Source: Phreatobacter sp. (lineage in GTDB: Bacteria; Pseudomonadota; Alphaproteobacteria; Rhizobiales; Phreatobacteraceae). Taken from it: 58,621 nucleotides of DNA. Numbering within the stretch: the first letter of the stretch is position 1; every line of letters starts with the position of its first letter. Made by a program: the position numbers and the translations under genes. Positions 1 to 58,621 of this stretch are shown piece after piece. Under the pieces are notes generated by a model. It was not told the DNA's origin, searched no databases, and worked only from the letters and a program-made list of their open reading frames with translations. The stretch covers positions 1 to 58,621 of the forward strand of contig NZ_JAPZTZ010000002.1 in the NCBI RefSeq assembly GCF_027532945.1, read 5' to 3'.

Positions 1-42
1 TCTCCCGGCCTTCGGCCGACCTCTCCCCGCCGGGGAGAGGTG
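1..42 (+). repeat. Dispersed palindromic intergenic repeat, copy 1 (forward)
   Basis: The core is CTCTCCCCGCCGGGGAGAG, a near-perfect palindrome, preceded by a small GGCC-TTC-GGCC hairpin. Related copies lie at 23981-24034, 24064-24103 and 58558-58612. This forward copy matches the copy at 24064, which also lacks the extra spacer found in the two reverse copies. It lies downstream of the 94-2166 gene. The window edge cuts its left side, so the full length is unknown. Confidence 0.8.
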
Positions 43-93
43 AAGGTGGCGCCTCCGCGGTGAAGGCGGGTCCGGGAAGGGGTTCCCCTCCCC

Positions 94-2166
94 TCACTTC
101 CAGTCCCGGAAGCCCTTGCCCTCGGCGACCAGCTTTTCCAAGAGCGCGGAGGGCTTGAAGTCGGCGCCGTGCAGGTCCTCGAAGCCCTTCATCACCTTCA
201 GCACCTCGGCCAAGCCGATCGTGTCGCCATAGAACATCGGACCGCCGCGATAGACCGGCCAGCCATAGCCGTTGACCCAGACCGTATCGATGTCGGAGGC
301 GCGGATGGCCTTGCCCTCCTCAAGGATCTTCGCGCCCTCGTTGATCATCGGATAGATGCAGCGCTGGAGGATCTCCTCATCCGAGATCGGCCGGCGGTTG
401 ATGCCCTTTTTCGCCGCGAGGTCGAGGATGACCTTCTCGGTGATGGGCGAGGGCTTGGCGTTGCGCGCCTCGTCATAGTCGTAGAAGCCGGCGCCGGTCT
501 TCTGGCCGCGGCGGTCCATCTCACAGAGAATCTCGCGCACCGTCTCGCCCTTTGAGGTCTCGCGCGACCAGCCGATGTCGAGGCCGGCGAGGTCGCTCAT
601 GGCGAAGGGGCCCATGGGCAGGCCGAAATCGTAGAGCACGCGGTCGACGTCCCAGGGCATGGCGCCCTCGAGGATGAGCTTCGTCGCCTCGCGCTGGCGC
701 TGGGCGAGCATGCGATTGCCCACGAAGCCGTGGCAGACGCCGACGAGGACGCCGACCTTGCCGATGGTTTTCGCAAGGCCCATGGCGGTGGCGATGACGT
801 CCTTCGCCGTCTTCTCGCCGCGCACCACCTCCAGCAGCCGCATGACGTTGGCCGGCGAGAAGAAGTGCATGCCGATGACGTCCTCGGGCCGCGAGGTGGC
901 GGCGGCGATCTCGTTGACGTCGAGATAGGAGGTGTTGGTGGCGAGGATCGCGCCCTTCTTGACGATGGCGTCGAGCTTGCCGAAGACCTCCTTCTTGATC
1001 GCCATGTTCTCGAAGACCGCCTCGATGACGAGGTCGCAATCGGCCAGCGCCGCAAAGTCCATCGAGGGCGTGAAGCGGCCCATCCGCGTCTCGACATCGG
1101 CCATGGTGAGGCGGCCGCGCTTGGCGGTGTTCTCGTAGTTCTTGCGGATCACCGAGAGGCCGCGGTCGAGGGCCTCCTGCTTGGCCTCGACGATGGTGAC
1201 GGGGATGCCGACATTGACGAAGTTCATGGCGATGCCGCCGCCCATCGTGCCGGCGCCGATGATGCCGACCTTGGCGATGGTGCGGGTCGGCGTGTCGTCC
1301 GGCACGTCGGGGATCTTGGCGGCCTGGCGCTCCGCGAAGAAGACATGGCGCTGGGCGAGCGACTGGGTGCCGACCATCAGCCGCATGATCGTCTCGCGCT
1401 CGAACTTGAGGCCGGCATCGAAGGGCATGGAGACCGCCGCCTCGACGCACTGGATGCAGGCTTCCGGCGCCTCGAAGCCGCGGAACTTGCGGGCATTGGC
1501 CTTGCGGAAGGCGGCGAAGACGGCGGGATCGGCATTCAGCTTTTCGGAGCGGTCGCGCACCTTCTTGAGGGGCGCCGCATCCGTGACAAGCTTCGCCGCG
1601 AAGGCGATGGCATCGGCCTTGAGCGAGCCCTCGCCCGCCACGGCATCGACGAGGCCGTGGGTCGCGGCCTCCGCCGCCTTCATCGGATCACCGAAGGCGA
1701 TGACCTCGAGCGCCCGCTCGATGCCGACGAGGCGCGGCAGGCGCTGCGTGCCGCCGGCGCCGGGAACGAGGCCGAGCTTCACCTCGGGCAGGCCGAGCTT
1801 CGCCGAGGGCACGGCGACGCGGTAATGGCAGGAGAGCGCCAGTTCCAGGCCGCCGCCGAGCGCCGTACCGTGGATCGCCGCGACGACCGGCTTCGGGCAG
1901 GCCTCCAGGATGGCATTGACCTCGTTCAGCGGCACGCCCTTCGGCGGCTTGCCGAACTCGGTGATGTCGGCGCCGGCGATGAAGGTGCGCCCGGCGCAGT
2001 GGATGACCACCGCCTTCACGGCCGGATCGGCGCCCGCCTTCTGCACCGCCTCGGCAATGCCGGTGCGCACATTGGCGGAGAGCGCGTTCACCGGCGGCGA
2101 GGCGACGGTGACGACGGCGACGGCGCCGTCAGTGGCGAGATCGACGACTTCGTTGATGGCGGTCAC
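94..2166 (-). CDS. Bifunctional enoyl-CoA hydratase / 3-hydroxyacyl-CoA dehydrogenase (FadB/FadJ-like)
   Basis: Fatty-acid beta-oxidation enzyme that hydrates enoyl-CoA and oxidises 3-hydroxyacyl-CoA with NAD. The N-terminal crotonase domain shows the oxyanion-hole loops CAGRTFIAGADI and HGTALGGGLELAL and the catalytic-Glu region LGLPEVKLGLVPGAGGTQRLPR. It is followed by a Rossmann motif (VGIIGAGTMGGGIA), the HFFSPANVM segment of 3-hydroxyacyl-CoA dehydrogenases and a C-terminal dehydrogenase domain. At 690 aa it matches monofunctional-chain multifunctional enzymes. A longer reading would run into the upstream SDR gene; I chose the GTG at 2166 because AGGAG lies 8 nt upstream. It is the last gene of the minus-strand cluster. 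No thiolase is adjacent. Confidence 0.93.
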   Translation of the reverse strand: MTAINEVVDLATDGAVAVVTVASPPVNALSANVRTGIAEAVQKAGADPAVKAVVIHCAGRTFIAGADITEFGKPPKGVPLNEVNAILEACPKPVVAAIHGTALGGGLELALSCHYRVAVPSAKLGLPEVKLGLVPGAGGTQRLPRLVGIERALEVIAFGDPMKAAEAATHGLVDAVAGEGSLKADAIAFAAKLVTDAAPLKKVRDRSEKLNADPAVFAAFRKANARKFRGFEAPEACIQCVEAAVSMPFDAGLKFERETIMRLMVGTQSLAQRHVFFAERQAAKIPDVPDDTPTRTIAKVGIIGAGTMGGGIAMNFVNVGIPVTIVEAKQEALDRGLSVIRKNYENTAKRGRLTMADVETRMGRFTPSMDFAALADCDLVIEAVFENMAIKKEVFGKLDAIVKKGAILATNTSYLDVNEIAAATSRPEDVIGMHFFSPANVMRLLEVVRGEKTAKDVIATAMGLAKTIGKVGVLVGVCHGFVGNRMLAQRQREATKLILEGAMPWDVDRVLYDFGLPMGPFAMSDLAGLDIGWSRETSKGETVREILCEMDRRGQKTGAGFYDYDEARNAKPSPITEKVILDLAAKKGINRRPISDEEILQRCIYPMINEGAKILEEGKAIRASDIDTVWVNGYGWPVYRGGPMFYGDTIGLAEVLKVMKGFEDLHGADFKPSALLEKLVAEGKGFRDWK

Positions 2167-2194
2167 GGGCGAACTCCTGATCGAGAACAAGCGG

Positions 2195-2986
2195 TCAGCG
2201 CGGGCGCTGGCCGGCGAAGGGAAGCGTGGAGGACAGGCCGCCATCGACGGGGAAGGCCTGGCCGTTGACGTAGCTCGCCTCGTCGCTGGCGAGGAAACAG
2301 GCCATGGCGGCGATCTCCTCGGGCTGGCCGGGGCGGTTCAGCGGGTTGAGCTGGCCGAGCTTGCCCTCGCTGCCGCGCTTGCGGGCGTGGTCGAAGATCG
2401 GGACGGTCATGCCGGTCTCGATGAGGCCGGGGCAGACCGCGTTGACGCGCACGCCGGTGCCGTAGAAGGCGTTGGCCGCCGTCTGGACGAGGCTGACGAC
2501 GCCGGCCTTGGAGGCCGAATAAGGCGCGCCGCCGGCATTGGCCTTGAGGCCCGCGACCGAGGCCGTGCAGACGATGGCGCCATGGCCTTGCGCGATCATC
2601 AGCGGAGCGACCTCGCGGATGGCGAGGAAGGGGCCGATGAGATTGACGCGCAGGATCTCCTGCCAGCTCTCGACGGTGAGGTCGAAGAAGGGCGTGAGCC
2701 CACCGGAGATACCGGCATTGGCGTAGATGGCGTCGATGCCGCCGAAAGCCTTCTCCGCTTCCGCGACATAGGCCTTCACGTCGGTCTCCGAGCCGGCATC
2801 GGCGGCCATGGCGCGCGCCGTCGCGCCGGTTGAGCGGATCTCGGCGGCGACCGCCTCCACCGCCTCCGCCGAGCGGTCGACGAGGAGGACCGAGGCGCCC
2901 TCCCTGGCGAAGAGGCGGGCGCTCGCCCGGCCGATGCCGCTCGCCGCACCGGTGACGATGGTGCGCTTGCCCTGAAGCCTGCCCAT
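2195..2986 (-). CDS. SDR family NAD(P)-dependent oxidoreductase
   Basis: Short-chain dehydrogenase/reductase of 263 aa. Visible family marks are the cofactor loop TGAASGIG near the N-terminus, the NAG motif in YANAGIS, the catalytic Ser in CTASVAG and the YSASK catalytic tetrad segment, then CPGLIETGM and a C-terminal VDGG. The start at 2986 has GGGAGGA just upstream; the open frame extends further but into the hydrolase gene. Substrate unknown. Its position between hydrolase and beta-oxidation genes suggests a 3-hydroxyacyl or alcohol substrate, which is inference only. Confidence 0.92.
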   Translation of the reverse strand: MGRLQGKRTIVTGAASGIGRASARLFAREGASVLLVDRSAEAVEAVAAEIRSTGATARAMAADAGSETDVKAYVAEAEKAFGGIDAIYANAGISGGLTPFFDLTVESWQEILRVNLIGPFLAIREVAPLMIAQGHGAIVCTASVAGLKANAGGAPYSASKAGVVSLVQTAANAFYGTGVRVNAVCPGLIETGMTVPIFDHARKRGSEGKLGQLNPLNRPGQPEEIAAMACFLASDEASYVNGQAFPVDGGLSSTLPFAGQRPR

Positions 2987-3017
2987 GCGGGTCCTCCCGA
3001 GACCTTCAGTCGCCCTG

Positions 3018-3980
3018 TTACCGGGCCTTGTCGTCAGCATCCCAGGCCGAGATCACCGCGCGCATCGTGGTGATGAGGGCCAGTGGCTGGTCGATGAGCA
3101 CGTGGTGCTGCGCCTCCGGGATCTCGACGAAGAACGTGCCGGCCGGCGCTTGGCGGCGCACGTAATCCTTGATCTCGTCGGGGAAGAGCACCGAGCGCGA
3201 GCCCCAGGTGATGGCGAGGCGGCACTTGGCGGCGGCAAGGTCCTCAGCCGGATCGCGGCGGGTCATGCGCGACCACATGAAGGGGTCGAAGCGCCAGGTC
3301 CACCCTGACGAGCCGTCGGCCTTCTTCACCTCGCGCAACGAATACCGAGCGATGTTGTCGACGATGTAGAGGTTCTCCGCCGTCTGGGCCGGCATGAGGC
3401 GGAACCGGGCAATCGCCTGTTCGAACCTGTCGTAGACGAGGGTGTCGCGCGGCTCTCTCGAGGGCGGCCGGCTGAAGTCGCGCTTCGCCCGCATCTCCTT
3501 CGACAGGAAGGGCGAGTCGATGGTGATGAGCCCGCCGATGCGCTCGCCATGGACGGCAGCGAAGGCCATGCCGGGGAAGCTGCCGAAGGAATGCGAGGCG
3601 ACCAGCGGCTTTACCGGGCCCTCTTCCAGCCCCGTGGCCTCAAGCGTTGCCAGCATCTCGCCCATGAGGTCGTCCATCGAGTAGGCGGGACGCCAGTCGG
3701 TGCCGCCCATGCCCGACCAGGAGGTCGCGACGACACGGTGGGTGCTCGCGAAGAACGGCGCGAGATGGCTCCACCAGTCGGCATGGGCGGAGCCGCCGTG
3801 GAGCAGGAGCAGGCCGGGCTTGCCGCGCTCACCCCAGGCGAGCGTCTCGATGGTGACGCCGGCGCCCTGGTGCGTGGTGCGCTCCGGCGCCTTGGCCAGC
3901 GCATCGGTAAACCAGGCGGGGGCCGGCGGCCTTGCGCCGGCGAAGGCGACCAGTGGTGCGGGGATCGGCTCACTGGCCAT
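3018..3980 (-). CDS. Alpha/beta-fold hydrolase
   Basis: Predicted 320-aa cytoplasmic serine hydrolase. The oxyanion strand reads LLLLHGGSAHADWW, the nucleophile elbow reads ASHSFGSFPG (S-x-S-x-G, a permitted variant of G-x-S-x-G), and a late His lies in PEAQHHVLIDQP. Substrate unknown; esterase or lactonase activity is plausible. Start uncertain: ATG at 3980 has only a weak GGGA upstream, while an in-frame GTG at 4019 has GGAG 4 nt away and adds a basic stretch atypical of the family. It lies in the same direction as the GST and SDR genes. Confidence 0.85.
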   Translation of the reverse strand: MASEPIPAPLVAFAGARPPAPAWFTDALAKAPERTTHQGAGVTIETLAWGERGKPGLLLLHGGSAHADWWSHLAPFFASTHRVVATSWSGMGGTDWRPAYSMDDLMGEMLATLEATGLEEGPVKPLVASHSFGSFPGMAFAAVHGERIGGLITIDSPFLSKEMRAKRDFSRPPSREPRDTLVYDRFEQAIARFRLMPAQTAENLYIVDNIARYSLREVKKADGSSGWTWRFDPFMWSRMTRRDPAEDLAAAKCRLAITWGSRSVLFPDEIKDYVRRQAPAGTFFVEIPEAQHHVLIDQPLALITTMRAVISAWDADDKAR

Positions 3981-4076
3981 GCGGAAGTCCCGGTGGATGC
4001 GACGGGCGGAAGCATTCACCCCGCTCCCGCCCCTCGCAATAGGTCGAACGGCAGGAGCGCAGGTCTGATGCTGCCG

Positions 4077-4763
4077 TCAGCCGGCCTTCTTCAGGTGGCC
4101 GAACATGACCTTGCGGGCCTCGTCGTCCATCTGCGCCTTGAAGGTGAAGCGATCCTTCAGCGCCACGGCGCGGGCGGCAGCGGGACGCGCCGAGACCGCA
4201 TCGCACAGGCGCTTGACGTTCGGATAGCGGTCGAAGGCGCCCTCGCCGAGGACGAAGGGCAGCATCCGGATCCAGCCCCAGAGCGCCATGTCGACGATGG
4301 AATAGGCGTTGCCGACCATCCAGTCGCGGCCGGCGAGATGGCCCTCGACCACCTTGAGGTGACGGTCCGCCTCATACTGGTAGCGCTCATGGGCATAGGG
4401 CACCGGCTCGGGGGCGAAGTGCTTGAAATGCACCGCCTGACCGAAGAAGGGGCCGATGCCGGTGGCGACGAACATCAGCCAGGAGAGAAGTTCGCCGCGC
4501 GCCTTGGCGTCGCCCGCGGGGGGCAGGAACTGGCCGGTCTTCTCGGCGAGGTAGAGCAGGATCGCATTGGAATCGAAGACCACCGCGTCGCCGTCGGTGA
4601 TGGCGGGCACCTTGCCGTTGGGGTTGATGGCGAGGAAGTCCGGCGCGAACTGCGCGCCGGTGCGGGTGTCGACGGCGACCGGCTCATAGGCGAGGCCGGT
4701 CTCCTCCAGCAGCAGGGCGACCTTGGTCGGGTTGGGCGAACCGTTGAAGTAGAAGCGGATCAT
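4077..4763 (-). CDS. Glutathione S-transferase family protein
   Basis: 228-aa GST. The N-terminal thioredoxin-like domain shows FYFNGSPNPTKVALLLEE, the cis-Pro motif GKVPAI and the glutathione-binding VFDSNAILLYLAEK. The all-helical C-terminal domain carries YSIVDMALWGW. Overall it resembles the YfcG/nu-class or beta-type bacterial GSTs. It lies 18 nt downstream of the M20 amidohydrolase gene, so the two are probably cotranscribed. Physiological substrate unknown. Confidence 0.92.
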   Translation of the reverse strand: MIRFYFNGSPNPTKVALLLEETGLAYEPVAVDTRTGAQFAPDFLAINPNGKVPAITDGDAVVFDSNAILLYLAEKTGQFLPPAGDAKARGELLSWLMFVATGIGPFFGQAVHFKHFAPEPVPYAHERYQYEADRHLKVVEGHLAGRDWMVGNAYSIVDMALWGWIRMLPFVLGEGAFDRYPNVKRLCDAVSARPAAARAVALKDRFTFKAQMDDEARKVMFGHLKKAG

Positions 4764-4781
4764 CGGGGGACCTTTCGGGCG

Positions 4782-6200
4782 TCAGCCGGCGGACATGGTG
4801 AGGGGCGGACCGATCTCGTCGGGGATCGGGCAGAGGTAAGGGGTCGCGGCAGTGCGGCGGGCGAGGTCCGCCTTGGCGGCGGCCATGAGCTCGGGATTCG
4901 AGAGAACCGCAGCGCCGGTGGCGGCCATGGCTTTGGCCACCTGCACCATGGCCTTGTGGGCGGCCGGCATCTTGCCCTGCGTCACGACCTGCCAGGTGTG
5001 GAAGGGCGTGCCGATGGCGACGGTGGGCGCATGGGCCTGGACGGTCGGTACGACCCAGCTGACATCGCCGACATCGGTCGAGCCGATCAGCGGGTTGCGC
5101 TTGGCGTCGAGCGGCACGGTGAAATCGGCGAGCGGCCGGTCCTCGGGCTCCCGGCCGATCGTGTGATAGACGCTGGCAATGTCCTGGGGCGTCAGGGTCG
5201 CCTGGATATCCTTCGCGAAGGCGCGGTCGGCGTCGTCGAAATGCGGCGGTCCAAGATCCTCCAGCACAGTCTGCAGCGCCTGTTCCAGCGGCGTGTTGCC
5301 GAGGATGTTGGAGACGGCAGAGATGATCTTCACCTCGACCTTGGTCTCGGTCATCAGCGCGGCGCCTTGCGCGATCTTCTTCACGCGCTCGACGAGTTCG
5401 AGCATGCCGGGCAGGTCGCGGGCGCGGATGGAATAGCGCACGCGCGCATGGGCCTGCACGACATTCGGCGCGATGCCACCGGTATCGAGGAGGGCGTAGT
5501 GGACGCGGGCGTCGGAGGGCATGTGCTCGCGCATGTAGTTGACGCCGACATTCATCAGCTCGACCGCGTCGAGAGCCGAGCGGCCGAGATGCGGCGAGGC
5601 GGCGGCATGCGAGGCCTTGCCGGTGAAGATGAAGTCTGCGCGGGTGTTGGCGAGCGACAGCGGCGGGGCAACCTCCCACCAGCTCGACGGGTGCCAGGTG
5701 ATGGCGACGTCGGCATCCCCAAAGGCGCCGGCGCGCACCATGAAGGCCTTGGCCGCGCCGCCCTCTTCCGCCGGGCAGCCATAATAGCGCACGCGGCCGG
5801 GCGTGCCGGTCTCGGCGAGCCAGTTCTTCATGGCGGTGGCGGCAAGCAGCGCCGCCGAGCCGAGCAGGTTGTGACCGCAGCCATGGCCGTGGCCGCCGGT
5901 CTCGACCGGGCGATGCTCGGCAACGCCGGCCTCCTGGCTGAGGCCCGGCAGGGCGTCATATTCGCCGAGGAAGCAGATGACCGGACCGCCCTCGCCCGCC
6001 TCGCCCATGACGGCGGTCGGGATGCCGGCGAGGTTCTCGGTGACGCGGAAGCCCTCGGCCTTCAGCTGCGCGGTGTGCTCGGCGCAGGAGCGGACCTCGG
6101 TGTAGCAGACCTCCGGCATCCCCCAGACGCGGTCGGAGAGTTCGATGAGACGGCCAGAGGCCGCGTCCACCTGCCGCCACAGGTCGCTTCGGTTATCCAT
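4782..6200 (-). CDS. M20 family amidohydrolase, AbgB-like
   Basis: 472-aa zinc amidohydrolase of the peptidase M20 family. Metal-binding and catalytic motifs are visible: LGEYDALPG, GHGHGCGHNLLG, the Glu pair in CPAEEGG and a dimerisation/lid domain beginning FIFTGKASHAAASP. The layout and C-terminus (STDVGDVSW, GTPFHTWQVV) are those of the p-aminobenzoyl-glutamate hydrolase subunit B group. Actual substrate is not shown and could be another N-acyl amino acid. GAGGACATC precedes the ATG. It is probably the first gene of the 94-6200 group. Confidence 0.9.
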   Translation of the reverse strand: MDNRSDLWRQVDAASGRLIELSDRVWGMPEVCYTEVRSCAEHTAQLKAEGFRVTENLAGIPTAVMGEAGEGGPVICFLGEYDALPGLSQEAGVAEHRPVETGGHGHGCGHNLLGSAALLAATAMKNWLAETGTPGRVRYYGCPAEEGGAAKAFMVRAGAFGDADVAITWHPSSWWEVAPPLSLANTRADFIFTGKASHAAASPHLGRSALDAVELMNVGVNYMREHMPSDARVHYALLDTGGIAPNVVQAHARVRYSIRARDLPGMLELVERVKKIAQGAALMTETKVEVKIISAVSNILGNTPLEQALQTVLEDLGPPHFDDADRAFAKDIQATLTPQDIASVYHTIGREPEDRPLADFTVPLDAKRNPLIGSTDVGDVSWVVPTVQAHAPTVAIGTPFHTWQVVTQGKMPAAHKAMVQVAKAMAATGAAVLSNPELMAAAKADLARRTAATPYLCPIPDEIGPPLTMSAG

Positions 6201-6336
6201 GATGTCCTCGGGATCGGCTGCGAAGGCCGCATATCACTGCCGCACCGCGGCGAAGTCCAGCGCGGCGGTGCATGGGAGGGTCATCGGAGGAGGGCTAGCT
6301 GCAGGACGCACTTGCTCGATGCAGTCGCCCCACCCC

Positions 6337-7149
6337 TCAATCCGCAAAGCGCGGCACCCGCTTCTCCATATTGGCGACGATGGCCTCGACCTGGTTGGGC
6401 GAGCCGAGGATGGCCTGCTGCTCCACCGATTCCATCATCAGCCCCTCGGCGGAGGAGACGAGCGGCGCCGCATTGAGCAGGCGCTTGGCGGCGCTGATGG
6501 CGGCGGGGTTCTTCGCAGCGATATCGCGCGCCGCAGCCAGCGCCGCGGCCCGCGGGTCCGCCTCGATGCGGGTGACAAGGCCGAGGGCGAGGGCCTCCTC
6601 GCCGGTGACGACGCGGCCGGTATAGGTGAGGTCGCGCACCACGTCGTCGCGGCAAAGATGCCGCAGCAGCTGCGTGCCGGCGACATCGGGAACGAGGCCC
6701 CACTTGATCTCCATGACCGAGAGTTTCGCATCAGCGGTGGCGAAGCGCAGGTCGGCGCCGAGCGCCACCTGGAGCCCGCCGCCATAGGCGACGCCATGTA
6801 CCGCGCAGATGACCGGCACGGGCAGTTCGCGCCAGCACCAGGCGGCGAATTGCGGCCGATTGGCGATACCGTGGGTGCGCGGCACGAGGTCGGAGAGGCT
6901 GCGGTCACCGCCCGCCTGCATGGCGGCGAAGGAGCCGAAATCGAGGCCGGCGCAGAAGGCGCGGCCTTCCCCGGAGAGGACCGCGGCGCGTACGCCCATC
7001 GTGTCCCGGACCAGCGCCGCCGCCTCGATCAGCGCGTCGAACATGGCGGGATCGAGCGCGTTCATCTTGTCGGGGCGGTCGAGGCGGATGTCGGCGACAC
7101 CGGCCTCGATGGTGACGGCGATGCGGTCGCGAATGCGGGTGGCGGTCAT
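6337..7149 (-). CDS. Crotonase / enoyl-CoA hydratase family protein
   Basis: 270-aa crotonase-fold protein. The acyl-CoA oxyanion loops are GRAFCAGLDF and HGVAYGGGLQVALGADLRF; the acidic segment LSVMEIKWGLVPDVAGTQ matches the catalytic region. It could be an enoyl-CoA hydratase or an isomerase. The start at 7149 has GAGGAG 6 nt upstream; the longer open frame overlaps the ycaQ-like gene. It lies 136 nt upstream of the M20 gene on the same strand. Confidence 0.92.
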   Translation of the reverse strand: MTATRIRDRIAVTIEAGVADIRLDRPDKMNALDPAMFDALIEAAALVRDTMGVRAAVLSGEGRAFCAGLDFGSFAAMQAGGDRSLSDLVPRTHGIANRPQFAAWCWRELPVPVICAVHGVAYGGGLQVALGADLRFATADAKLSVMEIKWGLVPDVAGTQLLRHLCRDDVVRDLTYTGRVVTGEEALALGLVTRIEADPRAAALAAARDIAAKNPAAISAAKRLLNAAPLVSSAEGLMMESVEQQAILGSPNQVEAIVANMEKRVPRFAD

Positions 7150-7231
7150 GGGCGGCTCCTCGGGCCGGCATGATGGGAGAGGCGCCGGGACGGGTGAAGA
7201 CCGCCGTTCGGGAGTGAGGATGGCCTGCCCT

Positions 7232-8461
7232 TCAGCCCAGTTCCGCCGCCAGCGCCGCCGCCAGATCGCCTCTGGGCATGACCCGCACATCAGCCAATCC
7301 GAGCCAGCGCGCCATGAGCGTGAGTTCCTCCGCCAGAGGGCCGGCGACCGCGTCGACCGCGCCCTGCTCGCGGTGGGCCGCCTGCACCACCAGCGCCGAA
7401 GCGCCCCGGTCAGCCTTGAGGTCGACGCGCGCCACCAGCCGGTCGCCGAGGAGGAAGGGCAGCACGTAATAGCCGTGGGTGCGCTTGTCGGCGGGCGTGT
7501 AGATCTCGAGGCGGATGCGGGCACCGAAGAGCCCTTCCGTGCGCTCGCGCTGCCAGACCAGCGGATCGAAGGGGGCGAGCAGCGCCCGCGCCTCGACCCT
7601 GCGGGGGATGCGGGCGCCCTTCGCGAGATAGGCGGGGTTGCGGAACCCCTCGACGGTGACGGGCACGAGGTCCCCCGCCTCGACCAGTTCCGCAACCGCC
7701 TGCCGCGTCCCGGCGACGCCGAGGCGGAAATAGTCGCGCAGGCACCGCTCGGTGCCGATGCCGAGGGCGATGGCCGAGCGCCGGACCAGCTCGCGGTGGG
7801 CCATCGCCTCGTCCGGGGTCGGCGCCTCGACGATGGCGCGGGGCAGCACCCGCTCGGTGAGGTCGTAGATGCGCTCGAAGGCGCCGCGCCGCGTCGCGGT
7901 CGTCACGATCCCCGCCCAGAACAGCCATTCGATGGCGCGCTTGCCCTCCGACCAGCCCCACCAGCCGCCCTCGCCGCGATGGTCGTGGGAGAGTTCGCCC
8001 GCGGCCTTCGGGCCTTCCTCCTCGATCTCCCGGCGCACCTGTTCGATGAGGTCGGCCCGCTCGCGGCCGAAGCCGGCGAGGCCGGTATAGATCCCCTCGC
8101 CACGCCGGGCCCGCTCCATCCGCCAGCGGAACAGCGGTTGCAGCGCGACCGGCAGATAGGAGGCCTCGTGGCCCCAATATTCGAAGAGGGCCCGGCGGCG
8201 GCCGCCATAGGCGAGGGCATCGAGATCGCCGGGATCGTAGAGGCCGAGGCGGGAGAAACCGGGAAGGGTATGGGCCCGCGCCACCACGTTGACGGAATCG
8301 ATCTGGATGACGCCGAGATCCTCGGCCATGCGCTTCAGATGCCGCCGCTCGGCCGGGCGCGCGCCACGTCCCGCCCCATGGCCGGCGAGGTCGAAGCCCT
8401 GCGCGGCGATGGCGATGCGGCGGGCCTGGGCGAGCGAGAGGCTGTCGGAATGGCGGGGCAT
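7232..8461 (-). CDS. YcaQ-type winged-helix DNA glycosylase (interstrand-crosslink repair family)
   Basis: 409-aa protein of the HTH_42/YcaQ family, essentially the length of E. coli YcaQ (AlkX). Members unhook alkylation damage and interstrand crosslinks from DNA. The segment VIQIDSVNVVARAH near residues 51-64 contains the Q-x-D motif reported for the AlkX branch (Gln53, Asp55). Other family marks are FEYWGHEASYLP, RRGAFERIYDLTERV and LLAPFDPLVWQRER. The ATG at 8461 gives the family length but lacks an obvious ribosome-binding site; an in-frame GTG upstream is possible. Confidence 0.85.
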   Translation of the reverse strand: MPRHSDSLSLAQARRIAIAAQGFDLAGHGAGRGARPAERRHLKRMAEDLGVIQIDSVNVVARAHTLPGFSRLGLYDPGDLDALAYGGRRRALFEYWGHEASYLPVALQPLFRWRMERARRGEGIYTGLAGFGRERADLIEQVRREIEEEGPKAAGELSHDHRGEGGWWGWSEGKRAIEWLFWAGIVTTATRRGAFERIYDLTERVLPRAIVEAPTPDEAMAHRELVRRSAIALGIGTERCLRDYFRLGVAGTRQAVAELVEAGDLVPVTVEGFRNPAYLAKGARIPRRVEARALLAPFDPLVWQRERTEGLFGARIRLEIYTPADKRTHGYYVLPFLLGDRLVARVDLKADRGASALVVQAAHREQGAVDAVAGPLAEELTLMARWLGLADVRVMPRGDLAAALAAELG

Positions 8462-8523
8462 GGCGTCAGATGAGGCTAGCGCGAGGGATAAGTCGGACAC
8501 CACCCGAAAGCTGTCAGCATTTT

Positions 8524-8538
8524 TTTGCGGCCCGCAAA
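8524..8538. promoter_or_regulatory. Perfect palindrome in the ycaQ / aldo-keto reductase intergenic region
   Basis: TTTGCGG-C-CCGCAAA is a 7-1-7 perfect inverted repeat flanked by extra Ts, in the 209-nt region between the divergent genes starting at 8461 (minus) and 8671 (plus). The size fits a dimeric repressor site, but a chance repeat cannot be excluded. Confidence 0.3.
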
Positions 8539-8670
8539 GCCCCGCCGCCGCTGGCCCGGCCGCTTCGCGCGGCTGCCATGCCGCAATAAAAAGGGCGGCC
8601 ACTTGTCCCCAAGGCGGTGAGCCGGGCTAATCTCGCCGCCCGTCCATCAGAAGACCCCGAGGAGAGACCC

Positions 8671-9639
8671 ATGACGCCGCGCCAGCCTCCGATGAAGCGC
8701 CCCCTCGGCCGCACCGGTCTCTCCATCGCCCCGCTGGTCTTCGGCGGCAATGTCTTCGGCTGGACGGCGGATGAGGCGACCTCCTTCGCCCTGCTCGACG
8801 CCTTCGTGGAGGCCGGCTTCGACGCGGTGGACACGGCGGACGTCTATTCGGCCTGGGCGCCGGGCAATTCCGGGGGCGAGAGCGAGACCATCATCGGCCG
8901 CTGGATGAAGGCGCGCGGATCGCGCGCGAAGATCACCCTCATCACCAAGGTCGGCTCGCCGATGGGCGAGGGCAAGAAGGGCCTGTCGGCGCGCTACATC
9001 GCGGAAGCCGTGGAGGCCTCGCTGAAGCGGTTGCAGACCGACGCGATCGATCTCTACCTGTCCCACTGGCCGGACCCGGAGACGCCGCACGAGGAGAGCC
9101 TCGCCGCCTATGACAAGCTGCTGAAAGCCGGCAAGGTGCGCGCCATCGGATGCTCGAACCTCGATGCGGCCCAGCTCTCGGCCTCGCTCGAGGCCGCCAA
9201 GGCCCACGGCCTGCCGCGCTACGACGTGCTGCAGCCCGAGTACAATCTCCACGACCGCGCCAAGTTCGAGGGGCCGCTGGCGGATCTCTGCGTCGCCGAG
9301 GAGATCGGCGTGATCACCTACTTCTCGCTCGCCAAGGGCTTCCTGTCCGGCAAGTACCGGTCAGAGGCGGATCTCGGCAAGAGCCCGCGGGGCGAGCGCG
9401 GCGTCAGGCCCTATCTGACCGAGCGCGGCTTCCGCATCCTCGCGGCGCTCGACGCGGTGGCCGAGGCCCATGCCTGCAAGCCGGCCGAGGTGGCGCTGGC
9501 CTGGCTCATGCGCAAGCGCGGCGTCACCGCGCCGATCGCCAGTGCCACGACGCTGGAGCAGATGGACAGCCTGTTGCGCTCGGCGGCGCTGCGGCTCACG
9601 GATTCCGACATGCGGACGCTCGACGCGGCGGGCGCCTGA
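8671..9639 (+). CDS. Aldo/keto reductase
   Basis: 322-aa NADPH-dependent oxidoreductase of the TIM-barrel AKR superfamily. The N-terminus reads PLGRTGLSIAPLVFGGNVFG; the catalytic Asp and Tyr lie in VDTADVYSAW, the Lys in LITKVG and the His in YLSHWPD. The C-terminal cofactor region is APIASATTLEQMDSL. It resembles the Gcy/YajO-type single-domain reductases; substrate not predictable. The ATG at 8671 has GAGGAGA 6 nt upstream; a second in-frame ATG at 8692 is an alternative. Confidence 0.93.
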   Translation: MTPRQPPMKRPLGRTGLSIAPLVFGGNVFGWTADEATSFALLDAFVEAGFDAVDTADVYSAWAPGNSGGESETIIGRWMKARGSRAKITLITKVGSPMGEGKKGLSARYIAEAVEASLKRLQTDAIDLYLSHWPDPETPHEESLAAYDKLLKAGKVRAIGCSNLDAAQLSASLEAAKAHGLPRYDVLQPEYNLHDRAKFEGPLADLCVAEEIGVITYFSLAKGFLSGKYRSEADLGKSPRGERGVRPYLTERGFRILAALDAVAEAHACKPAEVALAWLMRKRGVTAPIASATTLEQMDSLLRSAALRLTDSDMRTLDAAGA

Positions 9640-9801
9640 GGACGGTCGCCCGACCCGCACCGCTCCCAAACTATTGCGAAGCCTCGCAACGTCTTGTTTC
9701 TGCGGGCGATGGCGTGCACAGATGCGGTGTTTCGCCGTTTCGGCGAGGCACCGCCCCAGATGTCCGTCCCAGATGCCCGCCACGACAGCGGATCCCCCGC
9801 G

Positions 9802-10257
9802 ATGACGACTGCCCTCGCCGCCGGCCTCGCCTGTCTCGGCGCCCTCGCCCTGGCGCCGGCGAGCGCCCATGCCCAATGGCGGGTGCGCGAGGTCCAGGAG
9901 GCCCATGGGGCACCGGCGCTGGAGATCATCTATCGCAGCTCCGGCGAACGGCTGACCCTGCTGTGCAGCGCCGGCTCGGCCTTTGTCTCCTTCGCGCCGG
10001 GCTACCGCCTGCCGGCATCCGACGCGCTGGTGGAAGGGCATTACAGCGTCGACGGCCGGCCAGCGAAGACGGTGCGCTGGCAGATGACGCGCAACTCCGC
10101 CTTCATCACGGCCGGCTTCGCCACCAGCTTCGTCGCCGACATCACCGGCGCGTCGCAACTGTCCATCGCCTTTCCGGCGGTCGAACAGACCTATGATCTC
10201 TCCCCGCTGCGGCCCCATGCCGCCCGGCTAAGGGCCATCTGCGGCTCCGCGAGCTGA
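9802..10257 (+). CDS. Small exported protein of unknown function
   Basis: 151-aa protein with a clear Sec signal peptide (MTTALAAGLACLGALALAPA, cleavage likely after AHA). The mature part, about 125 residues, is beta-rich by eye, with two Cys (in LLCSAG and AICGSA). I do not recognise a family. The chosen ATG puts the signal peptide at the N-terminus but has a poor ribosome-binding site; in-frame upstream ATGs at 9694 and 9760 would give an implausible extension. Probably periplasmic. Confidence 0.6.
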   Translation: MTTALAAGLACLGALALAPASAHAQWRVREVQEAHGAPALEIIYRSSGERLTLLCSAGSAFVSFAPGYRLPASDALVEGHYSVDGRPAKTVRWQMTRNSAFITAGFATSFVADITGASQLSIAFPAVEQTYDLSPLRPHAARLRAICGSAS

Positions 10258-10393
10258 GGGTTTCGCTCCGGTTTCCCTATGGGCAATTCATTTACCGCAC
10301 CACCAGTTCACCCTGTTTCCACTTGGCCTTTAGGGGTTTCTTGAAGGGCCATCTGTATCGCTGGTTGTCAGACACACGATCTGGAACGCCGCG

Positions 10394-11893
10394 ATGCCCC
10401 TCGCCCGACTTTTCCGTGACATCACCGCCCTGCTCGGCCGCACCCGCCGCGACACCTCCGGCGTGACCGCGGTCCTGTTCGCCATCTGCGCCGTGCCCGT
10501 CATGCTGATCATCGGCGCCGGCGTCGACTTCTCCCGCGTCTCGGCAGCGCGCACCGCCGCACAGGCGGCAGCCGACGCTGCGGCCCTCGCGGCCGCCTCC
10601 TCGAAGCTCGATGCCGAGGCCGCCATGCGCGTCATTGCCGACAACCATGCCAATGCCAATGTCCGCGAGACCAATGCGCATGGCTCGAAGATCACCGACT
10701 TCGCCTATAATGCGACGACCCGTGAGGTCACGCTGAAGATCACCGGTACGGTGCCGGCGACGTTCCTGGCGCTGGCTGGCTGGTCGACCCTGCCCTACCA
10801 GGCCGAGGCCAAGGCCGTGCGCGGCCTCAACGGCACGACCGAACTGGTGCTGGTGCTGGACAATACCTGGTCCATGTCAGGTGCGAAGCTGGACGCGCTG
10901 AAGGCGGCGGCCGAGGATCTGGTCGTCCAGCTGCGCCAGGACCCGAAGGCCGATGTGAAGATCGGCGTCGTGCCCTATGCCGACTACGTCAATGTCGGCG
11001 TGAACAACCGCAATACCGGCTGGGTCGATGTGCCGGCCGATTACAGCACCACGACGCCGCGCGTCTGCACCACACAGACCACGCGGCAGACCTGCACCAC
11101 ACGCACCTGCACCCGGGGCGCACCGCGCACCTGCACCCGCGTCGTCGACGGCGTAACCGAGAGCTATGACTGCACGCCGCAGACCTGCACCACCCCCACC
11201 TGCACGACGCAGACCGTTCCGCCCTACGAGACCTGCACCGGCGGCAGCACCACCTGGTATCGCTGGTACGGCTGCGTCGGCTCGCGCCGCACGGGCAACC
11301 TGCGCCTCAACGACACCACGCCCTCCGAGCGCTATCCCGGCTACCTCGCCACCAGTCAGAACTGCCTCAATCCGATCGTGCCGCTAACCGCGAGCCAGTC
11401 CACCGTCGTCTCGGCGATCCGCGGGATGGTGGTGAATATCGGCGGCTACCGGCCCTCCACCTACATCCCGGCCGGGCTCATCTGGGGCGTCAACGTGCTC
11501 TCGCCGACCGCCCCCTTCTCCGAGGGCGCCGCCTATGACCCGACCAACCGCCGCCCGCGCAAGGTCATGGTGCTGATGACGGACGGCGAGAACACCCTGC
11601 GCTTCCAGGCCTCCGACGGTCGCCACATCACGCCGAACGGCAATGCCACCGCCCAGGCGGCGCAGCTGAAGCAGACCTATGACGACATGAACGACATCTG
11701 CACCTATGCGAAGTCGAAGCAGATCGAGGTCTTCACGGTGGCCTTCGACATCACCGCGGCGACGGCCATCACCGCCATGCGCAACTGTGCCTCCTCGCCG
11801 GCGCATTACTTCGACGCCCGCGACCGCCAGGGCCTGGCCGATGCCTTCAAGGCGATCGCCCTGTCGCTGCAGAACGTGCGCATCACCCAGTAA
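10394..11893 (+). CDS. TadG-like pilus-assembly/vWA domain protein with Cys/Thr-rich insert
   Basis: 499 aa. Residues 19-60 form a TadE/TadG-type N-terminus: RRDTSGVTAVLFA, a hydrophobic segment at about 25-43, then an Ala-rich helix (AARTAAQAAADAAALAAA). A von Willebrand factor A domain starts near 150 with the metal-site motif DNTWSMS (Asp156, Thr158, Ser160) and resumes with VLMTDGENT. Residues 225-294 are an insert rich in Cys and Thr with nine Cys (225, 234, 239, 247, 260, 265, 270, 281, 294). Such proteins are envelope-associated and often linked to Flp/Tad pili, but no tad gene is nearby, so a pilus role is unproven. Confidence 0.85.
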   Translation: MPLARLFRDITALLGRTRRDTSGVTAVLFAICAVPVMLIIGAGVDFSRVSAARTAAQAAADAAALAAASSKLDAEAAMRVIADNHANANVRETNAHGSKITDFAYNATTREVTLKITGTVPATFLALAGWSTLPYQAEAKAVRGLNGTTELVLVLDNTWSMSGAKLDALKAAAEDLVVQLRQDPKADVKIGVVPYADYVNVGVNNRNTGWVDVPADYSTTTPRVCTTQTTRQTCTTRTCTRGAPRTCTRVVDGVTESYDCTPQTCTTPTCTTQTVPPYETCTGGSTTWYRWYGCVGSRRTGNLRLNDTTPSERYPGYLATSQNCLNPIVPLTASQSTVVSAIRGMVVNIGGYRPSTYIPAGLIWGVNVLSPTAPFSEGAAYDPTNRRPRKVMVLMTDGENTLRFQASDGRHITPNGNATAQAAQLKQTYDDMNDICTYAKSKQIEVFTVAFDITAATAITAMRNCASSPAHYFDARDRQGLADAFKAIALSLQNVRITQ

Positions 11894-11900
11894 CGGGCGA

Positions 11901-11924
11901 GGCAGCGCCCGCAGGGGCGCTGCC
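11901..11924 (+). terminator. Strong hairpin after the TadG-like gene
   Basis: GGCAGCGCCC-GCAG-GGGCGCTGCC is a perfect 10-bp stem with a 4-nt loop, starting 8 nt after the stop codon. No T-run follows, so it is either a non-canonical terminator or an mRNA 3-prime stabiliser. Confidence 0.5.
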
Positions 11925-12049
11925 GGTCCCGGCGACACGCGGCAAGCCCCCGGACGGCCCTTGGTTGGGATCCGGGGCGAGGCTTTGCCCGACATCACGC
12001 TATTGCGTTCACCCGCGCAGCGGGTCCCTGTTTCCACGACTTGACCCCC

Positions 12050-12200
12050 GGGATGGCGAGGCGCATAGGCGCCTGACGATCCCCCCGGGGATTGCCCACC
12101 CGCGACGGAACCCCATGCCCAGCGACAGTCCTGATCGATCGTCTGTGCCGATGCGGCGCGCGGGCTAGTCCGACCCCGGACCCTCGCCGCCGTATCGGCG
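12050..12200 (+). promoter_or_regulatory. Structured 5-prime leader of mgtE (candidate Mg-responsive RNA)
   Basis: Several hairpins follow one another: an outer GGGAT (12050-12054) with ATCCC (12079-12083) enclosing AGGCGC-ATAG-GCGCCT (12059-12074); GTCCG-ACCC-CGGAC (12168-12181); and CGCCG (12185-12189) with CGGCG (12196-12200), just before the ribosome-binding site of the upstream ORF. The segment GGCGAGGCGC faintly recalls the start of M-box (ykoK) RNAs, but other M-box consensus blocks are not recognisable. Function is inferred from its position ahead of a Mg transporter. Confidence 0.4.
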
Positions 12201-12214
12201 CGAAGAGGTCCTGC

Positions 12215-12388
12215 ATGAACATCGATATCCTTGCCGCGCGTGGCCCCGGCCGCGTGTCCTGGCCATTGCCACTGCCGATCCCCGTTCCGCATCGCGCCGG
12301 CCGCCGGCGACGAAGACCTGCGCCTCATCCCCTCCCGGGATCCCGCCGCACCGTCCTTTCGTCTCCCGCTGCCGGAGCCATGCCATGA
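12215..12388 (+). CDS. Proline/arginine-rich upstream ORF (putative mgtE leader peptide)
   Basis: 57-codon ORF with a good ribosome-binding site (AGAGG, 6 nt before the ATG) that ends in ATGA overlapping the mgtE start codon by 4 nt. The peptide has 12 prolines, including the alternating run WPLPLPIPVP (residues 16-25), then five consecutive arginines (30-34) read partly by CGA-CGA-AGA, rare codons in this GC-rich sequence, then RPAPHPLPG. In Salmonella, the proline-rich MgtL peptide couples slow translation at low Mg to expression of mgtA; the composition here is reminiscent. No homology is claimed, and chance coding in GC-rich DNA is possible. Confidence 0.5.
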   Translation: MNIDILAARGPGRVSWPLPLPIPVPHRAGRRRRRPAPHPLPGSRRTVLSSPAAGAMP

Positions 12389-13755
12389 CCCGCCTCCTCT
12401 CGCTCGACCGCCTCGCCATGCGCCGTCCCGCCGCGCTCCCGACCCTGATGGAGCCGGTGCCGGACATCGTCGACCGCCTCAACGACCTACCCCTCATGGA
12501 GGCCGCCGCGGCGCTCGCGGCGCTGCCGCCGGCCCATGCGGTGGAGGTGCTCGACCAGGCGGCGCTGGAGCGCGGCGCCGACATCCTCGTGGCGTTCGAC
12601 CGGACGCTGGCGGCGACGCTGCTCGCCGGCATGTCCGCCGACCGGGCCGCCGACCTCATCGGCGCCGTGGGGCCGGCCGACCGCCTCGCACTGATGGGGC
12701 GGCTCGACGCCGAGACGCGCGCTGGCCTCGACCGGCTGCTCGCCTATCCGGAAGGCACCGTCGGCTCGCTGATGACGACGGAGGTCGTCACCGTGCCCTC
12801 GACCCACACGGTCGGCGAGGCGCTGGACCATGTGCGCCGCGTCGAGCGGACGCGCGAGACCGTCTATGCCGTCTTCGTGCTGGACGCCGTGACCGGCGTG
12901 CTGCTCCATGCCGTGCCGCTGCGCCGGCTCGTCGCCTGCGACCCGGCCGCGCCCGTCCTCGCCGCTGTCTCCGAGCGGCCGATGGTGACGGTGGAGGCCA
13001 ATGCGCCGGCCGACGAGGCGGTGCGCATCGTCGCCCGCCACGACTTCCTCGCCGTGCCGGTGGTGGATGGCGGCGGGCACCTGCTCGGCATCGTCACGGT
13101 GGACGACGTGCTCGACACGATGATCGCGCGGCAGACCGAGCAGGTGCAGCGCATGGGCGGCATGGAGGCAATGCACCAGTCCTACTGGCGCACCGGCTTC
13201 TGGCAGATGCTGCGCAAGCGCGGCGGCTGGCTCTCCATCCTGCTGGTCGGCGAGATGATGACGGCGAGCGCCATGCAGGGCTTCCAGGGGGAGCTGGAGA
13301 AGGCCATCGTCCTGTCGCTGTTCATCCCGCTGATCATGAGCTCGGGCGGCAATTCCGGCTCGCAGGCCGCCTCGCTGGTGATCCGCGGCCTTGCGCTCGG
13401 CGATATCCGCCTTGCCGACTGGTGGCGCGTCGCCTTGCGCGAACTGCCCTCGGGCCTGGCGCTTGGCGCCCTGCTCGGCGTCATCGCGGTGGCGCGCATC
13501 GTGCTGTGGCAGCTCTTCGGCATCTACGACCACGGGCCCCACTGGCCGCTGGTGGCGGCGACCATCGGCCTCGCGCTCGTCTGCATCGTCACCTTCGGCT
13601 CGATGAACGGCTCGATGCTGCCCTTCTTGCTGAAGCGCCTCGGCTTCGACCCGGCCACGGCCTCCGCGCCCTTCGTGGCGACGCTGGTCGATGTCTCCGG
13701 CCTCGTCATCTATTTCAGCGTGGCGCTGGTGGTGCTGCGCGGCACGCTGCTGTGA
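12385..13755 (+). CDS. mgtE: Magnesium transporter MgtE
   Basis: 456-aa inner-membrane Mg2+ channel. It has an N-terminal superhelical domain (about 25-130), paired CBS domains (about 130-250, beginning LMTTEVVTVPS and ending LLGIVTVDDVLD) and a C-terminal domain of about five membrane helices. The conserved pore motif IMSSGGNSGSQAASL is present. In MgtE proteins the N and CBS domains bind Mg and close the pore. GGAG lies 7 nt before the ATG, inside the upstream ORF, with which the gene shares an ATGA overlap. It converges on the 13777-14202 gene with a 21-nt gap. Confidence 0.95.
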   Translation: MTRLLSLDRLAMRRPAALPTLMEPVPDIVDRLNDLPLMEAAAALAALPPAHAVEVLDQAALERGADILVAFDRTLAATLLAGMSADRAADLIGAVGPADRLALMGRLDAETRAGLDRLLAYPEGTVGSLMTTEVVTVPSTHTVGEALDHVRRVERTRETVYAVFVLDAVTGVLLHAVPLRRLVACDPAAPVLAAVSERPMVTVEANAPADEAVRIVARHDFLAVPVVDGGGHLLGIVTVDDVLDTMIARQTEQVQRMGGMEAMHQSYWRTGFWQMLRKRGGWLSILLVGEMMTASAMQGFQGELEKAIVLSLFIPLIMSSGGNSGSQAASLVIRGLALGDIRLADWWRVALRELPSGLALGALLGVIAVARIVLWQLFGIYDHGPHWPLVAATIGLALVCIVTFGSMNGSMLPFLLKRLGFDPATASAPFVATLVDVSGLVIYFSVALVVLRGTLL

Positions 13756-13776
13756 GCGGGCGGCGCGCCCCTCCCC

Positions 13777-14202
13777 TCAGGACGGGGTGACGATCCGCGG
13801 GAAGGCGAGGAGCAGGCCGGCGAGCAGGGCGATATTGCCGATCATGGCGAGCCAGTGGAGCTGGCGCAGCCGCTCGACGCCCGCGGGCTCGCCGGCATCG
13901 CGCGCCTCAACACCCCTGTCGAAGCCGGCGAGCAGGGCCTGGCGCGCGACGAGCGCGCCGCCGCCAACCGCCACCGGCACCAGCGCCACGGCGAAGCGGC
14001 CGCTCGCCGCGAAGGCCAGCGCCGAGGCGCCGGCGGCCATCTGCAATAGGCGCAGGTAGAAGCCGAAGAGCACGCGCAGCAGCACCGTCACGCCGGGAAT
14101 GGCCAGCGAGACGAAGAGAAAGCTCGGCGAGGCGAAGAGGAAATAGGCCTGCGGCAGCAGCAGGACGACGACGGCGAGGATCGCCAGCGGATCGGGAATC
14201 AT
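13777..14202 (-). CDS. Small inner-membrane protein of unknown function
   Basis: 141 aa with hydrophobic segments at about 5-25, 27-48, 50-95 (probably two helices) and 115-137, suggesting four membrane helices. A charged cytoplasmic loop (RQALLAGFDRGVEARDAGEP) precedes the last helix. No family recognised. It lies between mgtE (convergent) and tRNA-Phe. Confidence 0.6.
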   Translation of the reverse strand: MIPDPLAILAVVVLLLPQAYFLFASPSFLFVSLAIPGVTVLLRVLFGFYLRLLQMAAGASALAFAASGRFAVALVPVAVGGGALVARQALLAGFDRGVEARDAGEPAGVERLRQLHWLAMIGNIALLAGLLLAFPRIVTPS

Positions 14203-14359
14203 GGGCGCGGCTCGGCAGGCGGGGCTGGGAGAGTGTGCGCCGGGAGGGGGGAAGGCGGAAGGGGGAATGACGAAGAGGAAATGCGAATAGGCGGTGCGCG
14301 TTTATGCGCGACACGACCTGCGCGCTGTCGGGCCGATGAAGCTGAGGTGTTCAGGAAAA

Positions 14360-14435
14360 TGGTGCCCGGGGGCGGAATCGAACCACCGACACTGCGATTT
14401 TCAGTCGCATGCTCTACCAACTGAGCTACCCGGGC
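14360..14435 (-). tRNA. tRNA-Phe (GAA)
   Basis: A 76-nt cloverleaf reads on the minus strand from GCCCGGG (acceptor) through the D-arm GCTCAGTTGGTAGAGC, an anticodon stem TGCGA/TCGCA with loop CTGAAAA (anticodon GAA), the T-arm GGTTCGATTCC and the matching acceptor strand, with discriminator A. The 3-prime CCA is encoded in the DNA (14360-14362). Confidence 0.97.
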
Positions 14436-14602
14436 GACCGCGGGGCGTGACCGTCAGATGACGATCCGCTGCAGCGCGGGCCGGCTTATAGAGGCAAGCG
14501 CCGGGGCTGTCCACCCTCCTTGCGCCGATTGATCCACAGGCGCGGCGACCGGTCGCGAAGCCGGCCCGCCGGCCCCTGCTCCGCCCCCGCAACCACCGCA
14601 AG

Positions 14603-14632
14603 AAAAGGCCCCGATGGCGGGGCCATCGGGGC
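14603..14632 (-). terminator. Intrinsic terminator of the L,D-transpeptidase gene
   Basis: On the minus strand GCCCCGATGGC-CCC-GCCATCGGGGC forms a perfect 11-bp stem, followed by CTTTTC. It lies about 45 nt beyond the stop codon of the gene at 14677-15276. Confidence 0.8.
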
Positions 14633-14676
14633 GAGGTGTGAGGTCAGGCAGGCATGCACGGCGAAAGAACGAAGGA

Positions 14677-15276
14677 TCAGCGCAGGACGACGACCCGGGT
14701 GCCGACGCGGACGCGGTCGTAGAGGTCGACGACGTCCTCGTTGGTCATGCGGAAGCAGCCGGAGGAGACGGCCTGGCCGATCGTGTGCGGCTCGTTGGAG
14801 CCGTGGATGCGGTAGAGCGAGGAGCCGAGATACATGGCGCGGGCGCCGAGCGGATTGTCCGGGCCGCCGGCCATGTAGCGCGGCAGGTCGGGGCGGCGCT
14901 GCAGCATCTGGACGGGCGGGCGCCAGTCCGGCCACTCGGCCTTGCGGGTGATGGTCTGCGAGCCGCCCCATTCGAAGCCGGGGCGGCCGACGCCGACGCC
15001 GTAGCGCATGGCCTGGCCGCCGGGCATGACGAGATAGAGGCGGCGGGCATTGGTGTCGACGACGACCGTGCCGGGGACCTCGCCGCCGTGATAGGCGACG
15101 ATCTCGCGCGGGATGGCATTGGCCTGGGCGACGGCCGCGTGCGGGCGGGAGATCAGCGGCTCGCGGGTGTCGGGGTCGAACATCACCACATTGGCGAAGG
15201 GGTTGGCAGAGGCCGCGGTGGCGGCGGCGGTGGCAGCGGCGGCGATGCCGGCGGAGAGGAAGAAGCGGCGGTTCAT
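14677..15276 (-). CDS. L,D-transpeptidase (YkuD/ErfK family)
   Basis: 199-aa exported enzyme that forms 3-3 peptidoglycan cross-links or attaches proteins to peptide stems. The catalytic YkuD signature is intact: YRIHGSNEPHTIGQAVSSGC followed by FRMTNEDV (His158, Cys174). The N-terminus MNRRFFLSAG followed by an Ala-rich stretch looks like a Tat-type signal. The binding strand reads TVVVDTNARRLYLVMPGG. It is the second gene after the small exported protein at 15310-15663 and ends at a strong terminator. Confidence 0.93.
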   Translation of the reverse strand: MNRRFFLSAGIAAAATAAATAASANPFANVVMFDPDTREPLISRPHAAVAQANAIPREIVAYHGGEVPGTVVVDTNARRLYLVMPGGQAMRYGVGVGRPGFEWGGSQTITRKAEWPDWRPPVQMLQRRPDLPRYMAGGPDNPLGARAMYLGSSLYRIHGSNEPHTIGQAVSSGCFRMTNEDVVDLYDRVRVGTRVVVLR

Positions 15277-15309
15277 GGTCGTGGGTCCGAGGTCGGGAGC
15301 GGGGGGCGA

Positions 15310-15663
15310 TCAGTTGGTGGTCTGATCGAGGGCGACGGTGCGGATCTGGCGCAGATGGCCGCCGGAGGCGGAGGTCTGGCAGGCCTGCGGGATGTAGGGC
15401 CAGGTATGGCGGGCGCAGTCGGCGCGCTCGCCGCGGATGGCGGCCTGCTTGCCGGCGGCCTCGTCCTGCCGCGGCGCCTGGTCGAGGCGGTTGCGGAAGG
15501 TGTCGAAGGCGCCGTGCGCATGGTCGAGGTCGCCCTTGGAGGGGCTGACATGCAGCACCGGACCCGAGACCGAGGCGCGGCCATCGGGCATCGCGACGAG
15601 GCCCACGGCGAGGCCGCAGCCGGCGAAAAGAGCGAAGCCGAGAAGTTTCGACATCCTGTTCAT
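15310..15663 (-). CDS. Small exported protein of unknown function
   Basis: 117 aa with a signal peptide (LLGFALFAGCGLAVGLVAM) and a mature region ending in a Cys-bounded block CARHTWPYIPQAC followed by a polar tail. This Cys-Trp-Pro block recurs in short conserved hypothetical proteins of Rhizobiales as far as I recall. It lies 33 nt upstream of the L,D-transpeptidase gene, so it is likely cotranscribed. AAGGGGGA precedes the ATG. Confidence 0.7.
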   Translation of the reverse strand: MNRMSKLLGFALFAGCGLAVGLVAMPDGRASVSGPVLHVSPSKGDLDHAHGAFDTFRNRLDQAPRQDEAAGKQAAIRGERADCARHTWPYIPQACQTSASGGHLRQIRTVALDQTTN

Positions 15664-15723
15664 CTGCGATCCCCCTTGTGCAGCGCCCTTCTTGGGCCGG
15701 TCTCCCTTTCAGTCGCTGCGGGG

Positions 15724-15749
15724 GCGAAAAAGGTTCAGGACTTTTTCGC
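15724..15749. repeat. Perfect 9-bp inverted repeat upstream of the 15310-15663 gene
   Basis: GCGAAAAAG-(8 nt)-CTTTTTCGC, about 60 nt upstream of the small exported protein and about 190 nt downstream of the response regulator gene. It lacks a separate T-run, so an operator is as likely as a terminator. Confidence 0.4.
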
Positions 15750-15936
15750 GCCGCCCGTCTCATCGGGACAGTGACGTTCTAGGGGCCGGGATTTTCGCAG
15801 GCGTGTTGCGGTGTTTCCACCCGCGTTTCAGCGCAGGCACGAAGGTTTCAAGCCTTGCGGCCGGGTGTCGCCACGGGGTCGCCGATGTTTCGCGGGCGGG
15901 CCGAATGTTGCGTGGGAGCGTGCACGGGGCCGCGCC

Positions 15937-16656
15937 TCAGCCGGCCTCGCCCTCGGGCATGAACATGTAGCCAGCGCCGCGCACGGTCTTGATATAGGCG
16001 GGGCGGTCGGCATCCGGCTCGATCTTGCGGCGGATGCGGGTAATGCGCACGTCGATGGCGCGGTCGAAGGCTTCCGGATCGCGGGCGCCGGCAAGGTCCA
16101 GCAGCTTGTCGCGCGACAGGACGCGGCGGGGATTGTCGGCGAAGGCTTTCAGCAGGGCGAATTCGGAGGTGGTGAGCGGATGATCCTGCCCCTCCGCGTC
16201 GCGCAGCACATGGGCGGCGAGGTCCAGCACCTTGGTGCCGAAGGGCACCTGCTCGCGGCCGCCCGGCAGGCCGGGCGCCTCGGAGGGGGCGGCGGCGCGG
16301 CGCAACTGCGCCCGGACACGGGCGAGCAGCTCGCGCAGCTCGCAGGGCTTGGCGAGATAGTCGTCGGCGCCGATCTCGAGGCCGGTGATGCGGTCGTCGG
16401 GGCTCGCCGTGGCGGTGAGCATGATGACGGGAATGGCCATGCGGCCTTTCAGGTCGCGCACCACGGACAGGCCGTCCTCGCCGGGCATGTTGAGGTCGAG
16501 GACGACGAGGGCGGGGCGCTCGGTCGCCATCGCGGCGCGCAGGGCCTCGCCGCCGTCGCAGAGCAGGGTGCGATAGCCGTGCAGCGTCAGGTAGTCGCCG
16601 ACCATCTCGCGGGCCGGGGCCTCGTCGTCGACGACGGCGATGAGCTCGCCGGCCAT
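15937..16656 (-). CDS. OmpR-family response regulator
   Basis: 239 aa. The receiver domain (about 1-120) has the acidic pair VVDDE, phosphoacceptor Asp54 in VVLDLNMPGEDG, the Thr in MLTAT and the Lys in YLAKPCE. The DNA-binding winged-helix domain (about 140-235) shows LTTSEFALLKAFADNPRRVL, VDVRITRIRRKI and the C-terminal IKTVRGAGYMF. The start overlaps the stop of the upstream kinase by 1 nt (TGATG), so it is the output of the four-gene operon. Target genes unknown; the divergent or flanking genes are candidates. Confidence 0.95.
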   Translation of the reverse strand: MAGELIAVVDDEAPAREMVGDYLTLHGYRTLLCDGGEALRAAMATERPALVVLDLNMPGEDGLSVVRDLKGRMAIPVIMLTATASPDDRITGLEIGADDYLAKPCELRELLARVRAQLRRAAAPSEAPGLPGGREQVPFGTKVLDLAAHVLRDAEGQDHPLTTSEFALLKAFADNPRRVLSRDKLLDLAGARDPEAFDRAIDVRITRIRRKIEPDADRPAYIKTVRGAGYMFMPEGEAG

Positions 16657-18419
16657 CAGGACGGCCCTCCGGGGGTCAAGGGCGGCAGGACGATGGTGAA
16701 GGTGGCGCCGCGCCCCGGCGCCGCATTGGCGGCGGTGATGCGGCCGCCATGCAGCTCGACGATGCGGCGGCAGATGAACAGGCCGAGGCCGGTGGAGCTC
16801 TCGCCGCCGGTCGGCGTCGCGGAGAGGCGCTGGAAGCGGCCAAACAGCCGCTGCTGGTCCTCGGGCGTCAGGCCCGGCCCACTGTCGGTGACGGCGATGG
16901 CATGGCCGGATTCGGAAGCCGCGAGCGTCACGGTGATACGCCCGCCGGGCGGGGAATATTTCACCGCATTGGAGACGAGGTTGTCGATGGCCTCGCGCAG
17001 GCGGTCCGGATCGCCGCGGCCGGTCAGGCTGTCGGGGCCATGATAGAGCAGGAGCTGGCCCTTGCGGTCGGCGAGCGGCACATTGGCATCGAGGACCGCG
17101 CCGACGATGGCGGCGGTGTCGATCTCGGCGAAGCGCAGCTGCACGTCCTCGGCGTCGAGCATGGCGTCGGCGAGGAGCTCGTCCACCATCGAGGTCATGC
17201 GGGCGACCGAGGAGCGGATCTGCTCGATCTGGCCGCGGGCGCGGTCGATATTGGGCGGATCGAGACCGAGCAGCTCGTTCATCATCTCGGAGCGGCCGAG
17301 GATGACGCCGAGCGGATTCTTCAGGTCATGGGCGACGGTGCCGAGCACCTCGGCCTTGTGGTCGTTGGTGCGCTTCAGCCGCTGCCACTGGGCCTTCAGC
17401 CGCTCGTTGGCGGCGGTGAGCTGGCGGGTGCGGTCGGCGACGCGCTTTTCCAGCGTGGCATTGGCGGCCTGGAGCTGCTCGTAGAGCAGGACCGTGTCGA
17501 AGGCGGCCGGCAGGCTGCCGCAGAAGACGCCGAGCAAGGCGGCCTCTGTCTCGGTCGGCGGCTCCTCGCAGACGAGGGCCACGACGACATCGCGGCCACC
17601 GGCGGTATGCAGCATGACGCCGACATCATGGCCGCCGGCGAGCGAGGCGCCGGCAGCGAAGGTGCGGCCGACGAGATCGGCGACGCGGCCGGGCAGGACG
17701 CGGCCGGAGAGCTCGCCCATGGCGTTGCGGGCGGCAAGGACGCGGGTTGCGCCGGCCTCGCGCATGACCACGGCGCCCTCGCCGCACTGGCCGACGAGGG
17801 CGGCGGCTTCCGCGAGGACGGCGGCGGCGAGGCGCTCGCCGCCGGGCAGGCCGTAGATGCGGGCGGAGGCACCGACGATGGCCTCGAGGCCGCGGCGCAT
17901 CTCGGTGAGGCGGATGAGCTGCTGGTGGCTGCGCAGGGCGGCGGTGAGCGAGGTGAAGAGCTTGTCGCCGGTGAGCTCGGTCTTCGCCTTGTAGTCGTTG
18001 ATGTCGTAGTCGACGATGACCTGCCGCTCCGGCGCCTGGCCGGGCTGGCCGGTGCGCAGGATGATGCGCACCGTGTCATTGCCGAGCTCCTTGCGGATGT
18101 ATTCGACGAGGTCGAGGCCGGCGCCGTCGCTCTCCATCACCACGTCGAGCAGCACCACCGCCATGTCGGGATGGCGGGCGAGCAGGCTGCGGCCCTCGGC
18201 GGCGGAGAAGGCGGAGTGGAGGTCGAGCCGGTTGCCGGCGAGCTGGTAGTCCGACAGCGCATATTTGGTGCCGGAATGGACGGCCGGATCGTCGTCGATG
18301 ATGGCGACCTTCCAGCGGCCCATGGCCGCCACGTCGGCGACGGGTCCGTCCTCAAGGATGGCGACGAGATCGTCGTCCTCGGGCGTCATGCGCATCTCGG
18401 CGTCGTTCTCGGACGTCAT
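16656..18419 (-). CDS. Hybrid protein: receiver - DUF3369 - histidine kinase
   Basis: 587-aa soluble protein. Residues about 36-150 are a receiver domain (AIIDDDPAVHSG, Asp92 in LLDVVMESDGAG, ending NDYKAKTELT). A DUF3369 region follows (about 150-310; GASARIYGLPGGERLAAAVL). A coiled-coil LEKRVADRTRQLTAANERL leads to a HisKA domain with His364 in VAHDLKNPLG and an ATPase domain with NLVSNAVKYSPP, DSGPGL and STGLGLFICRRI. There are no membrane helices. The N-terminal receiver suggests it accepts phosphate from the kinase encoded upstream, with which it shares an ATGA overlap. Confidence 0.93.
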   Translation of the reverse strand: MTSENDAEMRMTPEDDDLVAILEDGPVADVAAMGRWKVAIIDDDPAVHSGTKYALSDYQLAGNRLDLHSAFSAAEGRSLLARHPDMAVVLLDVVMESDGAGLDLVEYIRKELGNDTVRIILRTGQPGQAPERQVIVDYDINDYKAKTELTGDKLFTSLTAALRSHQQLIRLTEMRRGLEAIVGASARIYGLPGGERLAAAVLAEAAALVGQCGEGAVVMREAGATRVLAARNAMGELSGRVLPGRVADLVGRTFAAGASLAGGHDVGVMLHTAGGRDVVVALVCEEPPTETEAALLGVFCGSLPAAFDTVLLYEQLQAANATLEKRVADRTRQLTAANERLKAQWQRLKRTNDHKAEVLGTVAHDLKNPLGVILGRSEMMNELLGLDPPNIDRARGQIEQIRSSVARMTSMVDELLADAMLDAEDVQLRFAEIDTAAIVGAVLDANVPLADRKGQLLLYHGPDSLTGRGDPDRLREAIDNLVSNAVKYSPPGGRITVTLAASESGHAIAVTDSGPGLTPEDQQRLFGRFQRLSATPTGGESSTGLGLFICRRIVELHGGRITAANAAPGRGATFTIVLPPLTPGGPS

Positions 18420-20449
18420 GCGGGGTCCTGACGGTCGGGCTCCTGCGGCGCGACCAGCGGCAGGACGATGCGGAAGGTCGTACCGGCGCCGGGCGTCGAG
18501 GACAGGGCAATACGCCCGCCGAGCCGGCGTGTCACGATGTTGAAGACGATGTTGAGGCCAAGGCCCGTGCCGCCCTCCCCGCGCTTGGTGGTGAAGAACG
18601 GGTCATAGGCCTGACGCTGCACCTCGGCTGACATGCCGATGCCGTCGTCGCGGAAGGTGATGACGACGTGGTCGCCCTCCTGCACCGCAGCGATGGCGAA
18701 AGTGCCGTTGCGCCCCTCCGGGAAGGCGTGGGTGAGGGCATTGATGAAGAGGTTGGTGACGACCTGGCCATAGGGGCCGGGATAGCTGTCGAGGACGATG
18801 CCGGCGGGCACCGAGACCTCGAGCTGGACCGGCGCGCGGCGCAGCGTCGGCCGGAGGCTCGCGACGATCTGGTCGGTGGCCTCGGCGAGATCGAAGGCGC
18901 GGCGGTCGGCATGGCTGCGGTCCACCGCCACCTGCTTGAAGGCCTGGATCATCTCGCCGGCGCGCTGGAGGTTGAGCGCGAGCTGGTTCGCCGCCTCGCG
19001 GCTGCCCTGGACGAATTCGGTGAGGCGGGAGCGGCGCAATTCGCCGCGCTCGACATCGGCGGCGAAGTCATCGACGCGGCGGGCCAGGGTCGAGGCGACG
19101 GTGAGCGAGATGCCGATGGGGTTGTTGACCTCGTGGGCGACGCCGGCGACGAGGCCGCCGAGGGCGGCGAGCTTCTCGGCCTCGACGAGGCTCTGCTGGG
19201 TGTCGCGCAGTTCCGACAGCGCGGTCTCGGCGCGGTTCTTGGCGGCGACGAGGTCGCGCTCGGCCTTCTGCTTCTCGATGGCATTCTGGCGGAAGACCTC
19301 GACGTCGCGGGCCATGCGGCCGAGGTCGTCGGCGGCGGTGAGACCGGCGGGCTGGCGGGCAAGGTCGCCGGCGACGATGGCGTTCATGCTGCCGGCGAGA
19401 TCGTCGAGCGGCACGCGGATGGAGCGCGCGATGAGCGTCCAGATCACCGCGACGATGGCGAGGAAGATGCCGGCAATGCCGACCGCCTGGACGAAGACGA
19501 TGCGCAGCGTCTCGTCGAGGCGCGCCTGGGCGGCGTCCTCCTTGGCGCGGACGCGCTCGGCCACCTCCTGGATGACGGTCGCCATGACCGCCTGGTTGCC
19601 GTCGATCTCCACCTGCAGGAGGCGGTTCTGCATGCCGAGGACCTGGATCATCCGGCCGAAGCCGGCGCGCAGCGCCGTGGTGCGCTCCAGCAGGGTCTTC
19701 AGCGCCGCGCGCTGGAACTCGGTCTCCGCCAGATCGACCATGACCGGGGCGGTCGCCTGGATCACCTCGATGGAGCGGGAGGCCTCGCGCTGCGCCTGCA
19801 CCGACTGGGTGAGATAATAGTCGTTGATGGCGACGAGGAAGATGGTGAAGGCCTCGCGCGACTTGCCGAGTGAGGGCGCGATGAGCGCGGCGCGGTCGTT
19901 CATGGCCGTCTCGACCACGGCATAGAGCTGGGAGAGTTCGCTCGCGGGCTTGCGGATCTCGTTCTCGTAGATGGAGGAGATGGTCTCGCGCACCGAGCGC
20001 AACTCGTCGAAGCCGAGCATGAAGCGCTCGGTGACGGAGGAGACCGAGCGGGCCGGGTTCTGCAGGGCGAGGTCGATTTCCTGCTCGATGGCGAGCTTGG
20101 CGAGGAGCGCTTTGCGCCGTTGCTCGATCTCGTTCAGCACGGTCTCGTTCGGCAAAGCGAAATAGCGGTGGATGAGGGTCTGCAGCCGTCCGGCGTCATT
20201 CTCAATGGAGGACAGCAGGCGGTCGATCCGGCGGGCCTCCTGCAGGTCGTCCCAGGCGGAGCGAATGGCCCGCGCGCCCGAGGCGATGAGCAGCATCAGC
20301 AGCGTGATGAAGGCAAGGTTCAGGATGACGATGGTGGCGATGCGCCAGCGCACGGGGATGCGGCGGAACTGCTCCGATGCCCAGTCGAGCCGGCCGCTGA
20401 TGCTGCGCTTGACCGGCCGGGCCTGCACTGCCGCTCCGCTCGCTGCCAT
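18416..20449 (-). CDS. Membrane sensor histidine kinase
   Basis: 677 aa. Membrane helices at about 36-58 and 317-340 enclose a largely helical sensor region of about 260 residues on the periplasmic side. A HAMP linker follows (about 340-395), then HisKA with His439 in VAGVAHEVNNPIG and an ATPase domain (NLFINALTHAFPEG, FRDDGIGMS, GGTGLGLNIVFNIV). It overlaps the stop of the solute receptor gene by 1 nt (TGATG) and the next kinase by ATGA. The long frame upstream of 20449 overlaps the receptor gene and is rejected. The partner receptor probably binds the periplasmic domain. Confidence 0.93.
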   Translation of the reverse strand: MAASGAAVQARPVKRSISGRLDWASEQFRRIPVRWRIATIVILNLAFITLLMLLIASGARAIRSAWDDLQEARRIDRLLSSIENDAGRLQTLIHRYFALPNETVLNEIEQRRKALLAKLAIEQEIDLALQNPARSVSSVTERFMLGFDELRSVRETISSIYENEIRKPASELSQLYAVVETAMNDRAALIAPSLGKSREAFTIFLVAINDYYLTQSVQAQREASRSIEVIQATAPVMVDLAETEFQRAALKTLLERTTALRAGFGRMIQVLGMQNRLLQVEIDGNQAVMATVIQEVAERVRAKEDAAQARLDETLRIVFVQAVGIAGIFLAIVAVIWTLIARSIRVPLDDLAGSMNAIVAGDLARQPAGLTAADDLGRMARDVEVFRQNAIEKQKAERDLVAAKNRAETALSELRDTQQSLVEAEKLAALGGLVAGVAHEVNNPIGISLTVASTLARRVDDFAADVERGELRRSRLTEFVQGSREAANQLALNLQRAGEMIQAFKQVAVDRSHADRRAFDLAEATDQIVASLRPTLRRAPVQLEVSVPAGIVLDSYPGPYGQVVTNLFINALTHAFPEGRNGTFAIAAVQEGDHVVITFRDDGIGMSAEVQRQAYDPFFTTKRGEGGTGLGLNIVFNIVTRRLGGRIALSSTPGAGTTFRIVLPLVAPQEPDRQDPA

Positions 20450-21447
20450 CACTTCGCCTGGCGGATGCGCGCGACGAGGGCGGCGAGCGAAGGCTCGGAG
20501 GCATAGCGGTCGACAATGGGGCGCACCGCCGTCTCGAAGCCGGACCGGTCCTGGAGCGTGACGACGGAGACGCCCTGCGCCTCGGCCTCGCGGCGGGAGG
20601 CAGCCTCGAGCTTCTGCCACTCACCGCGCATGGCGAGCGCCGATTCCCGCGCGGCGGCCCGGAAGATCACCTGTTCCTCGGGCGTCAGCTCTTCCCAGCA
20701 CTTCTTCGACACGACCAGCACTTCCGGGCTCATCGTGTGCTCGGTGAGGGTGATGTGGCGCGCGGCGCGGAAATGATCGGTGGTGACGTAGGAGGGCCAG
20801 TTGTTCTCGGCGCCGTGGATGAGGCCGGTGGTGAGGCTCACCGTGACCTGGCCATAGGGCAGCGCCACCGGCTCGGCCCCCAGCGCCCGCATCATCTCCA
20901 CCATCATGTCCGACTGCTGGACGCGGATGCGCAGGCCCTTCAGGTCCTCGACGCGGCGGATGGGCCGGGCGGAGTTGTAGATGGAGCGCGCGCCGGAATC
21001 ATAGAAGGCGAGGCCGATGAGGCCGTAGCGCTCGAAACTCGCAAGGATGTCGTCGCCGACCGGCCCGTCGAGCACGGCGTGGAGGTGGTCCACCGAGCGG
21101 AAGAGGAACGGCAGGGCGAGGATGTTCGCTTCCGGGATGAAGCTCGCCAGCGGCGCGACATTGGTGCGGTTGATGTCGATGGCGCCGATGCGGGTCTGCT
21201 CGATCGTCTCCTTCTCCTCGCCGAGCTGGCGCGAATGGAAGATGCGGAGCGTGTGGCGTCCGTTGGTGCGCTCGGTGATGAGGCGACCCATCAGCTCCAG
21301 CGCCTTCACCGTGGGATAGTCGGCGGGCTGGGTATCGGCGACGCGGAATTCGCGCGCCGCAAGGGGCGCCGCGGCCAACAGGGCCAGCATCGACGTCATC
21401 GCCAGCATCGTTGTGACGGCCGCAAGGCCTGACAGCCAGCGTCGCAT
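20449..21447 (-). CDS. TRAP-type (DctP family) periplasmic solute-binding protein
   Basis: 332-aa exported receptor. A signal peptide (about 1-32, ending PLAARE) precedes a DctP fold with RVADTQPADYPTVKALE, the central substrate-binding Arg region LKGLRIRVQQSDMMVEMMRALGA and AEPVALPYGQVTVSLTTGLIHGAENNW. The conserved Arg that contacts the ligand carboxylate in DctP proteins fits RIRVQQ, so a carboxylate ligand is likely. There is no DctQ or DctM permease gene beside it; instead its stop codon overlaps the kinase start. It therefore probably works as a ligand sensor rather than a transport component. Several in-frame upstream starts exist. Confidence 0.92.
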   Translation of the reverse strand: MRRWLSGLAAVTTMLAMTSMLALLAAAPLAAREFRVADTQPADYPTVKALELMGRLITERTNGRHTLRIFHSRQLGEEKETIEQTRIGAIDINRTNVAPLASFIPEANILALPFLFRSVDHLHAVLDGPVGDDILASFERYGLIGLAFYDSGARSIYNSARPIRRVEDLKGLRIRVQQSDMMVEMMRALGAEPVALPYGQVTVSLTTGLIHGAENNWPSYVTTDHFRAARHITLTEHTMSPEVLVVSKKCWEELTPEEQVIFRAAARESALAMRGEWQKLEAASRREAEAQGVSVVTLQDRSGFETAVRPIVDRYASEPSLAALVARIRQAK

Positions 21448-21694
21448 CCCCTGCCCCCCGATCCGACCATTGCGGCCTTGGGCGACCAGCATGCCATACA
21501 AGTGGCGGTCCTTGCCACGGTCCCGCTCATCAGCCCGGCTGCTTTGGAACAGGCGGCTGTTTCAGCGCCGCGACGGCTGGCTGAAAACTGCGCAACGTCG
21601 GGGCCGGTCGGCGGCACGCTGAGGAAACCGACAGGACGGAAAGGTCCGCCCCGTCGCGGAGCCCTCGGGCGCCGCTCCCACAAGGACATGATCC

Positions 21695-22006
21695 ATGCGC
21701 ATCACCACCCGTCTGCTCGCGACCCTCGTTCTGGTCGGCGCCGGCGCCACCGCGAGCCTCGCGCAAGGGGCGAACGAGATCGGCGTGCCCTCCTGCGACC
21801 GCTTCATCAACGACTACGAGGCCTGCATCACCACCAAGGTGCCGGAAGCCCAGCGCGGTGCCTTCTCCCAGCAGATCACCCAGCTGCGCGGCACCTGGCG
21901 GGAGTTTGCCCGCGACGGCCAGGCGCGCCAGCAGCTCGACTCGGTCTGCACCGCGCAGAGCGCCCAGCTCCGGCAGGTGATGGCGCCCTACGGCTGCTCG
22001 TTCTAA
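21695..22006 (+). CDS. Small exported four-cysteine protein
   Basis: 103 aa. Signal peptide MRITTRLLATLVLVGAGATA with cleavage likely after SLA. The mature part, about 80 residues, is helical by eye with four Cys in a C-x9-C and C-x15-C pattern (SCDRF, EACITT, VCTAQ, YGCSF), suggesting two disulfides across helices. No family recognised. It is divergent from the TRAP-receptor operon with about 250 nt between starts, so the two could share a control region. Confidence 0.7.
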   Translation: MRITTRLLATLVLVGAGATASLAQGANEIGVPSCDRFINDYEACITTKVPEAQRGAFSQQITQLRGTWREFARDGQARQQLDSVCTAQSAQLRQVMAPYGCSF

Positions 22007-22163
22007 CGGGCGCAGTCCGCGCGAAGACGCGTGCGGAGGACGGGGCGGCCCTGGCCTCAGGCCGACGGTTCCCCGCCCGCGCAGCAGGGCTGCGCTGCTG
22101 GCCTGGCGCTAGCCACCGTCACCAAGGGCCCCCCATATCGTCCCCAAGGCTGAGGAGGAGACC

Positions 22164-22427
22164 ATGGCCGACAGCTTCCGGGACGATCAGGCGCGCGGGC
22201 GCTTCGAACTTGATGTCGACGGGCGGATCGCCTTCGCGCGCTACCGCCGCCAGGACGACCGCCTCGTCATCGAGCATGTGGAGGCCGAGCCGGCGTTGCG
22301 CGGCACCGGCGCGGCGGGACGGCTGATGGAGCGCATCGTCGCCGTCGCGGGCGAAGAGTCGCGCAGCATCGTGCCGCTCTGCGGCTATGCGGCGAGCTGG
22401 CTGCGGCGCCACGAGCGCCGGGGCTGA
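22164..22427 (+). CDS. GNAT-type N-acetyltransferase, YjdJ-like
   Basis: 87-aa minimal GNAT domain of the YjdJ/GTLF3B-type. The acetyl-CoA loop reads VEAEPALRGTGAAGRLME and the C-terminal signature reads IVPLCGYAASWLRRH. Substrate unknown. GAGGAGACC precedes the ATG. It converges on the flavoprotein gene with only 7 nt between stops. Confidence 0.88.
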   Translation: MADSFRDDQARGRFELDVDGRIAFARYRRQDDRLVIEHVEAEPALRGTGAAGRLMERIVAVAGEESRSIVPLCGYAASWLRRHERRG

Positions 22428-22434
22428 GCCCCTC

Positions 22435-23847
22435 TCACCCCGCCATTTTGCCGGGGTTCATGATGTTCTGCGGGTCCACGGCGCGCTTCAGCGACACCAT
22501 CAGGGCCAGCGCCGCGTCGCCATGCTCGGCGGCGAGGTATTTCATCTTGCCCTGGCCGACGCCGTGCTCGCCGGTGCAGGTGCCCTCCATGGCGAGCGCC
22601 CGCTCGACGATGCGGCCCATGAAGGCCTTGCAGGCCTCGACACTCGCCGGATCGCTCTCGTCCATCAGCGGCAGGACGTGGAAATTGCCGTCGCCGACAT
22701 GGCCGACGATGGGGGCGATGAGGCCGCTCGCCTCGATGTCCTTCTTGGTTTCATCGATACATTCGGCGAGCCGCGAGATCGGCACGCAGACATCCGATGA
22801 CTGGCCCTTCCAGCCGGGCCGGAGCGCCATGGCCGCCCAATAGGCATCGTGCCGGGCCTGCCAGAGGCGGGTGCGGTCCTCGGCCTTCGCCGCCCACTGG
22901 AAGTCGCCGGCGCCATAATCGTCGGCGATCGCCCGGAAGCGCTCGACCTGTTCGGCGACGCCGGCGTCCGTGCCGTGGAACTCCAGCAGGAGCAGCGGCT
23001 TCTCGGGCAGGGAGAGCTTCGAATAGGCGTTGACCGCGCCGACCTGCACCTCGTCGAGGAGCTCGATGCGCGCCATGGGGATGCCGGTCTGGATGGCGAC
23101 GATGGTGGCGTCGGCCGCGTCCTTCACGGTCGGGAAGGTGCAGGTCGCCGCCGAGATGGCCTCGGGGATGCCGTGCAGCTTGAGGGTGATCTTCGTGATG
23201 ATGCCGAGCGTGCCCTCGGAGCCGACGAAGAGGCGGGTGAGGTCGTAGCCGGCGGAGGTCTTGCGGGCGCGGCGCGCGGTGTCGATCACCTCGCCGTTCG
23301 GCAGCACCACTTCCAGGGCGATGACATTGTCCTTCATCGTGCCGTAGCGCACGGCATTGGTGCCGGAGGCGCGGGTCGCCGCCATGCCGCCGATGGAGGC
23401 ATCGGCGCCGGGATCGATGGGGAAGAACAGCCCCATGTCGCGCAGGTATTCGTTGAGCTGCTTGCGGGTGACGCCGGGCTCGACCACGACGTCGAGATCC
23501 TCGGCATGGACCTCGATGATGCGCTTCATCAGCGAGGTGTCGACGGAGATGCCGCCGAAGGGCGCGTTGACGTGGCCCTCCAGCGACGAGCCGGTGCCGA
23601 ACGGAATGACCGGCATGGCATGGGCCGCCGCGATCTGCATCACCGCCACGCAATCCTCGGTGCTCTCGGCGAAGACGACGACGTCCGGCGGCTGGTTCTC
23701 GATCCAGGTGAGGGTATGGGCATGCTGCTGGCGCACCGCCTGCGAGGTCACCGCGCGGTTGCCGAAGCGCGCCTGGAGCTCGCCGACCACCGCGGCGACG
23801 GTCTCCGGCGACGGGCGGGTGCGGGTGGCGGGCGTCTCAGGCAGCAT
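22435..23847 (-). CDS. FAD-linked oxidase, GlcD / D-lactate dehydrogenase-like
   Basis: 470 aa. An N-terminal PCMH FAD-binding domain shows VIPFGTGSSLEGHVNAPFGG and PGADASIGGMAATRASGTNAVRYG; the C-terminal FAD-oxidase domain shows the metal/substrate motif GHVGDGNFHV and the closing TGEHGVGQGKMKYL. Family members oxidise D-lactate, glycolate or other D-2-hydroxy acids and pass electrons to the respiratory chain. No glcE or glcF gene is adjacent, which fits the single-subunit D-lactate dehydrogenase (cytochrome) type. Substrate remains inferred. Confidence 0.92.
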   Translation of the reverse strand: MLPETPATRTRPSPETVAAVVGELQARFGNRAVTSQAVRQQHAHTLTWIENQPPDVVVFAESTEDCVAVMQIAAAHAMPVIPFGTGSSLEGHVNAPFGGISVDTSLMKRIIEVHAEDLDVVVEPGVTRKQLNEYLRDMGLFFPIDPGADASIGGMAATRASGTNAVRYGTMKDNVIALEVVLPNGEVIDTARRARKTSAGYDLTRLFVGSEGTLGIITKITLKLHGIPEAISAATCTFPTVKDAADATIVAIQTGIPMARIELLDEVQVGAVNAYSKLSLPEKPLLLLEFHGTDAGVAEQVERFRAIADDYGAGDFQWAAKAEDRTRLWQARHDAYWAAMALRPGWKGQSSDVCVPISRLAECIDETKKDIEASGLIAPIVGHVGDGNFHVLPLMDESDPASVEACKAFMGRIVERALAMEGTCTGEHGVGQGKMKYLAAEHGDAALALMVSLKRAVDPQNIMNPGKMAG

Positions 23848-23980
23848 CAGGCGGTCCTCGCTTCGCTCCGTCTGACGGCGCGGAGTGGTGGGAGGCGGAC
23901 ATTAGGCACTCGCGGGGGCCACGCAAAGGCCGTCGGTCGGGAGGGTGCCTTGAGCAGCTTCGCCCGGCCGATGCACGGCA

Positions 23981-24034
23981 CACCTCTCCCCGGCGGGGAG
24001 AGGTCGACGAGCGAAGCGAGGCGGGAGAGGGGGA
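23981..24034 (-). repeat. Dispersed palindromic repeat, copy 2 (reverse)
   Basis: It contains CTCTCCCCGGCGGGGAGAG, then GTCGACGAGCGAAGCGAGGC and GGGAGAGGGGGA. It is the reverse-complement orientation of copy 1 with an additional spacer of about 16 nt, itself a small hairpin (GAGCGAAGC region). Confidence 0.85.
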
Positions 24035-24063
24035 GATTTCGTTGGATCGGGCCCAGCCCCCTG

Positions 24064-24103
24064 TCCCGGCCTTCGGCCGACCTCTCCCCACCGGGGAGAG
24101 GTG
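24064..24103 (+). repeat. Dispersed palindromic repeat, copy 3 (forward)
   Basis: TCCCGGCCTTCGGCCGACCT followed by CTCCCCACCGGGGAGAGGTG. It is almost identical to copy 1 at 1-42 and faces copy 2 as an inverted pair. Confidence 0.85.
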
Positions 24104-24219
24104 GGGTTGCGCCTCGCCTGATGAGGCGGTGCCGGCCGGTATCCTCAGGAGGCCGCGGCAGCCCCCTCCCCCGCGCGGCGGCATTGCCGGTCCCCCGCGC
24201 CATCCGCTAAGCCGGAGCC

Positions 24220-24723
24220 ATGAGCCTCTTCGACCTCTGCCCCGACACGGGCCTTGCCATCACCCCGCCCATGGCCGTGCGGCCGGAGATGATCGACTAT
24301 AACGGCCACGTGAACGTCGCCTTCTACGTCAAGCTGTTCGACGAGGGGCTCGACATCCTGTTCGAGCGGATCGGCCTGTCGCGCGCCTATGTCGAGACGC
24401 GCCAGATGAGCTTTTTCGCGCTGGAGGCGCATGTGCGCTACCTCCGCGAGATCAGCCTCGCCGACCGGGTGCGGATGCGCCTGCGCATCCTCGATCTCGA
24501 CCCGAAGCGCATCCACTACTGGATGGAGCTGGTCCATGCGGACGAGGGCTGGCTGTCGGCGACGATGGAATCGATCTCCATCCATGTCGACATGGCCTCG
24601 CGCCGGCCTGCGCCCTTCCCGGACGACATCATGGCGCGGCTGACCGCGTGGCACGCGGCGGATGCGGAAAGGCCGCGCCCGGAGGGCGTCGGCCAGGTCA
24701 TCGGCATCCGGCGGAAGGGCTGA
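24220..24723 (+). CDS. Acyl-CoA thioesterase family protein (hot-dog fold)
   Basis: 167 aa. The 4-hydroxybenzoyl-CoA thioesterase-type active-site segment reads RPEMIDYNGHVNVAFYVKLFDEG (Asp and His of D-x-x-x-H-V-N), followed by FFALEAHVRYLREI and a beta-hairpin region. Related proteins hydrolyse acyl-CoA or carnitine-linked CoA esters. It is alone on the plus strand and converges on a small gene 28 nt away. Confidence 0.88.
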   Translation: MSLFDLCPDTGLAITPPMAVRPEMIDYNGHVNVAFYVKLFDEGLDILFERIGLSRAYVETRQMSFFALEAHVRYLREISLADRVRMRLRILDLDPKRIHYWMELVHADEGWLSATMESISIHVDMASRRPAPFPDDIMARLTAWHAADAERPRPEGVGQVIGIRRKG

Positions 24724-24751
24724 GCTTCAGCGCCCGAAATCAGCGCCGCAA

Positions 24752-24913
24752 TCAGCGCGCGAACGGGAGCGTGTAGGAGCCGCCGAGCGTCGTCATGATC
24801 CCGGCGCGGCGCAGTTCGTCGGCGGAGACCACGGTCATGGCCTCGCGCGCCAGGCGCTCGGCGCGGGCGCGGCGGAAGGCGTTGAGATAGCGGGCGATCG
24901 TGGCGAAGAACAT
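24752..24913 (-). CDS. 53-aa DUF1127-like small protein
   Basis: A short frame missed by length filters, with an excellent ribosome-binding site (AAGGAGG, 8 nt before ATG). The product starts MFFATIARYLNAFRRARAER, continues with an Arg-rich amphipathic helix, then MTVVSADELRRAGIM, resembling the helix-turn-helix-like layout of DUF1127 proteins, and ends TLPFAR. It follows the DUF1127 gene at 25007 on the same strand. DUF1127 proteins in alphaproteobacteria have been linked to RNA turnover and phosphate metabolism. Confidence 0.7.
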   Translation of the reverse strand: MFFATIARYLNAFRRARAERLAREAMTVVSADELRRAGIMTTLGGSYTLPFAR

Positions 24914-25006
24914 GGGGGTGCCCTCCTTCGGGGCGCGGAGACGGCGAGAGCCGACCCCGCCAAGGCGAGGCCGGCATCCCGACGTTCTGGGGTCAGGCGA
25001 TGTCCG

Positions 25007-25255
25007 TCAGACGGACGCCATCATGGAACGGGTGCGGCGGATCATCTGGTCACGGGTCATGCCGTGGCGGGCGAGCTCGTCGTCCGACAGGTGGGCCAGA
25101 TAGCCGTGCACATAGGTGGCGGCGCGCAGCTCCTGCGCCTCCACGATGGAATTGTAGAGCGAACGCCAGAAACCGGGCTTGTCGGACTTCGTGGACGTGA
25201 CGGCCTTCTCGGCCGGAGCGGCGGAAGCGATCTTGTCGAGCGCAATGGTAGCCAT
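25007..25255 (-). CDS. DUF1127 domain-containing protein
   Basis: 82 aa. The C-terminal DUF1127 motif is clear: AATYVHGYLAHLSDDELARHG followed by MTRDQMIRR. The N-terminal 25 residues are a Lys/Ala-rich polar leader. GAGGAGAGACC precedes the ATG. The upstream region is unusually AT-rich for this window and carries a pair of TGC-N3-GCA elements. Small DUF1127 proteins can bind RNA and tune mRNA turnover; the specific role here is unknown. Confidence 0.9.
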   Translation of the reverse strand: MATIALDKIASAAPAEKAVTSTKSDKPGFWRSLYNSIVEAQELRAATYVHGYLAHLSDDELARHGMTRDQMIRRTRSMMASV

Positions 25256-25322
25256 GGTGGTCTCTCCTCTGAAAGAGTGGACGACCTCGAGGCTTCCTCC
25301 CTTTCGACAAGACCTATTTTGT

Positions 25323-25356
25323 TGCAGTGCAGCGATTTTTCAAGTTGTGCAGCGCA
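25323..25356. promoter_or_regulatory. Two TGC-N3-GCA elements upstream of the DUF1127 gene
   Basis: TGCAGTGCA at 25323-25331 and TGCAGCGCA at 25348-25356, the second inside the longer palindrome TTGTGC-AGC-GCACAA (25345-25359). Centres are 25 bp apart. TGC-rich dyads of this form are known targets of the polyhydroxyalkanoate regulator PhaR in alphaproteobacteria. They lie about 70-100 nt upstream of the DUF1127 start. Confidence 0.45.
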
Positions 25357-25388
25357 CAATCAGCCTTGCATTCCGCGCATGGCTTGTG

Positions 25389-25408
25389 AAAACGATCCGT
25401 TAAGGATC
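25389..25408 (-). terminator. Possible intrinsic terminator after ligA
   Basis: On the minus strand GATCC-TTAAC-GGATC is followed by GTTTTC, 14 nt beyond the ligA stop. The stem is only 5 bp, so it is a weak candidate. Confidence 0.4.
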
Positions 25409-25421
25409 TGAATCCGCAATC

Positions 25422-27587
<2,166 letters not shown>

Positions 27588-27690
27588 TCATGCCCTGAGG
27601 ATGAGCGGATTTCCAAGAGGCTTGGGCGCGCGCCAGAACGATAGAGGGCGGGGTGGCGCCGGCAAGGGCCGATGTTGCCAGCCACTGGCA

Positions 27691-28374
27691 TCACTCGACG
27701 ATGCCGAGGCGCATGCCGCGGCGCGCGGCCTCGCGCAGCACAGCCTCGTTCGAGGGCCACCACATCTGGACGATGCCGGTCATGCCGAAACGGGCAAGCG
27801 CCGCGGGGGTTGCGGTCCATTCCTCCGCGAGGTCGCGGACGCCGGAGCGCGGGTCGCGGCGATAGGATGGGTCGTAGGTGATCGCGCCATCGACGCCGAT
27901 CTCGCGGAAGAAGGCGCGGGTCAGCGCCAGCAGTTCGCGCTCTTCGCCGCCGCCGAACAGGCCGCCGAAGGCGCCGGGCGCGATGCCGCCGTGGAAGACG
28001 AGCAGCCCGCGGTCGGCCACCGCCTTGGTGCGGGCGGCGGGGAAGAGGAAATTGGCGCAGGAGGAGGCGCAGCGGTCGTCGACGACGAGCATAAGGCCGC
28101 GGGCGCGAATCGCCCGGGCGAGGCGGATGGCGGCGGTGACCTCGCCGCCATCGGAGGCGACGACCAGCGTCGTGAGGCCGGGGGTCGGGAGCAATGCGGT
28201 GGCGCGGGCAGCGGAGCCGGCATCGATGTCGCCGGTGAAGCAGAGGGTGGAGCCCGTGACGCGGATGGTGCCGGGCGCGCCGCGGCAGGCGGTGACGGCG
28301 GCGGGATCGGCGCGGCTGGGGACGGCGAGGGCGAGGAGAGCCAGAAGCGCGGCGGCGAGGCGGGGGATGGTCAA
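27691..28374 (-). CDS. Exported ClpP/crotonase-fold protein of unknown function
   Basis: 227 aa. Signal peptide (PRLAAALLALLALAVPSRA) and a ClpP-like fold: SDGGEVTAAIRLARAIRARG followed by LMLVVDDRCASSCANFLFPA and VFHGG. The Ser in CASSCANF sits where the ClpP nucleophile would, and two nearby Cys may form a disulfide. The start is TTG at 28374, supported by GAGGAG 6 nt upstream. It could be a periplasmic peptidase, but no activity is established. It lies between recN and ligA. Confidence 0.75.
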   Translation of the reverse strand: MTIPRLAAALLALLALAVPSRADPAAVTACRGAPGTIRVTGSTLCFTGDIDAGSAARATALLPTPGLTTLVVASDGGEVTAAIRLARAIRARGLMLVVDDRCASSCANFLFPAARTKAVADRGLLVFHGGIAPGAFGGLFGGGEERELLALTRAFFREIGVDGAITYDPSYRRDPRSGVRDLAEEWTATPAALARFGMTGIVQMWWPSNEAVLREAARRGMRLGIVE

Positions 28375-28445
28375 GCAGCGCTCCTCAGGGCCCGGGTGGA
28401 GTGTCTGGTGGCCAGAGAACCCAGCGGCTCCCCTCCCCGTTCCGC

Positions 28446-30101
28446 TCAGCCGACCTTGAGCAGCTTCTCGGCCGCAGCGCGGGCCTCGTCGGTGATGGTC
28501 TCGCCGGCGAGCATGCGCGCCAGCTCCTCGCGGCGTAGGTCGTAGCCGAGCGGCTTCACCCGGGTCGCGACCTTCTGGCCGGCCGTCTCCTTGGCAATGA
28601 GGTAGTGCCGCGTCGCGCGGGCGGCGACCTGCGGCGCATGGGTGACCGAGAGCACCTGCACCTTCGCGCCGAGCCGCGACAGCCGCTGGCCGATGGCATC
28701 CGCCACCGCGCCGCCGACGCCGGTATCGATCTCGTCGAAGACGAGGGTCGGCGCCGAGCCCTGGTCGGCGAGGACCACCTTCAGCGCCAGCATGAAGCGC
28801 GAGAGTTCGCCGCCCGAGGCGACCTTCATCATCGGGCCGGGACGGGTGCCCGGATTGGTCTGGACCCAGAATTCGGCGCGGTCCGTGCCCTCGGCGCCGG
28901 AGCCGTCCTCGACGATCTCGGTCATGAAGCGGGCACGGTCGAGCTTGAGGGGACCGAGCTCAGCATTGACCGCGACGTCGAGACGCTTGGCTGCGGCCTT
29001 GCGCTTCGCCGAGAGGGCCGTGGCCGCCTTGGCATAGGCTGAGCCTGCCTGCATCGCCGCCTTTTCCAGCGCCACGAGCCGGTCCTCGCCGGCATCGAGA
29101 GCCGCGACATCGGCGACATAGCGCGCCGCGAGGTCCGCGAGCCCATCCACCGGCACGGCATATTTGCGCGAGGCGGCACGCAGCGAGAACAGGCGCTCCT
29201 CGATGCGCTCCAGCTCGCGCGGATCGAATTCGGAGGCGCGTTGCGCCGTCTCCACGGCGGCCCGGGCATCCTCGATGCGGTCGAGGGCCTCGCCAAAGGC
29301 TTTCACGATGGGCTCGACGAGAGCCGGGGCCTGGGCGGCGCGGCGCTCCAGCCGACGCCAGGCGGCGGCGAGCGATGGAACAGCCGAGGCCGGCCCCGTC
29401 AGCACGTCGAGGGCCTCGGCGAGGTCGGAGGCGATCTTCTCCGAGGCCATCATGGACTGGCGGCGCGCCGCGAGGTCGGTCTCCTCGCCGGCCTCGGGTT
29501 TCAACTTCGCCAGTTCCTCGACGGCGTGGCGCAGGAAATCGCCATCGGCGCGCGCCTTGGCGAGCCGCTCCTTCGCCTCGTCGACGGCGCGGGTCGCCTC
29601 GCGCCAGGAACGCCAGGCGGCGCGGACGCTCGCGACCTCCGCCCCGAGGCCACCATAGGCGTCGACGAGGGCGCGGTGGGCGTCAGGCTCCATCAGGGCG
29701 CGGTCGGCATGCTGGCCGTGGATCTCGACCAGGGCGGCACCGATGGCGCGCAGCACCTGGACGCTCGCCGCCTGGTCGTTGACGAAGGCGCGGGTGCGGC
29801 CGTCGGCCAGCTGGATGCGGCGGAGGATGAGGTCGCCCTCGGTGTCGATATCGGCTTCCGCCGCGATGCGCCGCGCCGGATGGTCGAGCGGCACGTCGAA
29901 GACGGCGGTGACCTGGCCCTGATCCTGGCCATGGCGGACGAGCGAGGCTTCGCCGCGGGCCCCGAGGGCAAGGGAGGTGGCGTCGAGCAGGATGGACTTT
30001 CCGGCGCCGGTCTCGCCGGTCAGCACGGAGAGCCCCTCGGCGAAGGTCAGATCGAGCCGGTCGATCAGGACGATGTCGCGGATCGAAAGCTGGACGAGCA
30101 T
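28446..30101 (-). CDS. recN: DNA repair protein RecN
   Basis: 551-aa SMC-like ATPase acting in double-strand break repair. Walker A is GETGAGKSILLDA, the coiled-coil arms occupy the middle, and the C-terminal half has the ABC signature-like GGELSRFMLALK, Walker B TLVFDEIDTGVGG and the QVLSVTHAPQVAA switch. MLVQLSIRDIVLID at the N-terminus matches other RecN starts, so ATG 30101 is used instead of the TTG at 30116. It is located after bamD as in many alphaproteobacteria. Confidence 0.97.
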   Translation of the reverse strand: MLVQLSIRDIVLIDRLDLTFAEGLSVLTGETGAGKSILLDATSLALGARGEASLVRHGQDQGQVTAVFDVPLDHPARRIAAEADIDTEGDLILRRIQLADGRTRAFVNDQAASVQVLRAIGAALVEIHGQHADRALMEPDAHRALVDAYGGLGAEVASVRAAWRSWREATRAVDEAKERLAKARADGDFLRHAVEELAKLKPEAGEETDLAARRQSMMASEKIASDLAEALDVLTGPASAVPSLAAAWRRLERRAAQAPALVEPIVKAFGEALDRIEDARAAVETAQRASEFDPRELERIEERLFSLRAASRKYAVPVDGLADLAARYVADVAALDAGEDRLVALEKAAMQAGSAYAKAATALSAKRKAAAKRLDVAVNAELGPLKLDRARFMTEIVEDGSGAEGTDRAEFWVQTNPGTRPGPMMKVASGGELSRFMLALKVVLADQGSAPTLVFDEIDTGVGGAVADAIGQRLSRLGAKVQVLSVTHAPQVAARATRHYLIAKETAGQKVATRVKPLGYDLRREELARMLAGETITDEARAAAEKLLKVG

Positions 30102-30205
30102 GGGCGGTTCGCGCAATCCCGACGGCGGAGGAGCCGGGGCGCCGCACGGATTCGGCAGCGCGCCCGCGTCACCGGCTTAACGCGAACGCAGCGCGAACGG
30201 AAGCC

Positions 30206-31123
30206 TCAGCCGGTGATGCGGCGGAAGGCGCGGCTGATCCACGAGCCGGTGTCCTCGCGCGGGGTCAGGCCCTGGCCCTGGATGAGGGCATAGGAGTCCT
30301 TGTACCACTGGCTGTCGGGGAAGTTGTGGCCGAGCACGGCCGCCGCGGTCTGCGCCTCGTTGACGATGCCGAGCGCCATGTAGCACTCGACCAGGCGGGC
30401 CAGCGCCTCCTCGATGTGGCGGGTCGTCTGGAACTGCGAGACGACGGTGCGGTAGCGGTTGATGGCGCCGGTGAACTGGCGGCGCTCGAGATAGTATTTC
30501 GCCACCGTCATCTCGCGGCCGGCGAGCTGGTCGCGGGCGACCTCGATCTTGCGGCGCGCGGCAATGGCATATTCCGACTGCGGCCACTTGCGGGTGACCT
30601 CGTCGAGAATAACGAGGGCGCGCTCGGTGCGGGTCTGATCGCGCTGCACGTCGGGAATCTGATCGTAGAGCGCTGCGCCCTGGAGATACTGGGCATAGGC
30701 GGCATCCGGCGCACCGGGATGGAGCTGCAGGAAGCGGCGGGACTGGTTGATCGTCTCCTCGTAGTCCTGCGACTCGTAGAAGGAATAGGCGGCCATGATG
30801 AGCGCCCGCTTGGCCCATTCCGTGTAGGGATGGGTGCGGTCGATCTCCATGAACTTGAGGGCTGCACGGCGCCAGTCGCGCCGGTTCTGCAGGGCAATGC
30901 CCTCGTTGTAGAGCTTCTCGGCCGGCTCGTCAGGCAGGCTCGCCGAATCGGTCCCGCCGAAGAGATTGCCGAAATTGGGCGTGTTGGCGCAGGCGCCCAG
31001 CGGCGCGGCGAGGGCCGCCACGGTCGCCATCAGCATGGCGCGGCGGGCGAGGGACGGGGCGGGACGCCCAGCGAGAGCCTGATCCGAAGGCTGGCTCTTC
31101 GAAGGATCCATCTGCACGGTCAC
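30206..31123 (-). CDS. bamD: Outer-membrane assembly lipoprotein BamD (ComL)
   Basis: 305 aa. A lipoprotein signal with lipobox LGAC (about residue 45) follows a polar N-terminal extension. TPR-type repeats fill the mature part, including YNEGIALQNRRDWRRAALKF, HPYTEWAKRALIMAAYSFY and YAIAARRKIEVARDQLAGRE. BamD is part of the complex that inserts beta-barrels in the outer membrane. GTG 31123 is chosen because GGAAGG lies just upstream; ATG 31111 lacks such a site. It lies 144 nt after lpxC. Confidence 0.95.
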   Translation of the reverse strand: MTVQMDPSKSQPSDQALAGRPAPSLARRAMLMATVAALAAPLGACANTPNFGNLFGGTDSASLPDEPAEKLYNEGIALQNRRDWRRAALKFMEIDRTHPYTEWAKRALIMAAYSFYESQDYEETINQSRRFLQLHPGAPDAAYAQYLQGAALYDQIPDVQRDQTRTERALVILDEVTRKWPQSEYAIAARRKIEVARDQLAGREMTVAKYYLERRQFTGAINRYRTVVSQFQTTRHIEEALARLVECYMALGIVNEAQTAAAVLGHNFPDSQWYKDSYALIQGQGLTPREDTGSWISRAFRRITG

Positions 31124-31267
31124 GAACCTTCCCACTCGACGTTACGGCGCGGGTCCGCGGCGGGGGGCCGACGGAACCAGCACGGCTCATAAACGAAAAC
31201 CGGGCCCGCCGCTATCGCCGGGCGGCCACGTTCTGACGGGCAGTTGAGGCCCAATTGCGGCGAAGGA

Positions 31268-32200
31268 TCAGGTAGCGTCCGGACCGTAGGCGGGAACGGA
31301 GACGCCGATATCGGCATGGCCGCGCTCGCGGCGGGGGGCCTGCTCGACGATCGCATAGGCGGTCGGGTCGGCGAAGAGGGTCTCGAGCAGCTTGACGTTC
31401 AGGCGGTGGCCGCCGCGATAGGAGCGGAAACGGCCAACCAGCGGCGCGCCGGCGAGCGACAGGTCGCCGATGGCGTCGAGCAGCTTGTGGCGGACGAACT
31501 CGTCGCGGTAGCGCAGACCCTCGGGGTTGAGGATGCGGTCGTCGCCGACGACGATCGTGTTGTCGAGCGAGGCGCCGAGGGCCTTGTTCACCGCCCAGAG
31601 CTTGCTGACGTCCTGCATGAAGCCGAAGGTGCGGGCGCGGGCAATGTCGCGGCGGAAGGCCAGCGGATCGAGGTCGATGCCGCAGAGCTGGCGGCCGATG
31701 AGCGGATTGGCGAAGTCGATCTCGACCTCGAGGCGCAGGCCGCGATCATGGGGATGGAGTTCGACCACGCCGCGCTCGGTCTCCAGCACCACCGACTTGA
31801 GGACCTTCACCACCTTGCGGGGGGCGTCCTGCAGGATGATGCCGACCTGGTCGATGGCCTCGACGAAGGGGGCGGCGGAACCGTCGAGGATCGGCATTTC
31901 CGGACCGTCCACCTCGACGAGGCAATTGTCGATGCCGAGGCCGGCAAGGGCGGCCATCAGGTGCTCGACGGTGGCGACGCCGCCGCGCTCGGGCCGGCCG
32001 ACGACGGTCGACAGATCGGCGGAGGAGACGTTGCGGAAAACGGCGGGGATCTCAGCGTGGTCCTGGTCGGAGCGAAGGAAAGCGATGCCCGAACCGGCTT
32101 CCGCCGGATGGAGAGTCACCGAGACCCGGGCACCCGAATGCACGCCGATTCCGTCCAGTGTGATGGAGTCGCGAACCGTCGTCTGCTTCGCAGCTTTCAT
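31268..32200 (-). CDS. lpxC: UDP-3-O-acyl-N-acetylglucosamine deacetylase LpxC
   Basis: 310-aa zinc enzyme committing lipid A synthesis. Zn ligands are visible in TVEHLMAALAGLGIDN (His80) and in FVRHKLLDAIGDL; the substrate motif VDGPEMPILDGSA and the catalytic-His segment RSYRGGHRLN are present. The start MKAAKQTTVRDSI at 32200 matches the family; longer readings would extend a GC-rich leader. It lies beyond the ftsZ terminator, so it probably has its own promoter between 32201 and about 32450. Confidence 0.97.
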   Translation of the reverse strand: MKAAKQTTVRDSITLDGIGVHSGARVSVTLHPAEAGSGIAFLRSDQDHAEIPAVFRNVSSADLSTVVGRPERGGVATVEHLMAALAGLGIDNCLVEVDGPEMPILDGSAAPFVEAIDQVGIILQDAPRKVVKVLKSVVLETERGVVELHPHDRGLRLEVEIDFANPLIGRQLCGIDLDPLAFRRDIARARTFGFMQDVSKLWAVNKALGASLDNTIVVGDDRILNPEGLRYRDEFVRHKLLDAIGDLSLAGAPLVGRFRSYRGGHRLNVKLLETLFADPTAYAIVEQAPRRERGHADIGVSVPAYGPDAT

Positions 32201-32467
32201 GACCGACCGTCTCTGCCATCCGCCGGGGAGACCTTGCGGGTCTCGTCGGGGCAGGATGGCCCCCTTGCATGACCTGGCGAACCGGGTGCCGGATGGTCCG
32301 GCGATGATGCGGCGCAACGAATCGCCACTCACCGTTTCCAAGCTCGTCGAGGCCGGGACCATAAACAGGGCCTCCGGGGGGGCCAAGTCACGGTTTATGT
32401 CCGACTGTTACCAAAATTCGGACGCATTTCGCGGACCGCGTTAGGAGAATAAAAACCACGTGTTAAC

Positions 32468-32498
32468 AAAAACTTACCCGGGTGCATGGCACCCGGGT
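32468..32498 (-). terminator. Intrinsic terminator of ftsZ
   Basis: On the minus strand ACCCGGGTGC-CAT-GCACCCGGGT, a perfect 10-bp stem, is followed by AAG and TTTTT. It lies 55 nt downstream of the ftsZ stop and should end most dcw transcripts. Confidence 0.88.
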
Positions 32499-32519
32499 GA
32501 AGTGATTTCCTGCAAGATT

Positions 32520-32534
32520 CGGTAACAATTACCG
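32520..32534. repeat. Inverted repeat just after ftsZ
   Basis: CGGTAA-CAA-TTACCG, a perfect 6-3-6 repeat, 19 nt after the ftsZ stop and upstream of the terminator. It may add to 3-prime mRNA structure. Confidence 0.4.
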
Positions 32535-32552
32535 TAAGGGATCGTGACCGCC

Positions 32553-34259
32553 TCAATTGGCCTGGCGGCGGAGGAAGGCCGGGATGTCCAGATGATCCTC
32601 CTCGGCCCGCGGCTGCTGCGCTGCGGGGCGGCCGTGGATGTCGAGGCCGGCCGGTTCGCGGCGCATCTGCGGGGCAGGAGCGGCCGGCATCCGCGGCGCC
32701 TGGGCGACCGGGCGGGCCGGCTGCAGCGGCGGGGCAGCGCGCGGCGCCACCGGCGCCGGAGCCGGGGTGTCGGCCTCGCCACGGCGGGTGAAGCCGATCG
32801 ACTGCAGCTTCTCCATCAGCGAAGTGCGCTTCTTCTCCACCGGGTTCTCCGGCATCCGCGGGGCAACTGCCGGGGCGGCGCGCATCTGGTCGCGGACGAT
32901 GGGCGGCATCTCTTCGGCCGTCGGCATGCGCACCGGGCGCATCGGCTTCTCCGGGGCCGGCGGGATGAAGTCGCGGGCCGGCGGGGCGACCTCGTCGCGC
33001 GGCGGCATGCGGACCGGATCGAGCTCGATCGGCGCCTCGGTGAAGAGGGCCGGCTTCGGCGCGACCGGCTGGATCATCACCTCGGCGGCGGTCATGACCG
33101 GCTCGGGGGCCGGAACAGGAGCCGGCGGCTCGTAGGCGACGGGAGCCGGAGCCGGGGCGAGCTCCATGACCGGGGTCGGCGCGGCGGCCGGGATCGGGGC
33201 CGGGGCGGACGTCGTGGCGGCGGCGATGCGCTGGGCGCTCTGGCGCAGCTTCGCCGTCATCTCGGCAATGGTCTGGGTGTTGGCGGCCTGGGCCGACAGG
33301 TCGATGCCGGTGGCGACCACCGAGACGCGGATCGTGCCGTCGAGGGCGTTGTCGAAGGTGGCACCGAGGATGATGTTCGCCTCCGGATCGACCTCCTCGC
33401 GGATGCGGGTCGCGGCCTCGTCCACCTCGAAGAGGGTGAGGTCCTTGCCGCCGGTGATGGAGATGAGCAGGCCACGGGCGCCCTTCATCGAGGTCTCGTC
33501 GAGGAGCGGGTTGGCGATCGCCGCCTCGGCAGCGGTGATGGCGCGGCGCTCGCCGGTGGCCTCGCCGGTGCCCATCATCGCCTTGCCCATGTCGCGCATG
33601 ACGGCGCGGACGTCGGCGAAGTCGAGGTTGATGAGGCCTTCCTTGACCATCAGGTCGGTGATGCAGGCGACGCCCGAATAGAGCACCTGGTCGGCCATGG
33701 CGAAGGCGTCGGTGAAGGTGGTGCGCTCGTTGGCGACCCGGAACAGGTTCTGGTTCGGGATGACAATCAGCGTGTCGACCGACTTCTGCAGCTCGAGGAT
33801 GCCGGCATCCGCGGTCTTCATGCGGCGCACGCCCTCGAAGTGGAAGGGCTTGGTCACGACGCCGACCGTCAGTATGCCGAGCTCGCGGGCGACGCGGGCG
33901 ATGACCGGGGCAGCTCCCGTGCCGGTGCCGCCGCCCATGCCGGCGGTGATGAAGGCCATGTGCGAGCCGGAGAGCTGGTCACGGATCTCGTCGATGACCT
34001 CCTCGGCCGCCGCAGCGCCGACTTCCGGGTGCGAACCGGCGCCGAGGCCCGAGGTGACGGCGAGGCCCATCTGGATGATGCGCTCGGCCTTGGAGGAGGA
34101 CAGCGCCTGGGCGTCGGTGTTGGCGACGACGAAGTCGCAGCCCTGCAGGCCGCCCTCGATCATGTTGTTGACGGCGTTGCCGCCCGCGCCGCCCACGCCG
34201 AACACGGTGATCCGGGGCTTCAGTTCCCGAATGTCGGGCATCTTCAGGTTGATGGTCAT
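32553..34259 (-). CDS. ftsZ: Cell division protein FtsZ
   Basis: 568-aa tubulin-like GTPase forming the Z ring. The GTP-binding region includes [20 protein letters not shown] and the tubulin signature [12 protein letters not shown]; the T7 loop reads [11 protein letters not shown]. After the GTPase core (about 1-320) comes an unusually long Pro/Ala-rich linker of about 230 residues, typical of alphaproteobacterial FtsZ, and a conserved tail [12 protein letters not shown] that binds FtsA and other partners. Two adjacent ATGs exist; the second (34259) has the better spacing to GAGG. 123 nt separate it from ftsA. Confidence 0.98.
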
Positions 34260-34382
34260 CATGAGCCTCGTTCGAATCACTCACGCGACAGCCACGTCGC
34301 TTGTATCACTTGTCCTGCGGTCCGGCGGCGCCCGGGCCTGACGTTCGACGAACCCGCCGCATTCGCGCGACGGGCAATTCTC

Positions 34383-35708
34383 CTAGAAACTGTCCCTGAT
34401 CCACCGGCCGACGCGGGAGAAGTAGCCATCCGTGCCCGTCGCGGCGAAAAGGCGCCGCTGCGGTTCGTAGTGCTCGGCTCCCGCGATCTGCGGATAGACG
34501 CTGAGGCCGACAGCGGCGGCAAAGGGCGGGCCCTTGGCGCTGTCGGGAAGTCCGGTGATGCCGACCGGCCGGGCGACCCGGACCTGGCGGCCAAAGACCT
34601 GGGCGGCGAGATCGGCAAGGCCTGGAAGCTGCGCGCCGCCGCCGGTGAGCACCAGCCGGCGGCCGGCCTCGGCGGCCGATCCCGCGGCGACCAGGCGGTC
34701 GCGCACCATCTCAAGGATCTCGTCGATGCGCGGGCGAATGATGCGGATGATCTGCGCCCGCGACACGGCATTGGGGATGTCACGGTCGTCTTCGGAGATG
34801 GAGGGGACGTTGACGATGTCGCGCTCGTCGGACTTGGCGACGAAACAGGCGCCGTTCAGCACCTTGATGCGCTCGGCGTCGGAAAGGCGTGTGGAGAGGC
34901 CGCGGGCGATATCCATGGTGACATGGTGCGAGCCCACCGCCACGGCGTCGGCATGAACGAAATGGCCGCCAGCGAAGACCGACAGCGTCGTGGTGCCGGC
35001 GCCCATGTCGAGGCAGACCGTGCCGAGTTCGGCCTCGTCGTCGGTGAGGACCGCAAGGCCGGAGGCGAAGGGCGCGGCGACGAGCGCCTCGACCGACAGG
35101 TGGCAGCGCTCGATGCAGAGCATGAGGTTGCGGGCGGTGGCGGCATCGCAGGTGGCGATGTGCATGTCGACGCCGAGCGAGGAGCCGAGCATGCCGCGCG
35201 GATCCTTGATGCCGCGCGTCTCGTCGAGGCGGAAGCCGACGGGCATGGAGTGCAGGACCGCCCTGCCCTTGCGGATGGAATGGTCGGAGGCCGCCTCCAG
35301 CACACGATGCAGGTCCTGGTCGGTGACCTGTGGCGTCGAACAGGTGACGCGAGTCTCGTAATGCTCCGAGGCGATGCGGCCGGCGGAAACCGTGGCGATG
35401 ACCCGGTCGACCTGGACCTCGGCCATGCGCTCGGCGGCATCCACGGCCTGGCGGATGGCCGCCTCGGCCTTGGCCATGTCGGCGACGGCGCCGGCCTTCA
35501 TGCCGCGGGCGCGGGTGTGGCCGATGCCGAGGATCTCGGCCTTGTGGGTGCGGTTCGGCAGGATGTCCGTGCCCTCGCGGGGGCGCAGGCGGACGATCAT
35601 GCAGACGATCTTCGAGGTGCCGATGTCGAGGACGCACATGATCGCCGAACGCTTCGGCGAAATGGGCTTCATCTTCGGGGTCAGGCCGTGACGGAAGGAC
35701 ATGGTCAT
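34383..35708 (-). CDS. ftsA: Cell division protein FtsA
   Basis: 441-aa actin-like ATPase tethering FtsZ to the membrane. It shows CVLDIGTSKIVCMIVRL, the 1C subdomain region, LDMGAGTTTLSVFAGG (phosphate 2) and LVLTGGGAQLPGLADLA (adenosine motif). The C-terminal amphipathic helix is YFSRVGRWIRDSF. The ATG overlaps the ftsQ stop by 4 nt (ATGA), which supports this start. Confidence 0.97.
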   Translation of the reverse strand: MTMSFRHGLTPKMKPISPKRSAIMCVLDIGTSKIVCMIVRLRPREGTDILPNRTHKAEILGIGHTRARGMKAGAVADMAKAEAAIRQAVDAAERMAEVQVDRVIATVSAGRIASEHYETRVTCSTPQVTDQDLHRVLEAASDHSIRKGRAVLHSMPVGFRLDETRGIKDPRGMLGSSLGVDMHIATCDAATARNLMLCIERCHLSVEALVAAPFASGLAVLTDDEAELGTVCLDMGAGTTTLSVFAGGHFVHADAVAVGSHHVTMDIARGLSTRLSDAERIKVLNGACFVAKSDERDIVNVPSISEDDRDIPNAVSRAQIIRIIRPRIDEILEMVRDRLVAAGSAAEAGRRLVLTGGGAQLPGLADLAAQVFGRQVRVARPVGITGLPDSAKGPPFAAAVGLSVYPQIAGAEHYEPQRRLFAATGTDGYFSRVGRWIRDSF

Positions 35709-36721
35709 GTGCGCTGCCCCTGCAGGGCGCGGCGGCGGGCGCGGTCGCGCTCGCGCTCCTTGAGGGCTGCCTCATGGGCCTTCATCGCATCCTCGGTGAG
35801 GCGGACGGAGACGCGGTCGGGCACGCGCAGGTCGATGATCGCGACGTCACGGGTCATGATGCGGCGCTCGGCGTCGAGCCTGGCCAGATCCACCATGGCG
35901 CGGTCGAGGTCGGCGTCGGGCAGGCGCACGTCGATGCCGTTCTTGAGCACGAGGGTCCAGCGGCGCTCGGCGACGAGCACCGCGGCGCGAACGGCCTTGG
36001 CGACGTCGGCGTGATCGTTCAGAAGGCCGACGATCTCGCGGGCGCGCTCCTCGGCGCCCTTGCCGACGATGAGCGGCAGGTGCTGGAAGCGGGCATCGAG
36101 GTGGTCGACGATGACCTTGCCGTCGGCGGAGATGACGTGGATGCGGCCGTCGCGCTGCCAGAGTGCGAAGGGCTCGCGCTCCACGACCGAGATCATGATC
36201 TGGTCCGGATAGAGCTTCTGCACCGTGGCGTCGGCGAGCCAGGGATTGGCCTTCAGCCGCTCGCGGGCGAGATCCGCGTCGAAGAACAGAACCGAAGAAT
36301 CGGGGCGGATGCCGGCGACGTCGAGGATGTGCTCGTGGCTCATCTGGCGGTTGCCGGTGAGGCGGACGCCGGTGACCTTGAGGCCGGCGGCATTGGCCGC
36401 CTGGTCGCCGAGGGCGAGGAGGCCGGCGTTCAGGGTGGGGCCATGGCCGCCACGCTGCACGCCATAGACGCCGGTGGCGACGAAGAGGGCGAGGGTGGCG
36501 AGGAGGCCGGCGCGGCGCGGCGGGCGGATCGACATGATCCGCATGCCGAGGCGCCGCAGCCGCATGGCGAGCGCGCTCGGGCGGGCATAGGACTCGTACG
36601 CCTCGTCACGCCGCGGGGCAGCGCGGTGGCGCAACCTCTCGCTGGCATGGGCGAGCGCGTCCGCGCCGGCTCCAGCGAGCCTGGCGGTCAACGATCCACT
36701 GACGCGTCCAACACCATCCAT
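35705..36721 (-). CDS. ftsQ: Cell division protein FtsQ
   Basis: 338-aa bitopic inner-membrane protein. A charged cytoplasmic N-terminus of about 70 residues precedes one membrane helix (AGLLATLALFVATGVYGV), a POTRA domain (LKVTGVRLTGNRQMSHEHIL) and a beta domain with NPWLADATVQKLYPDQI. It links early and late divisome proteins through FtsB/FtsL. The start overlaps ddl by 34 nt. Confidence 0.95.
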   Translation of the reverse strand: MDGVGRVSGSLTARLAGAGADALAHASERLRHRAAPRRDEAYESYARPSALAMRLRRLGMRIMSIRPPRRAGLLATLALFVATGVYGVQRGGHGPTLNAGLLALGDQAANAAGLKVTGVRLTGNRQMSHEHILDVAGIRPDSSVLFFDADLARERLKANPWLADATVQKLYPDQIMISVVEREPFALWQRDGRIHVISADGKVIVDHLDARFQHLPLIVGKGAEERAREIVGLLNDHADVAKAVRAAVLVAERRWTLVLKNGIDVRLPDADLDRAMVDLARLDAERRIMTRDVAIIDLRVPDRVSVRLTEDAMKAHEAALKERERDRARRRALQGQRT

Positions 36722-37611
36722 TCGACCAGCTCGGCGAACGAGATACCTTCGTGAGCGGCCATGTCGGGGACGAGCGAAGTCCCGGTCATCCCGGGCTGCG
36801 TGTTGACTTCGAGGCAGACGAGCTGCCCGGTTCCCCCGGGCGTATCGTCGTATCGGAAGTCCGCACGGCTGACCCCTTTACAGCCGAGCGCCTGATGCGC
36901 TGCGAGGGACAGTCTTTGGACCTCAGAGTAAATATTTGGTTTAAGCGGCGCGGGAATCACGTGGGCAGACCCGCCCGGCGTGTACTTCGCCTCGTAGTCG
37001 TAGAAGGTTCCGGCATAGGTGATCTCGATCACGCCGAGGGCCCGGTCGCCCATAACGGCGCAGGTGAGCTCCTTGCCGGCGATAAAGGGCTCGACCAGCA
37101 CGGTGTCACCCAAAGACCACTCGGTCGAATGCAATTCCTGCGGCGGGTGCTCGTGGTCCTTGGTGACGATGAACACGCCGAGCGACGAGCCGTCGGTGTT
37201 GGGCTTGATGACATAGGGACGGGGCAGCAGATGCTCGCGCGCCGCCTCGCGCCGCGACACGACGAGGCCCTTCGGCACGGGGATGCCGGCGGCGTCCATG
37301 ACGGTCTTGGCCATGGCCTTGTCCATGCAAAGCGCCGAGGCCATGACGCCGGAATGGCTGTAGGGGATGCGCAGGACCTCGAGGATGCCGGCAAGCGTGC
37401 CGTCCTCGCCGGGGCGGCCATGGGTGACGTTCAGCACCACGTCCGGCTTCACCGCGACGAGACGCTGGGCGATGTCGCGCCCGACATCGATGCGCGTCAC
37501 CGGCCAGCCGCGGCCCTCGAGGGCCTCGGCGCAGGCCTTGCCGGAGGCCAGCGACACCTCGCGCTCGGCGGACCAGCCGCCATAAAGGACGGCGACGTGG
37601 GGTTTGGTCAT
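36688..37611 (-). CDS. ddl: D-alanine--D-alanine ligase
   Basis: 307-aa ATP-grasp enzyme forming the D-Ala-D-Ala dipeptide of peptidoglycan. Family marks are VAVLYGGWSAEREVSLASG, LNVTHGRPGEDGTLAGIL, the ATP-grasp Lys in YVIKPNTDGSSLGVF and LVCLEVNTQPGMTGTSLVP. AAGG lies upstream of the ATG at 37611. It begins 10 nt after the antitoxin stop codon, so its expression may be linked to the toxin-antitoxin pair inserted before it. Confidence 0.97.
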   Translation of the reverse strand: MTKPHVAVLYGGWSAEREVSLASGKACAEALEGRGWPVTRIDVGRDIAQRLVAVKPDVVLNVTHGRPGEDGTLAGILEVLRIPYSHSGVMASALCMDKAMAKTVMDAAGIPVPKGLVVSRREAAREHLLPRPYVIKPNTDGSSLGVFIVTKDHEHPPQELHSTEWSLGDTVLVEPFIAGKELTCAVMGDRALGVIEITYAGTFYDYEAKYTPGGSAHVIPAPLKPNIYSEVQRLSLAAHQALGCKGVSRADFRYDDTPGGTGQLVCLEVNTQPGMTGTSLVPDMAAHEGISFAELVEWMVLDASVDR

Positions 37612-37621
37612 GGTCGAACCT

Positions 37622-38053
37622 TCACGATGGATTGCCAGGAGCGGCGCCGTCGGCGCCGATGTTGTCGTCGTCCCCATGCCGCACGAGGTCGTCGAGATCG
37701 ATGCGCAGCACCCGGGCGATGCGGGCCATCGTCTCCAGCGTGCCTTCGCGGCGGCCTGTCTCGATCTGGCTGAGATAGGAGGGACTGATGAGAGCGGCCT
37801 CGGCGAGATCCTTCACCGAGAGGCCGCGATGATCGCGCCAGACCCTGACCGGGTGCTCGTCGCCGAGAAGGCGCAGGGCAATGGCCGCGGGAACCATCTC
37901 GTCCTCACCGGCGGCAAGCTTTCGCTTCGCCTCGTCATAGGCGGCAACGTCGGCAAGGTCCTCGGCGGCCTCGACCAGCCGCTCATATTCCGCGCGCGGC
38001 AGCAGAACGAGGTCCTCGCCTCCCGGGGTGATGATGCGCTTGGCGAGGGTCAT
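37622..38053 (-). CDS. Xre-family antitoxin-like transcription regulator
   Basis: 143 aa. Residues about 1-60 resemble a Phd/RelB-type N-terminal segment (IITPGGEDLVLLPRAEYERL) and residues about 75-130 form a Cro/C1-type helix-turn-helix (VKDLAEAALISPSYLSQIETG followed by RREGTLETMARIARVLRI). This layout is that of antitoxins paired with RelE/ParE toxins in alphaproteobacteria. AGGAG lies 8 nt before the ATG. It follows the toxin gene by 9 nt and likely autorepresses the pair, possibly affecting ddl downstream. Confidence 0.85.
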   Translation of the reverse strand: MTLAKRIITPGGEDLVLLPRAEYERLVEAAEDLADVAAYDEAKRKLAAGEDEMVPAAIALRLLGDEHPVRVWRDHRGLSVKDLAEAALISPSYLSQIETGRREGTLETMARIARVLRIDLDDLVRHGDDDNIGADGAAPGNPS

Positions 38054-38062
38054 ATGGTCTCC

Positions 38063-38320
38063 TCAGGGCTCATAGACGCTGCCACGCGGGCCAATGGCGA
38101 GAATGTCGAGGACATCACCCGCCTCGTCGAAGATGACCCGCCAATCGCCGACGCGCAGCCTGAAGCCAGGACGGCCTTGAAGCCGCTTCACCTGGGGAGC
38201 GAGTTGCTCCGGAAAGGCGGCCAGCTGGTCGATCTTCTGCATGACCCGTCTCGCCTCATTGGCTGGCATTCGACGGAGCACGCGCAGCGCTTCCTTTCGA
38301 TATGCCACTTTTCGCGTCAC
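38063..38320 (-). CDS. RelE/ParE superfamily toxin
   Basis: 85 aa. Core motifs of RelE-type ribosome-dependent nucleases or ParE-like folds are [40 protein letters not shown] and the C-terminal [15 protein letters not shown]. It starts with GTG inside the murB stop (GTGA overlap), so it is cotranscribed with murB. Toxin-first order with an Xre partner recalls higBA. Target (mRNA or gyrase) not determinable; the Arg-rich late strand favours an mRNA endonuclease. Confidence 0.85.
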
Positions 38321-39258
38321 GTTTCCATCGCTCTTTGCAACGGAAGGCCCACCCGCTTGATCTCCCAGTGCAGTTCGACGCCGCTGGTCTCCTTCACCCG
38401 CCGGCGGACCTCCTCGCCCAGCGCCTCGATGTCGGCGGCGGTGGCGGTGCCGGTGTTGATGAGGAAGTTGCAATGCATCTGCGACACCTGCGCGCCGCCG
38501 AGCGTCAGGCCGCGGCAGCCGGCGGCGTCCACCAGCTTCCAGGCGGAATGGCCGGGCGGGTTCTTGAAGGTCGATCCGCCGGTTTTCTCGCGGATGGGCT
38601 GGACCGTCTCGCGGTGATGCTGGACGGCGTCCATGCGCTCGCGGATGACGGCCAGATCGGTCGGCACGCCCTCGAAGATCGCGCCGGTGAAGATCACCGG
38701 GCGGCCGACGGCGGAAGCGCGATAGGTGAAGTTCATCGCGGCGTTGGAGAAGGTCAGTTGCTCGCCGTCACGCGCCACGGCGCGGGCCTCGACCAGCACG
38801 TCCTTGGTCTCGCCGCCATTGGCGCCGGCATTCATGGTCAGCGCGCCGCCGATCGTGCCGGGGATGCCAAAGAAGAATTCCAGCCCGCCGAGGCCTGCCG
38901 CCGCCGCGGCCTCCGCCACGCGCTTGTCGGGGGCCACGGCTCCGGCATGGATGCGCGTGCCCTCCACGCTCACCTCGCCGAAGCCGCGGGGCCTCAGCCG
39001 GATGACGATGCCCGGCACACCGCCGTCGCGGACGATGAGGTTGGAGCCGACGCCGATGGGCATGACCGGAAGGTCGGCCGGCAGGCGCGACAGGAGATAG
39101 GCGAGGTCCGCCTCGTCTTCAGGCGTGCAGAGCACCTGCGCCGGCCCGCCGACGCGGAACCAGGTGAGCGGTGCCAGCGGCTCGTTGGCGGCAAGGCGGC
39201 CGCGGAAATCCGGCGCGAGGTCGCGGATCAGCGGCGTGATGTCGTCGAACACGCTCAC
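38317..39258 (-). CDS. murB: UDP-N-acetylenolpyruvoylglucosamine reductase MurB
   Basis: 313-aa flavoprotein reducing UDP-GlcNAc-enolpyruvate to UDP-MurNAc with NADPH. FAD-binding motifs [29 protein letters not shown] and [20 protein letters not shown] are present, as are FTYRASAVG and the catalytic [10 protein letters not shown]. The GTG at 39258 overlaps the murC stop (GTGA); a longer frame would cover murC. The shorter loop arrangement corresponds to the type II group. Confidence 0.97.
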
Positions 39259-40664
39259 CCTCGCGCCAGGGCTTCGAGCTCGCCCGGCAGGGCATAGGCC
39301 CACTGGGTGATCGTCCCGGCGCCGAGGCAGATGACGTAGTCGCCGGGCTTGGCGAGGCCGGCCACGAGGCTGGCGAGCCGCTGCGGGCTCTCCATCGGCA
39401 TGACCGACTTGTGGCCGCGCATCTTCAGGCCCGAGACGAGATCGTCGCGCGAGGCGCCGGGGATGGGCTGTTCGCCTGCCGCGTAGACATCGGCGACGAT
39501 GACGTGGTCGGCATCGTTGAAGCAGGTGCAGAACTCGTTGAAGAGCGAGGAGAGCCGCGTGTAGCGGTGCGGCTGGACGATGGCGATGACCTGCTTGTCG
39601 GTGGAGGCGCGGGCGGCCTTCAGCACCGCCGCGATCTCCACGGGATGGTGGCCATAGTCGTCGTAGATGGTCGCGCCATTCCACTCGCCGGTGCGGGTGA
39701 AGCGCCGCTTGACGCCGCCGAAGCCGGCCAGCGCCTTGCGGATCTGCGGCCCGGCCATGCCGAGCTCGCGGGCGACCGCGATGGCGGCGGTGGCGTTCAG
39801 CGCGTTGTGGCGGCCCGGCATGGGCAGGACGAGGTCGTCGATCTCCTCGACCACGACGCCGGTGCGGTCGCGGAACTGCACCTTGAAGCGGCAGCGGCCA
39901 CCGGAGAGGTCGACGTCCAGCAGACGCACGTCGGCCTGCGGGTTCTCGCCATAGGTGATGACGCGGCGGTCGGCGATGGAGCCGACCATGTCCTGCACCA
40001 CCGGATGGTCGATGCACATGACGCCGAATCCGTAGAAGGGCAGGTTTTCGATGAAGGAGCGGAAGGCGGCCTTGACGGCGTCGAAATTGCCGTAATGGTC
40101 GAGGTGCTCGGGATCGATATTGGTGACGATGGCGACATCGGCGGGCAGCTTCAGGAAGGAGCCGTCGCTCTCGTCGGCCTCCACCACCATCCAGTTGCCG
40201 GCACCAAGGCGGGCATTGGTGCCGAGCGCGTTGATGATGCCGCCATTGACGATGGTCGGGTCGAAGCCGCCGGCATCGAGCAGGGTCGAGACCATCGAGG
40301 TGGTGGTGGTCTTGCCGTGCGTGCCGGCGATGGCGACGCAGGATTTCAGCCGCATCAGCTCGGCCAGCATCTCGGCGCGGCGGACGACGGGGATGCGCCG
40401 CTCGCGCGCGGCGACGAGCTCGGGATTGTCCTTCCGGATGGCGGTCGAGACCACCACGACCTCGGCGGCGCCGAGATTCTCGGCGGCATGGCCGATGGAG
40501 ATGGTGGCGCCGCGATCCTTGAGGCGCTTGATCGTGTAGCCCTCGGCGGCGTCCGAGCCCTGGACCTTATAGCCGAGGTTGAGCAGCACCTCGGCGATGC
40601 CGGACATGCCGATGCCGCCGATGCCGATGAAATGGATGGGACCGATGTCGCGAGGCAGTTTCAT
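39255..40664 (-). CDS. murC: UDP-N-acetylmuramate--L-alanine ligase MurC
   Basis: 469-aa cytoplasmic ligase adding L-Ala to UDP-MurNAc. The N-terminal Rossmann motif is [17 protein letters not shown], the P-loop is [13 protein letters not shown], and the C-terminal domain shows [14 protein letters not shown], typical of MurC. It starts 79 nt after murG and shares a GTGA junction with murB. Confidence 0.97.
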
Positions 40665-40742
40665 GGGCGTCTTCTAGCGGATTCGGACGGCGTTTGAGTG
40701 CGGAAATGCGGCTGGAAGAAGGAGGCGTGGCAGAAGCGGCCC

Positions 40743-41846
40743 TCAGGCCGCCAGCCCCGCGGTCTTCACCACGAGATCGGCGAGGCGGTCGGCGGCATCC
40801 GCGTGGCCCTGGGCGCGGGCGGCGGTGGCAGCCGCGGCGAGCGGGGTGGGATCGGTGAGGAGGCGCGTCAGCTCACCGGCGAGCCAGTCGGGCGTGAAGT
40901 CCGATTGCTTGACCACCGTCGCCGCCCCTGCCGAGGCCAGCGTCGCGGCGTTCATCAGCTGGTCCTGGTCGAGGGCGTGCGGCAGCGGCACGAGAATGGA
41001 GGGCCGGCCGATGACCGAGAGTTCAGCCACGGTGGAGGCGCCGGACCTGCCGATGACGAGATGGGCGGCGGCGATCCGCGCCGGCAGGTCGACGAAGAAG
41101 GGCGCAACCTCGGCCGCGACGCCGAGCCCGGCATAGGCGGCCTCGACTCCCGCGCGGTCTTCAGCGCGGGCCTGCTGGACGAGGACGAGGCGGGCGCGCA
41201 GCGAAGGATCGATCTGCGCAAGGGCGGGGGGCACGATCTCGCTCATGACGCGGGCACCCTGGCTGCCGCCGAAGACGCACAGGCGGAACGGCCCTTCGGG
41301 TTGCGGCGGATCATAGGGGATGGCGGCGGCCTCGATGACCATCGGGCGGACGGGATTGCCGGTGAAGATCGCCTTGGCGGCGAGCGCCGGATTGCCGTCG
41401 AGCACGCCGGGAAAGGAGGTGGCGATGGCGGTGACGCGCGATGAGAGCTGCCGGTTGGCGCGGCCCATCACGGCGTTCTGGTCATGGATGATCGTGGGCA
41501 CGCCGACCTGGGTGGCCGCGAACATCGGCGGCAGGGTGGGATAGCCGCCGAAGCCGACGACGGCCACCGGCCGCAGGCGCCGCATCAGGCCACGCGACGA
41601 GAGATAACCGGCGCCGAGACGCCAGGCTGCGCGGGCAAGATCCAGCGGGTTCTTGGAGCCGATCGTGGCGGAGGAGACGATATGCGTCGAGCGGGCCGGG
41701 AAGGCCCGGCCATATTTCTCGGCGCGCTCGTCGGTGACGAGGTCGACGGTGCAGCCGCGCGCCGCGAGCGCTACCGACAGCGCCTCGGCGGGGAAGAGAT
41801 GACCGCCGGTGCCGCCGGCGCAGACGAGGACGAGGGGCTGGGTCAT
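40743..41846 (-). CDS. murG: UDP-GlcNAc transferase MurG
   Basis: 367-aa peripheral membrane glycosyltransferase making lipid II from lipid I. The N-terminal G-loop reads VLVCAGGTGGHLFPAEAL, the second region contains HDQNAVMGRANR, and the C-terminal nucleotide-binding domain contains CVFGGSQGARVMSEIVP and IGRSGASTVAEL. The start lies one nucleotide beyond the ftsW stop. Confidence 0.97.
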   Translation of the reverse strand: MTQPLVLVCAGGTGGHLFPAEALSVALAARGCTVDLVTDERAEKYGRAFPARSTHIVSSATIGSKNPLDLARAAWRLGAGYLSSRGLMRRLRPVAVVGFGGYPTLPPMFAATQVGVPTIIHDQNAVMGRANRQLSSRVTAIATSFPGVLDGNPALAAKAIFTGNPVRPMVIEAAAIPYDPPQPEGPFRLCVFGGSQGARVMSEIVPPALAQIDPSLRARLVLVQQARAEDRAGVEAAYAGLGVAAEVAPFFVDLPARIAAAHLVIGRSGASTVAELSVIGRPSILVPLPHALDQDQLMNAATLASAGAATVVKQSDFTPDWLAGELTRLLTDPTPLAAAATAARAQGHADAADRLADLVVKTAGLAA

Positions 41847-41847
41847 G

Positions 41848-42996
41848 TCAGGCCCGGCCCGCCCGGTAGTGACCGACCTCGGCCAGGGTCTCGGCCCTCG
41901 GCCGCCGCCGCGTCAGGGCGATGAGCATGCCCATGCCGAAGGCCAGCGCGATGAGGGAGGAACCGCCATAGGAGACGAAAGGCAGCGTCATGCCCTTTGG
42001 CGGGATGAGGTGGAGGTTCACCATCAGGTTGATGCAGCTCTGCAGGCCGAACAGCATGGCAAGGCCCGCCACGGCGAAGCGGCAGAACGGGTCCTCGTCA
42101 CGATAGGCGTGGGAGAGCGAGCGCAGCACGACGAAGGCGAAGAGGGCGATGATGACGAGGCAGAGGATGGCGCCGAATTCCTCGGCCGCCACGGCGAAGA
42201 TAAAGTCCGTGTGGCTGTCGGGGATGATGCGCTTGACCGTGCCCTCGCCCGGTCCCTTGCCGAACCAGCCGCCCTGCTGGAAGGCGTCGATGGCGACATC
42301 GACCTGGAACGTGTCGGCAGTGCCGGGTTCCATGAACTTGTCGATGCGGCGGCGCACATGGGGGAAGGTGAAATAGGCACCGACAATGCCGGCAGCGCCG
42401 ACCCCGGCGAGGCCGAAGACCCAGAGCCAGCGCATGCCGGCCATGAAGAACAGCGCCGCCCAGACGGCGGTGATGAGCGAGGTCTGGCCAACGTCGGGCT
42501 GGAGGACCAGCGGCGTGACGGTGGCGCCGAGGAGCAGCATGGCGAGGAGGTTTGCCGGCATTTCCGGGCGCTTGGCGCTCTCGGCGAAGAGCCAGGCGGC
42601 CAGCACCACGAAGGCGGGTTTCAGGAACTCGGAGGGCTGGAGGCCGATTCCGGCGAAGCTCAGCCAGCGGCGCGCGCCCTTGATCTCGGCGCCGATGAAG
42701 AGGGTCGCGACCACGAGGACCAGCGCACCGATGAAGGCGACGAAGGCGAGGCGGCGGATCCAGTAGGGCGACAGGAACGATGTTCCGATCAGCACCGCCG
42801 TGGCGGGGATCAGGAAGAAGACCTGGCGATTGACGAAGTGGAACGTGTCGAGGCCGATGCGGTGGGCGACCGCTGGCGATGCGGCGAGCGACAGCACGAT
42901 GCCGGCCAGCATCAGGCCGAACAGGGCCGAGAGCAGCAGCCGGTCGACCGTCCACCACCATTCGCCGAAGGTGGTGCGTTCAGCCCTGGAGATCAT
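41848..42996 (-). CDS. ftsW: Cell division glycosyltransferase FtsW
   Basis: 382-aa polytopic SEDS-family protein with about ten membrane helices. It polymerises lipid II at the septum with FtsI. Family motifs seen are GARRWLSFAGIGLQPSEFLK and, near the C-terminus, LPFVSYGGSSLIALAFGMG. The periplasmic loop around IIPDSHTDFIFAVAAEEFG is typical. 112 nt separate it from murD, one of the larger gaps in the cluster. Confidence 0.96.
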   Translation of the reverse strand: MISRAERTTFGEWWWTVDRLLLSALFGLMLAGIVLSLAASPAVAHRIGLDTFHFVNRQVFFLIPATAVLIGTSFLSPYWIRRLAFVAFIGALVLVVATLFIGAEIKGARRWLSFAGIGLQPSEFLKPAFVVLAAWLFAESAKRPEMPANLLAMLLLGATVTPLVLQPDVGQTSLITAVWAALFFMAGMRWLWVFGLAGVGAAGIVGAYFTFPHVRRRIDKFMEPGTADTFQVDVAIDAFQQGGWFGKGPGEGTVKRIIPDSHTDFIFAVAAEEFGAILCLVIIALFAFVVLRSLSHAYRDEDPFCRFAVAGLAMLFGLQSCINLMVNLHLIPPKGMTLPFVSYGGSSLIALAFGMGMLIALTRRRPRAETLAEVGHYRAGRA

Positions 42997-43108
42997 GCGC
43001 CATCCCCGCCATGCAAAATCCGCCCGCTGGAGCAGGCTTTCAGGAAATCTAAAGCGCGTGGCTCAACGCTTCGTTAACCGCGCGGGGTGGGGGCGCCAGC
43101 GAGAGGCG

Positions 43109-44503
43109 TCAGGCCTTCTCGACCCCGGGCATGGCCAGCACCAGGTCCCGGAAGGCCTTGCCGCGGACCTCGAAGTTGGGGAACTGGTCATAGCTGGCGC
43201 AGGCCGGCGAAAGCAGCACCACCGGGTGCGCGGCGGCGCCCGCGGCCGCATCGGCGGCAGCCAAGGCCACAGCCCTGTCGAGCGTGCCGGCGACGACGTG
43301 GGGATGGGCGCCCAGCGTCCCAGCGAAATCCTCGGCCGACTTGCCGATGAGATAGCTCTTCGCGATGCGCGGAAAATAGGCCGCGAGCGGGGCGATGCCG
43401 CCCTCCTTCGGGGTGCCGCCGGCGATCCAGTAGATGTCGGAGAAGGCGGCCAGCGCCTTCTCGGCGGAATCGGCATTGGTCGCCTTGGAATCGTTGACGA
43501 AGAGCACCTTGCCGATCCGGCCGACCTGCTCCATCCGGTGGGCAAGGCCCGGGAAGGTCAGCATGGCCGCGACGATGGCCTCGTGCGAGAGGCCGAGCGC
43601 CTCGCAGGCGCCGTAGGCCGCCATGGCGTTCTGGGCATTGTGGGTGCCGCGCAGCGCCCCACAGCCGGCGAGCGAGAAGCGTTTCGTCACCGCCCCGGCC
43701 GCGACCCTCACGATGTCGGGGCCATCGAGGCAGAGGCCGTCGGCGACGGGATTGCGGATGGAGATGCGCAGCACGCGGCGCCCTGCCCGCTCGGCGCGGT
43801 CGGCCATGGCCTGGGTGTGGCGGTCGTCGATACCGCAGATGACGGTGCCGCCAACCGGCACGCCGGCGACAAGGCGCTCCTTCACGCCGGCATAGAGGTC
43901 GAGCGTGCCGTGGCGGTCGAGATGGTCGGGCGTCACATTTAGGCAGATGCCGACGGACGGATCGATCGAAGGCGCAAGATCGATCTGGAAGGACGAGCAC
44001 TCGACCACGTGGCTGCGGCCGGTCGCCGGCGGGCTGAGGGACAGCACGGCGGTGCCGATATTGCCGCCCATCTGCGGATCGCGGCCGGTCGCCGCGAGGA
44101 TGTGGGTGACGAGCGCGGTGGTGGTCGACTTGCCGTTGGTGCCGGTGATGGCGACGAAGGGCGAGGCCGGCGCGGTGGCCCGCCGCTCGCGGCAGAACAG
44201 CTCGATGTCGCCCAGCACCTCGACACCATTGGCGCGGGCAAGGCCGACGCTCCAGTGCGGTGCGGGATGGGTCAGCGGCACGCCGGGGGCAAGGACGAGG
44301 GCCGCGACGCCGGACCAGTCGATGGTGCGCAGGTCGGCGGTCTCGTGGCCGGCGGCAGCGGCCTTCGCGACCGAGCCGGGATTGTCGTCCCAGGCGATGA
44401 CGCGGGCGCCGCCCTCGCGCAGGGCCGCGCAGGTGGCAAGGCCCGATCCGCCGAGGCCGAAGACCGCGACCGAGGTGCCGCGGAAGGTCGTGACCGGGAT
44501 CAT
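43109..44503 (-). CDS. murD: UDP-N-acetylmuramoylalanine--D-glutamate ligase MurD
   Basis: 464-aa Mur ligase adding D-Glu. The N-terminal [13 protein letters not shown], the P-loop [22 protein letters not shown] and [12 protein letters not shown] (substrate and ATP contacts specific to MurD) are present, and the C-terminal domain ends in [19 protein letters not shown]. It lies 1 nt downstream of mraY. Confidence 0.97.
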
Positions 44504-44504
44504 G

Positions 44505-45587
44505 TCAGCGCAGCTTCAGCGTCGACAGGCCGGCGAGCGCCAGCACGAAGGCGATGATCCAGAAGCGCACCACCACCTGCGGCTCGGACCAGCCCTTCTT
44601 CTCGAAATGGTGGTGGATCGGCGCCATGCGGAAGACGCGCTTCCCCGTCAGCTTGAACGACACGACCTGCACGATGACCGAGACGGCCTCCAGCACGAAG
44701 AGGCCGCCGACCACCAGCAGCACGATCTCGTGCTTCACCGCGACCGCGATGGTGCCGATGAGGCCGCCCAGCGCCAGCGAGCCGGTGTCGCCCATGAAGA
44801 TCTGCGCGGGCGGGGCGTTGAACCAGAGGAAACCGAGACCCGCGCCGATCAATGCTCCGATGACGACGATGATCTCACCGGTGCCAGGCACGTGGGTGAT
44901 CTGAAGGTAGTTGGCGAAGAAGGCATTGCCCGAGAGATAGGCGATGATTCCGAATGTGCCGGCGGCGATCATCACCGGCACGATGGCGAGGCCGTCGAGG
45001 CCGTCGGTGAGGTTCACCGCATTGCCTGAGCCGACAATGACGAAGGCCCCGAAGAGGATCATCAGGTAGCCGATATTGACCGACAGATCCTTGATGAAGG
45101 GGAAGAAGACCGAGGTGTTGAGCGGCTCGCGCGTCACCGACATGACGGCGGTGACCGCAAGGCCGGCGATGAGGAATTCGAGGGCGAGCCGTGCCTTGCT
45201 GGAGAAGCCGGCATGGGTCTGCTTCGTGACCTTCAGATAGTCGTCATAGAAGCCGATGGCGCCGAAGCCGAGCAGGACGAAGAGCAGGATCCAGACATAG
45301 GGGCTCTTCAGGTTCGCCCAGAGCAGGGTCGAGATGACGAGGCCGGAGAGGATCATCAGGCCGCCCATGGTGGGCGTGCCCTTCTTGGCGAGGTGGCTCT
45401 CGGGGCCGTCGGCGCGGATCGGCTGGCCCTTGCCCTGCTTGAGGCGCAGGAGCTGGATCAGCCCCGGTCCGAACAGGAAGACGAAGATGAGCGCCGTGAC
45501 GATGGCCCCGCCGGTGCGGAAGGTGATGTAGCGGAACAGGTTCAGCGGCGAGAACACGCCGGCAAATTCGGCAAGGAAGGCGAACAT
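44505..45587 (-). CDS. mraY: Phospho-N-acetylmuramoyl-pentapeptide transferase MraY
   Basis: 360-aa inner-membrane enzyme with about ten helices making lipid I from undecaprenyl phosphate. Catalytic signatures are intact: [45 protein letters not shown] and [12 protein letters not shown]. 134 nt separate it from murF; a small G/C hairpin (ACCGGCG with CGCCGGT) lies in that gap. Confidence 0.98.
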
Positions 45588-45721
45588 TGCGTGTGTCGTC
45601 TTTCTGTCGTGATCCGTCCCCGCCCTCGCGAATCAGCGCGGCGGCCCGGCTTCCCCCGGCTCCGATATGCCCTGCGGGACCGGCGAGGCAAACCCCGCCG
45701 GTTCGCCCATGCCCATGCGGC

Positions 45722-47161
45722 TCAGGCGGCGCCCTGCTGGTCCTCGGCCGGAACCGCCTCGTAGGTGGCTTTCAGCGTCTCCACCAGGGGGGCCATGCGG
45801 CTGCCGCGCGATCCCTTCACCATCACCACGTCGCCGGGCTTGAGGCCGCGGACCACCAGCGGCTCGAGTTCGGCGGCGGTCGGCGCATAGCCGGCGCGGC
45901 GGTGGGGCGGCAGGCGGTCCCAGAGATGGCGCATCATCGGGCCGGAGCAGAAGACGAGGTCGATGCTGCCCTTGTCGATGGGCTCGGCGAGTTCGGCGTG
46001 GAGCCGCTCGGCCTCATTGCCAAGCTCCAGCATGTCGCCGAGCACGACGATGCGGCGGCCCTGCGGCCCCTTCGGCGCGCCGGCAAGCACGGAGATGGCG
46101 GCGCGCACCGAGACCGGATTGGCGTTGTAGCTCTCGTCGAGCAGGGTGAAGGCGCCCGAGGGCAGGCGGCGCAGGCTCTTCTCGCCGCGGCCGGCGACCG
46201 CACGGGTCTCGCCGAGGGTGAGCGCGGTCAGCGCGAGATCACAGCCGACGAGCTTCGCCGCTGCGAGCACGGCCAGCGAGTTCATGGCGAGATGCTTGCC
46301 AGGGGCGCCAAACTTGTAGGTGACGTCCGTGCCCATGACGCGGGCGAAGACGGTGGAGCATTCGGCCGCCAGCACGATGCGCATGAGGCGGACATCGGCC
46401 TCCTCATGTTCGCCGAAGGAGACGATCGTCTCGATACCGGCGGCGCGGGCGGCCTTGGCGAGTCGCTCGTAGAAGCGGTTGTCGCGCGGCAGGACGGCGA
46501 CACCGCCATGCTCGACGCCGACGAAGATCTCGGCCTTGGCGTCGGCGATGGCCTCTATCGAGCCGAGATTCTCGATATGGACCGCCTCGATGGCGGTGAT
46601 GACGGCAACGTCGGGTCGGACCATGCGGGTGAGCGGCGTGATCTCGCCGGCATGGTTCATGCCGATCTCGAAGACGCCGAACTCCGCGCCGGCAGGCATG
46701 CGGGCAAGGGTGAGCGGCACGCCGATATGGTTGTTGAAGCTCTTCGGCGGGGCATGGGTGCGGCCCTCGCGCGCCAGCACGCGGGCCAGCGTCTCCTTGG
46801 TCGAGGTCTTGCCGACCGAGCCGGTGATGCCGACGATCTTCGCGGCGGTGCGGGCGCGGGCGACGATGCCCGCCCTCTCCAGCGCCTTTAAGGGATCGGC
46901 GACGGCGATATAGGCGCCGGGCGGGGCCGCCTGCGCCCAGTCCTCCGAGATAACTGCAACGGATGCGCCCTTCTCCAGCGCGGCGCCGGCAAAGGCGTGG
47001 CCGTCATGGGCAAGGCCCTTGATGGCGACATAGGCCTCGCCCGCATTCAGCGTGCGCGTGTCGATGGAGATGTCGGAGATCGTGGCGGCGGGCTTGCCGA
47101 GGATGCGGCCGCCCATGGCGCGGGCGAGAGCTTCGGTGGTCCACAGGGGCTGCTGGGTCAT
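45722..47161 (-). CDS. murF: UDP-MurNAc-tripeptide--D-Ala-D-Ala ligase MurF
   Basis: 479-aa Mur ligase adding the D-Ala-D-Ala dipeptide made by Ddl. The N-terminal domain includes ISIDTRTLNAGEAYVAIKG, the P-loop is VGITGSVGKTSTKETLA, and LLDESYNANPVSVRAAI and VVLGDMLELG mark the ATP and C-terminal domains. ATGA overlap with murE. Confidence 0.97.
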   Translation of the reverse strand: MTQQPLWTTEALARAMGGRILGKPAATISDISIDTRTLNAGEAYVAIKGLAHDGHAFAGAALEKGASVAVISEDWAQAAPPGAYIAVADPLKALERAGIVARARTAAKIVGITGSVGKTSTKETLARVLAREGRTHAPPKSFNNHIGVPLTLARMPAGAEFGVFEIGMNHAGEITPLTRMVRPDVAVITAIEAVHIENLGSIEAIADAKAEIFVGVEHGGVAVLPRDNRFYERLAKAARAAGIETIVSFGEHEEADVRLMRIVLAAECSTVFARVMGTDVTYKFGAPGKHLAMNSLAVLAAAKLVGCDLALTALTLGETRAVAGRGEKSLRRLPSGAFTLLDESYNANPVSVRAAISVLAGAPKGPQGRRIVVLGDMLELGNEAERLHAELAEPIDKGSIDLVFCSGPMMRHLWDRLPPHRRAGYAPTAAELEPLVVRGLKPGDVVMVKGSRGSRMAPLVETLKATYEAVPAEDQQGAA

Positions 47162-48651
47162 GCGGCCGGGCCTTTCGCGGAGCGGTCGGACGAGAAGTCA
47201 CGGATCGCGGCGAGGGCGACCTCGTGGTCGGAGAATGGCAACGTCACGGAGCCGACGATCTGGCCGGTCTCGTGGCCCTTGCCGGCAATGACAAGGAGAT
47301 CGCCCGGCCGAAGATCGCGCACGGCGGCGCGGATCGCCTCGGCGCGGTCGCCGATCTCCTCGGCGCCGGGAGCATCGGCGAGGACCTGGGAGCGGATCGC
47401 AGCCGGGTCCTCGGAGCGGGGATTGTCGTCGGTGACGATGACGCGGTCGGCCTTGTCGACGGCGATACGGCCCATCATCGGCCGCTTGCCGGGATCGCGG
47501 TCGCCGCCGCAGCCAACGACCACGACGAGCTTGCGCGCCGCGAAGGGGCGGGCCGCCTCGAGCACGGTCTCGAGGGCGCCCGGCTTGTGGGCATAGTCGA
47601 CGACGACCGGGGCGCCGTCCTTGGCTCCGACGAATTCGAGCCGGCCCTTGGCGCCCTCCAGCGTCTCCAGCGCGGCGAGCGCTGTGTCCGGATCGGTGCC
47701 GCAGCCGACCGCAAGGCCGGCGGCGACGAGGGCGTTCTCCACCTGGAAGCGGCCCAGCAGCGGGATCAGCACCTCACGGTCACGGCCGAAGGCGCGCAGC
47801 CGGACGCGCTGGGCGGCGCCTTCGATCGTCTCGGAGAGGATGGCGATGCCGGTCTCGCCAAAGGCGGGATCGCGGCCGACCATGACGAGGTGCTGGCCGC
47901 GCGCGCGCGCCGCGGCGGCGAAATGGTCGCCCTCGGGACCGGCGACCACCACCGCCGTGCCGTCCGCCGGCAGCAGGTCGGTGAAAAGCCGCAGCTTCGC
48001 CGTGCGATAGGCCTCGAAGGTCTTGTGGTAGTCGAGATGGTCGCGGGACAGGTTGGTGAAGCCGGCGGCCTGGATGCGCACGCCGTCGAGCCGGTGCTGG
48101 TCGAGGCCGTGGGACGAGGCCTCGAAGGCGACGTGGGTGACGCCCTCGCCCGCCAGCGTGTCGAGCGTCTGGTGCAAGGTCACCGGATCGGGCGTCGTCA
48201 GGCCGCCATAGACCTTGCCGGAGGGGCGCACGACGCCGACCGTGCCGATGGAGGCGCTCGGATGGCCGTCAAAGGCGAAGATCTGGCGCAGGAAGGCCGC
48301 CACGGAGGTCTTGCCGGAGGTGCCGGTGACGGCGGCGATGGTGGCGGGCTGGCGCGGATGGAAGCGGCTCGCGGCCATGGCGAGGGTGCGGCGCGCATTG
48401 GCGACGTGGACGACCGGCACATCGCCTATAGCCGCGGGAGCGGCGGGAGAATCGGTGACGATGGCGGCGGCGCCGGCGCGGGCGGCGGCCTCCGCATAGG
48501 CCATGCCGTCGGTCTTCTCGCCCTTGAGGGCGAAGAACAGGCTGCCCTTCGCCACGGCCCGGCTGTCGGCGGTGACGCCGGTGACGGGGGTCGCAGCGCC
48601 GTCGCCGGGCGCCTCGTCGGCGAGCAGGGATTTCAGGGAAGAGGTGGTCAT
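47158..48651 (-). CDS. murE: UDP-MurNAc-Ala-Glu--meso-DAP ligase MurE
   Basis: 497-aa Mur ligase adding the third stem residue. The motif DNPR in VTDDNPRSEDPA marks specificity for meso-diaminopimelate, as in Gram-negatives. The P-loop is AAVTGTSGKTSVAAFL, and GVTADSRAVAKGSLFFAL and HLDYHKTFEAYRTAK are also typical. ATG 48651 is used; the longer frame adds an Arg-rich non-conserved stretch. Confidence 0.97.
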   Translation of the reverse strand: MTTSSLKSLLADEAPGDGAATPVTGVTADSRAVAKGSLFFALKGEKTDGMAYAEAAARAGAAAIVTDSPAAPAAIGDVPVVHVANARRTLAMAASRFHPRQPATIAAVTGTSGKTSVAAFLRQIFAFDGHPSASIGTVGVVRPSGKVYGGLTTPDPVTLHQTLDTLAGEGVTHVAFEASSHGLDQHRLDGVRIQAAGFTNLSRDHLDYHKTFEAYRTAKLRLFTDLLPADGTAVVVAGPEGDHFAAAARARGQHLVMVGRDPAFGETGIAILSETIEGAAQRVRLRAFGRDREVLIPLLGRFQVENALVAAGLAVGCGTDPDTALAALETLEGAKGRLEFVGAKDGAPVVVDYAHKPGALETVLEAARPFAARKLVVVVGCGGDRDPGKRPMMGRIAVDKADRVIVTDDNPRSEDPAAIRSQVLADAPGAEEIGDRAEAIRAAVRDLRPGDLLVIAGKGHETGQIVGSVTLPFSDHEVALAAIRDFSSDRSAKGPAA

Positions 48652-48735
48652 GCGGGCTCTCGGATCGCGCGCATCAGCACGGGACAAGATGGCGGACTTT
48701 AGGCGGTGTCCCGGTCGGGGCGATGCGACCGAGGG

Positions 48736-50502
48736 TCACCGTCCCGGCATGCGGTAGCCGACCTGGATCGTCTGCATGGCCGGGGCGAGGTCGAAGCGCG
48801 GCTGAAGGCCGAGGAGCGGCGCGGAACGGGCGATGACGCGGCCAGCCGTCGGCGCGGCGTTGAAGCCGGCGGTCGCGAGGCCGTGGGTCTCGGGGATGCC
48901 GCGCGGCTCGTCCAGCATGACGAGGAGCAGGTAGCGCGGCTGGTCGGCCGGGAAGATCGCCATGAAGGAATTGAGCTGCTTGTCCTTGGAATAGCGTCCG
49001 CCGATGACCTTCTCGGAGGTGCCCGTCTTGCCGCCGACATAGAAGCCCTCGACATCGGCGCGCCGGCCGGAGCCGCGCTCGGAGTTGAGGCGCATCAGGA
49101 AGCGCATGGCGTTGGAGGTCTCGGGCCGGATGACCTGGCGCGAGGCGGCCTGGACCTGCTCGGGCGAGCGGCGCAGGAAAGTGGGGGTGATGAGACGGCC
49201 GCCATTGACCAGGGCCGCCGTGCCCATGACCGCCTGGAGCGGGGCGACCGACATGCCGTGGCCGAAGGAGACCGTTGCGGCGGTGATGTCGGCCCAGCGG
49301 CGCGGCACGAGCGGCGCGGTGGACGGACCGATCTCGGTGACGACGCGGTCGAACTGACCGAGCCGGCGCAGGAAGGCGCGCTGATGCTCGCCGCCAAGCG
49401 ACAGCGCCATGCGGCTGGTGCCGATATTGGAGGAGAAGGTAAAGACCTCGGGCAGGGTGAGCACGCGGCGCTGGGCGTGGAAGTCCTTCACCTGGTGCCG
49501 GCCGACCGCCATGGGGAAGCGGGCGTCGAAGGTGGAGTTGATGTTGAAACGGCCCGAATCCAGCGCCATGGCGGTGGTCAGCGACTTCATCACCGAGCCC
49601 ATCTCGTAGACGCCGGTGGTGATGCGGTTGGCGCGGTCGAAGCCGGCGGCGGTCGAGGGCTGGTTCGGGTCGTAGTCGGGGATCGAGGCGAGCGCCACGA
49701 CCTCTCCAGTGTTGACGTCGACGATGACGCCGGCCGCTGCCTTGGCGCGGAACTTCTGGTGCGCCTGGATCAGCTCGTCGCGCAGCACGTGCTGGACGCG
49801 CAGGTCGATGGAAAGCTGCACGGCCGCCTGGTTGCGGTCGGTGACAAGGCCGGCGCGGTGGAGTTCGGCGAGGCCCTGGTTGTCGATGTAGCGCTCGATG
49901 CCGCCGAGGCCCTGGTTGTCGACATTGACCATGCCCAGGACGTGGGAGAGCGTCGGGCCGTTCGGATAGGAGCGCTTGGCCTCGCGCAGGAAGCCGACGC
50001 CGGGAATGCCGAGGCGATGGATCTGGTCACGCTGGGCCGGGGTGATCTCGCGGCGCAGCCAGACGAAACCCTTGCCGGAGCGCAGGCGCTCGCGCACCTC
50101 GCGGGCGTCGAGATCGGGCAGGACGGCGGTGAGCAGCTCGGTCGCCTCGTCGACGTCGAAGCTCGCCGCCAGCTTCCTCGGCTCGGCATAGAGCGAGATG
50201 GCGCGCACGTCGGTGGCCAGGACCTCGCCGTTGCGGTCGAGGATATCCGGGCGAGTCGAGGATACGGCTTCGGCGCTGCGCACGCCGGACTGCGCCGAGC
50301 GGTCATAGCGCACGACATAGACGACGAGGCTGACGGCGATCACCGCGTAGAGCGCGCCGAAGCCGAGCATGGCGAGCCGCACGCGGGTGCGCGCCTTGCG
50401 CAGGCGCTCGGACTGCGGACCGGCCAGCACCCAGGCGAAGAAATGCCGGGTGCGCATCAGGAAGGACGGCCGCTCCACGGCGTCGGCGGTCGTGTCGGTC
50501 AT
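48736..50502 (-). CDS. ftsI: Peptidoglycan transpeptidase FtsI (PBP3)
   Basis: 588-aa class B penicillin-binding protein for septal cross-linking. One membrane helix at about 45-63; a pedestal domain beginning RPDILDRNGEVLATDV; and the transpeptidase domain with catalytic Ser303 in GSVMK, the SSN motif in FTFSSNIGTS and KTGT in VGGKTGTSEK. The start overlaps the ftsL stop by 1 nt (TGATG). The long reading to 50745 covers ftsL and is not used. Confidence 0.97.
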   Translation of the reverse strand: MTDTTADAVERPSFLMRTRHFFAWVLAGPQSERLRKARTRVRLAMLGFGALYAVIAVSLVVYVVRYDRSAQSGVRSAEAVSSTRPDILDRNGEVLATDVRAISLYAEPRKLAASFDVDEATELLTAVLPDLDAREVRERLRSGKGFVWLRREITPAQRDQIHRLGIPGVGFLREAKRSYPNGPTLSHVLGMVNVDNQGLGGIERYIDNQGLAELHRAGLVTDRNQAAVQLSIDLRVQHVLRDELIQAHQKFRAKAAAGVIVDVNTGEVVALASIPDYDPNQPSTAAGFDRANRITTGVYEMGSVMKSLTTAMALDSGRFNINSTFDARFPMAVGRHQVKDFHAQRRVLTLPEVFTFSSNIGTSRMALSLGGEHQRAFLRRLGQFDRVVTEIGPSTAPLVPRRWADITAATVSFGHGMSVAPLQAVMGTAALVNGGRLITPTFLRRSPEQVQAASRQVIRPETSNAMRFLMRLNSERGSGRRADVEGFYVGGKTGTSEKVIGGRYSKDKQLNSFMAIFPADQPRYLLLVMLDEPRGIPETHGLATAGFNAAPTAGRVIARSAPLLGLQPRFDLAPAMQTIQVGYRMPGR

Positions 50503-50906
50503 CAGCGGCCTCCTGCCGGGCGGCGCTGCGGCAGCGGCATCGCGCCGGGGATGGTGCCGGTGGTGATGCCCCCCTCGCCGCCGGCCTCCATGGCCTGCAG
50601 CATGGAGCCGATCGGATCCGGGTCGATCACCGGCTTCTCGGGGAGCCCCGCGAGATCGTGCAGCTGGTTGATGGCGAGCGGCCGCAGGCGCAGATGCTTC
50701 TCGGCCAGCGCCTGGAGCCGGTCGGGGCTGTTGAGCTGCGCCCACTGGGCCTTCAGCTCGGCAATGGCCTCGCGCTCCCGGGTGATCTCGAGGCGGAGCT
50801 TCGCCACCTGCTCGCCGTGGCGCGTCGCCTCATACTTGATGCGATAGACATAGGCCGCCGCCGTCACCAGCGCCGCAACCACGAGGATGTTGAGGACGCG
50901 CATCAT
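50502..50906 (-). CDS. ftsL: Cell division protein FtsL
   Basis: 134-aa bitopic protein. A short cytoplasmic N-terminus, one membrane helix ([17 protein letters not shown]), then a coiled-coil of about 45 residues ([20 protein letters not shown]) and the [20 protein letters not shown] segment conserved in alphaproteobacterial FtsL. A Gly/Pro-rich tail follows. It bridges FtsQ and FtsI/FtsW. ATGA overlap with rsmH. Confidence 0.93.
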
Positions 50907-51880
50907 GGCCGGCGCCTCGCGGGGGCGGTGGTCCTGACCGCGGCGCGCAGCTTGGCGGAGCGGGCGCGCGGATTGGCGGCGCTCTCGGCGTCGGAGGCAG
51001 CGACAGCCTTGCGGTGGAGCAGCGTGAAGGTCGGCTCCGGCGCGCTCATGGCGGGCGCGTGGCGCGAGCCAGCCGGGGCCTTGCCGGACCGGTCGACGAG
51101 AAACTGCTTGACGATGCGATCCTCGAGCGAGTGGAAAGTGACCACCACCAGCCGCCCGCCGGGTTTCAGCACGTGCTCGGCCGCGGCCAAGGCCGTTTCG
51201 AGCTCGCCGAGTTCGTCGTTCACCGCGATGCGCAGCGCCTGGAAGGTGCGCGTCGCCGGATGGATGTCGCCGGGCTTCGAGCGGACGACGCGCCCGACGA
51301 TGTCGGCGAGGCGCTTGGTCGTGGTGATCGGGGCTTCCGCACGCTCGCGGACGATCGCCTTGGCGATGTGGCGCGACAGGCGCTCCTCGCCATAGGTGTA
51401 GATGAGATTGGCGAGGTCGGTCTCGTCGAGCCTGGCGACCAGGTCGGCGGCGCTGTCGCCCTCGCGGGCCATGCGCATGTCGAGCGGTCCGTCGAAGCGG
51501 AACGAGAAGCCGCGGTCGGCCTCATCGAGCTGCATCGAGGAGACGCCGATGTCGAGCACGACGCCGTCGACCAGGGCGTGGCCGCAATCCGCGGCCACCG
51601 CGTCGAGATTGGCGAAGCGGTCGTGGACGAGGGTGAGCCGGCCGGCTGACGCATCGACCATCGCAGCGCCTGCGGCGATGGCGGTGGGGTCGCGGTCGAT
51701 GGCGATGACGCGGGTGTCGGCGGCAGCGAGGATGGCGGCGGTGTAGCCACCGGCGCCGAAGGTTCCGTCGATGAGGATGTCGCCGTCGCGCGGCGTGAGG
51801 CTGCCAAGGACCTCGGCCAGCAGCACGGGCACGTGCCGGGGCGCGTCGCCCCCACCGTCCCTTGCCATGGCTGACGTCAT
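50903..51880 (-). CDS. rsmH: 16S rRNA (cytosine-1402-N4)-methyltransferase RsmH
   Basis: 325-aa SAM-dependent methyltransferase (MraW). [10 protein letters not shown] at the N-terminus, the SAM-binding [36 protein letters not shown] and the C-terminal [16 protein letters not shown] are diagnostic. ATG 51880 has GAGGGG upstream; the longer frame adds a low-complexity Arg/Pro stretch. It is the first gene of the dcw cluster here, since no mraZ precedes it. Confidence 0.97.
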
Positions 51881-52141
51881 GCCGCCCCTCCCGCGCGCCG
51901 CCCCCGCGAGGCGCTGGCGGGTCCGGGCGGTGCGCCTCGGCCACGACGGCGACGCGCGGCCGGGGCGCGTCGGAGGCGTGGGGATCGGCTGCTCGCTGCG
52001 GACCGGCATGGCATCACGGGCGTGGTGACGACGCCGTCCCGCCGGCCTTTCCGCGGGCATCGTGCCGTCAACGCCTGATTAACGCCGTCGGCCGTTAAGA
52101 AACGGTTTCCGTCAAGGGTTTGGTCACCATGACGGGCCGCA
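51881..52141 (-). promoter_or_regulatory. 261-bp region upstream of rsmH, likely dcw promoter area
   Basis: The far end (about 52060-52125) is comparatively AT-rich and carries, on the minus strand, TTGACG boxes (in CCCTTGACGGAAACC and GCGTTGACGGCACG) and TTAACGG/GTTAATC elements. No clear -35/-10 pair with 16-18 nt spacing was found. No mraZ frame exists in the space between rsmH and the HdeD-like gene. Confidence 0.35.
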
Positions 52142-52759
52142 TCAGGCGACCGGTTTGGGATGGACGCCGTCGAAGGTCGAGCGGATGGCGCGGGCGAGGA
52201 AAATGTAGGACCAGCCCTGGAAGATCAGTTCCACCGCGAGGAAGGTACCGAGCACCCAGGTCGCCGCCTGCGGCAGCTGGACGGCGATGACGAGGCCGAG
52301 GAGGAGCGACAGCAGCCCCGAGGCGAGGATCCAGCCCCAGGCGACCATCGGCCGGAGCTGGAAGGCGGCGATGATGCGAAGCAGGCCGACCACCATCAGC
52401 ATGGCGGCGCAGACCACGGTGAGGGCGAGGACCGCCTGGAGCGGATTGTAGAAGACGAGGATGCCGGTGACGACATAGACCACGCCGATACCGATCATGG
52501 TGAGGCGGCTCTGCCAGCCCTTGTGCTGGAAGGCATCGACGAGGAGCACAGTGCCGCCCGCCAGCATCATGGCGCCGAAGGCGAGCGCGCTCACCAGCGA
52601 GAAGAGGTGGACGGCGGCAAGGCCGAAGAGACCGAGCCCGATCAGGACGATGCCGGCGGCCAAAAGCCACCCGGAATTGCGCCTCAGCGGCACGAGATGG
52701 GCGCCGAGCGAACGGCCGGTCGGGGCGGTGTCGGGGGTGGTGGGACGACTATCGGTCAT
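52142..52759 (-). CDS. HdeD-like membrane protein
   Basis: 205-aa inner-membrane protein with six predicted helices, two per repeat: RRNSGWLLAAGIVLIGLGLF, the AFGAMMLAGGTVLLVDAF region, GIGVVYVVTGILVFYNP and LASGLLSLLLGLVIAVQLP. The pattern is that of HdeD/DUF308 proteins, linked in E. coli to acid resistance. AGGAG lies 8 nt before the ATG. It lies directly upstream of the dcw cluster on the same strand. Confidence 0.88.
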   Translation of the reverse strand: MTDSRPTTPDTAPTGRSLGAHLVPLRRNSGWLLAAGIVLIGLGLFGLAAVHLFSLVSALAFGAMMLAGGTVLLVDAFQHKGWQSRLTMIGIGVVYVVTGILVFYNPLQAVLALTVVCAAMLMVVGLLRIIAAFQLRPMVAWGWILASGLLSLLLGLVIAVQLPQAATWVLGTFLAVELIFQGWSYIFLARAIRSTFDGVHPKPVA

Positions 52760-52831
52760 GGATCGGCTCCTGGCCTGCTCCAACACAATGCGTCGCTGAC
52801 CAACCCGTTCCGTCATGGACGGCCCATCACG

Positions 52832-53578
52832 TCACCTCTGTCCGCGCCGCATGACGGGAAAATCAAAGCTGCGGCCGGGAAACGGCTCCTGCACCAGCTG
52901 GAAGTGCCACCATTCCTTCGCATAGGCGCGAAAGCCATTGCGCTGCATCAGGGAGGCCAGCATGGCGCGGTTGGCCGCCGCCTCGCGGCCGATGCCGGGG
53001 GCGCGAACATGGGCGGCGGCATCGAAGCAATCATAGGAGGTGCCGAAATCAAGGGCGCCGTCGTCGAAGCGCTGGCCGATGGGCGCGGTGCAGGCGCCGC
53101 TCGCGAAGCCCGGCGCGGCACCCGCCCGGGCGATGCCGAGATCGACGGTCGAGCCGCGAGAATGGGTGGAGCGCGAGGAGAGATAGCCGTCGAGCGAGAG
53201 GCGGGCCTTGTCCACGGCCGGGTAGAACACCGCCTTCATCCGCTGGTCGGCCGCGTCCCGCGTCCAGGCCATCATGTCGGCGACGGCGGTGGCAGGGCGA
53301 TAGCAGTCCCAGACGACAAGGGTCAGGCCGCGCGGGGCGATCTCGGCCTGGGCCCGGGCGAGCGCCTCGGCGGCGCGGCGGGTGAGGATGCACTCGCCGG
53401 CGAGATAGCCGGCGACGGGCCGGCCCAGGAAGTTGCGGGAGCCGGCATAGCGGATGTCCTGGCGGATGGTCGGCGCGACGTCCGCGAGGTGGATGAAGCC
53501 CTCGGGCAGGCTCGACTGGGCGGACGCCGGAACCGACGCGAACAGGACGGCGAGGAGGGCAAGCACGGCGCGCATCAT
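52832..53578 (-). CDS. D-Ala-D-Ala dipeptidase, VanX/DdpX type (M15D)
   Basis: 248-aa exported zinc dipeptidase. Signal peptide MMRAVLALLAVLFASVPASA. Zn motifs STHSRGSTVDLGIA (S-x-H-x-x-G-x-x-x-D) and EWWHFQLV (E-x-W-H) are intact, and VWDCYRPATAVADM and IRYAGSRNFLG match DdpX. It cleaves D-Ala-D-Ala, probably for recycling peptidoglycan dipeptide rather than vancomycin resistance, as no vanHA genes are present. GGGAGG precedes the start; 37 nt after the amidase stop, so likely an operon. Confidence 0.92.
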   Translation of the reverse strand: MMRAVLALLAVLFASVPASAQSSLPEGFIHLADVAPTIRQDIRYAGSRNFLGRPVAGYLAGECILTRRAAEALARAQAEIAPRGLTLVVWDCYRPATAVADMMAWTRDAADQRMKAVFYPAVDKARLSLDGYLSSRSTHSRGSTVDLGIARAGAAPGFASGACTAPIGQRFDDGALDFGTSYDCFDAAAHVRAPGIGREAAANRAMLASLMQRNGFRAYAKEWWHFQLVQEPFPGRSFDFPVMRRGQR

Positions 53579-53615
53579 GCGAACCTCCCGCCCCGCCCGT
53601 CGTTTGGCAAGCCGG

Positions 53616-54413
53616 TCAGCGGGCGCCAAGGAGGTCGCGCAGCGTGCGCAGCGTCGAGGCATCGGCGATGCCGTCGACGCGCGCCTGCCGCCAGTGGCGC
53701 TGGAAAGCGGTGACCACCGCCTCGGTCGGCGCATCGAAGACGCCGGTGACCTGCAACCCATAGCCTAGCATGCCGAACATGGCCTGCAGCGCCTGGATGG
53801 GCGGGCCCTCCTCGCCGCGGCGATAGGTCGGGCCATCCTGAATTGGCGCGGCGGGCACCCAGAGGCCGACGCCCTCCTCCGCCAGCCGTTGCCAGGGGAA
53901 GAGCTCTCCGGGGTCCTGCTTGCGGCCGGGTGCGGTGTCGGAATGAGCGAGCACCCCGAGCGGCGGGATATGTCCGCGGCGCAGGAGGATGTCGCGCGAC
54001 AGGTTCACCACCGCCGCGATCTGCGCCTCGGGGAAGGGACGATAGCCCCATTCATGGCCGGGATTGACGATCTCGATGCCGATGGAGCGGGAATTGACGT
54101 CCTCCCGGCCCTGCCACGAGCCGGCCCCGGCATGCCAGGCGCGGCGGCTCTCGGCGACGCACTGGATGATCTCGCCATCCTCGAAGACGACATAATGGGC
54201 GGAGACGCGCGGCGCATTCGGATCGCAAAGGCGCTTCAGCGCCGCCATGCCGTCGGTCATGCCGGTATAGTGCAGGAGCAGGATGTCGATGCTCGCCCGA
54301 CGCTCATCGTGGTTCGGCGAGGGAGCAAGGGCGGTCGCCCAGGGCGAGTCCGGGCGGTCCAGTGCATCGACCTGATGGTCGTGGTCGTGGTGATGATCTT
54401 GGGGATCGCTCAT
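53616..54413 (-). CDS. N-acetylmuramoyl-L-alanine amidase, AmiD-like
   Basis: 265 aa. An amidase_2/PGRP-fold catalytic domain (about 45-180) with Zn-binding His in DILLLHYTG, AESRRAWHAGAG and LAHSDTAPGRKQDPG, followed by a peptidoglycan-binding domain (about 195-262; MFGMLGYGLQVTGVFDAPTE). It would cleave the bond between MurNAc and L-Ala. No signal peptide is visible, so it may work in the cytoplasm on recycled anhydro-muropeptides (AmpD-like). The N-terminus is His/Asp-rich (HHHDHDH at residues 7-13), a possible metal-binding tail. Confidence 0.92.
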   Translation of the reverse strand: MSDPQDHHHDHDHQVDALDRPDSPWATALAPSPNHDERRASIDILLLHYTGMTDGMAALKRLCDPNAPRVSAHYVVFEDGEIIQCVAESRRAWHAGAGSWQGREDVNSRSIGIEIVNPGHEWGYRPFPEAQIAAVVNLSRDILLRRGHIPPLGVLAHSDTAPGRKQDPGELFPWQRLAEEGVGLWVPAAPIQDGPTYRRGEEGPPIQALQAMFGMLGYGLQVTGVFDAPTEAVVTAFQRHWRQARVDGIADASTLRTLRDLLGAR

Positions 54414-54587
54414 GCAAAGGGCCTCTTGCCGCACTTCGACCGCGCGGCAGTCGACGGGCTGTCATGAAGGCTGTTTAGGACGCCCCGGCCCGTCCCGCCA
54501 AGCGGCGACATGGCAAGGCACCGCTTGCGCCGCGGCACGGCGGCGGGCAAAGCATTCATCCTCCGTCTCACCCAAGGGAATCACGCC

Positions 54588-55151
54588 ATGTCCGGCCACG
54601 GTCATATGGACCCCTCCAACAAGACGATCGCCCTGCTGATCGCCGTCCTCGCCCTGTTCCTGGCCCTCGCCGAAACGGCCGCCAAGAGCTCGCAGACCGA
54701 TGCGCTGAACGCCAATGTCGAGGCCTCGAACCTGTGGGCCTTCTTCCAGGCGAAGACGATCCGCATGACCGCGGTGACGACGGCAGCCGAGGACATGACC
54801 ATCACCCGCAATGCCGTCGCCGACGAGGCGGCCAAGGCGGCGATGACGCGACAGATCGAGACCTGGCAGGGCCGCGCCGCACGCTGGGACAACGAGCCTG
54901 AGACCAACGAGGGTCGCCGCCAGCTCTCCTCGCGCGCCCAGGCGGCGGAGAAGAAGCGCGACGTCGCCTACAAGCGCTACCACGACTTCGAGATCTCCTC
55001 CGCGGCCTTCCAGATCGCCATCGTGCTCGCTTCCGCCGCGGTGGTGACCGGCGCCATGGCGCTCGCCTGGCTCTCCTGCGGCCTCGGCCTCATCGGCATC
55101 GCCTTCTCAGCCATCGGCCTGTTCAAGCCCGGCCTGATCCACCTGTTCTGA
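54588..55151 (+). CDS. DUF4337 family membrane protein
   Basis: 187 aa. A helix at about 12-30 (TIALLIAVLALFLALAET), a long charged helical stretch (EASNLWAFFQAKTIRMTA, then Arg/Glu-rich coiled coil) and two C-terminal helices (AFQIAIVLASAAVVTGAMAL and CGLGLIGIAFSAIGLF) match the DUF4337 layout. Function unknown. AAGGGA precedes the ATG at 54588. Likely cotranscribed with the cupin gene 11 nt downstream. Confidence 0.88.
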   Translation: MSGHGHMDPSNKTIALLIAVLALFLALAETAAKSSQTDALNANVEASNLWAFFQAKTIRMTAVTTAAEDMTITRNAVADEAAKAAMTRQIETWQGRAARWDNEPETNEGRRQLSSRAQAAEKKRDVAYKRYHDFEISSAAFQIAIVLASAAVVTGAMALAWLSCGLGLIGIAFSAIGLFKPGLIHLF

Positions 55152-55162
55152 AGGCAGTCCCC

Positions 55163-55504
55163 ATGAAGATGTCCGACATCCCCTTCGGCACGGTCGACTG
55201 GGAGGCGGTCGAGCCGACCCGCCATCCCGGCGAGGTGGGCGAGGCGCTGTGGCGGACGCGGCATTTCGGCCCGGCGGACAACGCCATCCGCGTGCGGATG
55301 GTCGAGTACACGCCGGGCTATGTCTCCGACCACTGGTGCTCGAAGGGCCACGTGCTCTTCTGCCTGTCGGGAGAGCTCGAGACGACGCTGGAGGACGGCC
55401 GCGTCTTCGTGCTGAAGCCCGGCATGAGCTACCAGGTGGCCGACGGGGCAGAGGCCCATCGCTCGACGGCTCCGAAGGGCGCAAGGCTTTTCATCGTCGA
55501 CTGA
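55163..55504 (+). CDS. Small cupin-fold protein (DHCW-motif family)
   Basis: 113-aa single-domain cupin. The motif SDHWCSKGHVLFCLSGELET resembles the DHCW-motif cupin family, with His and Cys positioned as metal ligands, and LKPGMSYQVADGAEAHRS forms the second cupin strand pair. Enzymatic role unknown. It converges on the GNAT gene with 9 nt between stops. Confidence 0.85.
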   Translation: MKMSDIPFGTVDWEAVEPTRHPGEVGEALWRTRHFGPADNAIRVRMVEYTPGYVSDHWCSKGHVLFCLSGELETTLEDGRVFVLKPGMSYQVADGAEAHRSTAPKGARLFIVD

Positions 55505-55513
55505 GACGCCGGC

Positions 55514-56155
55514 TCAGCCGAGCCGGTCGCCCTGCACGAAGGCGTAGAGCACGTGGTCCATCCACGTGCCGTTGATGCAGAGATATTGCCGGGCGAGGCC
55601 CTCGCGGGTGAAGCCGACGCGCTCCAGAAGCCCCACGGACACAGCGTTGTGCGGCAGGCAGGCCGCCTCGATGCGGCGGAAGCCGAGCGTCGCGAAGGCA
55701 TAGGGAATGAGCGCCCGAACGCCAGCGCTCATGTAGCCCTGGCCGGCATGGGCCTCGCCCATCCAGTAGCCGAGCGAGACCATCTGCGCGACGCCGCGCC
55801 GGACATTGGTGAGGGTGAGCCCGCCGACGAGGGCGCCATCCCCGGTCCGATGCAGGAAAAAGGCATAGCCCTGGTCGTCGCGCCAGTCCTGGCGATAGCG
55901 GGCGATGCGGCGGCGGAAGGCAGGACGGGTCAGGTCGTCCGGCGGCCAGGCCGGCTCCCAGGGCGCAAGGAAGCGGCGGCTCTGGTCGCGCAAGCTTGCC
56001 CAGGCCTCGAAATCCCCCATGTCGGGAAGGCGCAGCGTCACCTTCGGCGTGAGGATGGGCTCCGGCGCGCTGTAGGCGAGACCCACCGCGCGCAACAGCG
56101 ACAGCGGCTTTGCGGCGGCCGACCTTTGCGGCGGAGCCTTGGTGGGGCGAGTCAT
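55514..56155 (-). CDS. GNAT N-acetyltransferase, RimJ/RimL-like
   Basis: 213 aa. The N-terminal LRLPDMGDFEAWASLR, the acetyl-CoA loop region LGYWMGEAHAGQGYMSAGVR, and CLPHNAVSVGLLERVGFTRE are those of ribosomal-protein-type N-acetyltransferases. Substrate unknown. It starts within the M16 peptidase stop (ATGA), a pairing repeated in many alphaproteobacteria. Confidence 0.9.
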   Translation of the reverse strand: MTRPTKAPPQRSAAAKPLSLLRAVGLAYSAPEPILTPKVTLRLPDMGDFEAWASLRDQSRRFLAPWEPAWPPDDLTRPAFRRRIARYRQDWRDDQGYAFFLHRTGDGALVGGLTLTNVRRGVAQMVSLGYWMGEAHAGQGYMSAGVRALIPYAFATLGFRRIEAACLPHNAVSVGLLERVGFTREGLARQYLCINGTWMDHVLYAFVQGDRLG

Positions 56156-57420
56156 GTCGGGCGGAATTGTTCCGCCAGCTTCCGCACCTTGTCCAGCCCA
56201 CGCTTGGGTCCGATGGCCGCAAAGGTCATGGGCGAGGAGCGCACCAGCCTTGCGCCGGCCGCGCGGGCATCCTCCACCGTCACGGCGTCGATCTTGGCGA
56301 CGATCTCCTCCAGCGCGAAGGTGCGGCCGAAGACGAGGATCTGCCGCGCCATCTGGTCGGTACGCGAGGCGGAACTCTCCAGCGCGCCGAGGAGGCCGAC
56401 CTTCATCTGCGCCTTGGCGCGGCCGACCTCGGCATCGGTGGCGCCATCCACCGTGGCGTTGAGCACGTCCATGGTGAGGTTCACGAGATCGACCGCGTCG
56501 CCCGGATCGGTACCGGCGGAAATGCCGAAAATGCCGGTGTCGCTGTAGGACCAGTGGAACGAGTGGATCTCGTAGCAGAGGCCGCGCTCCTCGCGGACCT
56601 CCTGGAAAAGGCGCGAGGAGAGCCCGCCGCCGAGCAGGTTGTTGAAGACGCCGACGGCGTAGATGTCGGGCTCGCGGTAGCTCAGGCCCTCGAAGCCGAA
56701 GACGAGGTTGGTCTGCTCCAGCGGACGGGCCACCGTGCTGATGCCGCCGCGGTAGCGGGCGGGCTCGTTGGCCGGCGGGGCGTCCTTCGGAAGGACCTCG
56801 AAGGCGCGGCCGATGGCCTCGACGATGCGGTCGTGGTCGACCGCGCCGGCGGCGGAGACGACCGCGCGCGGGGCGGAATAGGAGCGGCCCATATAGGCGC
56901 GCAGCTTGTCGGGCGTCGCCGAGCGCACCGCGGCGGGGGTGCCGAGGATGGTGCGACCGAGGGGCTGGGCGGGATAGGCCTCGGCAATGAAATGGTCGAG
57001 GACGACGTCGTCCGGATCGTCCTCGGCGGCGCCGATCTCCTGGACGATGACGTTCTTCTCCTTGACCAGCTCCTCCGGATGGAACTGCGGATCGGTGAGG
57101 ATGTCGGCGAGGATGTCGATGGCGACGGGCAGGTCCTCGCCGAGCACCTTGGCGAAGTAGGACGTGCTCTCCGACGCCGTCGCGGCATTGAGGTCGCCGC
57201 CCACCGCCTCGATCTCCTCGGCGAGCCCGCGCGGCGTGCGGCGGGTCGTGCCCTTGAAGGCCATGTGCTCGAGGAGGTGGCTGATGCCGTGCTCGTCGGG
57301 GCGCTCGTCACGACCACCGACGCCGAAGCTGACCTGGATCGAGGCGGTCTTGAGGTGGGGCATGGCGTCGGTGACGACGGTCAGGCCGGAGGGCAGCGTG
57401 GTCAGGCGCGTGGTCGACAT
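56152..57420 (-). CDS. M16 family zinc peptidase (processing-peptidase-like)
   Basis: 422 aa. The inverted zinc motif HLLEH (His48, Glu51, His52) lies in GISHLLEHMAFKGT, with distal Glu candidates in EELVKEKNVIVQEI; a second M16 domain follows (about 190-415). It resembles bacterial homologues of mitochondrial processing peptidase beta. Likely cytoplasmic or periplasmic peptide degradation; no signal peptide seen. The start is ATG 57420, with an in-frame GTG 6 nt upstream as an alternative. Confidence 0.93.
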   Translation of the reverse strand: MSTTRLTTLPSGLTVVTDAMPHLKTASIQVSFGVGGRDERPDEHGISHLLEHMAFKGTTRRTPRGLAEEIEAVGGDLNAATASESTSYFAKVLGEDLPVAIDILADILTDPQFHPEELVKEKNVIVQEIGAAEDDPDDVVLDHFIAEAYPAQPLGRTILGTPAAVRSATPDKLRAYMGRSYSAPRAVVSAAGAVDHDRIVEAIGRAFEVLPKDAPPANEPARYRGGISTVARPLEQTNLVFGFEGLSYREPDIYAVGVFNNLLGGGLSSRLFQEVREERGLCYEIHSFHWSYSDTGIFGISAGTDPGDAVDLVNLTMDVLNATVDGATDAEVGRAKAQMKVGLLGALESSASRTDQMARQILVFGRTFALEEIVAKIDAVTVEDARAAGARLVRSSPMTFAAIGPKRGLDKVRKLAEQFRPT

Positions 57421-57484
57421 TCTCACCCGGGGGTCGCGGCCGCCGGCTCATCCCGGGGCGAGCGGCGAACATAATGGCGCCGGA

Positions 57485-58414
57485 TCAGAACCGGAAGCCG
57501 CCGGTGAGCATGATGCGGCGGGTGACGACCCAGTTCTCCGCCCGCAGCGTCGCGGCCCCGGCCGTCGACGGGCCGCCGGTCGGGGTGCCGGTGACGGTGA
57601 CGAGCTGGCCGGCCAGTTCCCGCATCAGGCTGGAGGAGGGCGAGAAGGCCGCCTCGATCTCGCCGTCGAGGCGGACAAAGACGCGGCCATAGGGAACCTC
57701 GATACCGGCGCCGAGCACGGCGGAGGGCAACCAGCGCGTCTGGCGCCAGGCGACGACGCCGCCAGTGGTGCAGGTCACTGGCGGGCCGACCGCGCAGGAG
57801 CGCGCGCCGGTGGCGTCGAAATCGACCTGCTCGGCGAGGCGCGCCATGCCGAGGCCGGCACGGACGAATGGCATGATGCCGGAAAAGGCGTAGCCAAGGC
57901 GGCCGGACAGGGCGAGGCCGGCGTCGAGATTGCCGCGATAGGCGCCGCTCGCCGTGTTGGTATAGGCGGCAAGGCCCGGGATGGAGACGAGGGTGGAGCC
58001 GCCGAGGCGGCCATTGCCGCCCTCCCGGCCCAGACGGCCGCGCAGTTCGAGGCCCGTCACGAGTCCGTTCGGGCCGCCAAAATTCCAACCCGCCATGGCA
58101 TGGCCGGTGAGGCCGGCGAGGTTCGCGGTGGTGCTGCAGCCCGAGGCGCCGCCGAGCGAGACAGGGCCGAGATAGGGCACGCCGACGCCGGGGCAGGCGA
58201 AGCCGTCGACGAGGCTGAAGGCGCGCTTCGACGGCAGGCCATAGGCAAGGCCGGCGGCGAGATAGAAGCCGCCGACGCCGCGATTGGCGGCGGCGACCGC
58301 ATCGAAATCGGGAATGGCGGATTGGCGAATATCACGCTGCGCGGCGGCCGGCAGGGCCATGCCAACGAGACAGACGACAAGGGCAAACAGCCGTAACAGG
58401 ACGTGGCGAACCAC
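57485..58414 (-). CDS. Outer-membrane beta-barrel protein
   Basis: 309 aa. A signal peptide (LLRLFALVVCLVGMALPAAA) and a mature domain of alternating amphipathic strands (GFYLAAGLAYGLPSK, GLVTGLELRGRLGR, DAGLALSGRLGYAF, VFVRLDGEIEAAF) end in GGFRF with a C-terminal Phe recognised by BamA. It looks like an OmpA/porin-type 8-stranded barrel. The two Cys pairs may form disulfides. GTG start with GGGAGAG 5 nt upstream. Confidence 0.88.
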   Translation of the reverse strand: MVRHVLLRLFALVVCLVGMALPAAAQRDIRQSAIPDFDAVAAANRGVGGFYLAAGLAYGLPSKRAFSLVDGFACPGVGVPYLGPVSLGGASGCSTTANLAGLTGHAMAGWNFGGPNGLVTGLELRGRLGREGGNGRLGGSTLVSIPGLAAYTNTASGAYRGNLDAGLALSGRLGYAFSGIMPFVRAGLGMARLAEQVDFDATGARSCAVGPPVTCTTGGVVAWRQTRWLPSAVLGAGIEVPYGRVFVRLDGEIEAAFSPSSSLMRELAGQLVTVTGTPTGGPSTAGAATLRAENWVVTRRIMLTGGFRF

Positions 58415-58557
58415 GACACTCTCCCATCCCTCGCGACCCCCGGCATGTTTAACACCGGGTGCATGGCGGCAGTGGAAAAGCTGCGGATGCGGTGGATGGT
58501 CCGTTAACGCTGGCCGACTTCAGGGCGGGCAAGTTCACCGCGCCAACGGGAACAGCG

Positions 58558-58612
58558 CACCTCTCCCCGGCGGGGAGAGGTCGACGAGCGTCAGCGAGGC
58601 GGGAGAGGGGGA
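58558..58612 (-). repeat. Dispersed palindromic repeat, copy 4 (reverse)
   Basis: CACCTCTCCCCGGCGGGGAG followed by AGGTCGACGAGCG and GAGGCGGGAGAGGGGGA. It matches copy 2 except GTCA replaces GAA in the small inner hairpin. It lies 144 nt upstream of the beta-barrel gene, near the window end. Confidence 0.85.
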
Positions 58613-58621
58613 AAGCCCTCC

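Follow-up and report, generated by a model that had tools for sequence, protein, structure and literature searches.

Comparison with related genomes indicates that positions 12041-12214 of the 58,621-nt stretch of Phreatobacter sp. DNA analysed here (the window) probably belong to an order-wide mRNA leader, in which a short upstream open reading frame (uORF) would act as an attenuator for Mg2+ import genes. In the best reading of these comparisons, the leader is convergent with the mgtL and mgtQ attenuation of Salmonella. Judged at the sequence level, the leader is conserved, its uORF keeps its frame and is enriched in rare codons, the complementarity of both its helices is retained, and it is shared by MgtE, MgtA and CorA-type genes. 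The order is called Hyphomicrobiales here, since the named carriers of the leader belong to it. The elements of the locus are as follows.

12041-12045, plus strand: TTGAC, -35-like element of a probable leader promoter, at -74 from the uORF
12115-12168, plus strand: uORF of 17 codons, MPSDSPDRSSVPMRRAG followed by a stop codon, the probable sensor, with conserved start motif, acidic residue and a match to leader model R1
12144-12158, plus strand: arm A, in the 3' half of the uORF, able to form 15 consecutive pairs with arm A'
12178-12182, plus strand: arm B (GGACC), the anti-Shine-Dalgarno arm, pairing with arm B' (permutation test)
12188-12202, plus strand: arm A' (CGCCGTATCGGCGCG), pairing with arm A and so competing with the B:B' hairpin
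12207-12211, plus strand: arm B' (GGTCC), overlapping the Shine-Dalgarno sequence AGAGG at 12204-12208
12215-12388, plus strand: 57-codon ORF, its ATG at the position of the relatives' mgtE start, seen in this genome only
12385-13755, plus strand: mgtE, MgtE magnesium transporter of 456 aa (TIGR00400; Pfam MgtE_N, CBS and MgtE)

The mgtE product scored 296 bits against TIGR00400, above the cut-off of 232.75, which places it in the MgtE family. The gene has a GGAG of its own at 12374-12377, and its frame is open back to 12169, with no ATG, GTG or TTG in that extension. A second, more distant MgtE (30% identity) is encoded elsewhere in the same genome (G000:C28:151510-152613), and a tRNA gene lies on the minus strand of the window at 14363-14435.

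Conservation and distribution of the leader

Close orthologs of the window mgtE (at least 51% identity) were found in at least 57 of 397 genomes of the order, the window's own included; the gene is present in 3 of the 12 genomes of the genus. Since the ortholog search scored four candidates per genome, the counts are lower bounds. The uORF start motif, allowing up to two mismatches, was present upstream of 52 of the 57 orthologs, with L057, L065 and L110-L112 counted as misses, and the consensus of the mgtE upstream regions reads [AT]TG-[CT]CN-AGC-GAC-AGT-NNN-AGT-CGA.... L110 and L111 come from two small genomes of the order (1.5-1.6 Mb), which have kept this mgtE behind an AT-rich region that has no leader. 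Counted from the first base of the stop codon of the uORF, the transporter start lies 43-84 nt downstream in 51 of the 52 leaders, and in the 51 mgtE leaders it stands directly behind an arm complementary to the segment just after the uORF. L107, which has the uORF with the main start 113 nt away, is counted among the 52 and kept out of the leader set described below.

A leader sequence model, R1, was built from 36 of 41 non-redundant leaders. It matches the window leader, which is itself among the 36, at E = 4.5e-7, and this match at the window mgtE is the only one it gave in the genome. Across the 397 genomes of the order R1 gave at least 78 matches at E of 1e-5 or less, 49 before mgtE and 29 before other genes; here nine candidates per genome were scored under strict filters, so that these counts are lower bounds as well. 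The leader set used throughout comprised 80 members, of which 51 are mgtE leaders and 29 stand in front of other genes. The 80 exclude the named plasmid leaders (L187 and L189-L192), and a scan of genome contigs yielded 8 loci, none of which entered the analysis.

None of 25 loci of more distant MgtE proteins had both the start motif and the core (L020 matched the start motif with one mismatch, and L025 matched the core with three). Upstream of a further distant mgtE (39% identity; L115, G302:C1:1058100-1058900) lies ATGGACGACAGTTCCAGTCGG, which resembles the uORF start and was missed by the pattern; from this example, the leader may reach beyond the counted set. In class-wide searches, the exact leader pattern was absent from all 385 genomes screened, of which 380 are outside the order, this pattern being insensitive (it overlooks the window and recovers just 31 of the 397 order genomes). 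A strict search of 318 genomes with R1 at 1e-5 gave two matches, in the window's genome and in one other genome of the same order. No leader was found by pattern search at L188 (Methylobacterium bullatum), and at L192 a leader precedes an mgtE-like frame that is broken off (73 aa).

The uORF and its codons

All 80 leaders have an ATG or TTG start with an in-frame stop, giving uORFs of 14-23 codons, as a uORF-dependent attenuator would need; among the first 55 leaders the start was ATG in 52 and TTG in 3. Asp or Glu occurs within codons 3-5 in 79 of the 80, the exception being L113. Glu replaces Asp in L109, and GAT codons are used in L153-L155 and L172. Of 55 leaders, 43 have Pro and 12 have Ser at codon 2. 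The common core holds one acidic residue (MPSDS), and neither repeated acidic residues nor an EPDP motif are part of it; two adjacent acidic residues occur in some leaders only, for example MPDD and MSDDD. A CGA landmark is missing from 7 of the 80; in each of the other 73 it is in frame, 21, 18 or 15 nt away from the start codon, whereas the spacers after the uORF stop are spread over the three frames (32/26/22). A codon-sized deletion in the uORF core, giving DSSR for DSxSR, was seen in L096-L098, L108 and L156-L165.

The uORFs depart strongly from the codon use of the transporter genes. Within codons 4-11, 142 of 203 Ser codons are AGT and 82 of 94 Arg codons are CGA; in 32 mgtE genes the corresponding numbers are 17 of 790 and 7 of 888. 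The window uORF carries GAT in place of the second AGT, which counts against the attenuator reading. Past the core the peptide drifts, with 113 non-synonymous and 31 synonymous codon differences in 25 independent pairs, and the uORF differences in these pairs show no third-position excess (80/69/54). On these figures, part of the uORF conservation may be at the RNA level.

GGAA, GGAG, AGGA or GAGG was found within 22 nt of the uORF in 61 of 80 leaders, and many uORFs have no obvious Shine-Dalgarno sequence. In 70 of the 80 a TTGAC stands upstream of the uORF at a distance of at most 130 nt, in 68 of these at -72 to -110; the number expected from shuffles of the 79 leaders with enough sequence was 5.9. 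Since this element recurs upstream, the first ORF on the mRNA is probably the uORF.

The 57-codon ORF upstream of mgtE

A preliminary description of this DNA had proposed a Mg2+-responsive leader peptide in the 57-codon ORF that adjoins mgtE. What it reported of the sequence is accurate. The ORF runs from ATG 12215 to 12388, an AGAGG lies at 12204-12208, 6 nt 5' of this ATG, the TGA shares 12385-12388 with the mgtE start codon in an ATGA overlap, and the product, MNIDILAARGPGRVSWPLPLPIPVPHRAGRRRRRPAPHPLPGSRRTVLSSPAAGAMP, contains 12 Pro and 10 Arg. The ORF includes a CGA-CGA-AGA run, of codons that are indeed rare in the window (CGA 1.1% and AGA 0.3% of Arg codons). The peptide is without any Pro-Pro pair, and the reading frame stays open 5' as far as TTG 12092.

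The chance background was taken as the 174 ATG-started ORFs of 40-110 codons in the window, which has 70% GC, the 57-codon ORF itself included. A Pro plus Arg content at least as high was found in 30 of the 174, and 7 matched the ORF in Pro and in Arg separately; 22 had five Pro inside ten residues, 2 had five consecutive Arg, and the 57-codon ORF alone combined a Pro-rich stretch with five consecutive Arg. An overlapping upstream ORF of at least 40 codons was present at 28 of 105 ATGA-started open frames of at least 150 codons (this one counted). By these counts the ATGA overlap is ordinary and the Pro/Arg composition uncommon, yet inside GC-rich expectation. With codon statistics derived from 39 long ORFs in the window, the log-likelihood across the ORF was -28.9, which denotes non-coding usage. 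Its first ten codons are coding-like (+5.9), and the coding signal of mgtE is clear only from ~12395 onward.

The description itself took loss of the ORF in close relatives that keep mgtE as refuting it, and this is what the comparison showed. In the closest mgtE orthologs, those of the genus members G005 and G011 (69% identical), it is missing and MgtE begins directly at the homologous ATG; the orthologs read are without a 57-codon ORF at that ATG. Querying the other 11 genus genomes with the DNA of 12205-12400 gave, among the matches listed, only partial ones of ~60 nt or less, the best at E = 1.2e-4 and none of them at mgtE. Overlooked had been the conserved short uORF at 12115-12168, which ends 46 nt 5' of 12215, and the fact that 12215 is the position of the relatives' mgtE start codon. 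The 57-codon ORF was ruled out as a conserved Mg2+ leader on the ortholog starts, the non-coding codon use and the lack of a genus counterpart among the matches listed. The wider idea of a convergent, uORF-based, Mg2+-responsive switch before mgtE is well supported, not for the named ORF but for the 17-codon MPSDS... uORF with two competing helices; what this uORF conserves is the early Pro or Ser with an acidic residue and the rare AGT and CGA codons, not a Pro/Arg-rich stretch. The 57-codon ORF is probably translated, since it is located behind the conserved leader. Because relatives start mgtE at the homologue of 12215, it would be either a genome-specific product of an altered mgtE start region or an assembly error.

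Competing helices and the predicted switch

Complementarity between the arms was assessed by permutation. The real mean for A:A' was attained in none of 2000 permutations with 41 leaders and in 1 of 5000 with 55 leaders and one more uORF codon included, and the real mean score for B:B' in none of 5000 with 55 leaders, all three figures being uncorrected for relatedness. Examples of B:B' pairs are GGCTCACC/GGTGAGCC, GGCTCGCC/GGCGAGCC, GGTTCACC/GGTGAACC and CAACTCGC/GCGAGTTG, compared with GGACC/GGTCC in the window. RNAalifold found no consensus structure in a MAFFT alignment of the 55 leaders or of 41 of them, and the helices therefore rest on the permutation tests and constrained folds. Two further pairings were considered and dropped: AGTCGA with the anti-Shine-Dalgarno arm, which by eye fits many leaders and not the window, and, inside the core of the uORF, a CGAC/GTCG stem that on inspection by eye is disrupted in several members.

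In the constrained folds a ribosome footprint of 29 nt was kept unpaired and pseudoknots were excluded. The mean predicted accessibility of the Shine-Dalgarno sequence over 55 leaders was 0.56, 0.52 and 0.34 with codons 3, 5 and 8 in the P site, 0.36 with the ribosome at the stop codon and 0.44 with no ribosome. The folds thus predict a switch between the two helices, with the Shine-Dalgarno sequence more exposed when the ribosome is paused at codons 3-6 than when it is at the stop. Predicted accessibility was higher at codon 5 than at the stop in 46 of the 55 leaders, by more than 0.1 in 28; a difference of more than 0.1 the opposite way was obtained in 3, and the difference was no more than 0.1 in 24. 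When spacers were swapped between leaders, the mean difference between codon 5 and stop was at most 0.041 in 25 swaps, against 0.155 for the real leaders. For the window the predicted values were 0.88 (codon 5), 0.37 (stop) and 0.39 (no ribosome). In several DSSR leaders the range of ribosome positions with a predicted open Shine-Dalgarno sequence ends roughly one codon sooner, which is expected if pause site and arm A shift together.

Genes behind the leader

The first gene was read behind all 29 non-mgtE leaders, and further genes behind some only; one or two proteins per client type were scanned against profiles, and the other proteins were classified by eye. Behind two of the 29 a recognised Mg2+ gene was seen, a number that speaks against a Mg2+ reading. 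At L175 and L176 the leader is followed by an ORF of 94-105 aa and then by an MgtA-type Mg2+ ATPase (1392 and 1391 bits against TIGR01524, cut-off 610.75). L176 continues with another ORF and an MgtC family protein (PF02308, 1.2e-38) that passes the Pfam cut-off and is below the NCBIfam equivalog cut-off (208.6 versus 255). In Shinella zoogloeoides (L187) the order is leader, 83-aa ORF and MgtA (TIGR01524, 1382 bits). On two plasmids of Microvirga ossetica and in Microvirga sp. VF16 (L189-L191) it is leader, 75-aa protein and CorA-type transporter. All three CorA-type proteins have PF01544, and that of L190 is annotated as magnesium transporter CorA family; NCBIfam corA was the best match of the two that were scanned, below its cut-off (168.6 and 172.6 versus 200.75 bits). 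Falling below the NCBIfam cut-offs makes the substrate or role of the CorA-type and MgtC proteins less sure. Three Mg2+ import families are given as known before 2014, namely CorA, MgtE and MgtA/MgtB (PMC4072509).

The proteins of 83-105 aa that stand between leader and mgtA (L173/L175, L169/L176 and L187) share an NPxTGRxECRW-like motif; the one scanned, from L187, had no Pfam match. Another small protein type is the commonest client, 15 of the 29 leaders preceding proteins of 64-99 aa with one clear hydrophobic stretch and mostly an ...LVFAPV.G.H-like motif, which by eye resemble the protein that precedes CorA in Microvirga. Proteins of this hydrophobic-stretch type stand directly behind the leader at L066, L067, L150, L156-L166, L174 and L189-L191. 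The three members of the hydrophobic-stretch type that were scanned had no Pfam match; we regard the type as candidate Mg2+ homeostasis proteins. The remaining clients are double ABC permeases (4), DUF1003 proteins (3), OprB porins (2), Iron_permease-like proteins (2) and one unknown, with the double ABC permease, OprB, DUF1003 and Iron_permease-like loci being L151, L152, L167, L090, L087, L172, L153-L155, L168 and L170. Given this client set, Mg2+ is the best common denominator and not a proven signal.

Alternative explanations

Two alternatives concern the 57-codon ORF. That the ORF is itself the peptide sensor of Mg2+, its slow Pro codons and rare Arg codons coupling it to mgtE, is very improbable. 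The ORF does have a good Shine-Dalgarno sequence, the ATGA overlap, a place behind the conserved leader that makes its translation likely, a CGA-CGA-AGA run of codons rare in the window, and a pairing of Pro-rich stretch and five Arg that no other of the 174 ORFs has; however, it is absent from every ortholog read, among them the two genus members that share this leader and mgtE, and it lacks a genus counterpart among the matches listed, coding-like codon use and any Pro-Pro. The odd start in the window might instead be an assembly artefact, a false indel having split an N-terminally extended mgtE into the 57-codon ORF and mgtE. This we consider doubtful, if worth serious attention: the mgtE frame is open back to 12169 with no start codon there and the split was seen in no relative read, but the upstream leader and the downstream mgtE are intact, and an indel alone does not account for the segment because no single frame is coding-like across 12245-12394. 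An artefact of this kind would concern the 57-codon ORF only, not the leader, and is compatible with the attenuator reading.

The other two concern the leader itself. It could be a riboswitch for a metal or other ligand, or a protein-binding element, in which the short ORF is incidental; the strong nucleotide conservation of GCGACAGT-NNN-AGTCGA, the CGAC/GTCG stem that is possible by eye, the missing third-position excess, the Mg2+ transporter genes downstream and the Shine-Dalgarno-sequestering hairpin are all consistent with this. On the other hand, start and core stay in frame across codon-sized indels while the spacer does not, Glu can stand for Asp, GAT for GAC and TTG for ATG (3 of 55), by eye the CGAC/GTCG stem does not hold in several members, the switch predicted by folding varies with the position of the ribosome, and the leader has no Rfam match, the M-box included, so that we give this explanation little credence. 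The leader could also sense general translation stress or a scarcity of the tRNAs that decode AGT and CGA, with Mg2+ genes being only some of its clients. The rare codons of the uORF and the porins, ABC permeases and small proteins among the clients would suit that, and the uORF leader of a DUF1127 gene in Sinorhizobium meliloti is described as responding to impaired translation (PMC12218461). Yet MgtE, MgtA, an MgtC family protein and CorA-type proteins form a specific set, and the Microvirga leaders have a CorA-type gene right after a small protein of the commonest type; a general stress sensor is thus improbable. We retain the Mg2+ attenuator as the preferred reading, against which also count the five orthologs that have no leader, the uORFs with no obvious Shine-Dalgarno sequence, the negative RNAalifold result and the 24 leaders with a predicted difference of no more than 0.1.

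Comparison with known systems

Known Rfam elements in the leader, the M-box (ykoK) included, were ruled out, as no covariance model matched there. At gathering score the window contained the tRNA only, and lax settings added two sub-threshold matches to unrelated families inside 12304-12337. Fourteen loci gave three matches to other families, none inside a leader; of these, BjrC1505 in L048 (3306-3456) was above its gathering score. A literature search returned no description of such a leader among the matches listed, as judged from titles and the openings of abstracts, with few subscription journals covered.

Salmonella mgtQ, in the mgtC-mgtB intergenic region, resembles the leader as predicted here in that a short ORF overlaps alternative stem-loops, one of which hides the transporter Shine-Dalgarno sequence, in having acidic residues near the N-terminus and in controlling translation; it has 8 codons and a strong Shine-Dalgarno sequence and lies inside an operon, and its peptide, transporter, lineage and helix order all differ (PMC8092293). 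Unlike mgtQ, the leader probably has its own promoter, draws on AGT and CGA, both rare, and stands before transporter genes of several unrelated families. MgtL of E. coli and Salmonella mgtA has Pro and acidic residues at the very start of its uORF, and ribosome drop-off at low Mg2+ switches its RNA structure, as in the mechanism proposed below; its EPDP motif and Rho-dependent transcription control are its own. The leader differs from MgtL in its MPSD, MPDD or MPGD start, usually with one acidic residue, and in its predicted Shine-Dalgarno switch. For both mgtQ and MgtL, early acidic residues are described as lowering leader translation and raising transporter synthesis (PMC8092293, PMC11282234).

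The M-box riboswitch, including a Mycobacterium tuberculosis M-box with a uORF, also occupies the 5' leader of Mg2+ genes (PMC12810186), whereas the present leader is without an Rfam match to any family. The 'mgtE motif' riboswitch candidate of Thioalkalivibrio likewise lies upstream of mgtE, with Shine-Dalgarno sequence and AUG at the bottom of a stem; it is reported exclusively from Thioalkalivibrio, with no uORF mentioned in the portion available, and is set apart here by description (PMC11109978). The duf1127-1 leader of Sinorhizobium meliloti is a rhizobial leader controlled by translation of a uORF, as is proposed here. By description, it differs in its gene and in acting through transcription attenuation, presumably with Rho (PMC12218461).

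Proposed mechanism and implications

In the preferred reading, the uORF at 12115-12168 would be translated first. Arm A would pair with A' just before the Shine-Dalgarno sequence, and A:A' would compete with the B:B' hairpin that hides it. When Mg2+ is sufficient, the ribosome would reach the uORF stop codon and cover arm A, B:B' would form and the transporter would be off. When Mg2+ is low, the ribosome would pause or drop off at the early M-[PS]-x-[DE]-S-(x)-S-R codons, with their rare AGT and CGA; arm A would then be free, A:A' would form, the Shine-Dalgarno sequence would open and the transporter would be made. We infer low Mg2+ as the cause of the pause from the controlled genes and from MgtL and mgtQ, and Mg2+ as the signal, expression at low Mg2+, stalling or drop-off and coupling should all be taken in this sense. 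In the window's genome the freed start codon at 12215 would begin the non-conserved 57-codon ORF, and mgtE would be read by translational coupling through the ATGA or from its own GGAG at 12374-12377.

Leader-peptide sensing of Mg2+ is known from enterobacteria, and uORF attenuators of Mg2+ genes are thus already known in kind; what would be new here is the leader's own peptide, codons and helices and its wider set of clients. If the reading is true, a sequence-unrelated and mechanistically similar device found throughout an order of Alphaproteobacteria would strongly suggest that evolution has converged on Mg2+ sensing by the ribosome. We see roughly even chances that one uORF cassette, with a pause site of rare codons and early acidic residues, serves as the shared Mg2+ sensor of the order, placed before MgtE, MgtA with MgtC, CorA and membrane proteins of 64-99 aa that are perhaps new Mg2+ homeostasis factors. 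Because one cassette precedes three unrelated importer families, the leader may help, as a tag, to locate further genes of Mg2+ handling in this order, and such a tag could also reach the small membrane protein type, whose three scanned members have no Pfam match.
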